Part shown: piece after piece, positions 1 through 64,000 of the stretch
Layout: each line of letters starts with the position of its first letter
Numbering within the stretch: position 1 is the first letter of the stretch
NCBI RefSeq assembly: GCF_002150685.1
Contig: NZ_MSSW01000045.1
Coordinates: 1-64,000, forward strand
DNA length: 64,000 bases
Source: Algoriphagus antarcticus
Lineage (GTDB): Bacteria > Bacteroidota > Bacteroidia > Cytophagales > Cyclobacteriaceae
Direction: 5' to 3'
The notes under the pieces: model-generated
What the model was told of the DNA's origin: nothing
What the model saw: only the letters and a program-made list of their open reading frames with translations
Databases searched by the model: none
Translations under genes and position numbers: made by a program

Positions 1-30
1 CTATTGGCAAGATTCCGTATAATCACACTA
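1..30 (-). repeat. End of a MITE-like inverted-repeat element (copy A, cut by window edge)
   Basis: Bases 7-28 are the reverse complement of the terminal sequence of the elements at 11958 and 63318 (shared core GTGATTATAC followed by GGAATCTTGCCA). Only the terminal repeat is visible because the window starts here. A second, less exact copy of the same end lies at 167-190 in the same orientation. This is a direct sequence comparison; the mobile nature is inference. Confidence 0.6.
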
Positions 31-166
31 AATAATATGACTGTTCGCAATGTTGCACGTACTGTCTTGGAATCTATGGTAGAGGTTCAATTTCGGCTAA
101 TCCCCCTTTTTAAAAGAGGGCTAGTGGGATTTTTTGATGTGAACAACGTACTTAATTTGGGTACGT

Positions 167-190
167 GCAAGGATCGCGGATAATCACACT
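167..190 (-). repeat. Second copy of the element end, overlapping the stop of the DUF3891 gene
   Basis: GCAAGGATCGCGGATAATCACAC here parallels bases 7-28 with few differences. The last Val codon and TGA stop of the DUF3891 gene (184-189) lie inside the repeat, so the repeat now sets the C-terminus of that protein. Between the two ends, 50-166 has an inverted pair (TTGCACGTAC with GTACGTGCAA) and a CCCCCTTTTT/AAAAGAGGG arm, typical of small folded repeats. Confidence 0.5.
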
Positions 191-948
191 GAAGGTAAAA
201 AGGGTATAGAGATATGCCCTTTTTTCTTGAATACGAATTTCTTTTCCAGAGGACGAAGTAAATCAAGATCGTTTTTCAGCTCTTTATCTTCATTATAAAA
301 GTCTGTAGTGGTACTGTAATACTCCGCATAGAAAACCAGCTCATGTTTCGCGAAAATCCAGGGCTCAAGCTGAAATTCGCCATTGGCAAGTTGGGTCAAG
401 GAGATCTTCTCATCTCCTGTTATCGCCTCAAATTCTACAGTTTTTTTATCATTTTCGCAATCATTTTGGCATAGGGCTAGAGAAAGATCATCACAAAATC
501 TAAGAAATTGATAACACTGCTCGACTTCGTTTTTTTTCAATTCTAGGTTATGTAATATCTCATCTCTCGATTCGCCCAATTCCTTCATAAATTCTTGAAC
601 ATCTTGCTCTTCGGATTCACCATAAAGCTTTTGGAAATGGGCAGAAACCATCAATACAATGAAACTCGACTTGTATTTGGCACTCCTCGCCACGGCTTTG
701 GCTTGTTCCAAATCCACTTCTGTACGTTGACGGTAGTCAAGCGGAGCTCCTGATTCAGTAAGGTTATTTCGATCTTTCCATTTGGGCTGATCATTATCAT
801 GCTCTCCAATGCTTTCCATTCCGGCTGCCCAGTATTTTTGGATAGGCCAAAATCTATAATCCAAATTCAGGCCTATGTCCATTGCCAGCAGTGCATGTGC
901 CTTATGAAATAATATTTTCCAGCCTTTGTCTGATTCGCTAACTATCAT
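184..948 (-). CDS. DUF3891 family protein
   Basis: 254 residues. The N-terminus shows the pattern I associate with DUF3891: an MIV start, a KAHALLA stretch (16-22, with His18) and an acidic EHDNDQ motif (49-54), then a GAPLDY segment (68-72). Conserved His/Asp residues suggest a metal or active site, but no activity is known to me. No signal peptide or membrane segment. It starts 11 bases after the stop of the upstream PLP enzyme and is probably the last gene of that transcript. Its final codons overlap a repeat (167-190), so the C-terminus may have been altered by an insertion. Family call fairly sure; function unknown. Confidence 0.7.
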   Translation of the reverse strand: MIVSESDKGWKILFHKAHALLAMDIGLNLDYRFWPIQKYWAAGMESIGEHDNDQPKWKDRNNLTESGAPLDYRQRTEVDLEQAKAVARSAKYKSSFIVLMVSAHFQKLYGESEEQDVQEFMKELGESRDEILHNLELKKNEVEQCYQFLRFCDDLSLALCQNDCENDKKTVEFEAITGDEKISLTQLANGEFQLEPWIFAKHELVFYAEYYSTTTDFYNEDKELKNDLDLLRPLEKKFVFKKKGHISIPFLPSV

Positions 949-959
949 TTTGGATTTAT

Positions 960-2396
960 TTAAAGGTTTTCATCATTCTGAAAATGAGCTGAATTAATTC
1001 GGCCGTTTTCTGTACTTCGATTCCAGATCAGATTTGTTGCCAAAGGAAACAGATGAGCGCTTGATTCAAAAAAATGCATCATGTATCCTGCCGTATTGAC
1101 GAATATAACTAAGTCTCCAACTTGCGGAAGGTTCGGCAAAGCTATTTTTCGTTTTAATAGAATGTCCCGTTCCAAACAATATGCACCAGTGAAATATACT
1201 TCCACAGGTTGTTCTTCTGATTGCTCCTCTTGATATAAAACAAATGGATCAAGCAAGAAATCGGCGCTTCCACTTAGCATTTGAGTCATGTTCATTTCCA
1301 ATCCTACCAACCAATCTCCGGTGGAATCTTGCTTTCGAAAGGCTACTTTAGCTACAGTCACCCCAACTTGATCGAGCATGGAGCGGCCAGGCTCCATTCT
1401 GATTTCTATCGAAAGGTTGTTGGACACTTCCGCCAAATTCTCACTAGAATGAATTTTGTAAGATAGAATTTCCCTAAGAAAATCACCTTTTGAGACAGCG
1501 TTCCAGAATGGATATGTTTTTAATTCTCCATGTAAATCACCATTCACAGCTTCAAACCCAAGCCCTTGGTTTCCATATGTAATCGGGTCAACTTTTCTGC
1601 TGACCGCTTTGCGAAGCTGTTGGTGAAAATATTCCCATTCAGTTTCATACTTTAAGTAATTCATTAGAATTCCTCCTCCTATGTCAATGAATTCAGTTTT
1701 CATTCCCTTCTTGGAAAGAAGCTGAGAAAATGCAAGACACTGAGTCAAAGCATAACTCCTCTCCTCTATGGAATAGCCGTTTAAGTGAAAATGCAAACCT
1801 TTATATTCCAAATAATTAAACTTTTCTGACCCGAGAAAATTAGCACTGATGAAATCGTCAATGTCTAGTAGATCGAATCCGAATCTGCTGTACAGCTTTT
1901 TCTCATTCACAAAGAAGCCACTTACCCGAAAACCAATTTTTGCTTTCTTATCCTGTGCGCTGGCAACTGCTTGTACTAGGGCACATTCATCTTCATTATC
2001 CAAGATAAGCAGGCTGCCATTTTGTATGGCTTTTTCTACCAACTTTCTGTTTTTTACAGCAGCTGTTACAATCAAATCTGAGGGTGGGATACCCATATCC
2101 AGACACTGAGCGTATTCTTGATAGCTAGCTGTGTCTATTCCCATTCCTAGAGCGTGAGCTTTTTGAACGACACCTTTGGTTTTGTTGGCTTTTCTGGCAA
2201 AGAAGATTTTATATTTCAGTCCAAACTCTTCAAAAACTTTACGATAAGAGTTGAAATTATACGCCATAGCATCTGTTTGATGGATATTGATCGGCGAGCC
2301 ATGCTTTGCTAAGAGTTCGTTCAATACGGTTTTTTCTTCCATGAGCTCCTGCATCCATGCAGAAGTGATAGGAGTCAATGTAGGTAGAGTGGACAT
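960..2396 (-). CDS. Fold-type III PLP-dependent decarboxylase-like protein (Y4yA/LysA-like)
   Basis: 478 residues with the alanine-racemase/DAP-decarboxylase layout: a TIM barrel with the probable PLP lysine K69 in FFARKANK (65-72), HLNGYS (204-209), the phosphate-binding IDIGGGI (237-243), EPGRS (335-339) and a C-terminal barrel with C407-E409-D411, the position where decarboxylases of this fold carry a catalytic Cys. It probably decarboxylates a diamino acid or an amino-acid conjugate. It is longer than typical LysA (about 420) and resembles what databases call the Y4yA family. The start ATG overlaps the stop of the preceding gene (TGATG), implying translational coupling. The neighbouring SbnA-like gene points to specialised metabolism rather than lysine synthesis. 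Exact substrate unknown. Confidence 0.8.
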   Translation of the reverse strand: MSTLPTLTPITSAWMQELMEEKTVLNELLAKHGSPINIHQTDAMAYNFNSYRKVFEEFGLKYKIFFARKANKTKGVVQKAHALGMGIDTASYQEYAQCLDMGIPPSDLIVTAAVKNRKLVEKAIQNGSLLILDNEDECALVQAVASAQDKKAKIGFRVSGFFVNEKKLYSRFGFDLLDIDDFISANFLGSEKFNYLEYKGLHFHLNGYSIEERSYALTQCLAFSQLLSKKGMKTEFIDIGGGILMNYLKYETEWEYFHQQLRKAVSRKVDPITYGNQGLGFEAVNGDLHGELKTYPFWNAVSKGDFLREILSYKIHSSENLAEVSNNLSIEIRMEPGRSMLDQVGVTVAKVAFRKQDSTGDWLVGLEMNMTQMLSGSADFLLDPFVLYQEEQSEEQPVEVYFTGAYCLERDILLKRKIALPNLPQVGDLVIFVNTAGYMMHFFESSAHLFPLATNLIWNRSTENGRINSAHFQNDENL

Positions 2397-4210
2397 CAGT
2401 AAGTGTTAGAGGTAAATTGGGATTCTGGCTTCATATTGAGACAGTGTTCTGCCAGATCCCGCGCCCAGCCGCTGACGAAATCATTTCTTTTTCTGGAAAG
2501 TGTGTCATTATCATACGTGAGGCCTTCCGTTGGCGTGCCTGCGAAGGTGATTGATTCGTTGTCAAAGCCTGTATCATCAAGAGGATGTCCTTTTTCATTG
2601 ATAGTCAGGCATCCTGGTCTGAAATCAAGACGCCCTTCCAGCCGGTTCACATAAGGCGTGATAAGCTCTTTTTCAAGCAAATTTCCATAAAATTCCCCTG
2701 GACAGCGGTGCAGTTGGATTTTAGGAATTCGTGCATCCACTAAATAATCGACGTGGATTTCCTCTTTCCCATGTATGAAAAGTGAATACTTTGTTGACTG
2801 TGTGATCTCTGGGTTATGTGAAAATGAGAAATCAATCAATCCGGCCTTTGCGATAGCTTCTATTTTTTTCATGTTTTCAATAGGAGGTCCATATGAAATC
2901 CTATTCAGATGTCCCGCATATTTTTCGAGGAAAACTTTTTGGGATTGGGGTTTCAGCCCACCAAATTTATAAAGCTTATTGAAGAATTCGCTGAGATGCC
3001 TCCAAAGGTCAGCGGTCGCAGCAGAAGCACTTTTCTCCACTCCAATTTCCGCTTCGAGAATATTTTTATGGATTGCTTCCCGTGTGCTCTTATTTAATTC
3101 TTTTCCAGAAACTGGTTCTGCAAGAAAGCTGTGAAAATCAAATTTTTCAGTTGCAGGATAATGCTCGTGAAAGCTCTCTATTTGGGATTCTACTTCAGTG
3201 AAATCCCTTGAGAGTTTAAGTTCAGACCCTTTTTCATTAAACTTTCTGGAATAAAAAACAGCTGTAAACTCCTGTTCAATAAACGGTAAAATCTGTCTCT
3301 CAAAATCGAATTTGCCATCTAAAGGCTCTATAAATTCAAAGGATTCCTCTCGGAAATAATATGGTATATGAGTGGGGGTATCGAATGTGTTTCCCCGTGG
3401 AAACATCATCAAACCTGACTTCGAGAACGGATATATTATTTCCGGCTCCAGACCTGATTTGATGTAGGAAAGACTTCCATTTTCTTCCTTTTCGAATTTC
3501 CCTTTCTTTCCTTCTGTCAAAGCCAAAACAGCATCAATGAAGGTTAATCCCATTCCCTTTATGGCTACTTTATTGCCTGCGGGGATATTACCTAGGCGTT
3601 GAGCTACTGGATAGATGAAATCAACATAATTATCCTGGGAAAGCGATTCAGAGTCGTTGACACAGGGATGTCCTGTAGCAATCAGAATGTTTTGGAAGCC
3701 GTGGACTTCTTTTGCAAATCCAATAGATGAGTCCCTATAAAAGATTTTATAATCATCTCCATTCTTTGCAATATCTACTACATCACCTACATGCTTTAGG
3801 ATAGATACTTCATCTGGACAGGCATGAAGAAGCTCTTCAAAACCCTCAGAAAGATATCTGCCTACCGTGGCACGGGACGAAAACGTATAAGCATTGGCAG
3901 TAGGGAATTCTTCCTGCTGATCAATTAACCATTCTACATAGGACTTTGGGTGAGGAACTGCCGGCTTTGGCTTTTGATCTGGCCACATATTGATGTGGCC
4001 ATTGACGTAATTCATCAACAAATAGGAAGGCTGGGCTGGATTGTAAATATCTCCTGCACCGAAGGAATCTGATTTGTTGAACAGATGGATTTCGATGGGG
4101 GCTGGAATCTCTACTTGGGCTAAATTGGCGAGCAAGCGCTCCAGGCCATAAAGCCCTTTTGGCCCTAGTCCCACTATCGCAATTTTTTTTATATATGGCT
4201 CTTCAATCAT
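2396..4210 (-). CDS. FAD/NAD(P)-binding protein (NAD_binding_9-like)
   Basis: 604 residues from the ATG at 4210. I prefer this start to one 150 bases upstream, which would overlap the preceding gene by 116 bases and add a basic, non-conserved tail; the dinucleotide fold begins straight after (IAIVGLGPKG, 10-19). A second nucleotide-binding stretch contains IATGHP, as in flavin monooxygenases and the HI0933/NAD_binding_9 family. No signal peptide. It lies 34 bases after the SbnA-like gene and overlaps the decarboxylase-like gene at TGATG, so the three are almost certainly co-transcribed. A redox step (hydroxylation or oxidation of the amino-acid intermediate) is inference. It is not an SbnB-type dehydrogenase. 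Confidence 0.75.
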   Translation of the reverse strand: MIEEPYIKKIAIVGLGPKGLYGLERLLANLAQVEIPAPIEIHLFNKSDSFGAGDIYNPAQPSYLLMNYVNGHINMWPDQKPKPAVPHPKSYVEWLIDQQEEFPTANAYTFSSRATVGRYLSEGFEELLHACPDEVSILKHVGDVVDIAKNGDDYKIFYRDSSIGFAKEVHGFQNILIATGHPCVNDSESLSQDNYVDFIYPVAQRLGNIPAGNKVAIKGMGLTFIDAVLALTEGKKGKFEKEENGSLSYIKSGLEPEIIYPFSKSGLMMFPRGNTFDTPTHIPYYFREESFEFIEPLDGKFDFERQILPFIEQEFTAVFYSRKFNEKGSELKLSRDFTEVESQIESFHEHYPATEKFDFHSFLAEPVSGKELNKSTREAIHKNILEAEIGVEKSASAATADLWRHLSEFFNKLYKFGGLKPQSQKVFLEKYAGHLNRISYGPPIENMKKIEAIAKAGLIDFSFSHNPEITQSTKYSLFIHGKEEIHVDYLVDARIPKIQLHRCPGEFYGNLLEKELITPYVNRLEGRLDFRPGCLTINEKGHPLDDTGFDNESITFAGTPTEGLTYDNDTLSRKRNDFVSGWARDLAEHCLNMKPESQFTSNTY

Positions 4211-4244
4211 TTGATCTTTTTTTTTGCAGCTAAAATGAAAATGT

Positions 4245-5228
4245 TTAAACGAGGACTTTTTCAAGGTTCGTAATATTCTCCTCAACCCAGTCCTCATTAT
4301 AAATCGTATCGAGATATCGCTCTCCACGGTCACACAAAATAATAACGACGGTAGCTCCACTTGGCAGTGTGGGAGCTAATTTTTTTACTGCATAGGTAAC
4401 CGCACCTGAAGAACCCCCACAAAGTATCGCTTCAGTATTTAGAAGTCCATGACAACCCTTGACGCATTCTTCGTCAGTGACATGAACCACATCAAAAATG
4501 GATTCTCTTTTCAGGAATTGAGATTTTCTGCCAGCTCCATGTCCGGGAATTTTTCGTTCGCCAGGTGGGGTTCCGAAAATAACACTACCCACCGCATCCA
4601 CGGCGATAACTTTGGTTTTCAACTTATTCATTTTTATGTATTCTGCGCAGCCCATAAGTGTCCCGCAAGTACTAGTAGCTGCAAAAAGGTAGTCAGGAGC
4701 GCTTCCAAGATCTTTTACAATTTCATGCATGGTCTGCTTGTGAGCTGCCGGGTTTTGGGGATTTCCGTATTGATTGGGCCAGAAGCTTCTCGGATTGGTA
4801 TCCAGTATCTCCTGAACTTTATCCAGTCGAGCTTGCAAGAAGCCCCCTTCCTTAGCAGGGAGATGTACAAAATTGACTTTGCCACCATAGGCTCTTATAA
4901 TCTTAATATTCTGCTTATTGACCATAGGATCTACTACTACTTCAAGACTTAGCCCGAAATATTTACAAGTTTGGGCTAGACCTATGGCCATATTTCCGGA
5001 ACTGGATTCTACTACTGTATCTCCTTTTTTCAATTTCCCATTTTCCATCGCATCAGTGATCAATTGTAGCGCCGTTCGGTCTTTAATACTTCCCCCAGGA
5101 TTGAACGACTCCATTTTTGCAAAAATCCTTAGTTGACTGTCTGGATTTACTCTATTTAGTCTGATTAGAGGAGTGCGGCCAACGGTATCCAAAATCCTGG
5201 AAAAGTAAGGTTGATGTGAGTTAGTCAT
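4245..5228 (-). CDS. sbnA: SbnA-like PLP synthase (cysteine synthase superfamily)
   Basis: 327 residues, fold-type II PLP enzyme: PLP lysine K49 in NPGGSIKDR (43-51), SSSGN (75-79), STCGT phosphate loop (186-190) and CGGSSGA (270-276). Beyond the generic O-acetylserine sulfhydrylase motifs, DAVGSVIFG (211-219), PGHGAGR (228-234) and DRGERYLDTIY (300-310) match Staphylococcus aureus SbnA as I remember it. SbnA makes N-(1-amino-1-carboxyethyl)-glutamate from O-phosphoserine and glutamate on the way to 2,3-diaminopropionate. First gene of a four-gene minus-strand run. The usual partner SbnB is absent, so the product here may differ. A cysteine synthase role is less likely given these motifs. Confidence 0.8.
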   Translation of the reverse strand: MTNSHQPYFSRILDTVGRTPLIRLNRVNPDSQLRIFAKMESFNPGGSIKDRTALQLITDAMENGKLKKGDTVVESSSGNMAIGLAQTCKYFGLSLEVVVDPMVNKQNIKIIRAYGGKVNFVHLPAKEGGFLQARLDKVQEILDTNPRSFWPNQYGNPQNPAAHKQTMHEIVKDLGSAPDYLFAATSTCGTLMGCAEYIKMNKLKTKVIAVDAVGSVIFGTPPGERKIPGHGAGRKSQFLKRESIFDVVHVTDEECVKGCHGLLNTEAILCGGSSGAVTYAVKKLAPTLPSGATVVIILCDRGERYLDTIYNEDWVEENITNLEKVLV

Positions 5229-5281
5229 ATTTAATTAGTATATATTTTTAGAAATAGAAACATATCTTGTCATTAGGGTGA

Positions 5282-5662
5282 TTAGGCCATGACATGTTTA
5301 AGTTCCTCTATGCATTTGTTACAGGAAGCAGCACAATTTTGACAATTCTCAGTACTATGCTTTTCGCATTCTGCTGCGCATTCTGCACAATCGTCTGCAC
5401 AGGCATGCGTCATTTTACCTCTGTCTAGTTGGGCAGATTCACACGCTTCTAGACAATCCGCAAATGGATCCATACAGGGCTTACAAAACACTATACACTT
5501 CTCTAGTCCAGTTAGATTCTTTTGAGATTCAATAAGAGTATGTAATTCCTTGATACTTCGTTCAAGTGCATAGTTACAATCGCTTTTTAAAGAGATTAAA
5601 TTGTTCAATACTTTCAAGATTAATTCTCTCAGCAAAAACCAAATACTTAGCCATTCTATCAT
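5282..5662 (-). CDS. Cysteine-rich four-helix copper-binding-like protein (DUF326/Csp-like)
   Basis: 126 residues if the ATG at 5662 is used; an upstream ATG at 5719 would add 19 residues that look unrelated. The C-terminal half carries 13 of the 14 cysteines in spacings such as CxxC, CxxxC and CxxCxxxC (for example CADDCAEC and CQNCAASCNKC), the pattern of DUF326/copper-storage Csp proteins, where helices line a core with Cys thiolates binding many Cu(I) ions. No signal peptide is evident, suggesting a cytosolic form. The N-terminal third is hydrophobic and lacks cysteines, unlike standard members, so start and fold there are uncertain. No copper exporter or chaperone gene is adjacent. Confidence 0.65.
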   Translation of the reverse strand: MIEWLSIWFLLRELILKVLNNLISLKSDCNYALERSIKELHTLIESQKNLTGLEKCIVFCKPCMDPFADCLEACESAQLDRGKMTHACADDCAECAAECEKHSTENCQNCAASCNKCIEELKHVMA

Positions 5663-5719
5663 AAAAAGCGGTTTTCCTGCATGAACCCTTTCATGGACGT
5701 AACTATGTAGTAGAAGCAA

Positions 5720-6425
5720 AAGGAATGTTTTATTTTTCAGGGAAAAAAATTCTCATTCTGTAGAAGACAAACCTACATTTCACACCCCGGAAAATGTAAA
5801 GACTTTCTGTTTCCAGTTTTGAGCTATTCCCAGTTCATCAAATAGAATCTAAGCAAAGGAATATTTAACCAGTATATTCAAAAATCAGTTTTCACAGTGA
5901 AAAGAAAAAAGAGAGAAGGTAGAGCAAACTGAATGAAATCTAATTTTGCTTAATAGAAAATATCAATTGAAATTCTGTCTTATTAATTTGTTGAGATAGT
6001 CAAATATTTTTCCACAATGCGTCTCCATAATTTTTTTACTTTGCGCTGCAATATGTTCATTCCTGCATACTGAGACTGCTTTTTTAATAGCTGAATATGA
6101 TAAATGTCAGATACGATCAGGAAGTGGATGCTGATCTGCTTCTTCAAATGCCATAACAACTGGGAGTAAAACTGGGAACAGTAAGGTGAAAATTAGGCCT
6201 TATGTGATCTGCTTTTGTGAGGTATTGTAAAACAATTTTCTGAGCTATTAATGATTTCATCAGCCTCGTTCTGGGATAAAAATTTCCCAATAAATTTAAC
6301 ATTACAAGTGTTTATCAAGAAAAATAGACTTAAAAATCAGTATCAAAGGAAATGATGCGGTGGCACAAAGATTGAATTAAGCAGAACCATTCTAGTATTT
6401 TCAACAATAACCATTTTAAAAAATT
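5720..6425. other. AT-rich intergenic stretch, nothing recognised
   Basis: About 700 bases between the Cys-rich gene and the micropeptide gene. I found no open frame with family resemblance, no RNA gene and no clear terminator. Low GC and frequent stops in all frames suggest regulatory or decayed sequence. Confidence 0.5.
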
Positions 6426-6578
6426 ATGAAGTATTTATTATACATTATTGCAGTTATTTTATTGATAGGATGGGCGATATCAGTATTTATTTATAGTGTC
6501 GCAGGTCTTATACACATACTTTTGGTACTCGCGGTGATTGCTATTGCTTTCAAGCTATTTACTGGGCGGAATGATTAA
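6426..6578 (+). CDS. lmo0937-family small membrane protein
   Basis: 50 residues. It starts MKYLLYIIAV and has two hydrophobic segments (3-23 and 27-44) around a short polar turn, with the conserved HILLVLAVI stretch (30-38) and a polar end (GRND). This matches the widespread lmo0937/DUF5670 micropeptides, which are inner-membrane proteins of unknown function often linked to stress or envelope genes. It stands alone in a gene-poor stretch upstream of ku. Confidence 0.8.
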   Translation: MKYLLYIIAVILLIGWAISVFIYSVAGLIHILLVLAVIAIAFKLFTGRND

Positions 6579-6823
6579 ATGCTTTAAATACTAATAAAAG
6601 TATTTTTAACTTGATTATAAAATCCTTTTTAGGTAAACCAGTAATACTTATTTATTTTTTGATCCACAAAAATCAATGTAATCACCATTAAAAAAACATC
6701 CATTTCGCGATTAAAATGTTCATGGTTAGATTGTTTGGTTTCCTTTTGGCATTCAAATAGCAAGTAGGAATTTTAGACTAATTTACTCATGAAAAAGCAT
6801 TGGATATCAGTTACGTTCTGATC

Positions 6824-6955
6824 ATGATAGATGGAACAGTTGAAAGACTTTTACTAAGCTTCATGATAACAAATGTCAAAAAGCCATTCTTCCTTCAGGC
6901 TATGCGAACACTAGCAGAGCATGAATTGAAGATTTTAAAAAACGATAAATTCTAA
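6824..6955 (+). CDS. Possible 43-residue ORF upstream of ku
   Basis: ATG at 6824 to TAA at 6953-6955, 12 bases before the ku ATG. The product is basic and starts MIDGTVERLLL; I recognise no family. The spacing would suit a leader ORF of the ku-ligD operon, but an ORF this short can occur by chance and there is no ribosome-binding site to support it. Low confidence. Confidence 0.25.
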   Translation: MIDGTVERLLLSFMITNVKKPFFLQAMRTLAEHELKILKNDKF

Positions 6956-6967
6956 ACTTAAGAACTC

Positions 6968-7738
6968 ATGAAATCAATCTGGAATGGCACATTAGGTTTT
7001 GGTCTGGTAAATATCCCAATCAAAATGTATTCAGCTTCTGAAGACCGGAAAATTGATTTGGATATGCTCGATTCGAAAGATCATGAACGGATCCGCTATC
7101 AACGAATCAATGAGAAATCAGGTAAGGAAGTGGAATGGAAGAACATCGTAAAAGGATTTAAAATCGACGATAAATATATCATTTTGGAGGATGAGGACTT
7201 TGAGCAGGCAAATGCCAAAAAGTCTAAAATCGTGGAAATCGAAGCATTTGTAGAAGAAGTGCAGGTAGCTGATATGCTTTTCAAAAAGCCCTATTTTCTC
7301 GAGCCACAGAAGGAAGGTGGCAAAGCTTATAATCTACTTCGAGATGCGCTGAAGAAAACCAAGAAATTGGGCTTAGCTACTTTTGTAATGCGTCAGAAAG
7401 AGAATCTTTGCCTCATCGGAGTCCACAAAGATGTGTTGGTTCTGCATGTGATCCGCTTTTCGGATGAAATACGAAACCCTTCTGATCTTAAGATTTCCAG
7501 TTCCAAAGCCACCAAAAAAGAAGTGGAGATGGCGGAGACTTTGATCAAGCAATACAGTGAAAAGTTTGACCTCTCCAAGTATAAGGATCAGTATAATGAG
7601 CAGCTGATGAAGGTGATCAAAGCAAAATCAAAAGGCAAAAAAGCAGTAATCAAGAAATTTGAGCCGGAAAATACTCCTTCAAAGAATCTAATGGCGCAGC
7701 TAAAAGCTAGTTTGGAAAAGCGTAAAAAAGCCTCCTGA
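6968..7738 (+). CDS. ku: Ku protein for non-homologous end joining
   Basis: 256 residues, normal length for bacterial Ku. It begins MKSIWNGTLGFGLVNIPIKM, the hallmark start of the family, followed by the beta-barrel ring region (IRYQRINEKSGKEVEW) and a lysine-rich C-terminal tail as in other bacterial Ku proteins. Ku homodimers thread onto double-strand break ends and recruit LigD. The stop codon overlaps the ligD start (TGATG), giving the classical two-gene operon with translational coupling. No sporulation or desiccation genes are adjacent. Confidence 0.97.
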   Translation: MKSIWNGTLGFGLVNIPIKMYSASEDRKIDLDMLDSKDHERIRYQRINEKSGKEVEWKNIVKGFKIDDKYIILEDEDFEQANAKKSKIVEIEAFVEEVQVADMLFKKPYFLEPQKEGGKAYNLLRDALKKTKKLGLATFVMRQKENLCLIGVHKDVLVLHVIRFSDEIRNPSDLKISSSKATKKEVEMAETLIKQYSEKFDLSKYKDQYNEQLMKVIKAKSKGKKAVIKKFEPENTPSKNLMAQLKASLEKRKKAS

Positions 7739-10161
7739 TGGCACTTGATGAGTATAATAAAAAGCGCGATTTCAAAAAAACGAATGAACCCCGAGGAGAC
7801 TTGGCTCAGCAAGCTGGCGAACTTCGGTTTGTGGTGCAGCGTCATGATGCCAGTCACCTTCACTTTGATCTCAGACTGGAGATGGATGGAGTGCTCAAAA
7901 GTTGGGCTATTCCTAAAGGCCCATCGTTGAATCCCGGTGACAAGCGTCTGGCGGTGCAAACTGAAGATCACCCATTGAAATACCTGGACTTTCATGGGAT
8001 TATCCCGAAGGGAAATTATGGAGCAGGAGAAATGACCATTTGGGACGCAGGAACTTTTACTCCCATGTCGGACAAGAAAGATGTTGCCCTTTCCATGTTC
8101 AAAGACGGCGACCTGAAGCTTACTTTTTTTGGAACCAAGCTTCGGGGAGATTTCGCTTTGGTCAGAACGAAATTTGAAGGAAAGCAGCCACAATGGCTAT
8201 TGATCAAAAAGAAGGATGAATTTGCTACGGATCTGGATTACGATGCGAATCTTCATCTCGGAGAAACCAAAATCGAAGAGACAACCAAACCTTCCAAAGC
8301 GCTTTCCCTTACCCATCAGGTTTCACCAATGCTTGCCTCAACCAGCAAAGACCTTAAATTCAGCACTTCCAAAGACTGGCTCTACGAGATCAAATGGGAT
8401 GGCTACCGCATGATCTGCAATCACTCTTCGGATAGTACATCCCTCTATTCCCGCAACGGAGTGGATTATTCAGAGACTTTTCCTGCCTTAATAGACAGCT
8501 TAAAACAACTTCCAAAAACTGCCATACTCGATGGGGAAGTGGTGAGTCTGGATAAGAATGGAGTTTCCAAATTTCAATGGCTACAACATTATAGTGATGA
8601 GCCAAAAGGAGACCTGACTTACATGGTCTTTGACTTGCTTTATCTGGATGGGCATAGCATTATTCACCTCAAGCTGGAAGAGCGTAAGGAATTGTTGGAG
8701 TCTTTAGTCGAGGATATACCTAACATACGCTATAGTGAACATTTGACCGGCGGTGGCAAAGCTTTCTTCGAAGAAGTGAAGGAAAATGAGCTTGAAGGAA
8801 TCATCGGCAAAAAAGCTGGTTCTTTCTATTATCCGGGTGTTCGATCTGAGGAATGGGTGAAATTCAAAACGCAAGAAAGCATCGAGGCGATCATCTGTGG
8901 CTACACCAAATCAGATAATCGTCCGTTTGGCTCCTTGATCCTAGGACTGCATAGACAAAATGAATTGACCTACGCGGGCAACTGTGGGACAGGTTTTTCT
9001 ATTGCTCTGCAAAAGGAGCTGGTTGTTCAGTTTGATAAAATACAACAATCGAAATCACCCTTTCCGGAAAAAATAAATCTAAACGGAAGGCAGCCTGTCT
9101 GGCTTCATCCGGTGATGATAGCTGAAGTAACATTTGCAGAATGGACAGAAAACAACAGACTTCGCCAGCCGGTTTTCAAAGGATTACGAAATGACAAATT
9201 CCCCCAAGAACTAAAAATCGAAAGCTCTGAAACAGCTGGAAAATCCAGCGGCAGTTCAGATAATTCCTTGGAAATTGACGGGATTAATGTCCCCGTAAGC
9301 AATCTGGAAAAGCCCCTATGGCCTAAAGAAGGAATTACCAAATACGATCTGATTGACTATTACCTTTCTGTGTCAGATTATATTTTACCTTTTTTAAAAG
9401 ATCGTCCACAAAATCTCCACCGTCATCCAAACGGGATAGATAAAGATGGATTTTACCAGAAAGACACACCAGAAGGATATCCTGATTGGATAGAAACTAC
9501 CAGCATCCATTCAGAATCCTCCGAGAAGGATATTGATTACATGCTTTGCCAAAATGAAGCAACGCTCATCTACATGGCGAATCTTGGCTGTATTGAGATT
9601 AATCCCTGGAATGCAAGGATCGGTTCACTAGATAATCCGGATTATATCGTGATAGATCTGGATCCATCTGACAAAAACGATTTTAAGCAAGTCATAGAAG
9701 TAGCTCAGGCTTTTCATCAACTGCTTGAGGAATTAAAGATTGATGCATACTGCAAAACCTCGGGTGCGAGCGGACTTCATATTTATATCCCTTTGGGTGC
9801 AAAATATACTTTTGAGGAAGGACGCGATTTCTGCAAGCTTTTGTGCACCATCATCCAAGAACAGCTTCCCAAACTCACTACCATGGAAAGACCACTCAAA
9901 GCAAGGAAAGGAAGAATCTATCTGGACTACCTGCAGAATCGTCTTGGGCAAACGCTTGCATCTGTGTACTGCGTGCGTCCCAAACCCGGAGCAACTGTTT
10001 CCACACCACTTCTTTGGAAAGAAGTAAATAGCAAACTGGACAAAAATGACTTCACAATTTTTACGCTCAAGCATAGACTTAAACAGCACCCAGATCTTTT
10101 TAAAGAGGTTCTTGGCAAGGGGGTCAGCATAGAGAAAACACTCGAAAGGCTAGATGGATAG
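7738..10161 (+). CDS. ligD: Multifunctional DNA ligase D (phosphoesterase-ligase-polymerase)
   Basis: 807 residues with three domains in the order seen in Pseudomonas LigD. First the 3'-phosphoesterase domain (about 1-160; RHDASHLHFDLRLE gives the metal-binding His and Asp). Next the ATP-dependent ligase domain (about 190-490) with nucleotidyl lysine K219 in EIKWDGYR and the EWVKFK motif V near its middle. Last the archaeo-eukaryotic primase-type polymerase domain (about 520-800) with the VIDLDPSD catalytic acids and SGASGLHIY. It heals, fills and seals DNA ends held by Ku. Translation starts within the ku stop codon. All expected catalytic motifs are present, so the system looks functional. 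Confidence 0.97.
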   Translation: MALDEYNKKRDFKKTNEPRGDLAQQAGELRFVVQRHDASHLHFDLRLEMDGVLKSWAIPKGPSLNPGDKRLAVQTEDHPLKYLDFHGIIPKGNYGAGEMTIWDAGTFTPMSDKKDVALSMFKDGDLKLTFFGTKLRGDFALVRTKFEGKQPQWLLIKKKDEFATDLDYDANLHLGETKIEETTKPSKALSLTHQVSPMLASTSKDLKFSTSKDWLYEIKWDGYRMICNHSSDSTSLYSRNGVDYSETFPALIDSLKQLPKTAILDGEVVSLDKNGVSKFQWLQHYSDEPKGDLTYMVFDLLYLDGHSIIHLKLEERKELLESLVEDIPNIRYSEHLTGGGKAFFEEVKENELEGIIGKKAGSFYYPGVRSEEWVKFKTQESIEAIICGYTKSDNRPFGSLILGLHRQNELTYAGNCGTGFSIALQKELVVQFDKIQQSKSPFPEKINLNGRQPVWLHPVMIAEVTFAEWTENNRLRQPVFKGLRNDKFPQELKIESSETAGKSSGSSDNSLEIDGINVPVSNLEKPLWPKEGITKYDLIDYYLSVSDYILPFLKDRPQNLHRHPNGIDKDGFYQKDTPEGYPDWIETTSIHSESSEKDIDYMLCQNEATLIYMANLGCIEINPWNARIGSLDNPDYIVIDLDPSDKNDFKQVIEVAQAFHQLLEELKIDAYCKTSGASGLHIYIPLGAKYTFEEGRDFCKLLCTIIQEQLPKLTTMERPLKARKGRIYLDYLQNRLGQTLASVYCVRPKPGATVSTPLLWKEVNSKLDKNDFTIFTLKHRLKQHPDLFKEVLGKGVSIEKTLERLDG

Positions 10162-10353
10162 CTATCATTGCAGTACGATCCAAAACCCGAATTGGGAATA
10201 ATTTTTCACAGAAATAGTCTTCGACAGTAGTTTTTTTCACCTATAAAGCATTTTGGCTTCCATTATTGACCTATATCGTCTATTTCCCATTTTGGCTAAA
10301 TGATTGATCTTTTAATGAGATCGAATAGAGTTCAAATCAAACCCTAATCAACC

Positions 10354-11634
10354 ATGTACTTTAAAAATACACTTCCACTTTTGGCCTTAGCAGCTTTTGG
10401 CTTTGTCTCATGTCAGGAAAAAGTCTCCAAAGAAGAGAAAGAAGAAATCTCCGAAACCAGTGCCGATACGGTGCAAACTGCACTTGGCCAATTAATTTTG
10501 CCCCCGCCGTACGCAACCGAGTCTGTCACTAACGAAAGTAAAATTGTGGCCTGGCCTGACGGCAAAATGCCCACTGCTCCAGCTGGATTTACCGTTACCA
10601 AATTTGCTGATGAATTGGACAACCCGAGAAATACATATGTAGGGCCAAACGGGGATATTTTTGTAGTAGAAAGCAGCACAAAAGGTAGCGCGGATCGTAT
10701 CACCATCTTCAAGGATAAGGATAAAAACGGCGAATATGAGACCCGTGAAGTATTCAAAGAAAACTTGAACAGCCCATATGGAATGCTCATTCTGAACGAG
10801 CACTTTTACATCGCCAATACAGATGGACTTTATAGATTCGCCTACAAATCAGGACAGATAAAACTTGAAGGCGAGGGAGAAAAAATAGTTGATCTCCCAG
10901 CTGGAGGATATAATAATCACTGGACAAGAAATCTGATTGCTAATGAAGATGGGAGTAAAATCTACATTTCCGTCGGATCTGCCAGTAATGCAGGGGAACA
11001 TGGAATGGAAGAGGAGCATCGAAGAGCTGCGATTTTGGAAGTGAATCCAGATGGAACTGGAGAAATTATGTTTGCAAGTGGACTGAGAAATCCAGTGGGA
11101 ATGTCGTGGAACCCGGCAACAAAGGAACTTTGGACTGCGGTAAATGAACGAGATAAATTGGGCGATAATTTGGTGCCTGATTATATCACAAGTGTAAAGA
11201 AAGGAGGGTTTTATGGATGGCCTTATTCTTATTATGGTCAGATCGAAGATCCAAGAATGGAAGGCCAAGCTCCCGAATTGGTTGAGAAAGCAATTGTCCC
11301 AGAAGTATCGGTAGGAAGTCACACGGCTTCGCTGGGTTTGACTTTCTATGATGGAACTGGCTTTCCGGAAGAATATAATAACGGAGCATATGTAGGACAA
11401 CATGGTTCTTGGAACCGTGAAAAACTTGCTGGATATAAAGTTCTTTATGTGCCATTTGAGAATGGTAAGCCTGCTGGAGAGCCACAGGATTTCTTAACAG
11501 GATTTGTGTCAGAATCTGAGAGTTCCGAAGTATATGGGCGTCCGGTGGACGTGACAGTTTTGCCCGACGGTGCACTTTTGGTAAATGATGATAACGGGAA
11601 TACGCTTTGGAAAATAGCTTATACAGGCAATTAG
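10354..11634 (+). CDS. PQQ-dependent sugar/sorbosone dehydrogenase-like lipoprotein
   Basis: 426 residues. A lipoprotein signal ends at FVSC (Cys20), so the mature protein is anchored in the envelope. The rest reads as a six-bladed beta-propeller of the GSDH/sorbosone dehydrogenase family: NPRNTYVGPNGDIFV, SGLRNPVGMSWNP, GFYGWPYSYYG, HGSWNR and a final GRPVDVTVLPDGALLVNDD blade. Such proteins oxidise sugars or alcohols with PQQ in the periplasm, but many Bacteroidota members lack proven substrate or cofactor. Monocistronic. A related gene runs off the other window end (63700-64000). Confidence 0.85.
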   Translation: MYFKNTLPLLALAAFGFVSCQEKVSKEEKEEISETSADTVQTALGQLILPPPYATESVTNESKIVAWPDGKMPTAPAGFTVTKFADELDNPRNTYVGPNGDIFVVESSTKGSADRITIFKDKDKNGEYETREVFKENLNSPYGMLILNEHFYIANTDGLYRFAYKSGQIKLEGEGEKIVDLPAGGYNNHWTRNLIANEDGSKIYISVGSASNAGEHGMEEEHRRAAILEVNPDGTGEIMFASGLRNPVGMSWNPATKELWTAVNERDKLGDNLVPDYITSVKKGGFYGWPYSYYGQIEDPRMEGQAPELVEKAIVPEVSVGSHTASLGLTFYDGTGFPEEYNNGAYVGQHGSWNREKLAGYKVLYVPFENGKPAGEPQDFLTGFVSESESSEVYGRPVDVTVLPDGALLVNDDNGNTLWKIAYTGN

Positions 11635-12126
11635 AATTCACAATCTTAATTAAAATATAACGAGTCTTTAAGGCCCCAGAAGAGTAAAATGCAGCCAAAA
11701 TTGGAGAAAGTACTGAAGACGATAGCTGACAAAACCAGCTTAAACTTCGATCCTGTGCTAGGTTTGCTTTACTCTTCTGACGAAATAGAACGGATTTTTT
11801 CCTCAGAGACTGAGAGTATAATACCGCTATTTGGGGAAACTTATGATTTGTAAAGGCCACCCTTTTTCAATGGATTCTGTTTAATACCCCTTCAATTTAA
11901 TTTTAAGAGCGAAATATACACTTGGGTTAGATTTTGTCTAAGTTATTATTAACAACTGTGATTATACAGAATCTTGCCAGTAGAAAATTTATAGGATCGA
12001 AAATCCATAGGCACATTGAATTCTGGTTTACTCCGGTCTTCCAACCCGTTGACCAAAGAGAATTCGCTTACTGGCAGAAAAGCGTACATACAGCTTAACA
12101 ACCTATTCAATTAAATCAAACATTTT
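11635..12126. other. Intergenic region holding repeat copy B
   Basis: About 490 bases. Other than the inverted-repeat element at 11958-12090 I see no gene. The stretch 11690-11860 contains open frames on both strands but none with family resemblance. Confidence 0.5.
11958..12090 (+). repeat. MITE-like inverted-repeat element (copy B)
   Basis: Starts GTGATTATACAGAATCTTGCC, has an interior reading TTTATAGGATCGAAAAT ... CACATTGAATTCTGGTTTAC ... GGTCTTCCAACCC, and ends with a decayed inverted copy of the start (TTACTGGCAG...CGTA). The interior matches the reverse complement of the interior of copy C (63318-63438) while the left ends of both match directly. No coding capacity; a non-autonomous element or structured repeat is the best description. 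Confidence 0.7.
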
Positions 12127-12528
12127 ATGAAAAAGCAATTAGCAGTACTTGTAGTAGCCATATCCTCGATATTGTTCGCCTGTAATGAAAAGAAGGAGTA
12201 CGGCGACGTCACTGAGGATGGTATAATGGATGTAGATGAATCCACGTCTTTAGATGGAAAAACGAAAGCAGGAACCGACTCAAGTATGAGATTGACAGAT
12301 GGTACCAGGATACCGGTAATTATCGAGTCTACAGATTCGATCAACCTACCACAAGAATTGTTGGACGTGATAGAGAAAACAGACGATATTAATCCAGATA
12401 GTATTCTTGTTAAAAGGAGGTTTACTGAAAATAACATCACTTATTACGAGTTGGAGTTCAGAATGAAAGAGGGATCAAATCAAACCTTCATATTCGACGG
12501 AGAAGGCAAGAGAAAATCAGTGGATTAA
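12127..12528 (+). CDS. Small lipoprotein of unknown function
   Basis: 133 residues with a clear lipoprotein signal (MKKQLAVLVV... LFAC, Cys19). The mature part is acidic and starts with a low-complexity linker (EKKEYGDVTEDGIMDVDEST), then a compact C-terminal region with alternating strands (ILVKRRF, YYELEFRM, TFIFDGEGK) resembling the PepSY-like or DUF2874 layout of Bacteroidota, though I cannot assign it firmly. It starts shortly after repeat copy B, so its promoter may lie in or beside that element. Confidence 0.7.
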   Translation: MKKQLAVLVVAISSILFACNEKKEYGDVTEDGIMDVDESTSLDGKTKAGTDSSMRLTDGTRIPVIIESTDSINLPQELLDVIEKTDDINPDSILVKRRFTENNITYYELEFRMKEGSNQTFIFDGEGKRKSVD

Positions 12529-12818
12529 TAAGTTGAAAGGATGATCAAGCACTGATGGAATTCAGAATGCTTGTATCATCTTTTTTTCTTTAGGTGTTGT
12601 AACGATACACCGATGATGCAACTCTGGGATGTGTCTTACGACTCAAAGAATACCAATCATAAAAGGCTGCCGATTGATCAGGATGCGAAAACTTTTAGTG
12701 ATTCAATAGCTGAGAGCAGAATTTATGACTGATAAGATGAAATGAGGATCCTAGTACAATTATCTTCTTGGAATCTCAGACTCTGATTTCGCCTGCATTA
12801 TTTCTATATCAAAATCTC

Positions 12819-13319
12819 ATGGACATTAAACATTTCTTGATTACGATTCTTTCCGGACTGGTAGGTACTGTGGCGATGACCTTGTTCATGTACCTGTATA
12901 GCTATGTCAGTCACAGCTTTACTAAGGTGATCCATATTCTGGGTAATATGTTAGTTGGGGAAAGTAATTTTTACTCTCCTGGTAAGAATGCCCTTATCGT
13001 AGGGATTGCTGCTCATTTTGGAGTGGGAGTACTTTTTTCATTTGCATACTTTCTTCTTTGGAACTGGGGATTTTTCCAAATTAATTTGGTGGATTCTATC
13101 ATAATAGGAGTAATCAGTGGGGTGCTGGCTGTGGCAGCTTGGAAAAGCTACTTGACTCTCCATTCAAGTCCTCCACAGTTTTCTGAACTCAATTACTTTC
13201 TTGCGCTGTTTTTGGCTCACATCGTCTTCGCTGTAGTTAGTGTGAATGTGTTTCAAATTATTACTGACAATCCTGAGCTATGGTACCAATTACAGGAAGA
13301 GGCTAAACTATCCCAATGA
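12819..13319 (+). CDS. Four-helix integral membrane protein, unknown function
   Basis: 166 residues from the ATG at 12819 (MDIKHFLITILSG); an upstream ATG at 12768 would put a polar tail before the first membrane helix. Four hydrophobic segments are visible: around SGLVGTVAMTLFMYLY, a second after GKNALIVGIAAHFGVG, a third at SIIIGVISGVLAVAAW and a fourth at FLALFLAHIVFAVVSV. The overall pattern recalls DUF1440/DUF2938-type proteins, but I am not certain. The stop overlaps the next gene by four bases (ATGA), so it is co-translated with the M23 lipoprotein and may work with it in the envelope. Confidence 0.7.
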   Translation: MDIKHFLITILSGLVGTVAMTLFMYLYSYVSHSFTKVIHILGNMLVGESNFYSPGKNALIVGIAAHFGVGVLFSFAYFLLWNWGFFQINLVDSIIIGVISGVLAVAAWKSYLTLHSSPPQFSELNYFLALFLAHIVFAVVSVNVFQIITDNPELWYQLQEEAKLSQ

Positions 13320-14626
13320 AATCCTTCAGACTTTTCACCGCCCTTTTTGCCATTTTGGTCATTCTTATTTCCTCATGCAACAATCAATCTTTGAGGATTT
13401 TTAAGTCAAGCTCAGCTAGGACAAAGTATCTAAATACACTGAAGAGCTCGGGGATTAGCTCAACCAAAATTGGTTTGGAATGGCAAAAATCAGGTATTGA
13501 GGCAATTTCGAGGCCTTCTGAACTGGAAATACCAGTAGCTATTCAGGGTAGTTTCAAGTCCAAAAGCATTGAAGCAAAAGCATGGAAAATTCAGCTGGAG
13601 CAGGGAGCTTCTGTCAATATTCTTGTGTATTGGCAGGCTAATGATAGCAGTAAATTAATCGTGGACTTATTAGAGGGGCCAGAGTGGAAGGAACTGGAAT
13701 CCTATGCGACACAAAATGATTCTGTGAAGTTCGAAGCAGAAAAGACGGGCAGTTACTTACTTCGAATTCAGCCAGAATTACTTGGGGAGGGCAATTTTCA
13801 AGTCAGAATTAATGGAACTGCCACTTATGCAGTATTTCCCGTACAGGGAAAAAACAGTCGGGCAATTCAAAGTATATGGGGCGATGAACGCGATGGAGGG
13901 AAGAGATCACATGAAGGGGTGGATATTTTTGCGGCTCGCGGCACTCCAATATTGGCTCCTGTAGAAGGCGTAGTCACGGCCGTACGGGATACGGGATTGG
14001 GAGGAAAACAGGTTTGGTTGAGAGATCCCAAGCGAGACTGGAATCTTTATTTTGCACATTTGGATAGCCAGATGGTGAGTAATCTGCAGCGGGTAAATCC
14101 TGGAGATACATTGGGCTTGGTGGGGAATACAGGCAATGCCAGGACTACAGCTCCGCATTTGCATTTTGGGATTTATCAAAGCGGTGCGATCAACCCTTTT
14201 CCAGCTATTAAGACTGAGTTTGATATTGCTTCACAACTTCCAGAGCGGGAACTACCTCAACTGATGAAAGTCATTACCTCTCAGACAAATATGAGAAGCC
14301 AGCCGAACACAAATTCAAGCGTCATTGCGCAGCTGATTGCAAATACACCGGTTATCATACTAGCCGCTACTTCTGATTGGTTTGAGGTAGAGACTACGGA
14401 TGGAATCATTGGCTTTTTGTACAAAAATCTACTTACGTCTGTTGATTCCGTCGCATTAGATGATAGGTCAACTTACGCGATGACCAAACCTTCACAATTT
14501 TTAGCAGATAGCTTACTTGTAGATTTAGAGCAGTTTTCTAAAATAGGTGAAACTGCAGAAGGGTATGACTTGATTTTAGATAGGGATGGAAATCTGCTTT
14601 TCCTTCCAGTCATGGTACATCAATAA
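13316..14626 (+). CDS. M23 (LytM-type) peptidase lipoprotein with SH3 domain
   Basis: 436 residues. Lipoprotein signal with Cys21 (ILISSC). Residues about 60-170 form a beta-rich domain of pre-peptidase type. The M23 metallopeptidase core follows: H199 and D203 in HEGVD, then HLHFG (281-285) with the second zinc/catalytic pair. A bacterial SH3 domain covers about 315-380 (TNMRSQPNTNSSVIAQL, then DWFEVETTDG). M23 enzymes cut peptidoglycan cross-bridges; SH3 domains bind the wall. The zinc ligands are intact, so it is probably active rather than a NlpD/EnvC-like activator. Translationally coupled to the membrane protein before it. Confidence 0.9.
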   Translation: MKSFRLFTALFAILVILISSCNNQSLRIFKSSSARTKYLNTLKSSGISSTKIGLEWQKSGIEAISRPSELEIPVAIQGSFKSKSIEAKAWKIQLEQGASVNILVYWQANDSSKLIVDLLEGPEWKELESYATQNDSVKFEAEKTGSYLLRIQPELLGEGNFQVRINGTATYAVFPVQGKNSRAIQSIWGDERDGGKRSHEGVDIFAARGTPILAPVEGVVTAVRDTGLGGKQVWLRDPKRDWNLYFAHLDSQMVSNLQRVNPGDTLGLVGNTGNARTTAPHLHFGIYQSGAINPFPAIKTEFDIASQLPERELPQLMKVITSQTNMRSQPNTNSSVIAQLIANTPVIILAATSDWFEVETTDGIIGFLYKNLLTSVDSVALDDRSTYAMTKPSQFLADSLLVDLEQFSKIGETAEGYDLILDRDGNLLFLPVMVHQ

Positions 14627-14819
14627 CAGGGTTAGCTACCCATTATGAGAACTTTTCTGCACATAAATACAACGTGACAGACAGCAAAAAATTCATTAAC
14701 ATTTTTTGAATACTCAGAAAACAGTCCTATTCTCATTCCCAACGTACTATGGATTTTTCATTTACTTTCTCTGACAAAGGGCATCCATGTTGCCTCTTGT
14801 AACGGAAAACTGAAAAGCT

Positions 14820-15113
14820 ATGAAAACTAATAAACCTGAGAAAACACAAAACCTAAAAGATAAAACTACTGAAGAACTGGTACGGGAAGCCAGAGTCACC
14901 AAGGATGATCTCCAAGCCTTAGGTCCAAAAGATGCAAATCTAAGTGATGACGGCGGCGACGATGAGCAGCTTATCGAGAGAAAGAGAAAAGTTGATTTCA
15001 CGGGTGATGGGCTGGATGTGCCAGGAAGCGAGTTGGATGACCAACAGGAAAATATTGGTTCCGAGGACGAGGAAAATAACTCTTACAGCAATGCAGACGA
15101 AGAGGAAAGGTAA
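14820..15113 (+). CDS. Acidic, probably disordered 97-residue protein, first gene of the QEGLA operon
   Basis: Basic N-terminal third (KTNKPEKTQ...), then a very acidic tail with DDGGDDEQ (about 43-50), DVPGSELDDQQENIGSEDEE (66-85) and the C-terminus NADEEER. The conserved-looking DVPGSELDD core recalls small hypothetical proteins common in Bacteroidota. No signal peptide or membrane segment. The stop overlaps the start of the DUF1704 peptidase gene (TAATG), so the two are translationally coupled. An acidic flexible tail next to a C-terminal peptidase and an ATP-grasp ligase makes it a candidate substrate, but that is inference. Confidence 0.75.
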   Translation: MKTNKPEKTQNLKDKTTEELVREARVTKDDLQALGPKDANLSDDGGDDEQLIERKRKVDFTGDGLDVPGSELDDQQENIGSEDEENNSYSNADEEER

Positions 15114-16948
15114 TGATTGATAAAAAGACAAAGGAAGCACTCACCGAAGCCCTGAAGACAGGAAACGTTCTTAATCTTTCTCTTGGAGGTAAAAGCCGGA
15201 TAAGAATAGAGCGGAGATTGCCTTTTCTTTTGATCTATCGCGAAGAAAAACAAGATCACTTTAAAGTTTCGGATCTCGTGAGAATGGAGTCTTCCTATCT
15301 GATCACTGAATCCAGCACTGATTTCAATTCGGATATTGCTCTGCTTGCCAAGGAATTGTCGAAGGAGCTAGCTGAAGAATACGGTTCGGTGATGGTTCTT
15401 GAGGTTTGGATAGGAAAACCGGACAGTAAATCTTTTAAACTCAAAACTGCTAAAGATAAAGCGCCAAACACTGTGAAAGCATTTCAGGATGGACTGCAGG
15501 CATTTTGCCGAACCCATCCAGAGCTGACTGTTCAAGTAGAGGAGAACCTAATTCGGCATCCAGATCATCTGGCGGATTTTCTGACTTTGAAGCAGTGTCA
15601 AGAAGCAGGCATTTACTTGATGGGATTGGAGATTCCACCTTTCTTCCAAAGTCATGCAAATAAGGAGTTTTACTACCTAGTCTTTAAGGAATTCAAGCTA
15701 GCTTTTTCCAATATTCTCAGAAAGGCAGTGTATGAATTTATACGAGTTCAGACTTCCTTCGATATTCAAAATTATCAGCGTCTGGGTAGTACTGTGGTAG
15801 ATGAAAAAGTGTGGGAAGTAGATAAGCAACTTTCTGAAATTGAGGCTAAGTATCAGTTTCTGCTGCTTATTTCCCCAACAAATACTATGCAGGCAAAGGA
15901 AGAATTCATCGCAAACCAGCATCGCAAGAACCCAAAGTTCCTTTACCGCAATTTACCCATAGATCCAGATCGATTGAAGGAAGAGTTGTTCCGAATTGAT
16001 ATCAGAGGCATACAAGATCCTACCCTTTCATTTCTTTACACGGAAAAGCGCGAGGAAATCGAAAAACAGATTACCATGCTCAAGGAGCGAGGAACAAAGA
16101 ACTTCATGTATAGTAGCATTCGTTTATACAGTACTCCGGGAGTAGAGCTACACGAAACGGCTAAACTTTTGCTAAAAACCCTTCCTCCTGATGATTTCGA
16201 GAATATAGAATGGATAGATCCTTACGATATGGCTAAATATTGTATGGCTGAAATTGAAGAATACAGAAAAATTTATCCGGCATTAAACTCTAAAGTAGAG
16301 GTGAAAAATGACATTGTCGGGATGCTGGTGTCGAGAGGTCAGCTCTACATAGGTTCTAGTTTTAAAGTTCCAAAACAACGGATCAAAGCCTTGGTTCATC
16401 ACGAAGTTGGTACACATGTGCTCACATTTTACAATGGGAAAATGCAGTCTTTCGGGCAAATGAGCAGTGGTTTTGCGGATTATGACGAGTTACAGGAAGG
16501 TCTTGCAGTCTTGGCAGAATACCTAGTCGGAGGACTTACCAATAACAGACTGAGAACTCTTGCTGCAAGAGTGATCGCAGGAAGAGCGGTGACAGAAGGA
16601 ATGACTTTCGAAGAGACATACCATACGCTGACAGCAGAATATAATTCCTCGCCTGAGCAGGCTTTTCAGATTACAGCTAGAGCATATCAAGGCGGTGGCT
16701 GCACCAAAGATATAATCTACCTCAGAGGCCTGATTAAACTGATAGATTACCTGCAAAATGGTGGCGATTTGGAACCGCTGTATGTAGGTAAAATAGGATT
16801 TAAACATATTGCCCTGATCCAAGAATTGCGCATTCGCGACATCATAAAACCGTCTCCACTTAGTCCAAGCTATCTCAAAACAGATTTTGCTCAGGAGCGA
16901 CTGCAAAAATTAAAGGAAGGACTGACCTTGCCCGAACTAGTCAATTAA
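15113..16948 (+). CDS. QEGLA-motif / DUF1704 metallopeptidase-like protein (MATCAP-like)
   Basis: 611 residues. The zinc motif HExxxH is HEVGTH at 430-435, followed by QEGLA (461-465), whose Glu is the expected third ligand. This is the DUF1704/TIGR02421 family (databases use the name flavohemoglobin expression-modulating QEGLA motif protein). The vertebrate relatives MATCAP/TMCP remove the C-terminal tyrosine of tubulin, so carboxypeptidase action on a protein tail is a reasonable guess for the bacterial protein. N-terminal about 200 residues form a separate domain. Start overlaps the stop of the acidic protein; the ATP-grasp gene follows 17 bases after its stop. Metal site intact. Confidence 0.88.
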   Translation: MIDKKTKEALTEALKTGNVLNLSLGGKSRIRIERRLPFLLIYREEKQDHFKVSDLVRMESSYLITESSTDFNSDIALLAKELSKELAEEYGSVMVLEVWIGKPDSKSFKLKTAKDKAPNTVKAFQDGLQAFCRTHPELTVQVEENLIRHPDHLADFLTLKQCQEAGIYLMGLEIPPFFQSHANKEFYYLVFKEFKLAFSNILRKAVYEFIRVQTSFDIQNYQRLGSTVVDEKVWEVDKQLSEIEAKYQFLLLISPTNTMQAKEEFIANQHRKNPKFLYRNLPIDPDRLKEELFRIDIRGIQDPTLSFLYTEKREEIEKQITMLKERGTKNFMYSSIRLYSTPGVELHETAKLLLKTLPPDDFENIEWIDPYDMAKYCMAEIEEYRKIYPALNSKVEVKNDIVGMLVSRGQLYIGSSFKVPKQRIKALVHHEVGTHVLTFYNGKMQSFGQMSSGFADYDELQEGLAVLAEYLVGGLTNNRLRTLAARVIAGRAVTEGMTFEETYHTLTAEYNSSPEQAFQITARAYQGGGCTKDIIYLRGLIKLIDYLQNGGDLEPLYVGKIGFKHIALIQELRIRDIIKPSPLSPSYLKTDFAQERLQKLKEGLTLPELVN

Positions 16949-16965
16949 CCACTAACCACCACAAA

Positions 16966-18009
16966 ATGAAAATTGGATTTGTAGTAAATCAAATAGAAAC
17001 TGAGACTGGAGGATACAGTACTACGCAACTTTCTTCAGCTGCGGTTCACCGAGGGCATGAGGTTTACATCATCAGTGTAGGGCAGCTTTGCTATCTCGAA
17101 GATGGTAGAATGGGTGCTATAGCTGTAAAAGCTCCTAATACAAAGTTCCGTAGTTTGAATAAGTACATGGATGCTATTCACAGTCCACAGGCTGAGCGAA
17201 TACACATAGCTTCAGATGATATAGATGTGCTTTTTCTGAGAAATAATCCCTGCGAGGAATTTGGGGAAAGAGCCTGGGCACAGACTGCCGGGATGGTTTT
17301 CGGTCAGATAGCAAGTGCAAATGGAGTACTTGTGGTGAATGATCCTTATGCGTTAATGTCATCTTTTAACAAGATGTACTTTCAGCATTTCCCTGAAACC
17401 GTAAGGCCAAGAACGATCATCAGCCGAGATGCAGATGAGATAAAGGAATTTTACAGAAAAGAAAAGAAGAAGATTATCTTGAAACCACTTCAAGGCTCGG
17501 GTGGAAAGGATGTGTTCTTGGTGGACAACGATAAAAACCTCAACCAGATCGTGGAGACGATCAACCGCTATGGTTTTGTGATTGCACAGCAATACCTTCC
17601 TGCAGCCAAAAACGGCGATATAAGAGTAATCATGATGAATGGGAAAATCCTGGAAATAAATGGAAAAGTAGCGGCTGTCAACAGGGTAAATAACAATGAT
17701 ATTCGAAGTAATCTACACTCAGGAGGTGAAGCAATCCATGCCGAAATTACTGATGATGTACGTAGACTATGTGAGATCGTCGGGCCAAAATTGGTGCAGG
17801 ACGGAATGTTCCTCGCTGGAATAGATATCGTCGGAGACAAAATTATGGAGCTGAATCTAGATAGTCCGGGGACTATTAATGCAATGCATAGACTCGAAGG
17901 TGTAGACTTCTCATCTGCTATAATCGATTCTCTTGAGCGAAAAGTGAAATACCAAAAGCATTACGACGGTAGTCTGCCCAATGCTTTTTTGGCAACTTTG
18001 AATCCTTAA
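16966..18009 (+). CDS. ATP-grasp ligase, glutathione synthase/RimK-like
   Basis: 347 residues. An N-terminal Rossmann-like pre-ATP-grasp domain (MKIGFVVNQIETETGGYSTT) is followed by the ATP-grasp fold: IILKPLQGSGGKDVF (glycine-rich loop region), GDIRVIMMNGKILEINGKVA and the metal-binding MELNLDSPGTINAM. GshB and RimK use this fold to join an amino acid or peptide by an acyl-phosphate. No gshA is nearby, so glutathione synthesis is unlikely to be its sole role. Directly downstream of the DUF1704 peptidase in one operon, it could ligate what the peptidase removes. Transcription probably ends at the hairpin at 18067. Confidence 0.85.
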   Translation: MKIGFVVNQIETETGGYSTTQLSSAAVHRGHEVYIISVGQLCYLEDGRMGAIAVKAPNTKFRSLNKYMDAIHSPQAERIHIASDDIDVLFLRNNPCEEFGERAWAQTAGMVFGQIASANGVLVVNDPYALMSSFNKMYFQHFPETVRPRTIISRDADEIKEFYRKEKKKIILKPLQGSGGKDVFLVDNDKNLNQIVETINRYGFVIAQQYLPAAKNGDIRVIMMNGKILEINGKVAAVNRVNNNDIRSNLHSGGEAIHAEITDDVRRLCEIVGPKLVQDGMFLAGIDIVGDKIMELNLDSPGTINAMHRLEGVDFSSAIIDSLERKVKYQKHYDGSLPNAFLATLNP

Positions 18010-18066
18010 TAGTAGCCGTTCGCGTGACACGAACGGCGGCATTGGAAGCTTCAGATTTTATAAATG

Positions 18067-18100
18067 AAAAAGGAAAAGCTAGCGATGCTTTTCCTTTTTT
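18067..18100 (+). terminator. Rho-independent terminator after the ATP-grasp gene
   Basis: Stem AAGGAAAAGC / GCTTTTCCTT with a seven-base loop, followed by TTTTT. It closes the acidic protein-QEGLA-ATP-grasp operon. The GC-rich palindrome at 18015-18037 just upstream has no T-tract. Confidence 0.75.
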
Positions 18101-18267
18101 TGTGATTATTTTAACCACAGTGGATGCGGAGGTTTTCGCAGAGCGCGCAAAAAAATAGTAAGACTTAAGTGTTTGTTATAATACGTGGTTTCAATTCTGC
18201 AGACTAACTGTTTTAAAATAACCAATTTGTCTAATCTCATTCTGATAATAGTTCAAGCTTCCTTCGA

Positions 18268-19212
18268 TTATGCTGGTTTCACTATAAAAAAACCATCCGA
18301 CCCCTGGGTTTGATACAAAGGCAGAAACACCCTTCCCTTAGACTCTGACACAATCGACTGTCCATCCAATGAAGCTAAATGTTGTCCTTTATTGATTTTG
18401 GTGAAATTAGCATAGCCCGGATCCATTTTGAAGTTCTGATCTTCTCCAATCTCTTGTCTGTAGGTTACCTCAAAATTGTCATTGGTAGGAGAGGCTTTTT
18501 CCAAAAGCTCATAATAGTGATCATAAGCTATAGCTGATTTTTCAAGCATTCCTGTTTTCACCAAAATCACCCAAATCGCGGCCTCGTGATAGTCAACTGA
18601 TTTTGGGTCGTCGTGCTGTCCAGCTTCCATTGTAAAGCCGGAGTGACCTTTCAAAGTCTGGTAGTGGTCGAAATGCCCGGGAATGTATTTTTCTATTCCT
18701 TTCACTACTGGTAAGGGCATCTGCTTCGCAAAAGCAAAGCTGTTTTCACGGCGATTCACGCTAATGTATGGAGCAGTATTTGATGAGGTGGTATGCAAAT
18801 CCATGAAATGGAAAACTGTATTGAACTTTTCGTTCTCTAATTTTTCGACTATAGTTAGCAACTCATTAAACTCTGTTGCTTCGTGATAATCGAGCTGATT
18901 GTGCGCTTGTAGCTGCTTTTCATTTTCTAGGGTACATACTCGATTTAGATCTTTGTCTATCAGACGAGCTCCTTTTTTTAAGGCTACAATATTTCCCGCC
19001 ACACCAACTATTTTACCTTTCAGTGTCAGCTTTTCCTCCTGTAGTTTTTTAAACACACGTTGCAAAGCAAGTATACCGCTTGGCTCATTTCCATGTACTC
19101 CGCCACTCACCAGCAAATAAGATCCTGGAGTCTGATGGCATGGTTCGGCAGGATACTCACCGATTACTCTGGTGAGGTTTTCTTTATCTAAAGTTTCTGT
19201 GTTTGTTTTCAT
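18268..19212 (-). CDS. Succinylglutamate desuccinylase/aspartoacylase (AstE/AspA) family protein
   Basis: 314 residues of the M14-like zinc deacylase family. GGVHGNEPSG (37-46) supplies ligands H40 and E43, DLNR is at 88-91, H140 sits in FMDLHTTSS, and E196 in FTMEAGQHD is the catalytic acid. It hydrolyses an N-acyl or amide bond in an amino-acid derivative; the exact substrate cannot be read from sequence. It is convergent with the QEGLA/ATP-grasp operon. I recall the three families co-occurring in Bacteroidota, suggesting a shared pathway, but the physical link here is only neighbourhood. Confidence 0.85.
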   Translation of the reverse strand: MKTNTETLDKENLTRVIGEYPAEPCHQTPGSYLLVSGGVHGNEPSGILALQRVFKKLQEEKLTLKGKIVGVAGNIVALKKGARLIDKDLNRVCTLENEKQLQAHNQLDYHEATEFNELLTIVEKLENEKFNTVFHFMDLHTTSSNTAPYISVNRRENSFAFAKQMPLPVVKGIEKYIPGHFDHYQTLKGHSGFTMEAGQHDDPKSVDYHEAAIWVILVKTGMLEKSAIAYDHYYELLEKASPTNDNFEVTYRQEIGEDQNFKMDPGYANFTKINKGQHLASLDGQSIVSESKGRVFLPLYQTQGSDGFFIVKPA

Positions 19213-19494
19213 GATGAAATCAGTTTGGGTTTACTAGGCATAGCCAAACTTTATACCATGGAAAAGTAATTTCATGAACTCATTAAAAAGGCCTTCTTGA
19301 TGTATTATAGCTGATACTTATATAGGTGTAATATTTCTCATCCATGTTAAAAAAAAAGGTGTAGAGATACATGAGAGCTATTTTCCTCAACCTGAGGAGG
19401 AGTTCTGAGAGAATTTAATAAGGCTAAAAGGCACTATTCCACTAGTCGTGAATTTAAAAAATCCTGTAATGTGATCAGATGTTTCAAATGGAAT
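19213..19494. other. Intergenic, nothing recognised
   Basis: Short AT-rich stretch between the deacylase start and the pseudogene. No gene, RNA or clear hairpin terminator seen. Confidence 0.5.
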
Positions 19495-19793
19495 TTACCT
19501 ATCAATCCATCTCTCCATCTCATAGACAATTTTTGTAGTATATTTTTCATTACTAGTTTCCAGGGTTTTGGATTGTTTGGTAGCAGAAAAATAAAAGATG
19601 GAGGCTCTGTGTATTTTTCAAATTCGACTTTCAAACCTGCTTTTTCCATTTCAATGACCTCAAAAATATAGGGTTTCTGGATAGACTTTAGTACACCATT
19701 TATTCATTATTTAGGAACTTAATCAGATGTACTTTCTGCTCGTTTTCCTAGGTATGCTGAGACACGTGAACATCATTTATGGTTCATTCACTC
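19495..19793 (-). pseudogene. Decayed partial copy of the DUF1801/YdeI gene at 21690
   Basis: Read on the minus strand, 19793-19495 aligns with the 3' half of the intact gene. IFEVIEMEKAGLKVEFEK matches IFEAIEVEKEGLKVIFEK, and after a frame change FYFSATKQSKT ... WIDR-stop matches LYFSAPKQFKT ... LNDR-stop. Upstream, a CTGATTAAGTT stretch and the segment around it also match, with several small deletions. The 5' part is missing. Multiple frameshifts mean it cannot encode the protein. The two copies flank the GMC oxidoreductase gene, so one partial duplication followed by decay is the simplest history. Confidence 0.8.
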
Positions 19794-19922
19794 TTGTTTA
19801 TGGTGGTTCTTACCATGACTTATTTTGATTTTTGTCTTCTTTTTTAAATTTTTAAAAAGATTTCATTTATACTTCATGGAATATTGAGTAAAAGTCGCGG
19901 TGAAATTCTATAGATTCCAGAC

Positions 19923-21611
19923 ATGAAATCGAATCAATTTGACGCTATAGTGGTGGGCTCTGGTATCAGTGGAGGATGGGCAGCTAAGGAATTATGTGAG
20001 AAAGGCTTGAAAACTTTGGTGTTGGAAAGAGGCAGGGATGTGCAGCATTTGAAAGATTACCCTACGATGACTTCAGCTCCTTGGGAAATGCCGCACAGAA
20101 ATCAGATTCCTCGGGAGGACAAACTTGAGAATCCCGTCGTAAATAGGTGCTACGCCTATAAGGAAGATACACAGCATTTTTTTGTCAAAGATTCCGAGCA
20201 TCCTTATGTTCAGGAAAAGCCGTTTGATTGGGTTCGTGGCTATCAGGTAGGAGGAAAGTCGTTGATTTGGGCCAGGCAAACACAGCGCTGGAGCAAATAT
20301 GATTTTGAAGGGCCAGGCCGGGACGGCTTTGCAGTGGATTGGCCGATTCGGTATGAGGATGTTGCTCCATGGTATAGTTATGTCGAGCGCTTTGTGGGAA
20401 TAAGCGGCAGCTACGAAGGGTTGGATACGCTGCCTGACGGGGAGTTTCTCAAAGCTTGGGAAATGAACTGTGTGGAGAAGGAGATTCAACAGCGAATCAA
20501 GGCTGTTTACGATGATCGAGATGTGATAATCGGTCGCTGTGCTCATCTCACTGAACCTAAGGAAGTTCATTTGCAGCAAGGTCGAGGGCAGTGCATGGCC
20601 AGAAACCAATGCTACAGAGGATGTCCTTTTGGAGCATATTTCAGTTCCAATTCTTCCACTTTACCAACGGCTGCCAAGACTGGCAATTTGACGATTAGAC
20701 CTGATTCTGTGGTTCATTCACTTATATATGATGATCAAAAAGGCAAAGTGACAGGCGTGCGAGTAGTAGATCGCGTCACTAAAGAATCTACAGAATATTT
20801 CGCAGCCGTGATTTTTTTAAATGCTTCTGCACTAAATACCAATTTGATTTTGCTGAATAGTACTTCAAAGCGCTTTCCAGATGGCTTGGGAAATGACTCT
20901 GGAATTTTGGGTAAATATGTTGCCTTTCATAACTATCGAGGCGTGGTCAATGCCAATTATGAGGGATTTGATGATAAATACTACTTTGGAAGAAGACCTA
21001 CGGCAGTGATGATGCCCAATTTCAGAAATGTCAAAAAGCAGGAAATGGACTTTATGCGGGGGTATATGACTTTTTATTCTGCAGGTCGAGCAGGCTTTGG
21101 ACATGCAGACGCGCCATTTGGTGCAGAATTCAAGGAAGCAAATTCTAAACCTGGACCTTGGTCGGTTTATATGATGATGCAAGGTGAGACTATTCCCAAG
21201 GAATCAAATCATGTCAGCTTGAGTCCGGATCAGCAAGATGAATGGGGCGTTCCATTACTTCAGATTAATGTAGGCTACGATGAAAATGATGAGAAAATCC
21301 TTAGGGACTTTCATGAGCAGGGAGAAGAAATGCTTACCAAAGCGGGCTGCATAAATATCAGAAGAGGTGATAGCAAGCAATCTCCTGGCTTAGATATTCA
21401 TGAAATGGGCGGAGTGAGGATGGGAAGAGATCCTAAGACCTCCTTGCTCAACGGATTCAATCAGATGCATTTGGCTCCCAATGTATTTGTTACAGATGGT
21501 GCATGCATGACTTCCACTGGCACGCAAAATCCTTCCATTACTTACATGGCTTTGACCGCTAGAGCGGTTGATTATGCTGTGAAGGAAATGAAAAAGGGAA
21601 ATATTGGATAA
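19923..21611 (+). CDS. GMC family oxidoreductase
   Basis: 562 residues. The FAD-binding Rossmann start is FDAIVVGSGISGGWAA (6-21), with LERG closing the strand. CMARNQCYRGCPFGAYFSSN is a Cys-rich loop typical of the bacterial gluconate-dehydrogenase-like branch. The C-terminal GMC signature runs from HEMGGVRMG to VTDGACMTSTGTQNPSIT, with the active-site His and Asn of the family. It probably oxidises a sugar or alcohol and passes electrons to a partner. The usual gluconate 2-dehydrogenase subunit 3 gene is not adjacent, and there is no obvious Tat signal. Flanked by an intact and a decayed YdeI-like gene. Confidence 0.88.
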   Translation: MKSNQFDAIVVGSGISGGWAAKELCEKGLKTLVLERGRDVQHLKDYPTMTSAPWEMPHRNQIPREDKLENPVVNRCYAYKEDTQHFFVKDSEHPYVQEKPFDWVRGYQVGGKSLIWARQTQRWSKYDFEGPGRDGFAVDWPIRYEDVAPWYSYVERFVGISGSYEGLDTLPDGEFLKAWEMNCVEKEIQQRIKAVYDDRDVIIGRCAHLTEPKEVHLQQGRGQCMARNQCYRGCPFGAYFSSNSSTLPTAAKTGNLTIRPDSVVHSLIYDDQKGKVTGVRVVDRVTKESTEYFAAVIFLNASALNTNLILLNSTSKRFPDGLGNDSGILGKYVAFHNYRGVVNANYEGFDDKYYFGRRPTAVMMPNFRNVKKQEMDFMRGYMTFYSAGRAGFGHADAPFGAEFKEANSKPGPWSVYMMMQGETIPKESNHVSLSPDQQDEWGVPLLQINVGYDENDEKILRDFHEQGEEMLTKAGCINIRRGDSKQSPGLDIHEMGGVRMGRDPKTSLLNGFNQMHLAPNVFVTDGACMTSTGTQNPSITYMALTARAVDYAVKEMKKGNIG

Positions 21612-21689
21612 GCTCAAATTTGAAAGGAACATCATTTTGATTAGAATGCCTTCACAAAAAAGTAAGATCATTTATAAACTTGAGTGATT

Positions 21690-22310
21690 TTACCTGTCAT
21701 TCAATCCCTTCCCATCGAGGATTTTTGGAGCACATTTTTCAATCCTAGCCACCCTGGTTTTGAATTGTTTGGGAGCGGAAAAATAAAGAATGTAGCCTCT
21801 TTGGCGACTTGGTGTCAATGCTTCAAAAGCCACTTTTAAGGCTGGGAATTCAACCAATTTATTTTGAAATTCTTCTGGTAGAGGGGCTGGATTTTTTTCG
21901 AATATTACTTTCAAACCTTCCTTTTCTACCTCGATGGCTTCAAAAATATAAGCTTTGAGGATAGGTTTAAGCTGGGCTATTTCCTGAATAGTTGTAAACT
22001 TAATCAGTCGTGCTGCTTGCGTGTTTTCTCCAGGTTTAGTGAGAACTTTCTGCTCATCATTTAACAAAACTCCTTTAAAAAAACTAATCGAGCAGTAGTC
22101 GTTAAACGCAGCTAAAATCAGAACATTACTTTTCTGAAAGGTGTAGCAAGGAACTCCCCATTTCGACATTTCCGTCAATCCACAGTCAAGAATAATTATT
22201 CTCAATTGCTTCAGCTCTTCCGTCCAATTATGGACTTTACACTGCGGAGTACCACCCAGCGGACAGCGCCCACAGCCCTCAGTGAAATATGAGTCGACGG
22301 AAGAATTCAT
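21690..22310 (-). CDS. DUF1801 / YdeI-OmpD-associated family protein
   Basis: 206 residues. A small Cys-containing N-terminus (GCGRCPLGGTPQC, 12-24) precedes a DUF1801-like domain (about 35-130; SKWGVPCYTFQKSNVLILAAF, then FFKGVLL). The C-terminal helical YdeI/OmdA segment carries ALTPSRQRGYILYFSAPKQFKTRVARI. Proteins of this kind are widespread in Bacteroidota; the OmdA domain was named bacteriocin-protection/OmpD-associated, but biochemical function is unknown. Probably monocistronic. A decayed copy lies at 19495-19793. Confidence 0.8.
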   Translation of the reverse strand: MNSSVDSYFTEGCGRCPLGGTPQCKVHNWTEELKQLRIIILDCGLTEMSKWGVPCYTFQKSNVLILAAFNDYCSISFFKGVLLNDEQKVLTKPGENTQAARLIKFTTIQEIAQLKPILKAYIFEAIEVEKEGLKVIFEKNPAPLPEEFQNKLVEFPALKVAFEALTPSRQRGYILYFSAPKQFKTRVARIEKCAPKILDGKGLNDR

Positions 22311-22422
22311 ATGAATGGCACTTTGAATTTTTTTAGGATGAAGGTGTCCTGATTGATTTGAAATGAATTCTTACTTTTTTAGGCAAAAGAGAAAAGGTTT
22401 CACCCGACCAAGTTTTCAATTC

Positions 22423-24432
22423 TTATTTCATCTCCAGCACAAGCACCGTTCTGTTGGGTACATACAATTTGATACACTGATGCTCATCGGTAAAATAGTT
22501 TACTTTTCGATCCAGACGCTCGAAACCGCTGAATTGCTTTTCATCGGAATTAAGTAGATGCCTATACTCCCCAGCTTCTTTCACATGAACGGGAAGTCCG
22601 AAAAATGACTCAGTAGGATGGAATGAGAACACGAAAATCAACCCACCTCTTTGATAGGCCAGGATCTTTTTATCCGGATCCAGATGAAGTTGCTCAGCAG
22701 GAGCGGAGGCAAGTAGCAAATAGTCATTCGCAAGTTTGATGATGGCTTTGTCCCAAGCGTCCAATTGTCCATAGCGAAGTAGGGGGTCATCCACTAGTGA
22801 CCATTGCCGACGCGCGTACTGATGGCTCCAGTTATTGCCCTCTCTCGGGAAATCTACCCAATCGGGATGTCCAAATTCATTGCCTATGAAATTCAAATAC
22901 CCTTCACCACCCAGTGTGAGCGTGATCAATCGGATAAGTTTGTGCAGCGCAATTCCACGATCTACAATCAGATTTTGTTGGAGGAGAGACATGGAGAAAT
23001 ACATATCTTCTTTCATCAGTCGGAAGGCAAGTGTTTGATCACCTACTAAAGCCTGATCATGACTTTCGGCATAGCCAATTGATCTTTCTGCTTGAGGACG
23101 ATTGGTCAGCTGATGCCAAAGCTCAAACATATCCCATTCCTCGTCTTGTTTGTGCTTAAGCGTTTTGATCCAAAAGTCAGGAACTCCCATGGCCATTCGG
23201 AAGTCAAATCCAAGTCCTCCATCGGCAATAGGCCTCGCAAGTCCAGGCATGCCGCTCATATCTTCAGCGATAGAAATGCTCTGAGGATTAATCCTATGCA
23301 TAAGGGTATTTGCGAGCTGTAAATATAAAACGGCATCCTCATCCACATTTTTATCAAAATACAAATCAACCGAGTCAAAATCCATGAACAATCCGTGATG
23401 CGAATACATAATAGAGGTCACTCCATCGAACCGAAATCCATCAAAATGAAATTCCTCTAGCCAATAGCGGATATTTGAAAGTAAAAACTGCTGCACCTCC
23501 CGCTTGGCATAATCAAAGACTTTGGAGTCCCATGCTTCATGATAGCCCTTGTCTCCAGGGTGGAAATATTGATGTTCGCTACCGTCAAACTCATTTAAAC
23601 CTTCATTTACATTTTTGATCGCATGAGAATGAACAATATCCATGACTACTGCTATCCCCATTTCATGCGCTTTGTTCACCAGAGACTTGAGTTCCTCTGG
23701 TGTGCCAAACCTTGAAGTGGGAGCAAAGAAATTAGATACATGGTAACCAAATGAGCCATAATACGGATGCTCCATCACTGCCATGAGTTGGATGGTATTA
23801 TATCCGGCAGCTTTGATTCTAGGGAGTGTTAGCTCTTCAAATTCTTGATAGGTTCCAACTCCAAGTTTCTCCTGGGACATTCCCACATGGCACTCATAGA
23901 TCAAAGGTTGCTTGAGGCTATTCTTCGTGGTAAAAGATGCATCCGTCCATTTGAAATCCTTTGCAAACCAAAGTTGTCCTGCGACATCATGAGTATTTTC
24001 ATCCTGAATCACCCTTCTGATATAAGCAGGTATTCTGTCCAAAGCACCGTTTTCGGCTATGACATGAACCTTTACTTTACTGCCATGAATGAAGCTATCT
24101 TTGTATTGGTCATAAGGCAAGAAAATCTCCCAGTCGCCACGACCGCTTTTTTTCATGGGATGCGAGCTCCTGTTCCAGTTATTGAAATCACCGAAAAAGT
24201 TTAGTTGATTAGCTGCAGGTGCCCATTCCCGATACACCCAGCCTTTTCTCCAAGCTTCAAAATGGATCCCATAGAAATTATGAACTGAGGCATATTCGAG
24301 TATATTTCCAATGAAATCATCTATTCCTCGAATAGCTTCCTGATATCGATCAAATCTTCTCTGGATTTGAGGTTCATATTGAGCAAGCCAAGGTTCTTGT
24401 CGAACTAAAGCGATTTTTTGTGAATCTTCCAC
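22423..24432 (-). CDS. glgB: 1,4-alpha-glucan branching enzyme
   Basis: 669 residues. An N-terminal CBM48-type domain (WRKGWVYREWAPAANQLNFF, about 62-81) is followed by the GH13 barrel with GYNTIQLMAVMEHPYYGSFGYH, the nucleophile D336 in FRFDGVTS, acid/base E390 in IAEDMSGMP and the third acid in AESHDQALVG. The C-terminal beta domain ends in VPNRTVLVLEMK. The branching-enzyme subtype is supported by the CBM48 and the YYGSFGYH segment. It introduces alpha-1,6 branches into glycogen. No other glg gene is adjacent. Terminator and promoter are not obvious. Confidence 0.93.
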   Translation of the reverse strand: MEDSQKIALVRQEPWLAQYEPQIQRRFDRYQEAIRGIDDFIGNILEYASVHNFYGIHFEAWRKGWVYREWAPAANQLNFFGDFNNWNRSSHPMKKSGRGDWEIFLPYDQYKDSFIHGSKVKVHVIAENGALDRIPAYIRRVIQDENTHDVAGQLWFAKDFKWTDASFTTKNSLKQPLIYECHVGMSQEKLGVGTYQEFEELTLPRIKAAGYNTIQLMAVMEHPYYGSFGYHVSNFFAPTSRFGTPEELKSLVNKAHEMGIAVVMDIVHSHAIKNVNEGLNEFDGSEHQYFHPGDKGYHEAWDSKVFDYAKREVQQFLLSNIRYWLEEFHFDGFRFDGVTSIMYSHHGLFMDFDSVDLYFDKNVDEDAVLYLQLANTLMHRINPQSISIAEDMSGMPGLARPIADGGLGFDFRMAMGVPDFWIKTLKHKQDEEWDMFELWHQLTNRPQAERSIGYAESHDQALVGDQTLAFRLMKEDMYFSMSLLQQNLIVDRGIALHKLIRLITLTLGGEGYLNFIGNEFGHPDWVDFPREGNNWSHQYARRQWSLVDDPLLRYGQLDAWDKAIIKLANDYLLLASAPAEQLHLDPDKKILAYQRGGLIFVFSFHPTESFFGLPVHVKEAGEYRHLLNSDEKQFSGFERLDRKVNYFTDEHQCIKLYVPNRTVLVLEMK

Positions 24433-24525
24433 TTATTGTTTTTTTAGCTGATTTCAATTTAGAAAAATGCAGGTGGAAATTACCAAGCAGAGGCTTTTGA
24501 ATTTCGTTTCTTTTATTCTCCAAAA

Positions 24526-24559
24526 AGAAAAGGTACCGAAATTTCACTTTCAGTACCTT
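24526..24559 (-). terminator. Terminator downstream of the DUF805 gene
   Basis: Imperfect hairpin with arms AAGGTAC and GTACCTT (24530-24536, 24553-24559) extended by GAAA/TTTC after one mismatch. Read on the minus strand it is followed by TTTTCTTTTT, as expected for rho-independent termination of the DUF805 transcript before glgB. Confidence 0.65.
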
Positions 24560-24601
24560 AATTTAACAATGCAAAGTCACTTGATTCTATCTATGAAGGA
24601 T

Positions 24602-24955
24602 TTAGACGATATCATTGATTCTTGGGTCCAGGCCATATTCATTTGTCCCATCTTGCCCTTTTTTGACAGCTAGCCAGATGAATCCTATGAAATTGATTGG
24701 AGGTGGGATCAATAGGTATAAGGCATATTTCCAATTAAGTCCTATGTCGTGTAGTCTTTTGATCGCCTGAATCAGCAAGACGCAGATAGATGCAATAAGT
24801 ACTACTCCTGCTCCATAGAAAATCGGCCAGGATTCAGATTGGAAGCTGTCCCAAATCAGCAATAAGCATAGGAGATTGATGAAATAAAAAATAATAAATA
24901 ATACCAGATACATTCTTCTGGTGATTCTTCCGGTTGGTTTAAATATAGAGTACAT
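24602..24955 (-). CDS. DUF805 family membrane protein
   Basis: 117 residues, four predicted membrane helices (VLFIIFYFINLLCLLLIW, AGVVLIASICVLLIQAI, ALYLLIPPPINFIGFIWL and a first weak one). It has the family marks GRITRRMY near the N-terminus, KRLHDIG (65-71) in the middle and KKGQDGTNEYGLDP at the end. Inner-membrane location; function unknown across the family. Single gene, with a terminator at 24526-24559 separating it from glgB. Confidence 0.88.
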   Translation of the reverse strand: MYSIFKPTGRITRRMYLVLFIIFYFINLLCLLLIWDSFQSESWPIFYGAGVVLIASICVLLIQAIKRLHDIGLNWKYALYLLIPPPINFIGFIWLAVKKGQDGTNEYGLDPRINDIV

Positions 24956-25016
24956 ACTTAAACAACGCCTTCTGGAAAAAGTTGTTTAAGACTTCCGTAT
25001 AAAATTAAATTCGGTT

Positions 25017-26336
25017 TTAATGCTTTTCGAAGACCATCTCTGGTTCCCGCACTTCTATATGTCCTTTGTCATTGATCTGATCCAGTGTCACTTGCTTCAA
25101 TTCATTGATCAGCATTGGGTCGTATTTGGCAGCGACACGAATGTAGTTTTCGGTGAAGCCGTGAATTTTACCGTCTTCTATATCTTCTTCAAAGAGCACT
25201 GTGAATGTTTTGCCTAAGTTTTCAGTGTAGAATTTCCTTCTTTTTTTCTCAGAGAGAATTCGAAGCATTTTTGATCGTTCATTTCTCTTTTTCATCGGAA
25301 CGACCTCATCCATGTCAGTTGCCCTGGTATTGGCTCGCTCAGAATAGGTGAATACGTGTAGGTATGAAATATCAAGCTCATTCAAGAAATTATAAGTTTC
25401 GAGGAATAGCTCGTCTGTCTCTCCAGGAAAACCAACGATTACATCCACACCTATACAAGCATGTGGCATTAGCGTTTTGATCTTGGCCACGCGATCTACG
25501 TAAAGCTCACGAAGGTATCTTCTACCCATTTTTCTCAAAATGGTATTGGAACCTGATTGAAGTGGAACGTGGAAATGTGGCACAAATCTCTTGGACTGGG
25601 CCGCAAAGCTGATGATCTCGTTGGTGAGCAAGTTGGGTTCGATTGATGAAATTCTCAATCGATTAATTCCTTCCACTTCATCGAGAGCATAGACTAGGTC
25701 GGCAAATCGCTCATTTCGTTTGCCATCTACTATTCCGAAGTCACCTATATTCACTCCAGTCAATACGATCTCTTTGACACCAGTTGCAACGATTTCACGT
25801 GCAGATTGCAGTGCACTCTCTATTGTATTACTTCGGCTTTTTCCTCTGGCAAGCGGAATAGTACAGAATGCACAACCGTAATTACACCCATCCTGGACTT
25901 TCAGGAAAGTTCGCGTTCGGTCATTAATAGAGTATGCATTATTAAAAACGGTGGCCTCTTGGATTTCGGAAGCCAAAACTTTTGTTTCTTGAGCTTTAGC
26001 AAAATCATCCAAAAGCTCAATCAAGCGGAATTTTTCCGCGGCACCAAGCACTGCATCTACGCCTTCTATTTCGGAAATTTCCTGAGGTTTTAATTGCGCA
26101 TAGCAACCGATTATGGTGACGTAAGAGTTTGGAGAAATCTTTTTAGCCTCCTTTACAATCTTCCTACACTTCTTGTCAGCATTCTCTGTGACTGAGCAGG
26201 TATTGATAATGAAAATATCGGGATTTTCCTGAAAATCGACTTTCAAATAGCCCTTTTCTTCAAATTGGCGACTGATAGTTGAGGTTTCTGAGTAATTTAG
26301 CTTACACCCTAGTGTATAAAAGGCTACTTTTTTCAC
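25017..26336 (-). CDS. mtaB: tRNA t6A37 methylthiotransferase MtaB
   Basis: 439 residues. The N-terminal UPF0004 domain carries the auxiliary cluster cysteines C11 (LGCKLNYSE), C47 (NTCSVT) and C78 (IGCYAQ). The radical-SAM core has C151, C155 and C158 in CNYGCAFCTIP. A C-terminal TRAM-like segment follows (about 375-435). The LGCKLNYSET start separates it from MiaB and RimO. It adds a methylthio group to C2 of t6A at position 37 of tRNAs reading ANN codons. Divergent from the glutamine synthetase gene across a 230-base gap. Confidence 0.93.
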   Translation of the reverse strand: MKKVAFYTLGCKLNYSETSTISRQFEEKGYLKVDFQENPDIFIINTCSVTENADKKCRKIVKEAKKISPNSYVTIIGCYAQLKPQEISEIEGVDAVLGAAEKFRLIELLDDFAKAQETKVLASEIQEATVFNNAYSINDRTRTFLKVQDGCNYGCAFCTIPLARGKSRSNTIESALQSAREIVATGVKEIVLTGVNIGDFGIVDGKRNERFADLVYALDEVEGINRLRISSIEPNLLTNEIISFAAQSKRFVPHFHVPLQSGSNTILRKMGRRYLRELYVDRVAKIKTLMPHACIGVDVIVGFPGETDELFLETYNFLNELDISYLHVFTYSERANTRATDMDEVVPMKKRNERSKMLRILSEKKRRKFYTENLGKTFTVLFEEDIEDGKIHGFTENYIRVAAKYDPMLINELKQVTLDQINDKGHIEVREPEMVFEKH

Positions 26337-26529
26337 AATTACGCTTCTGACAATGAGATTGCAAAGGTAATTAATCTTCCCTTGTTTTCAATTCTCCAAT
26401 TTTTCTACATAAATCCCTCTTGTTAGCAGAAAATGGTGGGATTTTACGATGGTTTATTGAAAAAAGTGTAAATTTTTTCAAATATGAGGTCAAAAATGAG
26501 TCAAAAGCATTTTCGGAAACATATTTTTC

Positions 26530-26537
26530 TATTTTTG
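26530..26537 (+). promoter_or_regulatory. Possible -7 element for glutamine synthetase III
   Basis: TATTTTTG fits the Bacteroidota -7 consensus TAnnTTTG and lies 31 bases before the ATG at 26569. No matching TTTG is seen 18-21 bases upstream, so the call rests on one half-site; the gene might rely on an activator. Confidence 0.35.
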
Positions 26538-26568
26538 TGTGTATAAATTTAAACCACATATTGTAGAA

Positions 26569-28731
26569 ATGGCAACACTCAGACAACAAGCCTTGGCAAT
26601 GGTGCAGACAAGACAGCGAATAACTGTAAAAGCACCATCCAACAAAATCTCAGACTTTTTCGGTATCAATACCTTTGGCACAGCTCAAATGAAAGTGTCT
26701 TTGGCACCTTCAGCTTTCAAAAGGGTTATGGAGGCCATTGATAAAGGATCCAAGATAGACAGTGCAACTGCCGAAGAGGTAGCTTCTGCTGTAAAAACTT
26801 GGGCATTATCCAAAGGAGTCACACATTATACTCACTGGTTTCAGCCACTTACTGGTTCTACTGCGGAGAAGCATGATTCATTTTTCGATGCCCTCGGCGG
26901 TTTGGAGAAATTCAAAGGCAGTGCACTTGTTCAGCAAGAACCAGATGCATCTTCTTTCCCTAACGGAGGTATCCGGTCTACTTTTGAGGCCAGAGGATAT
27001 ACTGCTTGGGATCCCACATCTCCGATTTTTATTTTCGAAAATACGCTTTGTATTCCTACAATATTTGTTTCCTATACGGGTGAGGCACTGGATTACAAAA
27101 CTCCATTGTTGAAATCAATAGAAGCTATCAACGAAGCGGCATTAGTTATCTGCCAATTATTTGACAGAAATGTGAGAAAAGTGCAGCCTTCATTAGGTGT
27201 TGAGCAGGAATATTTTGTGATCGACAAAGCTCTTTTCTCTGCAAGACCCGATTTGGTAATGGGTGGTAGAACTGTTTTTGGTCACAGCCCAGCAAGAGGT
27301 CAGCAGTTGGATGATCATTATTTTGGATCTATCCCTACACGAGTTAAGGACTTCATGGTTGAGTTCGAGAATGAAGCACTTCAATTAGGAATTCCAGTTA
27401 TGACTAGACATAACGAGGTTGCTCCAGGTCAATTTGAAGTGGCTCCTTTGTTTGAAGAAATTAACAAAGCAACGGACCACAACCAATTGTTGATGGACGT
27501 GATGGAGAAAGTTGCCGAGAGACATGACTTGAAGGTTCTACTTCACGAGAAACCATTTGCAGGTGTAAACGGCAGCGGAAAGCACAACAACTGGTCATTG
27601 ATCACAGATACAGGAATTAACCTTTTCCAGCCAAGCAATTCTGCCAGAGAAAATCTTCAATTCCTTACCTTCTTGGTAGCTACTGTAAAAGCGGTATATG
27701 ATTACTCAGATCTTTTGAGAGCAAGTATAGCATCGGCGGGCAATGATCACCGTCTTGGAGCTAATGAGGCACCTCCAGCAATTATCTCTGTATTCTTGGG
27801 AGCTACGCTTACTGAAGTATTGAATGAGCTTGAGAAAAACGGAAACATCAAGATAGAAAAGGGTGATAATATGTACATGAAATTAGGTATCTCTAAGATC
27901 CCTGAAATCATCCTTGATAATACAGATAGAAACAGAACTTCTCCTTTCGCCTTCACAGGTAACAAGTTTGAATTCCGTGCAGTAGGTTCTCAGGCTAACG
28001 TCGCCGGACCAATGACTGTACTGAATGTAATCGTTGCGGATGTATTGACTGATATGGCTAAAGACATCGAGAAAGAAATGACTGCCGGTAAAGAGAAAAA
28101 AATTGCGATAGTAAACGTATTGAGAAAATACATCAAGGATAGCAAGAAAGTACGATTCGAAGGAGATGGCTACTCTGATGAATGGGCGGCAGAAGCAGAG
28201 AAAAGAGGTTTGTCTAACTTGAAGTCAACTCCGTTGGCATTGGACGTATATGCAACTAAAGCTACTAAAGAGCTTTTCGAAAGACACAATGTGATGAACA
28301 ACATTGAGGTTCATGCCCGTCATGAAATCATGCTGGAGAGCTTCATGAAGAAAATTCAGATTGAAGGTCGTGTGATGGGAGATTTGGCATTGAATCATAT
28401 TATTCCAACTGCTATTCTATACCAAAACAAAATTATTCAAAATGCCAATGGTTTGAAAGGTCTAGGTTTGGATAATACGGCTGCTGTAGATACGATCAAG
28501 GAGGTTTCTAAGCATATAGAGTCATTGAAATCTAATATCACGGCAATGGTTGAGGCACGTAAGAAACTCAACAAAGAAGTGGATATCGTCAAAATGGCAA
28601 AAGGCTATCAGATTGATGTAAAGGAAGCCTACTTTGACAAAATCCGATATGCAGTAGATAAACTGGAACTTTTGGTGGATGATGAATCATGGCCACTAGT
28701 GAAATACAGAGAAATGCTTTTTCTTAGATAA
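26569..28731 (+). CDS. glnN: Glutamine synthetase type III
   Basis: 720 residues from the ATG at 26569; a GTG ten codons upstream is open but the conserved N-terminus starts MATLRQQA. The length (about 720-730) and motifs are those of GSIII, the large form typical of Bacteroidota: THWFQPLTGSTAEKHDSF, VEQEYFVID (metal-binding Glu), NEVAPGQFEVAPLFE, KHNNWSLIT and GANEAPPAI. It makes glutamine from glutamate, ammonia and ATP. Single gene with its own terminator (28756-28783). A PII or GlnE gene is not in view. Confidence 0.95.
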   Translation: MATLRQQALAMVQTRQRITVKAPSNKISDFFGINTFGTAQMKVSLAPSAFKRVMEAIDKGSKIDSATAEEVASAVKTWALSKGVTHYTHWFQPLTGSTAEKHDSFFDALGGLEKFKGSALVQQEPDASSFPNGGIRSTFEARGYTAWDPTSPIFIFENTLCIPTIFVSYTGEALDYKTPLLKSIEAINEAALVICQLFDRNVRKVQPSLGVEQEYFVIDKALFSARPDLVMGGRTVFGHSPARGQQLDDHYFGSIPTRVKDFMVEFENEALQLGIPVMTRHNEVAPGQFEVAPLFEEINKATDHNQLLMDVMEKVAERHDLKVLLHEKPFAGVNGSGKHNNWSLITDTGINLFQPSNSARENLQFLTFLVATVKAVYDYSDLLRASIASAGNDHRLGANEAPPAIISVFLGATLTEVLNELEKNGNIKIEKGDNMYMKLGISKIPEIILDNTDRNRTSPFAFTGNKFEFRAVGSQANVAGPMTVLNVIVADVLTDMAKDIEKEMTAGKEKKIAIVNVLRKYIKDSKKVRFEGDGYSDEWAAEAEKRGLSNLKSTPLALDVYATKATKELFERHNVMNNIEVHARHEIMLESFMKKIQIEGRVMGDLALNHIIPTAILYQNKIIQNANGLKGLGLDNTAAVDTIKEVSKHIESLKSNITAMVEARKKLNKEVDIVKMAKGYQIDVKEAYFDKIRYAVDKLELLVDDESWPLVKYREMLFLR

Positions 28732-28755
28732 GTTTTTCTAGATCAGATAATGAAG

Positions 28756-28783
28756 GCCGTTCCGGGAGGGACGGCTTTTTTTG
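28756..28783 (+). terminator. Terminator of glutamine synthetase III gene
   Basis: Stem GCCGTTCC / GGGACGGC with one G-T pair and a GGGA tetraloop, followed by seven Ts. Strong rho-independent terminator 24 bases after the stop codon. Confidence 0.9.
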
Positions 28784-29068
28784 TTTTTATACTTTAATGA
28801 GTGTCCTACATAAGCTATAAGTCCTCAATAGATAGTGCCTTAGTTGATAGATTAGAAAGTGCTTATTGGTGCAAAAGCCCTAATTTGGTTAATAAAAAAA
28901 CTAACCTCATGACCTGTGTTATGAAAAATTTCTTCGTTTAAAACACCACATATCTAAAATCTATTCAATAATTGATCTTCATAAGGAAAAAGGAGTTGTT
29001 CATCCGAATACTTAATGAAAAAAATACACTAATTTCATCTGTTTTATAAAAAAATTACATTAGTGAGC
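28784..29068. other. Intergenic upstream of the first susC promoter
   Basis: AT-rich, no open frame of note, no RNA gene recognised. Regulatory sites for the SusCD operon could be here, but none can be named. Confidence 0.45.
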
Positions 29069-29098
29069 TTTGATAGAATTTTGTTTTTTCTAGCTTTA
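29069..29098 (+). promoter_or_regulatory. Candidate promoter of SusCD operon 1
   Basis: TTTG (29069-29072), an 18-base spacer and TAGCTTTA (29091-29098), close to the Bacteroidota consensus TTTG-N(19-21)-TAnnTTTG with the last base changed. The same pair with the same spacing occurs before the second susC (34504-34533). The leader would be about 175 bases long. Confidence 0.6.
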
Positions 29099-29187
29099 TA
29101 AGATCTTAAACATCTTGGTCATTGATTGATAGAAAGTTGCCTGATTGTTTTTGAGAAAATTTTATCATAAACCCTCACTAAACTCGT

Positions 29188-29283
29188 ATGGAACAACCCC
29201 AACCAGTAATTCATCATGAAAATCGGAAGATGGTACATGATGCTAAGATTTTATTATTGTTAACCTCAAATTATCAGTTATGA
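29188..29283 (+). other. Possible leader ORF overlapping the susC start
   Basis: ATG at 29188 opens a 31-codon frame (starting MEQPQPVIHHENRK) whose TGA overlaps the susC ATG as ATGA. It lies wholly within the predicted leader. It may couple translation to susC or be chance; no similarity to known leader peptides seen. Confidence 0.25.
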
Positions 29284-32200
29284 AAAAAGTTTTATCAATT
29301 GCTTTAGCTCTGGTCATGATGTTGGGCCTCTCGGTCTCAGCACAAGCTCAGCAGCGAATATTGAAGGGAGTCGTGACCGCTGCAGAGGACGGGCTTCCAA
29401 TGCCTGGAGTCACAGTCTTGGACAAGACGAACCAGACAGGTACCACTACAAATGTAGATGGTGAGTATTCTATTGCGGTAGGATCCAATTCAGTTGTGAT
29501 TTTCTCTTTTATTGGGTATGCTACTCAAGAAGTAACAGTCGGCAATCAGTCGGAAGTCAATATCACTCTTAGTGAGGACACTAGCGAACTATCTGAAGTT
29601 GTGGTTACTGCCTTTGGTTTGGTATGGACAAAGCACAAAAGTCTTTAGGATATGCTACAAGTGTCATTGAGGCAGATGAGCTAGTAAAAGTAGGCAATAC
29701 AAATTTAGCTTCTGCCTTATATGGTAAGGCTGCCGGAGTGCGGATTCAGGGAGGAGCTGGCGGCGCGACATCCCCTGTCAACATCCAAATCCGTGGTATT
29801 AATTCCATAACAGGTAAAAGCCAACCCCTAATTGTATTAGATGGTGTTCCGATTCGAAATGAAGAAGTCACCAATAATAACTATTGGGGTGATCAGCGCT
29901 TGAGAGGAAATGGATTGTTAGATATTAACCCTGCCGATGTTGAAAATATTTCAATTCTGAAAGGAGCTTCTGCTGCGGCACTATACGGATCTGAAGCAGT
30001 TAACGGTGTTGTCTTAATCACAACCAAAAAAGGAAAGGCAGGAGAAAACGGGATGCAAGTAGACTTTAATACGAACTTCTCGGTAGATGAAATAGCCTAT
30101 TTGCCTCGTTATCAAAATGTAAGAGGTCCTGGCATGCCATCTCATATTCTGAATTTGGGCCAAGCTGCTGATGGATTCAACTATACTGCGGATGGGATGC
30201 GTACTGTACCAAACTCTTCGACGAACTACGGACCTAAATTCGACGGTCAACCTATGCAGGCGTGGGATGGAATTACGAGACCTTACAATGCGCAGCAAGA
30301 TAATTATTCAGCGTTGTTCAATAATCCGGTTAGTTCTCAGATAAATATTTCTATTTCCAATGCTACTGAAAAATCAAACTTCCGTCTTTCTTTGACACGT
30401 CAGGATAATGAGGCTTTGAGTTTGAATTCTAAAAACAGCAAGAACATTATTAACCTTAACTCTAGCTACCAAGTAAGCAAAAAGCTAACGACGGATTTGA
30501 TGATTAACTACATCAATCAGAATACTGCAAACCGCCCTTACTCTATTGACCGTCTGATCAATAACTTTGGTGGTATGATGACCCGGTTTGATAATGGTGC
30601 GTGGTACTTAGATAGATATCAGACAAGCAGAGGTTACCGATATGTGACTGGTAATGGTCAGAGTTTGACTCCAGATGAAAATATTACTGGAAATGGATTC
30701 AGAGGAGATATTGCAGATTATGTTTGGAGAGTAAACAAAAATCAGGCTTCAGAGATTAGTAATCGTGTGATTGGTAGCTTAACTAATACGTTTAAGTTTA
30801 CTGACGATTTGAATCTTAGAGCTCGTATATCTACAGACTTTACAAGTAGATATAATGAAAGCGAGAATTATTCAGAAAGGCCTTTAGCTTTTGGTCCTTC
30901 AGGGTCATTCGGCATGTCCACTGAATTGTTTAGCATTTTATATGGGGATATAATGCTTAATTATAAAAAAGCAATCACAGAAGATTTCACTATTGGAGCA
31001 ATGCTGGGTTACACAGCAAGAACTGAAAATTCCAGCAGTGTTGGTAGAAGTACTAATGGAGGTTTGAGTACTGAAAACCTTTTTGATATTGTTGCCTCGA
31101 CAAACATTCCTAATAATAGCTCCAACCGTCAGTATAGAACGATTGATGCATTATTAGGTACTGTGAATTTTGACTACAAAAGCATATGGTTTGTAGAAGG
31201 CACCATTCGAAGAGATAGAATCTCTACTATGAATCCTAATAATAATACTTTTGTTTACCCGTCTGTCAATACAGCTTTTGCCCTTACTGATGCATTTGAT
31301 TTGCCTCAATTTATTACTTTCTCCAAGTTGAGAGGTTCTTGGGGTATTGTGGGTAACTACCCGGATATCTACAGCGCCAATATTGCCTATAGCCAAAATT
31401 CTTTGGGTGTACAGCAGCTAGGTGGTTCAAACGTACTTTTTACAAGTTTACCTTCTTCCTTTGGAAATGACGGCATCAGGCCAGAGCAAAAACATGAGTT
31501 CGAGTTTGGTTTAGATACTAGGTTCTTTAATAACCGTTTTAGTTTGGATATCTCTTATTATAATGCGCAGATCAGAGATCAAATACTGCCATTAACATTG
31601 CCAACTACGTCAGGTGCTTTTTCAGTATTGACAAATATTGGCACGCTTAGAAATACGGGGATTGAGATTCAATTAACTGGTGATATCATATCTACGCCAA
31701 ACTTCCAGTGGGATGCTACTATTAACTTATCTAAAATCTCAAATAAAGTAGAGAAACTAGCTAACAACGCTACTGAGCTTTTGCATGTTGATTATGACGG
31801 CAATGCGGCACAGCTTAGATCAGTAGTAGGTCGTCCAATGGGAGATTTCTACGCTCGCCCTATCGCCCTTGATGCCAATGGCAACCAAGTCGTTCAGCCA
31901 AATGGTTTATACAAGATTGATGATCAGAAATGGATTCAAGTAGGCAATGCAATGCCTGACGCTTTGGGAGGTATCATCAATGAATTTTCATACAAAAATT
32001 TCAGTTTATATGCTGTGATGGATTTCCAGATCGGTGGTAGTGTAATGCCTACAGGGATCAACTGGATGAAAAGCCGTGGTCTCACTGAAGAAAGTTTGAA
32101 CTTTATGGATGAAGCGAGTGGAGGTTTGGCTTACTATAGAAATGATACTGGGCAAGGAGTAGGTGTCCCTCACTCTACGGCCCAAGGTCCAAATGGTGAG

Positions 32201-32602
32201 ACAGTATATCATGATGGTATGGTGATGGATGGTGTGGTAGCTGATGGGTCCACCAATACCAATGTGGTTTCTCAAGCTTTCTATTATTGGAATACCTACA
32301 ACTGGGGTGGACCTCAGTATAGCCAATCCAGATATGAGCTTTATATTCAAGACAATAATTATCTCAAAATGAGGGAATTGTCTGTGGCTTATACGATACC
32401 AAATCAAATCACCTCGAAAATCGGAGTTTCAAATGTGAATATCTCCGTGTATGGCAGGAACTTGTTTTTCTTATATAGAAGCATCAAGGACCTAGATCCA
32501 GAAGTATTGACTGGAGGATCTAGATGGACGCAGACACTGACTAGTGCGGGTACTAATCCTGCTACCAGAACATATGGTGTGATGTTAAGAGCTAGATTCT
32601 AA
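29280..32602 (+). pseudogene. SusC/RagA-type TonB-dependent transporter broken by a one-base frameshift
   Basis: The gene reads in two overlapping pieces: 29280-29648 (signal peptide MKKVLSIALALVMMLGLSVS, carboxypeptidase-like regulatory domain, SEVVVTAFG) and 29624-32602 (plug with LIVLDGVPI, then barrel ending VMLRARF). At about 29620 the text GGTTTGGTATGGAC would read GGT TTG GGT ATG GAC with one extra G, giving the usual VVVTAFGLGMDKAQKSLGYA. So one G is missing from a short G run. Apart from this the frame is open for nearly 1000 codons, so the loss is recent or a sequence error. The intact protein (about 1107 aa) would be the outer-membrane channel of SusD at 32625. Exact substrate unknown. 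Confidence 0.9.
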
Positions 32603-32624
32603 TTGTTGGATAAGATAAAAACAT

Positions 32625-34214
32625 ATGAACATGAATTTTAAAAGAATATTTATATACACAATACTGATCAGCGGCTTAGCTAGCTGTTCAGTAGGGGACT
32701 TTGAGGACAACTATACAGACCCTTCCAAACTTTCTGAAACAACTGTTGGAAAACAGTTTACAGGAATGATTATGTCCAACCGTCAATCTGTTTTGCCATC
32801 CTATTGGGATTACTTTGTGATCAAAAGAATCACTTCAAACAGATACTCTCAGGTTGTTGGTTGGGTGAACGTGGAGAACCAATACGTGCCAGGCTCTGCT
32901 GCAGTAAATGACAGATGGAATAACTTCTACAACTTCATGGCTCAGTACAGAGAGCTGCAGAAAGTGTATAATGGGTTGACTGATGTCAAAAAGGAAGATA
33001 ATCGAGTGTTTATGATTGCTGCGGCAACCTATTTCTATGATCATACACAACAAACTGTGGATTTGTACGGGGATATCCCATGGTCTGAAGCAGGTATGCT
33101 CAGTATTAATGGTGGTGATTATTCTAAATCTTACGCGGCTTACGACGAAGCAAGCGACATTTACACTAAAATGCTAGACGATTTACTAGGCTTTGCAAAT
33201 GAGCTAGGTTCTTTGCAAATCAACCCTGCTACTGTGGTAGATTTTAAAACTCAGGATTTAATCAACAATGGAAACATTGATATGTGGAAAAAATATATCA
33301 ATTCACTGAGATTGAAAATGCTCACAAGAGTAAGTGGAACGAGCGAGTTCAGTGCCAGAGCTAAATCAGAAATTGGCGCTATTTTGTCCAATCCTGCACA
33401 ATATCCAATAGTAGAGGTTAATGACAGTAATATCATGTGGGATATTTACTCTTTAGGTACAGTGATAGGTGCAAATGATTTCCGCAGTGGTTTAGAAGAT
33501 TGGAATGGTAATATTGCGGGCAAAGCAATTTTAAATCATATGGTTAGTAACGATGATCCTAGATTGACTTACGTATTTCAACCAGGCTTGAATGCAAATG
33601 GAGAATATTTAGGCCTCGATCCTTTAATGAATCCTACTGAGCAAGATGCTTTAATATTGACTCAAACTTTGAGTCTCTATAATTTCTCAACTATCAGTAG
33701 AAACCAATATTTTCCGGGTATCCTGATGACTGCAGCTGAGGTTCATTTATTGGCAGCAGAATTTTACTTAAAGGAAAATCAAGATGCCATGGCAAAAATG
33801 CACTTTGAGGAGGCTGTAACACAATCAATTGGTTTTTATCAGTATTTGAGAAGTATCAGCAATAATGCTGAGTCTATTGCTCCAGTTGTCCCTACTGCAG
33901 AGTCAGTAAACGACTACTTGGCGATGGATGAAATTTCATGGGATGCTGCTTCCGGAATGGACGAAAAACTTTCGTTAATCGCAGAGCAGAAATGGCTTCA
34001 CTTCAATGTTATTCAGTCAAATGAAAACTGGCATGAAATCAGAAGATTGAATAAACTGGATTTAGAGTTCTGGGTTGATAACTCAAATCAGCAAAATCTT
34101 CCACCATCACGTTGGATGTATCCAGGTTCTGAACAAACTTATAATATGGAGAATTACTCCGTAGTTCAGCCACAGGATAAGTTGACTAATTCTGTTTTCT
34201 GGGATATGAATTAA
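32625..34214 (+). CDS. SusD/RagB-type outer-membrane lipoprotein (pair 1)
   Basis: 529 residues; two Met codons apart, the ATG at 32631 is an alternative start. Lipoprotein signal ends at LASC (Cys21 or 22). It has the SusD-like_2 layout: helical TPR-like pairs, an early NRYSQVVGWVNVENQY region and DLYGDIPWSEA (about 145-155), the signature of this branch, and a C-terminal EIRRLNKLDLEFW with the closing RWMYPGSEQTYN. It binds glycan at the cell surface and feeds it to SusC. It follows susC by 22 bases and is intact although its susC partner is frameshifted. A terminator follows at 34243. Confidence 0.9.
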   Translation: MNMNFKRIFIYTILISGLASCSVGDFEDNYTDPSKLSETTVGKQFTGMIMSNRQSVLPSYWDYFVIKRITSNRYSQVVGWVNVENQYVPGSAAVNDRWNNFYNFMAQYRELQKVYNGLTDVKKEDNRVFMIAAATYFYDHTQQTVDLYGDIPWSEAGMLSINGGDYSKSYAAYDEASDIYTKMLDDLLGFANELGSLQINPATVVDFKTQDLINNGNIDMWKKYINSLRLKMLTRVSGTSEFSARAKSEIGAILSNPAQYPIVEVNDSNIMWDIYSLGTVIGANDFRSGLEDWNGNIAGKAILNHMVSNDDPRLTYVFQPGLNANGEYLGLDPLMNPTEQDALILTQTLSLYNFSTISRNQYFPGILMTAAEVHLLAAEFYLKENQDAMAKMHFEEAVTQSIGFYQYLRSISNNAESIAPVVPTAESVNDYLAMDEISWDAASGMDEKLSLIAEQKWLHFNVIQSNENWHEIRRLNKLDLEFWVDNSNQQNLPPSRWMYPGSEQTYNMENYSVVQPQDKLTNSVFWDMN

Positions 34215-34242
34215 ATAATAGATTGGGTTCATAATTAATTAA

Positions 34243-34275
34243 GGCCTCTCAGATATTTGGGAGGCTTTTTTTTTG
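34243..34275 (+). terminator. Terminator of SusCD operon 1
   Basis: Stem GCCTCTC / GGGAGGC (one G-T pair) with an eight-base loop and a run of nine Ts, 28 bases after the susD stop. It makes the two SusCD pairs separate transcription units. Confidence 0.88.
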
Positions 34276-34503
34276 GTTTTAGAAAAACTATTCGTGTTTT
34301 CACTTATAAACCAGTAAGAGAGAAAAGCAAAGAGAATAAGTTTATTGGCATCATTCCGGATAGTCAAAAAATGCTTTCAGAATGATAGAGTAAGTAAAGG
34401 GGATAAGAATTTTTTTAAAAAAATAATTAGTTACGAATATAAACTTTTTAAAAAAAATTAAAAAAATAGATCGGGTTTTATGATAAAATATCTCGGATTT
34501 ATT

Positions 34504-34533
34504 TTTGAATAGTTCTTGAAATTTTTAGCTTTA
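34504..34533 (+). promoter_or_regulatory. Candidate promoter of SusCD operon 2
   Basis: TTTG (34504-34507), 18 bases, TAGCTTTA (34526-34533): identical half-sites and spacing to 29069-29098. Distance to the susC ATG is about 200 bases, so the transcript would have a long leader containing the tandem repeat at 34561 and a 54-codon ORF. Confidence 0.6.
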
Positions 34534-34560
34534 CTAATCTAGATTTAAAAAAATCTACTA

Positions 34561-34600
34561 GTATGGAAGGTGAATCAATAGTATGGAAGGTGAATCAACT
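34561..34600 (+). repeat. 20-bp tandem duplication in the susC-2 leader
   Basis: Two adjacent units of GTATGGAAGGTGAATCA plus three bases (ATA, then ACT). They lie about 30-65 bases after the candidate promoter. Each unit carries an ATG; the first opens a 54-codon frame (34563-34727) that stops 9 bases before the susC ATG. Confidence 0.8.
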
Positions 34601-34736
34601 TTATTTGCTAAGTTTAGTTTCAATCATAAGCAAGATTTCAAAGTTCAATCGCTTTCATCGCCAAAATTCAACTAACGGCATGATAAACCCATCCAAATAT
34701 CATCATTCAATTATTTTACACAATTAACTTCACACT

Positions 34737-37700
34737 ATGAAAAAAATTTTATCAATTGCTTTTGCTCTTGGTTTTATGTTATGTGCAGTGCACCTAGCAC
34801 AAGGTCAAAGTAGAATCTTGAAAGGAGTAGTGACGGCAGCAACAGATGGATTGCCTATGCCGGGAGTCACTATCCTTGAAAAGAGTAGTCAGACAGGTAC
34901 TACCACAAATGTGGATGGTGAGTATTCGCTGTCAGTTAGCCCAAACTCAGTTTTGGTTTTTTCGTTTATCGGCTTTGCGTCACAGGAAATTACAGTGGGA
35001 AATCGCAGCGAATTAAATGTATTGTTAGAGGAAGACGCTAGTGAGCTTTCCGAAGTTGTGGTTACTGCCTTAGGTATCACTAAAGACAAAGAAACCTTAG
35101 GATATTCAGTGACAGAAGTAGGAGGTGAATCCCTAAGTGCTGCTCGTGAGAACAATATTGCTAACTCATTAGCGGGTCGTGTTGCTGGTTTGGTAGTAAA
35201 AGGAACCAACAGTGGCCCAGGCGGAACTTCCAAGATTACTTTGAGAGGTTTGCCAAGTATCAGTGGTACAGGATCACCTTTATACGTGATCAACGGTATT
35301 CCAATGGATAATACCCAAAGAGGTTCAGCCGGACAGTGGGGTGGCGCAGATAGTGGTGATGGTATCGGTAACCTTAGCCCTGATGATATAGAAACGATGA
35401 CAGTATTAAAAGGTCAGGCAGCTTCTGCACTCTATGGATCCAGAGCTTCGAATGGCGTGATTTTGATCACTACTAAAAAAGGAGCAAAAGGAGGGGATTG
35501 GTCTTTGAACTATACCATGAACTACATAGCAGATAATGCAGTTGATTTCACGGATTTTCAGCAAGAATATGGTCAGGGTACTGGAGGTATTAAGCCTGTA
35601 ACTGCGGCAGATGCGCAATCCACTGGTAGATTGGCTTGGGGTCCAAGGTTGGATGGCAGTTCAGTAATTGGATATGATGGTAATCAATACCCTTATTCAC
35701 CTACTAACGATAGATACATTGATTTTTACAGGACAGGATCGAATTTCACAAATACAGTTTCGGTATCTAAAGGATTAGGTGCTGATGGATCTTTCAGAAT
35801 GTCTGTATCCAATCTGGATTCTAGATCAATCGTACCGAATAGCGGTATGGATAGATTGTCAATCAATTTGAATGTGGATCAAAACATTACGGATAAATTG
35901 AGTGTGACTGCTATGGTGAATTACATTGATCAGAAATCTACCAATGTGCCAAACCTAAGTGACGGTCCAAAAAACCCAAACAACTTCTTGCTTCTTGCTC
36001 CGAATATCAGTCAAAGCATATTTGCTCCCGGTTATAATACCGATACTGGAGCTGAGGCAGTGTTTAGTGATGATATCTTTGTTACTAATCCTTACTTTAT
36101 TGTAAATCAAGGGATCAATGATGTAGGGAGAAAGCGAACTATATCTGCTATTTCTACAAAATACAGCTTCACGAAGGATATTTTTGCTATGATTAGATTG
36201 GGTAATGATGCTTCCACGGATGATTTCTTCAGTATTGATCCATATGGTTTGGCATATACCGCCAATCTGCAAGGAAATCTAAATGCACGAGGACAATCCC
36301 AAATAACTGAATTAAACATAGATGGTATCTTGGGAGGTAAATTTGATTTAACTGATAAGATAAATTTGGATCTACTTGCTGGTGCAAATATGAGAAATAA
36401 CAAGTTTGAATCTGTAGGAGTTGGTGGAAACCGCTTCGTAATCCCATACTTGTATTCTCCTTTTAATGTTGAAAACTTCTCTAGATCGTATGGTTTCAAT
36501 GAGCGTGAAGTTCAATCTGCATATTACTCTGTTGGGATTGGTTACAATAATATATTGACTTTGACTACTACAGGTAGATACGATGTGTATAGTACGTTGC
36601 CCACTGATAATAACAGCATTTTCTCACCTTCCGTTGCAGCTGCTTTTGTATTCAGTGAATTGATGAATAGTTCATTACTTGATTTCGGTAAATTTAGAGC
36701 ATCCTATGCAGTGACAAGTGGTGAGCCGTTTGATGCCTATCAAAGTACGTTTTACTACAACTCAGCAAACTCTTATAATGGAGTGCCTGCAGGATCGTCT
36801 CCTACCTCTCTTCCGAATCTGAATCTTAAGCCGTTTACCACCAGTGAAGTAGAATTGGGATTTGATCTTAGTTTCTTAAAAAACAGATTGACTTTTGATG
36901 TGGCTTACTATCAGAAGGAAACTCATAATGAAATTATGAGAGCAGGTTACAGCATAACTTCAGGTTTCAATAGTGCTGTGGTAGCAACAGGATCAACTAG
37001 CAATAAGGGGATTGAGGTATTGGTGTCTGGTACGCCAGTTCAAACTGTAAACTTCATGTGGAAGACTTCATTCAACTTGTCGAATGTTAAGAATGAAATT
37101 CTAAGTACTGATCCAAATAATAATCCTGTCAATTTGGGACAGAACAGAGCTACTTTAGGAAATGCAGTGACAGCATATGTAGTAGGTGAGGCTGGCCCTC
37201 AGATAAGAGCATACGATTATGCTTACAATACTGATGGAAGCATCAAAGTGAGTGAGGCAGGACTTCCTGTTCGTGGCGAATTGATTAACATGGGAACTGT
37301 ATTACCGACGCTTTATGGTGGATGGAATAACGAATTCAACTACAAAGGAATTATGTTCTCATTCTTGATTGACTACAACTACGGTAACAAAGTGCTTTCT
37401 GCCACTGAATTCTATTCTACTTTCAGAGGTCTCAATCAAGTTACACTTGAGGGCAGAGAATCTGGTGTAATTAATGGAGGTGTGACTGCGCCTGCAGAAA
37501 GATACTACCAGGCTTTGGCTCAAAATATAACGAGTACCAGTGTAGTAGATGGCGATTTCATCAAGTTGAGACAGTTAACGTTAGGCTATAGCTTCCCTTC
37601 AAAATGGTTTGGCAATACTCCGATCATGAAAGGTTTGAGTGTTTCCCTAGTAGGTAGAAACATAGGGTTCTTGATGCGCAAAGCTAAAAACATTGACCCT

Positions 37701-37802
37701 GAGGCTAGTTTTGGTTCTAATATAAACTATACAGGTATTGAAGGTCAAAATCTTCCTAGCACTAGATCTTTTGGGTTTAACCTTAATTTCAAATTGAATT
37801 AA
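34737..37802 (+). CDS. SusC/RagA-type TonB-dependent transporter (pair 2)
   Basis: 1021 residues, intact. Signal peptide (1-23), carboxypeptidase-like regulatory domain (about 27-103; GVVTAATDGLPMPGVTILEK, then SGLVFSF-like strand), SEVVVTALG linker, plug domain (about 115-240; ITLRGLPSISG and LYVINGIPMDN, then NGVILITTKKG) and a 22-strand barrel ending in NLNFKLN. It imports glycans or oligomers bound by SusD, using TonB energy. Its N-terminal 120 residues are nearly the same as those of the broken copy at 29280 while the barrels differ, so the two probably arose by duplication and diverged in specificity. One base separates it from susD. Confidence 0.93.
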   Translation: MKKILSIAFALGFMLCAVHLAQGQSRILKGVVTAATDGLPMPGVTILEKSSQTGTTTNVDGEYSLSVSPNSVLVFSFIGFASQEITVGNRSELNVLLEEDASELSEVVVTALGITKDKETLGYSVTEVGGESLSAARENNIANSLAGRVAGLVVKGTNSGPGGTSKITLRGLPSISGTGSPLYVINGIPMDNTQRGSAGQWGGADSGDGIGNLSPDDIETMTVLKGQAASALYGSRASNGVILITTKKGAKGGDWSLNYTMNYIADNAVDFTDFQQEYGQGTGGIKPVTAADAQSTGRLAWGPRLDGSSVIGYDGNQYPYSPTNDRYIDFYRTGSNFTNTVSVSKGLGADGSFRMSVSNLDSRSIVPNSGMDRLSINLNVDQNITDKLSVTAMVNYIDQKSTNVPNLSDGPKNPNNFLLLAPNISQSIFAPGYNTDTGAEAVFSDDIFVTNPYFIVNQGINDVGRKRTISAISTKYSFTKDIFAMIRLGNDASTDDFFSIDPYGLAYTANLQGNLNARGQSQITELNIDGILGGKFDLTDKINLDLLAGANMRNNKFESVGVGGNRFVIPYLYSPFNVENFSRSYGFNEREVQSAYYSVGIGYNNILTLTTTGRYDVYSTLPTDNNSIFSPSVAAAFVFSELMNSSLLDFGKFRASYAVTSGEPFDAYQSTFYYNSANSYNGVPAGSSPTSLPNLNLKPFTTSEVELGFDLSFLKNRLTFDVAYYQKETHNEIMRAGYSITSGFNSAVVATGSTSNKGIEVLVSGTPVQTVNFMWKTSFNLSNVKNEILSTDPNNNPVNLGQNRATLGNAVTAYVVGEAGPQIRAYDYAYNTDGSIKVSEAGLPVRGELINMGTVLPTLYGGWNNEFNYKGIMFSFLIDYNYGNKVLSATEFYSTFRGLNQVTLEGRESGVINGGVTAPAERYYQALAQNITSTSVVDGDFIKLRQLTLGYSFPSKWFGNTPIMKGLSVSLVGRNIGFLMRKAKNIDPEASFGSNINYTGIEGQNLPSTRSFGFNLNFKLN

Positions 37803-37803
37803 T

Positions 37804-39405
37804 ATGAAAAAATATATAACCATATTTCTTACGGGTATTTTATTGGCCGTATCCAGCTGCGATGGGGATTTTGCTGATATCAATACTGACCCGAACCGTG
37901 CGGGTGGAAATGTATTCGATCCAAATCTTATTCTTCCTACTGTCTCCTTTAATTATGGCAACATGATGACTGGATATAGTGGAGCAATTCTTTTTCAGAG
38001 TATGTGGGTGCAATTAATGGCTTCCACTTCTACTGGAGGAGCCAATTATTACTCAAATGCTGACAAGTATTTAGCATCTGGTAGTACAAACAGTTATATC
38101 CAAAGTGTTTGGAATGACGGCTTCTCAGCAGCATCCAGAGTATATCAAATGCAGGCTCTTGCTGAGCAAAAAGGATTCTCCAACTTAGTTGCAGTAGGTG
38201 AAATCTGGAAAGTTCTTACTCTTTCGTTTGTTTCTGATGTTTATGGAGATATTCCATACTCTGAAGCATTGCAGGCTGAATCAGGAATCACTCAGCCAAA
38301 GTATGATTCACAATCTGAGTTATACATGGCGATGCTTTCTGATCTTGAGGGTGCTCTTACTTCTATCAACGCTTCAGGAGATCAAATCAAAAATGACGTC
38401 CTTTTTAGAGGTGATTTGACTAAATGGAAAAAACTTGGCTATTCAATTATGTTGCGAATGGCAATGCGATTAGTAGATGTGGACCCAACTACTGCTAAGT
38501 CTTATGTTCAAAAAGCTATTGCCGGTGGTGTTTTTGCATCTCCTGCAGACGAAGCAGTTTTGGTATCTGATCAGGCAAACGGATATTCCAATTCAAGTGC
38601 AAATGCGCTAAACGTAACTGACGATGTGTATGAAGTACGTTGGTCAAATAAGTTGATTGATTACCTAAAATCAAATAATGATCCTCGTTTGTCAATTATT
38701 GCTGAAATTCCTTTAGCAGGTTTGGCAGCAAATAAAGGAACTGCAGTGGGCAATAATAGTCCAAGTGCGCAGATAGGTATGCCAAATGGATATGACCTAA
38801 GAGGTGGTGCAACAGATATTACCAACGCACCAAACTATCCCGGTCCTACAGGATCAGGTGGTGACGTTGCCCCAATTGGTAATTATTCTAGACCTACTGC
38901 TATATACAGAGATCGAGATGCACCAGTTTTCATTTTGACCTATGCGGAAATTCAGTTCTTGCTAGCGGATGCAGCTGCAAGAGGTTATTCTGTGCCGAGC
39001 TCCGCTTCAGCCTATTATGCTGCTGGTTTGCAAGGTGCGATGACTTCTATTGCGAAATTTGGCGGAGGAACAGTATCGGCTTCAGAAGCTTCTGCTTATG
39101 CTTCTGCAAATCCGTTGGATACAAGCAACGCAACTGCATCGCTGAAAATGATCAATACTCAGATCTGGGCTACCACCGGAATCTTCGCGAATTTTGTTGA
39201 AGCTTGGAACAACTGGAAAAGATCAGGTTATCCTGAGTTGACTCCAGTTAATTATTCAGGAAACTTCTCTTCTGGTCAAATTCCAAGAAGACAGCTATAC
39301 CCTGCTTCTGAAAGCACTACGAATCCAGTAGGATTGGCTAATGGTATTTCTAGTATGGGTGGAGATACTTGGATTAACAACGTATGGTGGGATGTAGATA
39401 ATTAA
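37804..39405 (+). CDS. SusD/RagB-type outer-membrane lipoprotein (pair 2)
   Basis: 533 residues. Lipoprotein signal ends at VSSC (Cys19), followed by DGDFADINTDPN, a common SusD-like_2 opening. It has the family marks DVYGDIPYSEALQ (about 140-152), helical repeats in the middle, FILTYAEIQFLLADAAARG (about 377-395) and EAWNNWKRSGYPEL near the C-terminus, with the closing RRQLYPASESTTNP. It starts one base after the susC stop. Downstream is a perfect terminator, so the ROK gene is a separate unit or read-through. Surface glycan capture partner for the transporter at 34737. Confidence 0.93.
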   Translation: MKKYITIFLTGILLAVSSCDGDFADINTDPNRAGGNVFDPNLILPTVSFNYGNMMTGYSGAILFQSMWVQLMASTSTGGANYYSNADKYLASGSTNSYIQSVWNDGFSAASRVYQMQALAEQKGFSNLVAVGEIWKVLTLSFVSDVYGDIPYSEALQAESGITQPKYDSQSELYMAMLSDLEGALTSINASGDQIKNDVLFRGDLTKWKKLGYSIMLRMAMRLVDVDPTTAKSYVQKAIAGGVFASPADEAVLVSDQANGYSNSSANALNVTDDVYEVRWSNKLIDYLKSNNDPRLSIIAEIPLAGLAANKGTAVGNNSPSAQIGMPNGYDLRGGATDITNAPNYPGPTGSGGDVAPIGNYSRPTAIYRDRDAPVFILTYAEIQFLLADAAARGYSVPSSASAYYAAGLQGAMTSIAKFGGGTVSASEASAYASANPLDTSNATASLKMINTQIWATTGIFANFVEAWNNWKRSGYPELTPVNYSGNFSSGQIPRRQLYPASESTTNPVGLANGISSMGGDTWINNVWWDVDN

Positions 39406-39436
39406 TTCCTTATCCATCATAGATTATTTGATTTCT

Positions 39437-39475
39437 GACAGAGGCTTTGATTAATTTCAAAGCCTCTGTCTTTTT
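39437..39475 (+). terminator. Strong terminator of SusCD operon 2
   Basis: Perfect 14-bp stem GACAGAGGCTTTGA / TCAAAGCCTCTGTC around a TTAATT loop, followed by five Ts. Confidence 0.93.
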
Positions 39476-39515
39476 AAATTAGTTTTATGAACATAGTCAC
39501 TAGCTTTATCCCAGA

Positions 39516-40370
39516 ATGAAACTAATCGGAGTAGATATCGGAGGATCACATATCTCAGCTGCCCGAGTCAATACGGGAGATCAAACAGCATCATTTGAAG
39601 ATTTTAATGAAGCTGATGTAAATACCTTCGGAGATAAAGAAACTATCATTTCAGCGTGGGCTGAGGTCGTAAAGAAGGTGGCTGGAGAATCTGCAAACTA
39701 CAAATTGGGTGTTGCAATGCCAGGGCCATATGATTATGAGAATGGAGTTTCTTTCATCAAAGATCAGGGGAAAATGGCTTCTCTTTATCAGCTTTCTGTA
39801 AAAAACTTACTTGCTGAAAGTCTTGAAATTGCACCTTCTCAAATCGTTTTTACCAATGATGCTGAAGCTTTTCTTTCAGGTGAAAGCTTTGCTGGAGCTG
39901 GGAAAGAATTCCAGAACTCTATTGGAATTACCTTAGGGACCGGACTGGGTTCTGCGATCAAAGTTTTTGATGTAGTTAAGGATGGGAAGCTTTGGACTGC
40001 ACCATTTCGAGATGGAATAGCTGAAGATTATTTAGGAACAGCTTGGTTTATAAAGTACGCTTCAGATCAATTTGGAACTGAGATTTCAGGAGTTAAAGAT
40101 CTGCTTGATCAAGATTTCAACTCAGATATTCCTAAAAAGATTTTCGAGATTTTTGGCAGAGCATTGGGTGAATTCTTATTTCCGTATCTCGTCAGATTGC
40201 ATTCTGAAGGTGTAGTTCTCGGAGGTAAAATCAGTTTGGCTTCTGCACATTACCTTCCTTCCACTCAAGATTATCTAAAAAAGATGGGCTATTCTGTACC
40301 ATTTAAAGTTTCCGAACTTGGTGAGAAATCTGCTTTAATAGGTAGCTGTTTATCATTCCTTTCAAAATAA
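39516..40370 (+). CDS. ROK-family sugar kinase-like protein lacking the zinc motif
   Basis: 284 residues. ATP-binding start IGVDIGGSHI (4-13), MPGPYDYENG, the catalytic-type FTNDAEAFLSGE (about 109-120; ND pair with Asp base) and GITLGTGLGSAIK (second phosphate loop). Standard ROK kinases have CxCGxxGCxE and an ExGH zinc ligand; here that region reads PFRDGIAEDYLGTAWF and the motif is absent, as in a subset of Bacteroidota proteins. It may phosphorylate a sugar imported by the SusCD systems. Transcribed with the following FAD oxidoreductase (6 bases apart). Kinase activity is probable, not certain. Confidence 0.78.
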   Translation: MKLIGVDIGGSHISAARVNTGDQTASFEDFNEADVNTFGDKETIISAWAEVVKKVAGESANYKLGVAMPGPYDYENGVSFIKDQGKMASLYQLSVKNLLAESLEIAPSQIVFTNDAEAFLSGESFAGAGKEFQNSIGITLGTGLGSAIKVFDVVKDGKLWTAPFRDGIAEDYLGTAWFIKYASDQFGTEISGVKDLLDQDFNSDIPKKIFEIFGRALGEFLFPYLVRLHSEGVVLGGKISLASAHYLPSTQDYLKKMGYSVPFKVSELGEKSALIGSCLSFLSK

Positions 40371-40376
40371 TATTCT

Positions 40377-42239
40377 ATGCAATTTAAGCGACTTTCGTAT
40401 TTGTTAATCTTGGTTTTTGTGGGAGTTTCCCAGTTTGTTTCGGCCCAAACTCATTATGATTTAATCATTGTTGGGGGAGGAGCAAGTGGAACGGCTGCAG
40501 GAGTTGCTGCAGGAAGATTAGGGACTAAAACTTTGATTATTGAGCCTACTGTGTGGTTGGGAGGTATGCTGACTTCGGCTGGTGTTTCGGCTATTGATGG
40601 AAACCACCGACTTCCATCCGGAATTTGGGGAGAATTCAAATCAAAATTGGAAGATTACTATGGAGGGGAGGAAAAGCTATCCACTGGGTGGGTGAGCAAT
40701 ACCCTGTTCGAACCTAAAGTTGGAAATAAGATTCTTCAGGAAATGGCTAATTCAGTGGATAATTTGACAGTTTCTTTTGAAAGTGAATGGAAAACGGCAA
40801 GCTATTCCGATCTAACCTGGACAGTATCTTATTCAAAAAATGGAAAAAACTACACGGTAGAAGCTCCAATTTTAATCGATGCAACTGAATTGGGAGATGT
40901 GGCTGCAGCTCAGGGTTTGCCTTACCGGCTTGGGATGGATGCAAGAGATGAGATTGGAGAAAACTTTGCGCCAGCGGAAAGTAATGACATCATTCAAGAT
41001 CTGACTTATGTCGTGACACTTCAGGATTACGGGAAGGGTGCTGATAAGACCATTCTAAAACCTGCCAATTATGACCCGGAAGAATTTGCCTGTGCTTGTG
41101 CTCACGCAGATCCGATTACGGATAAGGATCCAACCTTGGATTGTGGGAAAATGCTTGATTATGGGAAACTTCCCAATGGAAAGTATATGATCAATTGGCC
41201 GAATTGTGGGAATGATTATTACTTGAACATAGTAGAAATGAATCCTGAGGAGCGTACTGTGGCTCTAGAAGCAGCAAAGCAAGCAAGCCTTAGATTCATT
41301 TATTATATCCAACATGATCTTGGATATCAGCATTTAGGAATTGCTGAGGATGAATATCCTACTGAAGATAATCTACCGATGATTCCGTACCACCGTGAGT
41401 CAAGACGATATGTTGGTTTGGTGGATTTTACATTGCCGTATGTACGAACCCCGTACAGCGCGCCAAGTCCACTTTACAGAACTGGGGTTGCAGTGGGTGA
41501 TTATACGATAGACCATCATCACAAGAAGAACCTAGATGCTCCTGCCATTGATTTTATCAAGATTCGAGTGCCTTCTTATAATGTTCCGCTCGGAGCTTTG
41601 ATCCCAAAAGAGCATCCTGCCTTGATCCTAGCGGAGAAAAGTATTTCAGTTTCGAATATTGTAAATGGAGCTTCACGTTTACAGCCTGTTGTTTTAGGGA
41701 TCGGTCATGCCGCGGGAGTTTTGGCTGCTGTTGCGGTCAAAGAAAAGAAAGAACTGCAAGACGTATCCATTCGAGAAGTTCAGGCTGCTTTATTATCTCA
41801 AAATGCTTACATCATGCCTTTTTTAGATATGAAACCCAGTGATAAAAACTTCATAGCAATGCAAAAAATCGGAGCCACGGGGATTTTGAAAGGGGAGGGA
41901 GTTCCCTATCTCTGGGCAAATCAAACCTGGTTTTATCCAGATCGATTGGTGACAGAATATGAGTTAGTAGATGGGTTGAGACCTATTTATCCTGAATTAA
42001 AAGAATTCTGGGGCGCTTCTGGAGCTTACTTGACGGGAGAGCGATTTCAAGTGATTTTGGAAAAAATCAAACCAAATACCCCGCTTCTTGAAATAGCTGA
42101 GTTATGGAAGCGAGCTGAATTACCGGGGAATTTCACTTCAGAAACAGAACTGACTAGATTGGAGGTCTCGGTGTTGTTAAATGAACTGATTGATCCTTTT
42201 GGAATAGCGGTGGATTGGAAGGGTACTTTTTTGAAGTGA
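40377..42239 (+). CDS. Secreted FAD-dependent oxidoreductase with SLH-like C-terminus
   Basis: 620 residues. Sec signal peptide (1-23, cut near VSAQ), then FAD-binding YDLIIVGGGASGTAAGVAAG (27-46), LIIEPTVWLGGMLTSAG and GASRLQPVVLGIGHAAG (PF12831-type). About 160 residues after the oxidoreductase core resemble repeats of SLH-type modules: FIAMQKIGATGILKGEG, TEYELVDGLRPIYPEL and TRLEVSVLLNELIDPF. Such proteins often occur beside glycan loci and are thought to act on sugars or secondary metabolites. Cys-rich CACAHADP at about 237-244 is odd for a secreted flavoprotein and may bind metal. It is co-transcribed with the ROK-like gene. Confidence 0.8.
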   Translation: MQFKRLSYLLILVFVGVSQFVSAQTHYDLIIVGGGASGTAAGVAAGRLGTKTLIIEPTVWLGGMLTSAGVSAIDGNHRLPSGIWGEFKSKLEDYYGGEEKLSTGWVSNTLFEPKVGNKILQEMANSVDNLTVSFESEWKTASYSDLTWTVSYSKNGKNYTVEAPILIDATELGDVAAAQGLPYRLGMDARDEIGENFAPAESNDIIQDLTYVVTLQDYGKGADKTILKPANYDPEEFACACAHADPITDKDPTLDCGKMLDYGKLPNGKYMINWPNCGNDYYLNIVEMNPEERTVALEAAKQASLRFIYYIQHDLGYQHLGIAEDEYPTEDNLPMIPYHRESRRYVGLVDFTLPYVRTPYSAPSPLYRTGVAVGDYTIDHHHKKNLDAPAIDFIKIRVPSYNVPLGALIPKEHPALILAEKSISVSNIVNGASRLQPVVLGIGHAAGVLAAVAVKEKKELQDVSIREVQAALLSQNAYIMPFLDMKPSDKNFIAMQKIGATGILKGEGVPYLWANQTWFYPDRLVTEYELVDGLRPIYPELKEFWGASGAYLTGERFQVILEKIKPNTPLLEIAELWKRAELPGNFTSETELTRLEVSVLLNELIDPFGIAVDWKGTFLK

Positions 42240-42431
42240 GGTGTCCATCATCATTTTCCCAATCCCACATAAGGTTATTTTCGACTTTTGGCGAGTGGAA
42301 AGCTTGGCAAGCAATCCATCCGAGATCGAAGTCGATTAGATCAATTGTTTTCCTGATTAGGTATTTTTACTAGCTTGTGAAAAAGTAGCTACACAGGTAA
42401 AGGAAATCAGCTAATCATAAATCAAATTCAT

Positions 42432-42809
42432 ATGGGCTTATTAGGTAAGATTTTAGGTAATTCAAGTGAGGTTTCTGTTGAAAAACTAACAGAAAAGTAC
42501 GGAAGATTAATCGCTGATGGCGAGCAGATCGAACTGGGATTTCAGCTGATCCGCGATACGTTTATGTTCACCAACAGACGTCTAATCCTAATAGATGTCC
42601 AAGGTCTGACAGGCAGCAAAGTAGAGTACAAATCCATGCCCTATAAAAGCATTTCGAGATTTTCTCTGGAAACTGCGGGTACCTTTGATTTAGATGCGGA
42701 ACTTAAGATTTGGATCTCCAGTGAGAATTTGCCTTCTGTCAGCAAAAGATTCAATAAAAGCATCGATGTGTATGAAGTTCAGAAATACCTTGCCGGGAAG
42801 GTGATGTAA
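42432..42809 (+). CDS. Bacterial PH-domain protein (PF08000-like)
   Basis: 125 residues, cytosolic. MGLLGKILGNSSEVSVEKL leads into a beta-rich PH fold: IADGEQIELGFQLIRDTFMFTNRRLILID (about 32-60), YKSMPYKSISRFSLET, ELKIWISSENLP, then a C-terminal helix VYEVQKYLAGK. This is the bPH_1 pattern (YvbH-type). No partner is evident, and the family has no known enzymatic function. Confidence 0.82.
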   Translation: MGLLGKILGNSSEVSVEKLTEKYGRLIADGEQIELGFQLIRDTFMFTNRRLILIDVQGLTGSKVEYKSMPYKSISRFSLETAGTFDLDAELKIWISSENLPSVSKRFNKSIDVYEVQKYLAGKVM

Positions 42810-42833
42810 ATAGGAAGAATTAACTTTCATCTA

Positions 42834-43034
42834 TGTAGTCCAAACTCACTGGATGTAGTAGGACGTTTGACGCACTTGAGCTTGACTATCAAAAAGAATT
42901 TCTAATTCGTTATTTTGGGTATAAGTTTAAAATTTTGTAATTCAGCCAATTATAAATTGGTAAGGATAGTAGGGTGAACTTATAAACGCACCCGGTCACT
43001 ACGAACTTTTGACTAAGCCGAGCGGGATTTTTAG
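42834..43034 (+). repeat. Imperfect direct repeat, copy 1 (pair flanking 43071-43661)
   Basis: Begins TGTAGTCC, contains CTTGACTATCAAAAAG, and ends with CACCC ... ACTTTTGACTAAGCCGAGC. The same blocks in the same order and spacing are found at 43677-43885. The middle portions have drifted. The two copies flank one membrane-protein gene. Confidence 0.6.
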
Positions 43035-43070
43035 AAAATAATGTTCGGAAATCTGCTAAATTGATAACCT

Positions 43071-43661
43071 ATGAACGAAAAGGAATTTTTTAGAATCCGA
43101 TTGTATTTTGCAGGATTTGCATCTATCTCTATTGGTGCACTTTTAATGTGGAATCATTTTCATGGCGGAGTGCCAAGCCATCATGTACTGGCAGATGAAA
43201 CCTTACCGCTTATTTCTAATTGGTGGGGCATTCTTGTGATTCCGTTACTGACTTTGCTTCTCACTTATCGTATTCAAAAGAGAATCTATCGTCCCAATGA
43301 TCAGAAAACATCTATCCTTCTAAAGCAGGTCATATTTGGATTTTTAGTGGCCTTGTCTTTTGGGATACTTCTCGCATTCTTTTTTGCTGCCGGTAATCAG
43401 GATATGCCAGGCTATATGATTTTGGGACTGCTCCCGCTTGCATTCTTCTTTCCAATTTATAGAGCAGAATGTCTTTTGGGTTTTGTCTTTGGTATGACAT
43501 ACACTTTTGGTGCTGTTCTCCCTATGGGCATTGGTTCACTCCTTGTTTTGATTGGTGCGGGGATTTATCTACTTCTCAGACCGGCAATAATCTATGTCGG
43601 TTCGAAGTTGATCCGAAGTGGATCTTCGGTTAAAAATCAGTCCGGTGGAATGAGGATCTGA
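43071..43661 (+). CDS. Polytopic membrane protein, unknown function
   Basis: 196 residues with about six hydrophobic segments (for example IRLYFAGFASISIGALLMW, ILVIPLLTLLLTY, VIFGFLVALSFGILLAFFF, YMILGLLPLAFFF, GSLLVLIGAGIYLLL). A HFHGGVPSHH loop follows helix 1. No family recognised. It is bracketed by an imperfect direct repeat pair (42834-43034 and 43677-43885), which could mean the gene arrived or was moved as a unit. Confidence 0.65.
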   Translation: MNEKEFFRIRLYFAGFASISIGALLMWNHFHGGVPSHHVLADETLPLISNWWGILVIPLLTLLLTYRIQKRIYRPNDQKTSILLKQVIFGFLVALSFGILLAFFFAAGNQDMPGYMILGLLPLAFFFPIYRAECLLGFVFGMTYTFGAVLPMGIGSLLVLIGAGIYLLLRPAIIYVGSKLIRSGSSVKNQSGGMRI

Positions 43662-43676
43662 ATTACTTTTTCTGAG

Positions 43677-43885
43677 TGTAGTCCTTTTTGACTTTTGGCA
43701 GTATATCTACGCTCGACTATCAAAATGGATTCAGCGAAGTAGTCAGGATCCAATTCGGTGATGAAAATGAAATCAAAATATAAGATATTGAATCAGCTAG
43801 TACCAGTGAAAATCTGAATGCTGAGGTTTTAGGGCGTAGTTGCAACCTCACCCATAACTTTTGACTACGTCGAGCAGGAAGGACT
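43677..43885 (+). repeat. Imperfect direct repeat, copy 2
   Basis: TGTAGTCC start, CTCGACTATCAAAATGG, then CTCACCC ... ACTTTTGACTACGTCGAGC. It matches copy 1 block by block. It stops just before the sulfatase stop codon. Confidence 0.6.
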
Positions 43886-43904
43886 TTAATCCAATCGAAT
43901 TGAT

Positions 43905-45347
43905 TTACTCCACTCTTCCAGCCTTTCTCATACCAGTTCCTTCAGATTCTGTCAAAGCATCGCCCAAATCAACTCTAGCCTCATTAGCAAACTGATTTAA
44001 TTTCGCCAGGATTTCAGGATTACTTTTTGAAACGTCAGTCGATTCAGCAGGATCCGCAGCAAGGTCGAAAAGTTCTGCTTTTTCCAAATTCAACATGTGG
44101 TATTTCACAGGAATTCCATCATTTGGCATCACTGTTCCTTCCGGAATACTTCTATAGCTATGAGGAAAAACGAGCTTCCATTTTCCATAAATTACTGCTT
44201 GAAGTTCATTCCTGTTATAGTAAGCGAAATATGGTCTCGGCTCCATCTCTTTGCCTTCGAGTATGGGTAATATGCTACTTCCATCAATCAGCAATTCTGG
44301 AAGTTTGGCACCCGTTATTTCTGCTAAAGTCGGAAGAATGTCAATCGTCATTGCAGCTTGGTTTTCTACTTTTCCAGCAGGGAAATGATTTGGCCAAACA
44401 AAGATCCCAGGTTCACGGATTCCTCCTTCCCATGAAGTTCCTTTTCCTTCTCTCAGACCAGCAGTCAACCCTGCATGCCCGCCATAAGATAACCAAGGTC
44501 CATTGTCCGAAGTAAAGATGATAATGGTGTTTTCTGCTAGGCCTAATTCCTCTAATTTCTTTCGTACTTGACCCACAGACCAGTCTATTTCCATCATCAC
44601 ATCACCATAAAGTCCTTGTTCAGATTTGCCTTTAAATTTATCAGAAACGAAAAGCGGAACATGCGGCATGCTATGTGCCAAATACAAGAAGAAGGGCTCT
44701 TCCTTACTCTTTTCTATAAACTTAATAGCCTCCTCAGTATAATTGGTTGTAAGCATACTTTGATCGTCTAGCGTGTCAATGACAGCAGTATTTCTATACA
44801 AAGGAAGTGGTGGGTAATAGTCCTTAGCCTCAGGATGATGCGGCCACATATCATTGGAATAAGGAAGCCCATAATACGAATCAAATCCTTGTTCAGTAGG
44901 GAGGAAAGGAGCGAGGTGTCCCAGATGCCATTTTCCTACCATGCCTGTCGCATAACCATTGCCTTTGAGCATTTCTGCGATGGTCGTTTCGGTTGGGTTT
45001 AAACCATGCTTTGCAGTATGGTCCAGTGCGCCAAAAATCTCTAATCTATTTGCGTAAGTCCCAGTTAGCAATGCAGCTCTGGAAGCAGAACAAACAGCAT
45101 GAGGCACATAGAATTGGGTAAATCGAACTCCGTCAGCTGCCAGTTGATCTAGATTTGGGGTTTTCCATTCTGTCGCTCCATAAACTCCCAGATCTCCATA
45201 GCCCATATCGTCTGCGAAAATCAATATGATATTGGGTTTGGTTGGAGATTCAATTGTTACCTTTTCATCTGGTTTATTTTGAAATGATGCAAAAGCGGCT
45301 AAAGCAATTAATAGAGGGAAAAGTAGATTAGAATACGATATGGTCAT
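43905..45347 (-). CDS. Secreted sulfatase (formylglycine type)
   Basis: 480 residues from the ATG at 45347; a longer start at 45377 would overlap the upstream gene by 17 bases and adds a lysine-rich tail. N-terminal hydrophobic signal (LLFPLLIALAAFASF). The S1 sulfatase marks are NIILIFADDMGYGDLG (39-54), formylglycine site CSASR (86-90; Cys86 oxidised by a maturase) and KWHLGHLAPF with HAGLTAGLREGKGTSWEGGIREP. It removes sulfate esters from a glycan or similar substrate in the periplasm. Last gene of the VCBS-haloperoxidase-sulfatase operon; the gap before it is 13 bases. An anSME/FGE maturase is not in the window. Confidence 0.92.
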   Translation of the reverse strand: MTISYSNLLFPLLIALAAFASFQNKPDEKVTIESPTKPNIILIFADDMGYGDLGVYGATEWKTPNLDQLAADGVRFTQFYVPHAVCSASRAALLTGTYANRLEIFGALDHTAKHGLNPTETTIAEMLKGNGYATGMVGKWHLGHLAPFLPTEQGFDSYYGLPYSNDMWPHHPEAKDYYPPLPLYRNTAVIDTLDDQSMLTTNYTEEAIKFIEKSKEEPFFLYLAHSMPHVPLFVSDKFKGKSEQGLYGDVMMEIDWSVGQVRKKLEELGLAENTIIIFTSDNGPWLSYGGHAGLTAGLREGKGTSWEGGIREPGIFVWPNHFPAGKVENQAAMTIDILPTLAEITGAKLPELLIDGSSILPILEGKEMEPRPYFAYYNRNELQAVIYGKWKLVFPHSYRSIPEGTVMPNDGIPVKYHMLNLEKAELFDLAADPAESTDVSKSNPEILAKLNQFANEARVDLGDALTESEGTGMRKAGRVE

Positions 45348-45360
45348 ATTTTTGCTTTTT

Positions 45361-46695
45361 TTATTCTTTACTTCCAACTTTTGACCAAATCATCTTCCCA
45401 ATCTTTTCTCCCTGACTTACTCCGTTTTCTATGGCATCCCGAAAGTGAATTCCGCCATAAAGTCGAGAAATGGCAGCTTCTTCCGAAGCTAACAGAAAGG
45501 ATTTGAAAGGTCTTTCTGGAAGACCAAAATAGATTTCAGAACTATCGACAAAGTCAAAATCATCTCCGAAATAACCTGTCAAAACTATAGCTGAAGCTCT
45601 GCTGATTACGGAGTGGCCAGAGGTGTATTCTGGAAAAGGCGGAGTTTGTAAAAGCGGTCTCCATCTCTGATCCATTTGTTGATTGATCACCGTTTCTGGA
45701 CGGATTCTATCAGTTTTGTATTTAGCTTTCCAGCAGGAAATAAAAGCATCGTGAAGAGCCATTCCCACCAACGAATGAACATAGGCTGTTTCTGCAAATG
45801 AAAGTTTCGCTTTTTCAGCAGCAATTCCCGTGATACCAATCCAATGTCCCCCCGGAGAAATTTTCTTTACTCCGATTGCCATGTGACCCGAAAACTCTAC
45901 TTTGAAAGGATTACAATCCCAGAAGTTGGCGATCAACTTTCTTTCCTCATTCAATTCGTTGGTAATGTTGTATACTTCCATCAATTGGTTGTGAAAAGAG
46001 CTTCCTTCGCTCATGTCGAAAGGAGCCATGGGTGCGGGTTCATATTCTTCCAGGTTTTGTATGAAAAAAGGTTTAATGGTTTTCCACTCTGGTTCTACCG
46101 CTGAGATGTAAGCTGGAGGCGTTGGATACCAAAAGCCCTCCCCTTGTTGAGGAGTATAGCGGGTCAATGTAGAAAGTTGAAGATATCCATCTTTTTTAGC
46201 CACTTGCATTACTTTGGCAGCGACAGACTCTGCAAAAGCTATATGTGCCTGAAGTTCTTTCTTAGAAATTATTTTTGCCTTTAATGCGGTTTCTGTCCAC
46301 TCTGATTGTTTTTCTTTCAAAAGATAGCCGGAAGGCATGATGGCTTCACCTACCTTGAGCATGGCGTAAATTGCCGCAAATTCAGGTGATTTGATCCCGG
46401 AAACTGCGATTTCCCAATCTTGCTCTGCTAGATAGGTTTGGTCCAGGATATTTAGATTTTCAAACCCGTTGCCGGATTCTTTTGCGATTAGGTAAGCAGC
46501 AAGGTTGGAATAGGCATAAATCCGAGCAGCAACGGGAGGACTCGCCACATCAGTGACCATCACTTCGGTAATGTGAAATAGTTGCTGAGAATAGAGTTTA
46601 GGCCAGTTGATATCCTTTGGCCTAGCCCAGGAAGTATTCATCACTAAGCAAATGAGTATTAATAAAGTAAAAGAGGATTTTATTAGTTGACTCAT
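45361..46695 (-). CDS. Vanadium-dependent haloperoxidase / PAP2-type phosphatase family protein
   Basis: 444 residues, Sec signal (cut near TSWARP). Vanadate/phosphate-binding motifs in order: KYKTDRIRPETV (first, Lys and Arg), PFPEYTSGHS (SGH, second) and SRLYGGIHFRDA (Arg and His, third). These define the VHPO/PAP2 fold. The first half is a helical domain of the bacterial VHPO type. It may be a haloperoxidase or an acid phosphatase; the choice cannot be made from sequence. In Bacteroidota this family often sits beside an FG-GAP/ASPIC protein, as here. Four-base overlap (ATGA) with the upstream gene. Confidence 0.85.
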   Translation of the reverse strand: MSQLIKSSFTLLILICLVMNTSWARPKDINWPKLYSQQLFHITEVMVTDVASPPVAARIYAYSNLAAYLIAKESGNGFENLNILDQTYLAEQDWEIAVSGIKSPEFAAIYAMLKVGEAIMPSGYLLKEKQSEWTETALKAKIISKKELQAHIAFAESVAAKVMQVAKKDGYLQLSTLTRYTPQQGEGFWYPTPPAYISAVEPEWKTIKPFFIQNLEEYEPAPMAPFDMSEGSSFHNQLMEVYNITNELNEERKLIANFWDCNPFKVEFSGHMAIGVKKISPGGHWIGITGIAAEKAKLSFAETAYVHSLVGMALHDAFISCWKAKYKTDRIRPETVINQQMDQRWRPLLQTPPFPEYTSGHSVISRASAIVLTGYFGDDFDFVDSSEIYFGLPERPFKSFLLASEEAAISRLYGGIHFRDAIENGVSQGEKIGKMIWSKVGSKE

Positions 46696-49600
46696 CTGAT
46701 TTTATAACTTTCCAGCGGTTGCTGATTGATTCCAAAAAGAAGCTGGACTTCTGAGTTTATTTTGATTGGCAAAATAGATTTTATGTCTCCTTTGATAGCT
46801 AAACCAGATTCAGCGGGACTGAGTGGAGTGAAATTCCCGTCACCATTACCTATTAGTACCAGACCAAGTCCGGCATCCATCAATCCAATTCGTATTCTTG
46901 TATAGGTTTGGTTGCCTCCTAAAATCAAATCCATGTTCCCATCCTGATTCAGGTCGATTGGTAATATACTAAAGATAGGAAATGATTGAGCTAGCCTTGG
47001 GAGTGATTTGACTTTGAAGCCATTTCCAGTGTTTTCTAAAACTACTGATTCTAAGGTATTTGCTTCCAAAACCTGCGCATTTTCTAATTCCTGAACTGTA
47101 AAAAGATCATCCATTGTCGCTTTCGAATAAGATGCGTAATCTGTGAATCGACTTCTCATACTTGCCATTTGATCGAGCAATTCATCACGACTCGGATAAG
47201 GATACATTTTGTCTCCCACAAAGCATTCTAGGATAGGATCGATTGATCCGTTTTGGTCAAAATCTGCTGCATAAAGCCGGAGCTTTTTGTTCTCATCAGC
47301 CTCGAATTGGGAGTTTAGACCAAAGTTGCCAGCGATCAAATCCATGTCCCCGTCGCCATCTAAATCTGCTTTGGATAGTTTATTCCACCAGCCGGAAACT
47401 GGTGAGCTGAAATAAGTAGATGTTTTGTTTTCTAAACTAGTTCCCGTATTGATCAAGACAGTAATGGGCATATATTCTCCCGCGAGAATCAGATCCAGCC
47501 TCCCGTCTCCAGTCAAATCAATCAATTCTGAAGAAGTGATTAAGCCTATTTTCCCTGAATTTGGCAGATAATCTTTTGTCTGATCGGTGAAATTACCGCT
47601 GCCATCATTGATCAGCAATTTGCTTTCAGGGATGATCGGATAACGTCCAGGGATCAATCTCGCCCCTACAAATAAATCCAAGTTTCCATCTCCGTTTGCA
47701 TCAAAAGCCTGGGCAGTTCCCGTGCTGAATTTATAGTCAGGAAAGGAGCTTTGCATTGTCATTTTTCCTGTGCCATCATTCAGATAAAGCCTATCCAAAA
47801 GGGATTCATCAGAGCCTAAGTAATCGTGATATCCTCCACTTCCTATGAATAAATCCTGATGGCCATCTCCATTGAAATCCTCGAAAATAGCCACTGCATC
47901 GGTAAATTCATTAGAAGACTTGAAGCCTGAATAGTTCTTCCAACCTCCTTTTTCAAACGACATTATTTTTCCAGCTTGCCCTTTTGAACCGCCAATAAAA
48001 ACCTCTGGATTTCCGTCGCTATTTAGGTCTCCTTGCGATAAAACTGGACTGATGTAGCTAGGCATGGTAAGCATTAGAGGCTGACGCTTAAAGTCATTAT
48101 ACTGATTTGGCTCAGGATTATATTCCGGAGCAAAATCACTTTCAGCCAATAATGGAGCTGGCCTAACAGAAGATTGAGTGCGTTCGGAACTTTCTTTTTG
48201 AATAGTGAGGTGTTGATTTGCAGGAACGTTTTCGATGAATTGCAGCGAACCATCTGGCCATATAACTTGAATCGAAGGCACAATGGAAAGATCGTCTAGT
48301 CCGAATTGAAGCCTAGGACTGACTGAGGATTGGAAGCCTCTGACGGGCTGTACTTCTAGCGTTTGATTTTCCCAGCCTGTGAATACTTCCACTTTTGCAC
48401 CTAGAGCAAATGTATTTGCTGAATTTTCCTTAAGTGAAATTTGTATCCAATTTTTACTAGGACTTACATTTTGATAGATTGACGCTTGCTCATTCAGGTT
48501 GTTTACCACCAGGTCGAGATCTCCATCATTATCCAAATCAGCGTATGCCGCGCCACTGGAAAATCCTTTTTCACCAAAGCCCCATGCTGTTGACCTATCT
48601 TTAAAGTCTAGGTTTCCTGTGTTTTCAAAAATGTAATTGTGAATAGGAGTGGAGGTCATGGTTGTCACCAGATGAAGCGTGTCAGCCTGTTGCTTTGCGA
48701 TCGCTTGCTTGAAATAGTAATCTCCTTTGTACTTCAAAAAATCTCGGTTGGTATAGTCCCGATAATAACCATTGGTGATGAAAAGATCCTTTTTACCATT
48801 ATTGGTTGCGTCAAAAAACAAAGCAGACCAGCTCCAGTCGCTATTAGAAATGTTTGCGAGTTGACCTACTTCTGAGAATAGCCCACCACCTTGATTTAGC
48901 TGAAGCATATTCCTCATACTTTGATGGTGAAAACCCTCCTTTATCATCAAAGCATATTGTTCGTAATTTTCGGGGCCATAGAGCAGCTTTTGTCGCTCAT
49001 TGTCATCAGGAAGCATATCGAGGGTATAGACGTCTGGCTTGCCATCGTTATTGATATCTGAGATGTCAGCCCCCATAGAGAAGTGGGAAATATGCTGAAA
49101 ATATTCAGTCATACGATCGGTAAATGTACCGTCACCATTGTTAATGTATAGATAATCAGGCTCTATGTAGTCATTGGTGACTAGTATATCCGGCCAGCCA
49201 TCCTGGTTAATATCTGACGAAACAATTCCTAACCCAAACCCCAAAGCAGAACCTTGAATGCCTGCTTGCTCACTGATATCGATGAATTTACCATCATCAT
49301 TTCTGTAAAGCTTGTCACCAGCATAGGGGTGTCTGATTTTTTTTACTTCATCAAATTCAATTTCATTGATAGCTTGTATATGATGATTGAGCAAGTACAA
49401 ATCTAGGTCTCCATCCTTATCAAAATCAAAAAATAAACCTTGAGTACTATTAGAAAGATCAGCTAGACCATAGGCAGTCGCTTCATCTTTGAAAGTAAAA
49501 TCACCTTGATTGATCCAGAGTTCATTTGCTCTGAATTCCGGTTTTCCCTTACCCGAATAACAAACGTAAATGTCTAATAAACCATCCCCGTTCACGTCAG

Positions 49601-49979
49601 CCATACTTACGCCTGTAGTCCAAACATCCTTTCCTGCGACTCCAGCAGATTTGGTTATATCATCGAATTTCCAGTTTCCCAGATTCCGGTAAACTTTATT
49701 GGGACTCATGTTTCCGGTGAAAAATATATCCTCCAGGCCATCATTGTCCAAATCTCCAACAGCTACGCCACCACCATTGTAGAAATATTCATAGCGTAGA
49801 ATATTGTTTTCCCCGTCTTCTTTCAGTTGATTTTTGAAAGTAATCCCAGATTTTTTATTGGAGATTTTCTCAAAATTCGTAGAAGGAGATTGAGCTAAAA
49901 GGGTGTTTACTGGTTGGAGTAATATGAGAGACCGTAACGTCAGTATTAAGACTGTTTTAGATTTAATAAGGAAACGCAT
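46692..49979 (-). CDS. Large secreted FG-GAP (VCBS-like) protein with ASPIC/UnbV domain
   Basis: 1095 residues. Sec signal (1-29, cut near LLAQ). It carries about ten FG-GAP/VCBS repeats with calcium-binding DxDxDG-type loops, for example GDLDNDGLEDIFFTGN, ADVNGDGLLDIYVCY, FDFDKDGDLDLYLLN, ADLDNDGDLDLVVNN and FDANGDGNLDLFVGA. In the middle is an ASPIC/UnbV domain (NWIQISLKENSANTFALGAK, then LEVQPVRGFQSSVSPRLQFGL). CRTAC1-like architecture; a beta-propeller surface protein, perhaps binding glycans or holding an enzyme. First gene of the operon with the haloperoxidase-like and sulfatase genes; starts 22 bases after the ROK repressor stop. Confidence 0.92.
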   Translation of the reverse strand: MRFLIKSKTVLILTLRSLILLQPVNTLLAQSPSTNFEKISNKKSGITFKNQLKEDGENNILRYEYFYNGGGVAVGDLDNDGLEDIFFTGNMSPNKVYRNLGNWKFDDITKSAGVAGKDVWTTGVSMADVNGDGLLDIYVCYSGKGKPEFRANELWINQGDFTFKDEATAYGLADLSNSTQGLFFDFDKDGDLDLYLLNHHIQAINEIEFDEVKKIRHPYAGDKLYRNDDGKFIDISEQAGIQGSALGFGLGIVSSDINQDGWPDILVTNDYIEPDYLYINNGDGTFTDRMTEYFQHISHFSMGADISDINNDGKPDVYTLDMLPDDNERQKLLYGPENYEQYALMIKEGFHHQSMRNMLQLNQGGGLFSEVGQLANISNSDWSWSALFFDATNNGKKDLFITNGYYRDYTNRDFLKYKGDYYFKQAIAKQQADTLHLVTTMTSTPIHNYIFENTGNLDFKDRSTAWGFGEKGFSSGAAYADLDNDGDLDLVVNNLNEQASIYQNVSPSKNWIQISLKENSANTFALGAKVEVFTGWENQTLEVQPVRGFQSSVSPRLQFGLDDLSIVPSIQVIWPDGSLQFIENVPANQHLTIQKESSERTQSSVRPAPLLAESDFAPEYNPEPNQYNDFKRQPLMLTMPSYISPVLSQGDLNSDGNPEVFIGGSKGQAGKIMSFEKGGWKNYSGFKSSNEFTDAVAIFEDFNGDGHQDLFIGSGGYHDYLGSDESLLDRLYLNDGTGKMTMQSSFPDYKFSTGTAQAFDANGDGNLDLFVGARLIPGRYPIIPESKLLINDGSGNFTDQTKDYLPNSGKIGLITSSELIDLTGDGRLDLILAGEYMPITVLINTGTSLENKTSTYFSSPVSGWWNKLSKADLDGDGDMDLIAGNFGLNSQFEADENKKLRLYAADFDQNGSIDPILECFVGDKMYPYPSRDELLDQMASMRSRFTDYASYSKATMDDLFTVQELENAQVLEANTLESVVLENTGNGFKVKSLPRLAQSFPIFSILPIDLNQDGNMDLILGGNQTYTRIRIGLMDAGLGLVLIGNGDGNFTPLSPAESGLAIKGDIKSILPIKINSEVQLLFGINQQPLESYKIR

Positions 49980-50000
49980 GAGTTTATATAGAACTGAGGT

Positions 50001-51248
50001 TTAGCCTAGTCTGCTGATTAAATCTTCAAAGAGCTTTTCATTCACAACAGCAACTCCACCCAAAAGGCCAACATCTTCACCTAATTTGTAAAGGGCGAGT
50101 TGAGATTTTTCACGTGATTTTGCCATGCTGTATATGTTCAACGCTTGCTGAATTGGGGTAATCAAATATTGATTTGCTTCAGCGACAGAACCGCCAATAA
50201 TTATTAGTTCAGGGTTTAGTACTTGGATAAGCATAGATATGCCTCTTCCTAGATCCAAGCCAGCTTCGGAAAGGATGGTGATTGCTCTCTGATCACCAGC
50301 CAAGGCGGCTTCTACCACAAGACTTGGAACAATACCACCTTCTAGGTTTCGAGCCATTCTTGCTAATATACTGTCCTTATCAAGTTTAATGGCTGCCTCA
50401 GCCATCTTCACGATAGCTGTGCCAGATGCAACAGCCTCCAAGCAGCCCTTTTTACCACAAATACAAGTCACGTCTCTGGATTCAAAAATTGGGGAGTGAC
50501 TAAATTCTCCTGCAAAACCAGATGCTCCTTGATATAGTTTTCCGTCTATGATGATTCCTAACCCTATTCCCCAACCAATAAAGAGGCCTAGTACATTCTT
50601 ATAATGATGATCAGTAGCGAATTTGAATTCAGCTAGTGTCATTGCGCGGGCATCGTTTTCAAGGAATATTTTCTTTGAAAATCTAGTTTCTAGGTTTTCT
50701 AGAAGTGTTTTTGAGCCAAATCTGAGATAAGTGTAATTCACACCACCAATCGAATCTGTCAAACCAGGCATGGAAAATCCGATCGCGATTACTTTTTGTG
50801 CGGGAATCTCTGTCTTAATCAAGTAAGATTCTATCAGTTGACAGATATGCTCAAATGTTTCCTTTTCGTTGTCCAAACTGATTCTATGACTTTCCTTCTC
50901 TGTCACAATGGTGTGATTGCATGAATAAAGAGCAAGGTTCATATTGAACTTGGAGAGATCGACGGACAGCACATAGAAAGCATCTGGAGCCAATCTATAT
51001 AAATCTGGCTTACGTCCACCCTGAGACTCTGCGCGTCCTTGTTTGATTACTTCTCCGCTCGAAATCAAGTCGCCTAGCAGTGAATTGACTGTTGGCAAGG
51101 AGATTCCAACTTCAGCGCAAATCTCGCTTGCAGTGTTGGCACCTTTAGTGTATAGGTTCTTGATAATCTTGATTTTGTTGAGGTAGCTTTTAATTTCTAC
51201 CACACCTTCCATTTTGTCGATTACTTCCTGAGGATTTATTAAATGCAT
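50001..51248 (-). CDS. ROK-family transcriptional regulator (NagC/XylR type)
   Basis: 415 residues. N-terminal winged helix (about 15-90; SEICAEVGISLPTVNSLLGDLISSGEVIKQG) then a ROK domain with LSVDLSKFNMNL, FIGWGIGLGIIIDGK, EFSHSPI and the zinc motif CICGKKGCLEAVASG. Such proteins repress sugar-use genes and release DNA when bound to a sugar or sugar phosphate. Its stop lies 21 bases upstream of the FG-GAP gene start, so it heads the same minus-strand run and probably controls it and perhaps the SusCD genes. Divergent from the cupin gene. Confidence 0.9.
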   Translation of the reverse strand: MHLINPQEVIDKMEGVVEIKSYLNKIKIIKNLYTKGANTASEICAEVGISLPTVNSLLGDLISSGEVIKQGRAESQGGRKPDLYRLAPDAFYVLSVDLSKFNMNLALYSCNHTIVTEKESHRISLDNEKETFEHICQLIESYLIKTEIPAQKVIAIGFSMPGLTDSIGGVNYTYLRFGSKTLLENLETRFSKKIFLENDARAMTLAEFKFATDHHYKNVLGLFIGWGIGLGIIIDGKLYQGASGFAGEFSHSPIFESRDVTCICGKKGCLEAVASGTAIVKMAEAAIKLDKDSILARMARNLEGGIVPSLVVEAALAGDQRAITILSEAGLDLGRGISMLIQVLNPELIIIGGSVAEANQYLITPIQQALNIYSMAKSREKSQLALYKLGEDVGLLGGVAVVNEKLFEDLISRLG

Positions 51249-51467
51249 AGGGTTAAGTTATTCCTGAATTACGGCAATTTTTGATTTTCAAAAAAACACT
51301 TTATTAAAAAAATAAGATAACGTGTGTTTATTTGTGGCGAAATTACAGAATCCTCAAATAGTAAGGGGTTGTTTTCTCTAAAAGATTTCAAATGTGAGAT
51401 TTTCATTGAATAATTCATTTTTAGAATGAATTAATTATTTTTGGGAAATGTATTTTGACAAATAGAT

Positions 51468-51989
51468 ATGAATTTAATAGAGATTGATGCTGGTCTTGGC
51501 AAAGAAGACGTGTTTCAGAAAGTTGAAGACTTTTTGACTGTAAAAGGATTTAGAATTTCCAAAATAGATCAGACGAGACCTTGGGGAGGTTTTTTTGTTC
51601 TGGAAGAAAACCAAATCCGTGAATTTAGAGCTATGTTTTTCGAGGATGTTGATCTTTCGGAGGAGCAACTGAAGCTAAAGTTAAGTCCAAAGTTTTTATT
51701 GGTAGCTCCAGGTAACAGACTTTCTTGGCAGTATCACTTTCGTAGAGCCGAACTTTGGAAACTTATCAACGGTGAATCTGGAATCGTACGTAGTGAAACA
51801 GATGAACTTGGAGATTTAGAGAAAATGGAGCTCAATAAAACGGTTTCCTTAAAGCAAGGTGAACGCCACAGGTTAGTAGGCTTGGATACCTGGGGGATTG
51901 TAGCTGAAATATGGATGCATGTGGATCCGGAGAATCCATCCAATGAGGAGGATATAGTAAGATTAGAAGACGACTACTCTAGGAAATAA
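51468..51989 (+). CDS. Cupin protein, mannose-6-phosphate isomerase type II-like
   Basis: 173 residues. The marks of the type II PMI cupin are present: RPWGGFFVLEE (40-50), KFLLVAPGNRLSWQYHFRRAELW (about 75-97), a GERHRLVGLDTWGIVAEIW strand pair, and the closing EDDYSR. It lacks the nucleotidyltransferase half of ManC-type proteins. It probably isomerises or binds a hexose phosphate; databases sometimes name such proteins phosphoheptose isomerase, which I cannot confirm. Single gene, divergent from the ROK regulator. Confidence 0.75.
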   Translation: MNLIEIDAGLGKEDVFQKVEDFLTVKGFRISKIDQTRPWGGFFVLEENQIREFRAMFFEDVDLSEEQLKLKLSPKFLLVAPGNRLSWQYHFRRAELWKLINGESGIVRSETDELGDLEKMELNKTVSLKQGERHRLVGLDTWGIVAEIWMHVDPENPSNEEDIVRLEDDYSRK

Positions 51990-52015
51990 AAAAAGCTCGG
52001 GGTTTATCCCGAGCT
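51985..52015 (-). terminator. Terminator for minus-strand transcription
   Basis: Stem AGCTCGGG / CCCGAGCT with a six-base loop. On the minus strand it is followed by a long U-rich tract; on the plus strand A-rich sequence follows, so it serves the gene at 52181 or read-through from beyond. Confidence 0.6.
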
Positions 52016-52180
52016 AAAAAGCTTAAAATTTGTCGTCCGTAGCTCAATCACCCTTAAATAAACTATTCAGTTAAAAAAAATCCTACAGGACTAGCTGAAA
52101 GAGTGACTGAATGTATATGTAATTATTTGAAATTCAAAATTATGCGTGTAAAAAGTAACTCTCTTCCCATGGAGAGCTTT

Positions 52181-52342
52181 TTACAGTAAATCTATCTTTT
52201 TCGCTATCTCTTCAGCTTCGGCAGCCAGTCGGTCAGCTTCTTTTCTGTTTACCTGAGATGCTTTATGCACTTCAGCCAGCTTTTTCGAATAGGCTTCTTG
52301 AAGCTTTTCCTTCTCTGATTTCTTATTGAATAATCCGAACAT
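52181..52342 (-). CDS. Small coiled-coil protein (Lacal_2735/DUF6435-like)
   Basis: 53 residues starting MFGLFNKKSEKEKL and continuing as one charged amphipathic helix (KKLAEVHKASQVNRKEADRL, then AAEAEEIAKKIDLL). This pattern (MFGLFxKKS ... VNRxEAD) matches the small Lacal_2735-type proteins common in Bacteroidota; function unknown. Found only by reading the minus strand by eye. It is followed by the hairpin at 51985-52015. Confidence 0.8.
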   Translation of the reverse strand: MFGLFNKKSEKEKLQEAYSKKLAEVHKASQVNRKEADRLAAEAEEIAKKIDLL

Positions 52343-52387
52343 ATAGTTTTTATTAAAGAAACTCTGTGAAAATAGATTTGTTATGGA

Positions 52388-53956
52388 TTAGTTGAAATTA
52401 AGTAGGCTGGTAACTGATTCTTCCTGAATCTCGTCGTTTCTATAATTGATCAAATCCTCTAACCTTCCAGCTGGATTATAGTATCTCCAAGGTCCTTCTT
52501 TTCTTCCGTCTTTCATTTGTCCCTCAGATGCTTTTCTTCCGTTTTCATGGTAGAAAAGCCAAGTGCCATCGGCTTTCCCTGAGACATAATTTCCCTCTGA
52601 TTCCTTCTTGCCATTGACATAGTAGGTGATTCTGGTTCCATCGCCATCTTTCAATGTTCCCCTATCTAGATTTGCACTTCCGTCATAGGTTTTATAATCA
52701 CTTACATTCATTAAGCGGCCATTGTCCCAAAATTCTTCTTGGGTAAGCTGTTTATTGTCATAAAATAGCCCCCAAATTCCATTTTCGAATCCGATTTGGT
52801 AACTGCCTACGGATTTCAGTTGTCCACCATCGTAATAGTAAACCCACTGACCGTTTTCTAGCCCAAGAGTGTATTCTCCTTCAGCTACCAGTATTCCAAT
52901 TTTGTTGAAATATTTATAAAGACCAGTTTTGAGATCATTCCGATATTCCCCGATCGAATAGATTTCTCCATCTGGGAAGTAATTTTTCCAAATTCCAGTT
53001 TTCATGCCATTTTGATATTGGCCAGACACTGACACTTGGCCAGAATTGTGGTATTCTACATATTCGCCAACTGGAACGCCTAGGTCATATGTTTTACGCT
53101 TCGCTACTGCCTTGTTAGGAAAAAATTCTTCCCAAGTGCCTACTGCTATGCCATTCTCATATTTTTCTATTCTTGCCAGTCTTTGATTTTCATAAAAATA
53201 CCTCCAGGTTCCAATTCGGTTGCCATTCTCGTCATAAAATTCTTCTGACTCTTTGGATTTGGTGCCTGTGAAGTAGCGTGTCCATTCACCTATTTTTTTA
53301 CCGTCTTTGTAATTTCCTTCTTCTACCACGAGATTTGGATAGGTTAGTCTTTTAAAAGCACCATCCAGTTCGCCTTCTTTATACAATCCCTCAGTAATCA
53401 ATATCCCCTCTTGATCGTATTCTAGAAAAGGACCTTCCCTGAGGCCTTTGACATAAAATTCTCTTACAGCAACTTCTCCAAAGTCATAATATTGCACCCA
53501 TTGACCGGTCTTTTTGCCGTTTTCATACTGGCCTTCCAAGGACACCTGAGTTGCATCAATGTATTCTGGCACCCCAGTTCTACCGAAATATTCTACGTAT
53601 TTGCCTAAAATGACAGAATCCTGAAATATCATTTCTTTCTTCAAAGCACCATCAGCATCATATAATCTAGAGGTGCCAAAAAGAGTCCCGTCCTTATATT
53701 CCGCCACTACTTTTCTTTTTCCATCAGGATAAAAACTACTCCAAATGCCATCCCGTGCTCCATTTTTGAATATGCCTTCAGTCAGAAGGGTATTTGTTTT
53801 GGGATTGTAATATTTCCATAAACCTTCTCTGAGTGCACCTGTAAGAATCCCAGTTGCCATCAGCGTTGAATCTGAATTGTACTGGCGAACCACGATGCTT
53901 TCTTGGGCAAACAGTGGCGTACTTAGAAGAATTAATGCGATAAGAATATATTTCAT
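52388..53956 (-). CDS. Secreted MORN-repeat (YwqK-type) protein
   Basis: 522 residues. Signal peptide (1-17, cut near LFAQ). The rest is about twenty MORN_2 repeats of roughly 22 residues with the pattern GxYxxGxxxGxWxxYxxxG, such as YENGKKTGQWVQYYDFGE, YKDGKKIGEWTRYF, YQNGMKTGIWKNYFPDGE and YVSGKADGTWLFYHENGR. The repeats make an elongated beta-hairpin sheet. Repeat proteins of this type are often annotated as YwqK antitoxins, but nothing toxin-like is adjacent. Probably periplasmic or surface-exposed; function unknown. Confidence 0.85.
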   Translation of the reverse strand: MKYILIALILLSTPLFAQESIVVRQYNSDSTLMATGILTGALREGLWKYYNPKTNTLLTEGIFKNGARDGIWSSFYPDGKRKVVAEYKDGTLFGTSRLYDADGALKKEMIFQDSVILGKYVEYFGRTGVPEYIDATQVSLEGQYENGKKTGQWVQYYDFGEVAVREFYVKGLREGPFLEYDQEGILITEGLYKEGELDGAFKRLTYPNLVVEEGNYKDGKKIGEWTRYFTGTKSKESEEFYDENGNRIGTWRYFYENQRLARIEKYENGIAVGTWEEFFPNKAVAKRKTYDLGVPVGEYVEYHNSGQVSVSGQYQNGMKTGIWKNYFPDGEIYSIGEYRNDLKTGLYKYFNKIGILVAEGEYTLGLENGQWVYYYDGGQLKSVGSYQIGFENGIWGLFYDNKQLTQEEFWDNGRLMNVSDYKTYDGSANLDRGTLKDGDGTRITYYVNGKKESEGNYVSGKADGTWLFYHENGRKASEGQMKDGRKEGPWRYYNPAGRLEDLINYRNDEIQEESVTSLLNFN

Positions 53957-54067
53957 ATAGTTTTTGTTTCGAGTGGATTCAGAGGGTTATCTGAATCTTT
54001 CAAAAGGAAGATCTGAATAGTGTACGAATCAAGTTGATTCCTGTTTAAAAATAAGTTAATTCCAGCT

Positions 54068-54634
54068 TTATCCCATTTTTTCTGATAATAAGAATATCAA
54101 TTTATTTAGTTCAGTCAACACCTCTGCCTTAATAGCTAGTATATTTCCAGAGACAGGAACGAGTTTATGCCATTGATAGTATGTTGATTCTTCGAGCAAC
54201 TCGGCTGTGGGCGTTTTTGTAGAAGCATTATTGAGAAGTATTTCTGGATACTCCCAAGGCGTGGGAGAATGGTCAAATAACCAACTATTTTCATTCAATT
54301 TTTGAAAAGGTGCGTTGGGATGATTTTTACCCAACAGAATAAAGATAAAGAGCCCATGCCCAAACCAGTTTAATACGCGGATATTCAAGCCATCATTAAC
54401 ATCAAAATCCCGGATCAGATCCAAAACTTGGTAGGGATATCCCAAAAGATCATTCCCTTTCGAAAGTTTAGTTCCACGACTCTCAGCGTGAATTTTTATT
54501 AGCATTTCAGAATCTACTGAATTCGCTACCTCTGCCAAAATCTCCCAAAATTTAGCTTTGAGTCTATTCTGACGCGGAATTATATCCTGGTCAAGCCAAA
54601 GTTCATGATCTAAATCGTTGGGATTTTCTTTCAT
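54068..54634 (-). CDS. Conserved-looking hypothetical protein after fabH
   Basis: 188 residues, no signal peptide or membrane helix. Begins MKENPNDLDHELWLDQDIIP and is rich in aromatic residues (WFGHGLFIFILLGKNHP, SWLFDHSPTPWEYPE). No family recognised. It starts one base after the fabH stop, so it is co-transcribed with fabH and may be connected with lipid or envelope metabolism, but that is only context. Confidence 0.7.
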   Translation of the reverse strand: MKENPNDLDHELWLDQDIIPRQNRLKAKFWEILAEVANSVDSEMLIKIHAESRGTKLSKGNDLLGYPYQVLDLIRDFDVNDGLNIRVLNWFGHGLFIFILLGKNHPNAPFQKLNENSWLFDHSPTPWEYPEILLNNASTKTPTAELLEESTYYQWHKLVPVSGNILAIKAEVLTELNKLIFLLSEKMG

Positions 54635-55633
54635 TTACCAGTGAAGTAAAGCAGAACCCCAAGTGAATCCTGAGCCGAATGCAGCAAGGCAAATCAAATC
54701 TCCCTCTTTAATTTTTCCTTGTTCCCAAGCTTCACTTAGTGCAATCGGAATCGTAGCAGCTGTAGTGTTTCCCATGGTCATTATATTATTAAATACCTTT
54801 TCTTCTGGAAGGCCTAATTCTTTCTGGATGTATTGGCTGATCCGAAGATTAGCTTGATGCGGAACAAGTAAATCTATGGCGGATTGATCCAGGTGGTTTG
54901 CGTCAAGTGCTTCTTTGATCACTTCCTTGAATCGCACTATGGCATGCTTGAAAACTGCATTTCCATTCATTTTCAAAAAGAAACTACCTGACTCGATCAG
55001 TTCAGGAGAAATTCTCACCTCACGGCTACTTCCAGGATCTTTGCAATACAATTCTTCTGCATACTCACCTTGTGAATGAAGGTGAGTAGATAGAATCCCT
55101 GGCTGATCTGATTCTACTGCACTTAGTACTGCGGCACCTGCACCATCTGCAAAAATCACAGAACTAGAGCGCCCTTCGTCGCTTTTGTCCAAAGCTGAAG
55201 ATTGAATCTCGGCACCGACCACGAGTATTTTTTTATACATACCAGTTTTGATAAACTGATCTGCTATTGATATCGCGTAGATGAATCCAGAACATGCATT
55301 CCGAACATCTAATGCGGCAATAGTGCCCATTCCAAATTCTCGCTGGAGCAAAACACCATTTCCCGGAATGAAATAATCGGGTGTGCTAGTCGCGAAAACA
55401 ATGAAGTCAATTTCGGAAGCCTTCACGCCAGCTCTTTCCATAGCCATTTCAGCCGCTTTTTTAGACATATTCGTCACCGTGTCTAGTCCCGGTGTAAACC
55501 AATGTCTAGACTCTATCCCAGTTCTCTCGACGATCCACTCATTATTAGTGTTCATCATCTCAGAGAGCTCACGATTAGTCACGATTCGCTCTGGGACATA
55601 GTGACCAACTCCTAGAATTCTGGATTTTTTCAT
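54635..55633 (-). CDS. fabH: 3-oxoacyl-[ACP] synthase III
   Basis: 332 residues from the ATG at 55633 (MKKSRILGVGHYVPERI); longer starts at 55651 and 55666 add a non-conserved tail. Catalytic triad Cys114 in RNACSGFIYA, His259 in VPHQANLR and Asn289 in MGNTTAATIP. It condenses a short acyl-CoA with malonyl-ACP to start fatty-acid synthesis. The GRSSSVIFADGAGA stretch and the length are standard. No other fab genes beside it, which in Bacteroidota often marks a second FabH with a specialised primer, so a main-pathway role is not certain. Confidence 0.92.
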   Translation of the reverse strand: MKKSRILGVGHYVPERIVTNRELSEMMNTNNEWIVERTGIESRHWFTPGLDTVTNMSKKAAEMAMERAGVKASEIDFIVFATSTPDYFIPGNGVLLQREFGMGTIAALDVRNACSGFIYAISIADQFIKTGMYKKILVVGAEIQSSALDKSDEGRSSSVIFADGAGAAVLSAVESDQPGILSTHLHSQGEYAEELYCKDPGSSREVRISPELIESGSFFLKMNGNAVFKHAIVRFKEVIKEALDANHLDQSAIDLLVPHQANLRISQYIQKELGLPEEKVFNNIMTMGNTTAATIPIALSEAWEQGKIKEGDLICLAAFGSGFTWGSALLHW

Positions 55634-55717
55634 GTCAATTTGGGTTATCATGTAATTGACTGCCAATATCGCTAGATCAATTTAAGCAAGCAAAAAGGTG
55701 AAAGATCAGCGGTAGAA

Positions 55718-56416
55718 TTAACCGAAGAGTGTATAATTCCCATGTTGATCCATGGGAGATGTCTTGCGAATAATGGCTGGGCTGTCATTTTGTACGGAAT
55801 TGACTAAAGGGGAAACAGTAAAACCCAACATCGAATCAGCAGCATAAGGTTTGAGCAAGTTCAAAAGGTCTTCTTCCTCAGTGTAATTGTCGAGCCATTT
55901 TTTTTCTGCATCCCGAGCTAGAATTACAGGCATTCTATCATGAATCTCGGAAACTACCGAATTGGGCGTGGTGGTAAGTATTAAAAAAGTATGCTGAGTC
56001 TCCCCGTTTACAGATTCGTATTCTTCCCAGATTCCGGCAAAAGAAAACAGTTCTTCGTCACGCAGAGTAAATCTGTAAGGGACGGAAGTCTTTTTGCCAA
56101 GCCGCTTCCATTCATAAAACCCATCCGCTGGGATGATGCAACGCCTTTGTCTGAAAGCAGTTTTGAATGATATCTTCTCGTTTACGGTTTCAGCTTTTGC
56201 GTTGATAAGTTTTTGGGCGACAGGTCTGTTTTTCCCGAATTCAGGCGTAATGCCCCAATAGAAGAAAGAAAAGCCTTTGGGACTTTGCGAGGTGACCACA
56301 GGCACAAGTTGGGTGGGAGCGATATTGTATCTCGGTTTCAGATCGGTGAGCATTTCAGCCTGAAATCTCTCTTCAAGTTCTTCTTTACTTTTGCTAAGGG
56401 AATATCGTCCACACAT
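55718..56416 (-). CDS. yedK: SOS response-associated peptidase / HMCES-like (SRAP)
   Basis: 232 residues. The protein starts MCGRYSLSK, leaving the catalytic Cys2 at the N-terminus after Met removal. NAKAETVNEKISFK (the NARAE-like Asn and Glu), RRCIIPADGFYEW and the His in IHDRMPVIL complete the active site. SRAP proteins cross-link to abasic sites in single-stranded DNA through Cys2 and protect them. Single gene, close to the YheT-type hydrolase gene on the same strand. Confidence 0.94.
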   Translation of the reverse strand: MCGRYSLSKSKEELEERFQAEMLTDLKPRYNIAPTQLVPVVTSQSPKGFSFFYWGITPEFGKNRPVAQKLINAKAETVNEKISFKTAFRQRRCIIPADGFYEWKRLGKKTSVPYRFTLRDEELFSFAGIWEEYESVNGETQHTFLILTTTPNSVVSEIHDRMPVILARDAEKKWLDNYTEEEDLLNLLKPYAADSMLGFTVSPLVNSVQNDSPAIIRKTSPMDQHGNYTLFG

Positions 56417-56444
56417 AATTTATATCGCTGTAATTGGCAGGAAG

Positions 56445-57404
56445 TTAGATAACAGCGCTTATAAATTCAACTGCTCTTTGCTCCGAATAATATGATTTTG
56501 ATGAGTTTTCAGGAGAAAACCCTACGTGACCGCCATGTTTTGGGAATTCTAAATAGACTTTATCAAGAGATTTAGCCAGGGTTTTAGGAAAGCATTGCTC
56601 ACTGAGAAAAGGGTCATTCAGTGCGTTCAGGACCAGTGTGGGGACTTTGATCTGATCTAGAAAGTATAAGGAGGAATTCACTTCATAGTATTCCTTTGCA
56701 TCTGCAAAGCCATGCAGTGGGCCGGTAAAAAAATCATCAAAATCAGCCAAAGTTTTAATGTTTCTTAGCGTTTCCACGGGGATTTGACCCGGATGTGCGC
56801 CAGATTTTTCTATTACTTTCTCTTTTAGGCTTCGCAAAAAACGCTTGGAATACAAGGTGTTTTCTGTTTCAGAAATTTTTTGGGAAGAACTCCCCAAGTG
56901 CAATGGGACAGATATTCCTACGCCTCGATGAAGTTTTGAATTCCCATCTCCTTTTTCCCCAAGGTATTTTAAAGTCAGATTTCCTCCTAAGCTAAAGCCT
57001 ACCAGATTTATTTCTTCATAGTTATCGTATGCGTGATTCACCACCAGATCCAAATCATAAGTAGCGCCCGAATGATAGAAGATCACCTGCTTATTCATCT
57101 CATCACTGCAGCTCCGAAAGTTCCAAGTGAGCACATCATAGTCCTGTTTCAGAAAAGCATTTACCATTCCTAGCATGTAAGCTCTGGTGCTGTTACCTTC
57201 AAGTCCATGACTGATAATGACTAATTTTGATTTGTTTTGCCGATACCAATCCAGATCTAGAAAGTCTCCATCCGTTGTGGATATTCTTTCTTTGATGGGG
57301 CTAGGAACCGAAACTTTTCGAAAAAGTGAAGGGTAAATTGTCTCTAAGTGTCCGTTAAACAGCCACTTGGGTCTGGTGTAATTGCTGTTTTCTAATAAAG
57401 GCAT
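56445..57404 (-). CDS. YheT-type alpha/beta hydrolase
   Basis: 319 residues. NGHLETIYPSLFRKV near the N-terminus is the mark of the YheT/UPF0017 (ABHD1/3) family. Oxyanion/His-Gly region ISHGLEGNSTRAY, nucleophile elbow GFSLGGN (Ser), the Asp in NALNDPF, and His in KHGGHVGFS complete the triad. It probably hydrolyses a lipid or other ester; the substrate is unknown. It lies 28 bases before the yedK start, so they may share a transcript. Confidence 0.9.
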   Translation of the reverse strand: MPLLENSNYTRPKWLFNGHLETIYPSLFRKVSVPSPIKERISTTDGDFLDLDWYRQNKSKLVIISHGLEGNSTRAYMLGMVNAFLKQDYDVLTWNFRSCSDEMNKQVIFYHSGATYDLDLVVNHAYDNYEEINLVGFSLGGNLTLKYLGEKGDGNSKLHRGVGISVPLHLGSSSQKISETENTLYSKRFLRSLKEKVIEKSGAHPGQIPVETLRNIKTLADFDDFFTGPLHGFADAKEYYEVNSSLYFLDQIKVPTLVLNALNDPFLSEQCFPKTLAKSLDKVYLEFPKHGGHVGFSPENSSKSYYSEQRAVEFISAVI

Positions 57405-57459
57405 ATCAGAGAGATATGGTTTGTAGGCTGAAATGCTTGGGGAAATTACTAGTTTTAAA

Positions 57460-57491
57460 TTTGATTAAAGCCATTATAAAAACTATTTTTG
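57460..57491 (+). promoter_or_regulatory. Bacteroidota-type promoter of the E2 gene
   Basis: TTTG (57460-57463), a 20-base spacer and TATTTTTG (57484-57491), a full match to the -33/-7 consensus TTTG / TAnnTTTG. The ATG is 35 bases downstream. This is the best promoter seen in the window. Confidence 0.75.
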
Positions 57492-57525
57492 GACACTTTA
57501 AAAACGAATTAGCACGGAATAACCT

Positions 57526-59220
57526 ATGGCCGAAATAATAAGAATGCCTAAAATGAGCGACACCATGGAAGAAGGTGTGATCGCTGCATGGTTGAAAAAA
57601 GTTGGAGATTCAGTGAAACCAGGTGATATCCTGGCTGAAGTAGAGACCGACAAAGCAACCATGGAGCTTGAATCCTACGATGAAGGTGTGCTGTTATATA
57701 TTGGAGTAAAAGAAAAAGATGCTGTACCTGTGAACGGGGTAATAGCGGTGATCGGAGAGAAAGGTGAGGATTACCAGCACCTACTTGATGGTGCCGATGC
57801 TCCAAAGTCAGATAGCAAAGAAGAAGCTCCAGCAAAAGAAGATACAGAAGAAGCTCCGGCGAAAGAGGATAAAGAAGAGGCTCCAAAAGGAGAAGACAAA
57901 AAAGCTGATTCTGAAAAGTCTAAAGGTGCAGCGGAGAAGATTGATGTGTCAAACATCAATGCTACAGTGATCACTATGCCCAAAATGTCTGATACCATGC
58001 AAGAGGGAACGATTGCATCTTGGTTGAAGAAAGTGGGGGATGATGTGAAAGCGGGAGAAATTATCGCAGAAGTGGAAACTGATAAAGCGACAATGGAACT
58101 TGAGTCTTATGACGACGGTATCTTGCTTTACATCGGAGTGGAAGCTGGCGACAGTGTAGCTGTAGATGGAGTGATCGCTGTGATTGGTGAAAAAGGAGCA
58201 GATTTTGAGACGCTTTTGAAAGCCCAGAAATCTGAGTCTTCCGAAAAACCTGATGAATCTAAACCTGAGCCAGCTGAAGAAGCTAAAAAAGAAGAAGCTC
58301 CTAAGACTACAGATGCTCCTCAGCAAAGTAGTGCTCCGGCGGCTACCGCTGATGGAGAGAGAATGAAAGCATCTCCTTTGGCTAAGAAAATGGCTGAAGA
58401 TAAAGGAATAGATATCCGTACGGTAAGTGGTTCTGGTGACGGTGGACGAGTGATCAAGAGAGACGTAGAGAACTTTGTTCCAGCCGCTGCTCCTCAAGGT
58501 GGTGCAGCCGTTGGTACAGCAGCTCCAGCAGTTGGAGTGGAGAGCTTCAAAGAGGAGAAAGTTTCTCAGATGAGAAAAGCGATAGCTAAGAGACTTGCAG
58601 AAAGTAAATTTGGCGCGCCACACTTCTATGTGACCATGGAGATCAACATGGACAAAGCGATCGAAGCTAGAAAAAGCATGAATGAAATCTCTCCGGTGAA
58701 GATTTCTTTTAACGATATGGTGATTAAGGCTACAGCAGCAGCTTTGCGTCAGCATCCTAAAGTAAACTCAAGCTGGCTAGGCGACAAAATCAGATACAAT
58801 GACCATATCCATATCGGTATGGCAGTAGCAGTGGATGAGGGACTTTTGGTTCCGGTGATCAGATTTGCTGATAGCCTTTCACTTTCTCAGATTTCTACTC
58901 AGGCTAAAAGTCTAGGTGGAAAAGCAAAAACAAAAGAACTTCAGCCAAAGGACTGGGAAGGAAATACCTTCACCATCTCTAACTTGGGGATGTTCGGAGT
59001 CGATGAATTCACTGCGATCATCAACCCACCAGATGCATGTATCCTAGCAATAGGAGGTATCAAGGAAACTGTAATCGTGAAAGATGGTGAGATGAAAATA
59101 GGTAACCTGATGAAGGTGACTTTGTCTTGCGATCATAGAGTAGTAGATGGATCTGTAGGATCTGCATTCTTGATTACTCTGAAAAGTTTACTCGAAGATC
59201 CAGTCAGAATACTGGTTTAG
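57526..59220 (+). CDS. pdhC: Pyruvate dehydrogenase E2, dihydrolipoamide acetyltransferase
   Basis: 564 residues. Two lipoyl domains with the lipoylated lysines K43 and K187 (each in EVETDKATMELESYD), joined by an Ala/Lys/Glu-rich linker (about 88-140). A peripheral subunit-binding domain follows (about 280-317; ASPLAKKMAEDKGIDIRTV, GRVIKRDV), then a catalytic core ending in DHRVVDGSVG (536-545, His537 and Asp541). It carries acetyl groups from E1 to CoA. The PDH E1 and E3 genes are not adjacent, as often in Bacteroidota. Full promoter match upstream and terminator downstream suggest a single-gene unit. Confidence 0.95.
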   Translation: MAEIIRMPKMSDTMEEGVIAAWLKKVGDSVKPGDILAEVETDKATMELESYDEGVLLYIGVKEKDAVPVNGVIAVIGEKGEDYQHLLDGADAPKSDSKEEAPAKEDTEEAPAKEDKEEAPKGEDKKADSEKSKGAAEKIDVSNINATVITMPKMSDTMQEGTIASWLKKVGDDVKAGEIIAEVETDKATMELESYDDGILLYIGVEAGDSVAVDGVIAVIGEKGADFETLLKAQKSESSEKPDESKPEPAEEAKKEEAPKTTDAPQQSSAPAATADGERMKASPLAKKMAEDKGIDIRTVSGSGDGGRVIKRDVENFVPAAAPQGGAAVGTAAPAVGVESFKEEKVSQMRKAIAKRLAESKFGAPHFYVTMEINMDKAIEARKSMNEISPVKISFNDMVIKATAAALRQHPKVNSSWLGDKIRYNDHIHIGMAVAVDEGLLVPVIRFADSLSLSQISTQAKSLGGKAKTKELQPKDWEGNTFTISNLGMFGVDEFTAIINPPDACILAIGGIKETVIVKDGEMKIGNLMKVTLSCDHRVVDGSVGSAFLITLKSLLEDPVRILV

Positions 59221-59237
59221 AAATATTATCAACTGCC

Positions 59238-59270
59238 AAAAAGTCCTGATTTCAGGACTTTTTGCTTTTT
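59238..59270 (+). terminator. Terminator of the E2 gene
   Basis: Near-perfect hairpin AAGTCCTGA / TCAGGACTT with a small TT loop, followed by TTTGCTTTTT. Confidence 0.88.
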
Positions 59271-59364
59271 GTACGCTTTTGGCTAGTAAAGTGATTCTCA
59301 GTTATTGGAGAAACTCTTTCACCAAAAACAAACAACTAATTAACAACACGAGAATACGAGTCAC

Positions 59365-59907
59365 ATGACAAAAATAAAATCAACAACCGTAGTCGCGATC
59401 AGACATAATGGAGAAGTAATTATAGGAGCAGATGGCCAGGCGACTTTAGGAAATACCATAGCAAAGAGCAGCGTTAAAAAATTGAGAGTGTTGCAGGGCG
59501 GCAAGATCGTCACTGGTTTTGCAGGTTCTACTGCAGATGCCTTTACACTTTTAGATAAATTCGAAGAGAAACTCGGCGCTTTTGGCAATAATATGAAGCG
59601 CTCAGCCGTAGAATTAGCTAAAGAATGGAGAACGGATCGTATGCTTTCCAAGCTTGAAGCTATGATGATCGTAGCTGATATGGATGATATCTTGATAATA
59701 TCTGGGAATGGTGATGTGATCGAACCTGATATGGGAATCGCAACTATCGGATCTGGTAGTATGTATGCACAGTCGGCAGCACGAGCGATGAAGCAGTTTG
59801 CGCCTCATATGACAGCAGAAGAAATGGTGAGGGAAAGTCTTAATATCGCTGCCGATATCTGTATCTATACCAATCATAACTTAGTCATTGAGAAAGTAAC
59901 AGGCTAA
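59365..59907 (+). CDS. hslV: HslV protease subunit of the HslUV complex
   Basis: 180 residues. It has the N-terminal threonine protease pattern: TTVVAIRHNGEV (from Thr7, the nucleophile after removal of the first six residues), GADGQATLGNT, GFAGSTADAFTLL and the C-terminal ICIYTNHNLVIEKV. It forms a dodecameric peptidase chamber with the ATPase HslU. The hslU gene is not in the window, whereas in many bacteria it is adjacent. Stand-alone unit with a terminator at 59930. Confidence 0.96.
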   Translation: MTKIKSTTVVAIRHNGEVIIGADGQATLGNTIAKSSVKKLRVLQGGKIVTGFAGSTADAFTLLDKFEEKLGAFGNNMKRSAVELAKEWRTDRMLSKLEAMMIVADMDDILIISGNGDVIEPDMGIATIGSGSMYAQSAARAMKQFAPHMTAEEMVRESLNIAADICIYTNHNLVIEKVTG

Positions 59908-60381
59908 TTCTTACCATAAATATATTTCTAAACCGGAGCTGATTACTTCGGTTTTTTTATGGAAAAATAAACAGTTGTGTACACGGATTATTTCGCAGAG
60001 GCTACAATTTTCTTTAGGCCTTTTAGATGAAGTTTTGAGATTGACGACACAAACTACCCCTTGATATCAGGTTTATTTTTGAGGACTTCAAATTACACAG
60101 GGGTATGGGGATTTTAGGTCAGGTCATTTTTAAGCACAGCTGTTTAAAGAGGGACTGCAGCTAGTTAGAAAATCACTTAGTTCATTAGGGCTGAAAGTCC
60201 GATAAAAAAAAGCCTAGCTCATTAGGGCTGGAATTATAGAGAATATTGATACTTGAGCTTTGAAAGAGCGGAATAGAATTTTCATTCCTGTATGCAAAGC
60301 CCATAATTAACGAATGTTTTTTGTGTATTTCTAAACCTGTTTGCTCTCTTAGCTGTTAAGCAACTGAATAAATGAGAAGTT
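59908..60381. other. Intergenic with a short direct repeat
   Basis: About 470 bases between hslV and the TetR-like gene. It holds the hslV terminator and the repeat CATTAGGGCTGAAA / CATTAGGGCTGGAA (60183-60196 and 60221-60234, 38 bases apart). No gene seen. Confidence 0.5.
59930..59958 (+). terminator. Terminator of hslV
   Basis: Hairpin with arms AACCG / CGGTT extended by A-T and G-C pairs, then seven Ts. It has a seven-base loop and one G-T pair. Confidence 0.7.
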
Positions 60382-61047
60382 ATGGAAACTACCACTGTTA
60401 AGAAAACTACCAAGAAAGATTACAGGAAGCATATTTTGGATGGCTTCAAAAATCATGTGCTTGAGCATGGCGATTTACCCAAATCTGTCTTCAAATTTGC
60501 CAAGGATTTGAAAATGAAAGAGGAGGATTTCTATACCTACTTTACCTCTTTTGAATCCATCAAATCAGCTATATTGGTTGAAATTTTTGAAGAAACCCTA
60601 GCTCAAATAGAAGCCCAAGGCGTTTTTCAGGAGTATTCTGCACGAGAGAAATTTTTGAGCTTTCTATTTACTTGGATAGAAGAACTGAAAAAGAATAGAT
60701 CTTATCTGCTGAGTCTATATGAAATCAAATCAAAATCATTCCTCACCCTGCCAAAGGAATCTGCGGAGTTTAAAGAGAAGTTTAAGGCATTTGCCAATGA
60801 AATAATTCTCGAAGGTAAAGAGACAGAGGAAATCGCGACTCGTCCTATTATTTCTGATCGATACGATGAAGCACTATGGGTTCAGGTAGGATTCGTATTC
60901 AGGTATTGGCTGGATGATAGATCGCCGAGATTTGAAAAGACAGATGCTGCGATTGAAAAATCAGTGAATCTGGGTTTTGACCTAATGGGAAAAAGTGCGC
61001 TAGATTCATTTCTAGACTTCGCAAAATTCATGTATCAGTCCAAATAA
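60382..61047 (+). CDS. TetR-family transcriptional regulator
   Basis: 221 residues. The N-terminal helix-turn-helix is degenerate but recognisable (ILDGFKNHVLEHGDLPKSVFKFAKDLKMKEEDFYTYFTSFESI, read in two helices plus recognition helix), followed by a long all-helical ligand/dimer domain with WIEELKKNRSYLLSLYEIKSK. The C-terminal domain matches the TetR_C type paired with ABC1 kinases in Bacteroidota. Its stop lies three bases before the kinase start, so the regulator and kinase form an operon. Ligand unknown. Confidence 0.8.
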   Translation: METTTVKKTTKKDYRKHILDGFKNHVLEHGDLPKSVFKFAKDLKMKEEDFYTYFTSFESIKSAILVEIFEETLAQIEAQGVFQEYSAREKFLSFLFTWIEELKKNRSYLLSLYEIKSKSFLTLPKESAEFKEKFKAFANEIILEGKETEEIATRPIISDRYDEALWVQVGFVFRYWLDDRSPRFEKTDAAIEKSVNLGFDLMGKSALDSFLDFAKFMYQSK

Positions 61048-61050
61048 GCT

Positions 61051-62370
61051 ATGATAGATCACTTAAATGAGCAGCAGGCTATACCTGTTTCTAAAGTTCA
61101 GCGTGCCGCAAAGTTCATCTCTACAGGAGCAAAAGTAGGAGGGAATTACGTGAAGCATTACGCTAAAAAGATGGTGAATCCAGGAATGGATAAAGAGGAG
61201 CTACACCAGAATAATGCAACAGATATTTACTCTTCACTTAGTCAGCTAAAAGGCTCTGCGCTCAAAGTGGCTCAGATGATGTCCATGGACAAGAATCTTT
61301 TGCCAAGAGCCTATCAGGACAAATTCACCATGGCGCAGTATTCTGCACCGCCATTGTCTTACCCTTTGGTGCTAAAGACCTTCCAGAAATATTTCGGTAA
61401 GACTCCAGATCAAATCTTCGATACATTCACTAGATCTGCAGTAAATGCTGCTTCTATCGGACAGGTCCATAAGGCCACGCTAGGAGATAAAACTCTCGCG
61501 GTAAAGATTCAATATCCAGGCATAGCTGATTCTGTCAGCTCGGATTTGAAGCTCGTTCGTCCTTTTGCTTTACGCCTATTGAATATGAACGAGCGGGAGT
61601 TGGATCACTACATGGAAGAAGTGGAGGAGAAGCTTCTGGAGGAAACTGATTATGTGTTGGAGGTGAGACGATCTAGAGAGATCTCAGAAGAATGCAGCCA
61701 TATAGCTAACCTTAAATTCCCTGCTTACTACGACGAGCTAAGTGCTGATCGAATCATTACGATGGATTGGATTGAGGGCGTTCATATGAAAGAATGGCTT
61801 GAAACCAGTCCTAGTCAGGAATCCAGAAATCAGATCGGACAGGCACTTTGGGATTTTTACCATCATCAGGTGCATAATCTGAAGACAGTTCATGCCGATC
61901 CGCATCCAGGAAATTTTATCATTCAGGAGAATGATCAGTTGGGGATTATTGATTTTGGTTGTGTGAAAGTGATTCCAGAAGATTTTTATGAAGGCTATTT
62001 CGCACTGATCAGAAAGGATCTTCAAATCAAAAATGATGAGCTTGATCAGATTTTCTTTGACTTGGAATTTATCTCTGACAAGGATACACCAACCGAGCAA
62101 GAGTACTTCAAATCGGTTTTTAGGGAAATGATTTCCTTGCTAGGCAAGCCTTTCCATGTGGATACATTTGACTTCTCGGATGATAGTTTCTTTCAGCGAA
62201 TTTTCGAATTGGGAGATCGGATTTCCAATGATAAGATGTTCAAAAAGTCCAGACAGGCTCGAGGTTCCAGACATGGCCTGTATGTAAACAGAACATATTT
62301 TGGATTGTACAATCTACTTAATCAACTCCAAGCGGAAGTGGTGACGACAAAGCCGGATTGGTTGAAGTGA
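61051..62370 (+). CDS. ABC1/UbiB (AarF/ADCK) kinase-like protein
   Basis: 439 residues. The N-terminal extension contains LKGSALKVAQMMSMD, where the KxGQ motif of the family reads KVAQ. The Ala-rich loop is SAVNAASIGQVHKATLG with LAVKIQYPG (Lys for ATP), EETDYVLE, the catalytic VHADPHPGNFII and IDFGCVKV (DFG Asp). UbiB kinases support quinone biosynthesis, but atypical members have other roles. The Gly-to-Ala change in KxGQ is found in many bacterial members. Operon with the preceding TetR-like gene suggests a conditional, not constitutive, role. Confidence 0.88.
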   Translation: MIDHLNEQQAIPVSKVQRAAKFISTGAKVGGNYVKHYAKKMVNPGMDKEELHQNNATDIYSSLSQLKGSALKVAQMMSMDKNLLPRAYQDKFTMAQYSAPPLSYPLVLKTFQKYFGKTPDQIFDTFTRSAVNAASIGQVHKATLGDKTLAVKIQYPGIADSVSSDLKLVRPFALRLLNMNERELDHYMEEVEEKLLEETDYVLEVRRSREISEECSHIANLKFPAYYDELSADRIITMDWIEGVHMKEWLETSPSQESRNQIGQALWDFYHHQVHNLKTVHADPHPGNFIIQENDQLGIIDFGCVKVIPEDFYEGYFALIRKDLQIKNDELDQIFFDLEFISDKDTPTEQEYFKSVFREMISLLGKPFHVDTFDFSDDSFFQRIFELGDRISNDKMFKKSRQARGSRHGLYVNRTYFGLYNLLNQLQAEVVTTKPDWLK

Positions 62371-62613
62371 TTCCATTTCCTTCCTGCCAAAGCTCCCAAA
62401 TACTCCAAACCGAGGAAAGTCAAAGCTGAGTTGAGCTTAAATGCATTTTCGATATTTAAATCATTTTGAGTAAAAGTTTAGTGTTTGGAAAAATCGGGAA
62501 AACTATAGATTAAATCCATGGAAATTTTAAGTTTTTGTCAATTAAAAAATCAAAAAAGAAAAATAATTGATATTAATTTTCGTATCATTACACCATGAGA
62601 TACATAGCAACAA

Positions 62614-62805
62614 ATGCCTATGAAGTACTCCGAACTGGAAAGAAAATTAAAAAAGCAAGGATGCTACTTGGTGTATGACGGGAAAAAGCATCCAGTGTGG
62701 TACAGTCCTATTACTGGCAAGGAGTTTCAGCTGTCACATCATAAGGGTGAAGAAGTAAAAAAAGGAACCTTGAAATCAATTATGAAGGATGCGGGAGTCA
62801 ATTGA
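62614..62805 (+). CDS. hicA: HicA-family toxin (mRNA interferase)
   Basis: 63 residues (or 61 from the second ATG at 62620). It has the compact double-stranded RNA-binding-like HicA fold: MKYSELERKLKKQGC, YDGKKHPVWYSP with the expected catalytic His, and SHHKGEEVKKGTLKSIMKDAGV. It cuts mRNA unless bound by HicB, whose gene follows 64 bases after the stop. Upstream sequence is very AT-rich. Standard hicA-hicB order. Confidence 0.92.
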   Translation: MPMKYSELERKLKKQGCYLVYDGKKHPVWYSPITGKEFQLSHHKGEEVKKGTLKSIMKDAGVN

Positions 62806-62869
62806 ATGCCTTACTTTGTAGTCTGTATATATATAAATAAGTAATCGTAATATCTCAATCGTAAAATAT

Positions 62870-63271
62870 ATGATAACTAAAGTAAATATCGAAAGAGGAG
62901 ATGATGGCACTTATGGTGCATATATTGAGAACAATTCTCTTCCCTATGGAATCATTGGTGAAGGTAATACTTCTAATGAAGCTATAGAAGACTTTAAAAA
63001 TTCTTATATAGAGATGAAACAATATTATAATAAAATAAATAAGAGTTTTACAGAAAGTGAATTTGATTTTGTTTATGACTTAGCTTCATTTCTAAGTTAT
63101 TATAGCAAAATATTAAGTCTATCAGGCTTAGAAAGGATCACAGGCGTAAATCAAGGGCAATTAAGTCACTATGCAACGGGTCACAGAAAGCCTGGAAAAA
63201 AAACAGTAGAGAAAATTGAGAAGAATCTTAAAGAGTTTGCAGATGAATTAAAAGAAGTAGAGTTTAAATAG
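62870..63271 (+). CDS. hicB: HicB-family antitoxin with XRE-type DNA-binding domain
   Basis: 133 residues. The N-terminal HicB RNase-H-like domain reads VNIERGDDGTYGAYIENNS, IGEGNTSNEAIEDF and YIEMKQYY. The C-terminal XRE helix-turn-helix runs from LSGLERITGVNQGQLSHYATGHRKPGKKTVEKIEKNL (two helices and the recognition helix). It neutralises HicA and represses the operon. Pair is complete. Confidence 0.9.
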   Translation: MITKVNIERGDDGTYGAYIENNSLPYGIIGEGNTSNEAIEDFKNSYIEMKQYYNKINKSFTESEFDFVYDLASFLSYYSKILSLSGLERITGVNQGQLSHYATGHRKPGKKTVEKIEKNLKEFADELKEVEFK

Positions 63272-63317
63272 GAATTGGTTTTACTCCTAAGTTTGTGTGA
63301 TTGCTATATTATTCTAG

Positions 63318-63438
63318 GTGATTATACGGAAACTTGCCAGTAGAAAATCAATGGGTTGGAAGACCGAAGACCGAAGTAAACCAGAATTCAATGTGTCTTT
63401 GAATTTTCGATCCTATAAACTTTAGCAAGATATTGTCT
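63318..63438 (+). repeat. MITE-like inverted-repeat element (copy C)
   Basis: Starts GTGATTATACGGAAACTTGCC (matching copy B's left end), then an interior that is the reverse complement of copy B's (TGGGTTGGAAGACCG, then GTAAACCAGAATTCAATGTG, then TTTTCGATCCTATAAA), and a decayed inverted end near AGCAAGATATTG. It sits between hicB and the HigA-like remnant and may have removed that gene's 5' end. Confidence 0.7.
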
Positions 63439-63451
63439 CTTAAATGAATGA

Positions 63452-63664
63452 TTTTACAAAATCGAAATTTTCCAATTAGATACTTTTGATGTATTGAGTT
63501 TCTATATAGCCGAGAAAATTCATAAGCAAAATGATCTCGTTCCTGAATTAGGTCCACCTAGCAGAGTTTCTGAAATAATGAATCGAAAGAGGAAGCTAGG
63601 TTTAAAGCACAACAAAAAGCTGAATCAAGCTTATAATATTCAAGTGGATTTGTTAGTAGATTAA
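63452..63664 (+). pseudogene. HigA-like antitoxin remnant
   Basis: The open frame after a TGA at 63449 has no early start codon and reads DTFDVLSFYIAEKIHKQ, then NDLVPELGPPSRVSEIMNRK, then RKLGLKHNKKLNQAYNIQVD before TAA. DLVPELG and SRVSEI-N-KRKL are the helix-turn-helix of HigA antitoxins, and LDTFDVLSFYI resembles their N-terminus; the middle segment seems deleted and the start is missing. It follows the repeat at 63318-63438 directly. No higB toxin is seen next to it. Confidence 0.6.
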
Positions 63665-63693
63665 AAAAGGGAAGCAAAACGCTTCCCTTTTTT
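63663..63693. terminator. Bidirectional terminator
   Basis: Stem GGGAAGC / GCTTCCC with loop AAAAC, flanked by A and T tracts so that it works from both strands. It ends the minus-strand dehydrogenase gene and any plus-strand transcript through the remnant. Confidence 0.85.
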
Positions 63694-63699
63694 GATGAA

Positions 63700-64000
63700 T
63701 TATTTTGCTGAATAAGTCACCCGATAGATCACTCCAGCCATATCATCGGAAATCAATAGACTTCCATCTTTCAATTCCTGCACATCTACAGGACGACCCC
63801 AAGCTTCTTGTGCTTCCTCATCCAGCCATCCCGTTGCGAATTCTTTTTCGTCCGTTGCACTAGAGCCATCTACTTTAAGCGATGTTAGTACATAGCCAGA
63901 TTTCTTGCTTCTGTTCCATGAACCATGCTTGGCAATGATCACTTGATTTTTGTATTCAGTAGGGAACATGTTTCCTTCATAGAATCTCATTCCCAATGGG
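63700..64000 (-). CDS. PQQ-type sugar dehydrogenase-like protein, 3' part (cut by window end)
   Basis: The visible final 100 or so residues read GMRFYEGNMFPTEYKNQ, VIIAKHGSWNRSKKSGY, GRPVDVQELKDGSLLISDD and GVIYRVTYSAK. HGSWNR and the final GRPVD blade are shared with the complete protein at 10354-11634, so this is the same sorbosone/GSDH family. The gene extends past 64000 and its start is not visible. The two proteins differ well beyond simple allelic variation. Confidence 0.85.
   Translation of the reverse strand, partial: PLGMRFYEGNMFPTEYKNQVIIAKHGSWNRSKKSGYVLTSLKVDGSSATDEKEFATGWLDEEAQEAWGRPVDVQELKDGSLLISDDMAGVIYRVTYSAK

Follow-up and report, generated by a model that had tools for sequence, protein, structure and literature searches.

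A close counterpart of the locus described here is the rhizobial trio of N-formylglutamate amidohydrolase (FGase), QEGLA protein and glutathione synthetase, as found on S. meliloti pSymB (U8C34_11485-11475), which shares with it the MATCAP and ligase families and their order, and in which the FGase takes the amidohydrolase role. In the Algoriphagus locus the FGase is replaced by an AspA-like enzyme, for which the gene lies on the other strand, and a gene for an acidic protein comes in addition. Bacterial MATCAP relatives are annotated, in the plasmid records examined, as 'flavohemoglobin expression-modulating QEGLA motif protein', and the trio itself is annotated without a described function in the literature that we searched by text, a search reaching a minority of subscription journals. 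Within the same range of journals, nothing was retrieved for DUF1704 together with ATP-grasp or for N-formylglutamate amidohydrolase together with ATP-grasp, and QEGLA as a whole word gave a single match. A paper by Iyer et al. from 2009 (10.1039/b917682a), concerned, to judge by its title, with ATP-grasp amidoligases and peptide modification, may already describe the cassette operon.

Functionally characterized systems offer further parallels. In RimK-RimB, as in this locus, an ATP-grasp ligase is paired with a peptidase that reverses its action (PMC12239564, available in part), but RimB is an aspartic (retropepsin-like) protease and RimK, whose substrate is known to be a ribosomal protein, represents another ATP-grasp subfamily. 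In vertebrates, the NAAG cycle (RIMKLA, GCPII and ASPA) likewise combines an ATP-grasp ligase, a carboxypeptidase and an aspartoacylase (PMC3872778, available in part). It differs from the bacterial cassette in that the substrate of the latter is one that we infer. GCPII belongs to another peptidase family than MATCAP, and we know of no operon formed by the NAAG cycle genes of vertebrates. Finally, the tubulin system of MATCAP1/TMCP1 and tubulin tyrosine ligase (TTL), itself a member of the ATP-grasp superfamily, has the MATCAP catalytic domain in common with the locus, whereas the conserved companions of the bacterial MATCAP are a GshB-like ligase together with an amidohydrolase, and the bacterial protein itself carries an FGase-like N-terminal domain. 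MATCAP is known to act on a protein tail, and RimK-RimB is proof that such a substrate is possible in bacteria too, a counterpoint to the small peptide proposed below.

Layout of the locus and its enzymes

The window is the whole stretch of Algoriphagus antarcticus DNA that was analyzed, 64,000 nucleotides in length. The features relevant to this work are the following.

14820-15113, plus strand: ORF for the 97-aa acidic protein (ORF list)
15113-16948, plus strand: ORF for the MATCAP/DUF1704 protein, 611 aa (ORF list and family match)
16966-18009, plus strand: ORF for the GshB-like ATP-grasp carboxylate-amine ligase, 347 aa (ORF list and family match)
18066-18100, plus strand: weak terminator-like stem-loop with a T run, 3' of the ligase gene
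18268-19212, minus strand: ORF for the AstE/aspartoacylase-like zinc amidohydrolase, 314 aa, convergent to the ligase gene; third member of the conserved unit

The three plus-strand genes are placed as a first-pass annotation had described them, with a 1-base overlap between the acidic and MATCAP genes and a 17-base gap between the MATCAP and ligase genes. The single terminator that it gave the three genes is partly borne out: the stem and its T run are present, but the scan returned two sites of this type against a mean of 2.5 in shuffled sequences, which is not above chance expectation. The order acidic gene, MATCAP, ligase is common to all four MATCAP carriers among 36 genomes of the genus (A. 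antarcticus included) and to six named Algoriphagus loci, at least two of which duplicate genus genomes already counted, and its repetition argues that the three-gene reading is not due to chance. What had been overlooked is the conserved third partner, the amidohydrolase gene on the minus strand.

The 611-residue protein matches PF08014 in a Pfam profile search with 274.9 bits (cut-off 27). Its domain at approximately residues 250-611, a predicted carboxypeptidase, bears the HEVGTH and following QEGLA motifs already noted in the initial annotation, and the patterns HE..TH and QEG[LIM]A are kept in all 80 named homologues; a further pattern, GGGxTKDxxY, was dropped as a MATCAP mark, being kept in only 26 of the 80. 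The structure model (pLDDT 91.9) points to a MATCAP fold through its match to 7z5g (Z 24.6, rmsd 3.0, 290 residues aligned), and the N-terminal part of the model resembles the FGase structure 2q7s (Z 12.7, rmsd 3.2, 176 aligned). This N-terminal domain (residues 25-214) is a degenerate FGase-like one that has lost the FGase motifs: the three motifs are kept in eight of eight separate FGases and occur all together in none of the 80 N-terminal domains of the 611-residue type. Because the profile comparison with FGase is weak (13.7%), the FGase-like identity is taken from the predicted fold. The score against the NCBIfam QEGLA family TIGR02421 (304.8 bits) lies under the cut-off of 338.65, so that the protein is a relative of that family rather than a formal member.

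The GSH-S_ATP, GSH-S_N and RimK Pfam domains of the 347-residue protein agree with its original description as a GshB/RimK-like ATP-grasp enzyme. It reaches 410.5 bits against NF009110, the PRK12458 glutathione synthetase subfamily (cut-off 408), for which two genus orthologues score below the cut-off (398.5 and 393.3), and 70.4 bits against the broader Pfam RimK domain (cut-off 21). Its closest solved relative is E. coli glutathione synthetase (1gsa, 1.2e-33, against 2.2e-10 for RimK), the metal-site residues of which align in the ligase. The tubulin tyrosine ligase family is absent among its Pfam matches at E 0.001 and likewise among its NCBIfam and PDB matches, and the parallel once drawn with that enzyme fails on this point.

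The AspA-like protein matches PF24827 with 83.3 bits (cut-off 25) and remains under the cut-offs of the aspartoacylase (54.5 against 180) and AstE (52.9 against 305.65) equivalogs. Residues H40, E43, H140, N90, R91 and E196 are invariant across 32 aligned sequences, and H40, E43, H140 and E196 are presumably the zinc and catalytic residues. The model (pLDDT 92.5) matches AstE (2g9d) with Z 23.1, and the predicted fold resembles those of amidases that act on N-acyl acidic amino acids or on beta-Asp dipeptides. Since the profile comparison between AspA and FGase yields a probability of only 16%, the similar chemistry of the two is argued from knowledge of the families.

Conservation of the cassette

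A GshB-like ATP-grasp gene lies directly 3' of the MATCAP gene in all 80 named loci (the best 80 of 481), frequently with a 4-base overlap at the junction. By our own reading the two are coupled in 17 of 18 loci of the phylum sample, with other genes of the run between them in two, and the FGase-QEGLA-"glutathione synthetase" arrangement is found in eight of eight rhizobial-type plasmid contexts (Rhizobiales, Roseateles), picked among annotated records rather than at random. The peptidase-ligase coupling first noticed in A. antarcticus is conserved in these sets, and of the residue add-and-remove system then proposed the chemically plausible enzyme pair is supported, whereas the acidic protein as its substrate is not. 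Among 58 related genomes, a PRK12458-type ligase (at least 393 bits) occurs in six of the seven with MATCAP as opposed to none of the other 51. MATCAP genes with no adjacent ligase were seen in L025, L026, L081, two Pseudoalteromonas contexts and one Vibrio context.

The AspA-like gene adjoins the ligase gene in 64 of the 80 named loci, 52 times behind it in the same direction and 12 times convergently (the 64 include L150, where the gene is cut by the contig end); an FGase takes its place in eight and neither is present in another eight. The two were seen together in none of the locus stretches examined. All seven genomes of intact loci with neither carry an AspA-like or FGase gene elsewhere, five of them on a different stretch where MATCAP is present as well; L132, which ends at a contig edge inside the ligase gene, stands outside these seven and has no amidohydrolase label in the tree. 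On a quick and moderately supported MATCAP tree (83 and 89), the AspA/FGase swap maps to one change, and as a single event it amounts to one natural experiment. The tree comprises 101 rows and leaves out L028-L030, L096 and L097: L028, L030 and L096 repeat L106, L107 and L111, L029 was not added, and a single ORF call spans both MATCAP and ligase in the GC-rich L097. In L146 and L178 the ligase is split over two ORFs and was counted as present, and the handle-based and named locus sets share at least three loci.

In the 58 related genomes (A. antarcticus included), a close AspA (at least 428 bits) is present in four and an FGase match in three, the latter being the N-terminal part of fused MATCAP proteins, and together these are exactly the seven MATCAP genomes. 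Remoter AspA-like genes (225-308 bits) occur in four of the 51 relatives without MATCAP and some AspA match at E 0.001 in 33 of the 58, so that a stand-alone AspA-like gene, the only kind in L120, says little. Ligase, MATCAP and amidohydrolase travel together, the kinds of amidohydrolase replace each other, and the motifs for metal binding and catalysis are intact. A phage origin of the cassette was considered and set aside, with a single match (E 7e-8, covering 45% of the query) among 50,697 phage records.

The 97-residue acidic protein

The small upstream protein, with 29 D/E and 14 K/R, has the acidic C-terminal region (D/E at 15 of the final 40 positions) and terminal Arg originally attributed to it, matches no Pfam or NCBIfam family at E 0.001 and has two paralogues, C86 and C60, in the same genome. 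The first-pass annotation made it the substrate that gains and loses a C-terminal residue, an idea to which the overlapping or nearly overlapping genes of Algoriphagus, the scarcity of acidic-tail genes among the small genes of cassette loci (2 of 424) and, 5' of the ligase-MATCAP pair in one other lineage (L027), an unrelated gene for an acidic protein with C-terminal Tyr lend some appeal. Across 395 Bacteroidota genomes, the acidic family is present in 35, MATCAP in 19 and both in five; the four besides A. antarcticus exceed the approximately 1.6 expected by our own arithmetic, but have the genes on different contigs, and this co-occurrence survey went against the proposal. The acidic gene, moreover, is directly upstream of MATCAP in only six of the 80 named loci, all Algoriphagus, and the protein persists without MATCAP in two congeners (G014 and G017); of the 35 genomes bearing the family, 30 lack MATCAP. 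What is conserved in the family is an internal core, the last residues being variable (Arg, Lys, Gln, Asp or Ser at the end of Algoriphagus-type proteins). A role as substrate is, in our judgment, scarcely credible. The acidic protein is a genus-level companion, outside the conserved unit and dispensable to the cassette, and probably a local bystander.

Two related notions were also rejected. In LysW-type amino-group carriers the ligase acts on a C-terminal Glu that is conserved, and the variable C-terminus, with no conserved Glu, speaks against such a carrier here. A small acidic gene upstream is not a general rule either, occurring in the six Algoriphagus loci and in one (L027) of 20 other loci tested.

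Candidate function and alternatives

We consider it somewhat better than an even bet (a probability of roughly 0.55) that the ligase, the MATCAP carboxypeptidase and the N-acyl (or isopeptide) amidohydrolase together build and recycle a small acidic peptide, probably a glutamyl one, as putative substrate. As acceptor the ligase would take a soluble acyl-amino acid or peptide, acidic and either N-capped or gamma/beta-linked, and couple an amino acid to its carboxylate; MATCAP would take the C-terminal residue off again, and the amidohydrolase would strip the N-cap or cut the isopeptide bond, the parts being recycled. Such a cycle would run like that of NAAG in vertebrates, with its RIMKLA ligase, glutamate carboxypeptidase II and aspartoacylase. 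Also in favour of this reading, relatives of MATCAP remove polyglutamate (PMC10499314, available in part). That FGase and MATCAP are fused suggests that the substrate is small and is processed from both ends, and this weakens the alternative, tentative and rather doubtful, in which the target of ligase and MATCAP is the C-terminal tail of some other cellular protein, such as a ribosomal one, edited as RpsF is by RimK and RimB, while the amidohydrolase processes the released peptides. Tail editing has precedents in the trimming of tubulin tails by MATCAP (PMC10499314, in the part available) and in the removal by RimB of the glutamates that RimK adds to RpsF (PMC12239564, in the part available); in addition, some flavobacterial genomes have a remoter ATP-grasp gene, RimK-like by our own reading, next to an AspA-like gene that is itself distant. 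The ligase of the cassette, however, aligns with GshB over approximately its full length and with RimK over the ATP-grasp part only, scores 95 bits against the RimK family TIGR00768 (cut-off 143.4), and has no small acidic gene conserved beside it in the 80 named and 20 other loci.

Synthesis of glutathione or a glutathione-like thiol by the ligase, with recycling by the hydrolases, would fit the NCBI family name of the enzyme, its kinship to 1gsa with aligned metal site, and the rhodanese gene found within some cassettes, and the one GCS2-type ligase of A. antarcticus could supply gamma-Glu-Cys. We nonetheless find it improbable, because the ligase falls under the cut-offs of the glutathione synthase equivalogs TIGR01380 (206 against 299.05) and NF003573 (219.8 against 272) and, for the two families searched in 25 carriers, E. 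coli-type GshA (PF04262) is found in none and GCS2 (PF04107), a family that also includes other ligases, in nine, A. antarcticus among them. Canonical glutathione synthesis looks unlikely in most cassette carriers, and less clearly so in A. antarcticus. Salvage of murein peptides, in which AspA or FGase would cut the gamma-D-Glu bond, MATCAP trim and the ligase rebuild, seems very improbable: the AspA-like model also resembles the D,L-carboxypeptidase Csd4 (Z 19.6 over 199 residues) and the protein has a weak match to the MpaA profile (19.5 bits, cut-off 157), but AstE structures cover more of the model with higher Z.

The preferred reading, a cycle of one ligase and two hydrolases around one missing metabolite, offers the bacterial MATCAP relatives a candidate pathway and corrects the guess at the substrate, for which the acidic protein is no longer the first candidate. 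Should the product prove to be a peptide of the acyl-glutamyl or acyl-aspartyl kind, a new metabolite would be added to those of marine Bacteroidota and rhizobia, and an origin for the tubulin detyrosinase fold would be suggested. More speculatively, and with odds that we put as distinctly poor, MATCAP/DUF1704 enzymes may be of bacterial origin and have first served for recycling within an N-acyl acidic dipeptide cycle, a counterpart in bacteria of the NAAG cycle and perhaps linked to osmotic conditions, the eukaryotic tubulin detyrosinase being the same carboxypeptidase reused on a protein tail. In Photobacterium, low salt strongly induces two genes with neighbouring tags, named GshB and QEGLA (PMC10308900, available in part), which counts in favour of the preferred reading; their kinship to the cassette is one that we infer from names and tags, not from sequences.

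Conservation of a three-enzyme cassette

The window genes concerned are:
14820-15113, + strand, 97-aa acidic protein
15113-16948, + strand, MATCAP/DUF1704 peptidase
16966-18009, + strand, GshB-like ATP-grasp ligase
18268-19212, - strand, AstE/aspartoacylase-like (AspA-like) amidohydrolase

Re-examination of the sequence bore out the three open reading frames, junctions and motifs on which the first-pass annotation had based its proposal that ligase and peptidase add and remove a C-terminal residue, with the acidic protein as substrate. The host genome comprises 5.88 Mb, its closest named relatives at the cassette locus are Algoriphagus species, and its MATCAP protein, the single PF08014 match in a profile search, is 90% identical to the A. 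chordae counterpart. The coupling of ligase and peptidase is supported and can be generalized: among 80 named loci (the best 80 of 481 confirmed, picked by similarity, all but one Bacteroidota by title), the gene immediately after MATCAP is the ligase in every case, with a median spacing of 2 bases and many 4-base overlaps. To this account we add a third enzyme. An AspA-like gene is adjacent in 64 of these best 80 loci (co-oriented at 52 loci and, like the window's own copy, convergent at 12), N-formylglutamate amidohydrolase (FGase) in eight and neither in eight; AspA-like enzyme and FGase occur together in no fetched stretch of the 80. One locus with neither (L132) ends at its contig end, and in each genome of the other seven an AspA-like gene or FGase lies elsewhere. 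Five of the seven have FGase beside a short MATCAP, in four instances with a second-type ligase also within the fetched stretch, and three of these five also present a ligase-AspA pair after a (cut) MATCAP. The L114 and L120 genomes harbor only stand-alone AspA-like genes (best 400 and 303 bits, respectively), the latter score falling within the 225-308-bit range seen in four of 51 relatives without MATCAP.

The genomes in these counts are related, and the counts are therefore not independent. MATCAP is present in 7 of 58 related genomes (own included), and a high-scoring ligase (393 bits or more) in six of those seven versus none of the other 51. In the phylum sample, by reading of the gene order, MATCAP and a ligase share a gene run at 17 of 18 loci, the exception being L081; three genes intervene in L090 and L091, and both genes are merged in one ORF call in L097. 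The ligase accompanies MATCAP in six of eight genus and order contexts, being absent in L025 and L026. A plasmid search yielded 127 matching records, of which ten were opened together with one from a second search. The eight contexts from Rhizobiales and Roseateles (the latter flagged as unverified organism) all carry, in this order, FGase, QEGLA (the MATCAP-type gene name) and a 'glutathione synthase/synthetase', while two Pseudoalteromonas contexts and one from Vibrio have QEGLA, with FGase and ligase not annotated within 6-7 kb. A Brocadiaceae locus (L173) holds FGase, MATCAP and two ligases.

A tandem pair of ligase genes follows MATCAP in L119, L120, L170 and L173. The L126, L146 and L162 genomes each contain three MATCAP-matching stretches, namely MATCAP-ligase, (cut) MATCAP-ligase-AspA and second-type ligase-FGase-MATCAP. 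In some Flavobacteriaceae-type genomes (L087:10316-13654, by family search; L090 and L091, by eye), a rhodanese gene lies within the second-type cassette and a sodium:dicarboxylate symporter beside it. Finally, a distant ATP-grasp gene, RimK-like by eye, adjoins a distant AspA-like gene in flavobacterial L207:3720-5563, L201, L202, L204 and L205, the two overlapping in L202 and L207; this constitutes a second combination of a ligase of this kind and an AspA-like enzyme.

The acidic protein as proposed substrate

The acidic protein, which has no family match in Pfam or NCBIfam, belongs to a family with an internal core (about LDVPGxELDDxxExxGSEDEENNxYS) far better conserved than its ends, the terminus being variable; two further members are encoded on contigs 86 and 60 (L034, L035) of the same genome. 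Close orthologues (69-77% identity) are present in all three other cassette-bearing genomes of the genus; G014 and G017, where MATCAP gave no match, have one as well. The G014 orthologue follows the same M23 gene found upstream of the acidic gene in the window. That of G017 adjoins a GMC oxidoreductase gene whose counterpart in the window sits past the cassette; the cassette itself is absent from both places. Across 395 Bacteroidota genomes, the acidic family occurs in 35, MATCAP in 19 and both in five; one is the host genome, and in the other four (versus about 1.6 expected) the two genes lie on different contigs.

Directly upstream of MATCAP, the acidic gene is found in only six of the best 80 of 481 loci, all Algoriphagus; it is missing from L110, the seventh named locus of that genus, and at one further locus, in Pleomorphovibrio, it is divergent from MATCAP. 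No other small acidic-tail gene directly precedes MATCAP in these 80 loci, where two of 424 other small genes encode an acidic tail. One contrary item is L027:10100-10390, encoding an unrelated 96-aa acidic protein that ends in Tyr (DLDY), immediately ahead of a ligase-MATCAP pair. Given its distribution, the acidic protein is not supported as substrate, and it cannot be a general one. The one-base overlap of the acidic and MATCAP genes in Algoriphagus argues, however, for co-translation there, and the protein may have been recruited locally.

Anatomy of the three enzymes

Residues 250-611 of the MATCAP structure model (pLDDT 91.9) resemble human MATCAP (7z5g, Z 24.6, rmsd 3.0, 290 positions aligned within 250-609), and residues 25-214 resemble FGase (2q7s, Z 12.7, rmsd 3.2, 176 aligned). 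All eight separate FGases keep each of the FGase motifs H.G[HQC], [DE].NR and D.H[ST]Y. The full set of three is found in four of five long fused FGase-MATCAP proteins (L026 being the exception) but in none of the 80 N-domains of the 611-aa type (best 80 of 481 loci). The 611-aa form thus has a spent FGase-like domain, with an intact amidohydrolase standing beside it. A MATCAP-domain tree requires a single change between AspA and FGase (fused and separate pooled); it is a quick tree of 101 rows with several long branches flagged, and SH-aLRT values for the two sides are 83 and 89.

The amidohydrolase model (pLDDT 92.5) best matches AstE (2g9d, Z 23.1) and DoeB (6twm, 22.8), followed by Csd4 (4wcn, 19.6), aspartoacylase (4tnu, 19.6) and CphZ (8eip, 19.6), a hydrolase of the cyanophycin (beta-Asp-Arg) dipeptide; HGNE, DLNR, D.H.T and E.G.H are kept in all 63 full-length homologues from the best 80 of 481 loci. 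The ligase aligns with E. coli GshB over residues 22-329, versus only from 148-169 to 325-327 with RimK and related ligases. In an alignment read by eye, GshB D273, E281 and N283, the Mg ligands, correspond to D287, E295 and N297, and R86, N114, R210 and R233 to R92, N125, R220 and R247; in an alignment of 33 sequences, E295 and N297 are almost invariant and the remaining residues fully so. The ligase scores 410.5 against NF009110 (named glutathione synthetase; cut-off 408) and falls below the glutathione synthase equivalog cut-offs. Of the two GshA families searched in 25 carrier genomes, the E. coli type is found in none and GCS2 in nine, including the host.

A putative substrate and known systems

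The chemistry of the three families points to a small acidic peptide as substrate: the ligase would build it by joining to a carboxylate, MATCAP would remove the C-terminal residue of the acidic chain and the amidohydrolase would hydrolyze a bond to Glu or Asp, either N-acyl or isopeptide, so that the peptide is dismantled from both ends. The FGase-MATCAP fusion of some lineages fits two hydrolases acting on one common substrate. The same enzyme set (ligase, carboxypeptidase and aspartoacylase-like enzyme) is seen in the NAAG cycle, where RIMKLA and RIMKLB are the ligases, glutamate carboxypeptidase II is the carboxypeptidase and aspartoacylase completes the set (PMC3872778). MATCAP relatives acting on tubulin remove Tyr and polyglutamate (PMC10499314), and RimK-RimB, a bacterial add-and-remove pair (PMC12239564), provides a precedent in bacteria. 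A study of Photobacterium damselae reports strong induction of RS17020 'GshB' (38.4-fold) and RS17025 'QEGLA' (27.5-fold) at 1% relative to 3% NaCl (PMC10308900); from their names and neighbouring tags we infer a ligase-MATCAP pair, which gives no more than a hint of a tie between the cassette and salinity.
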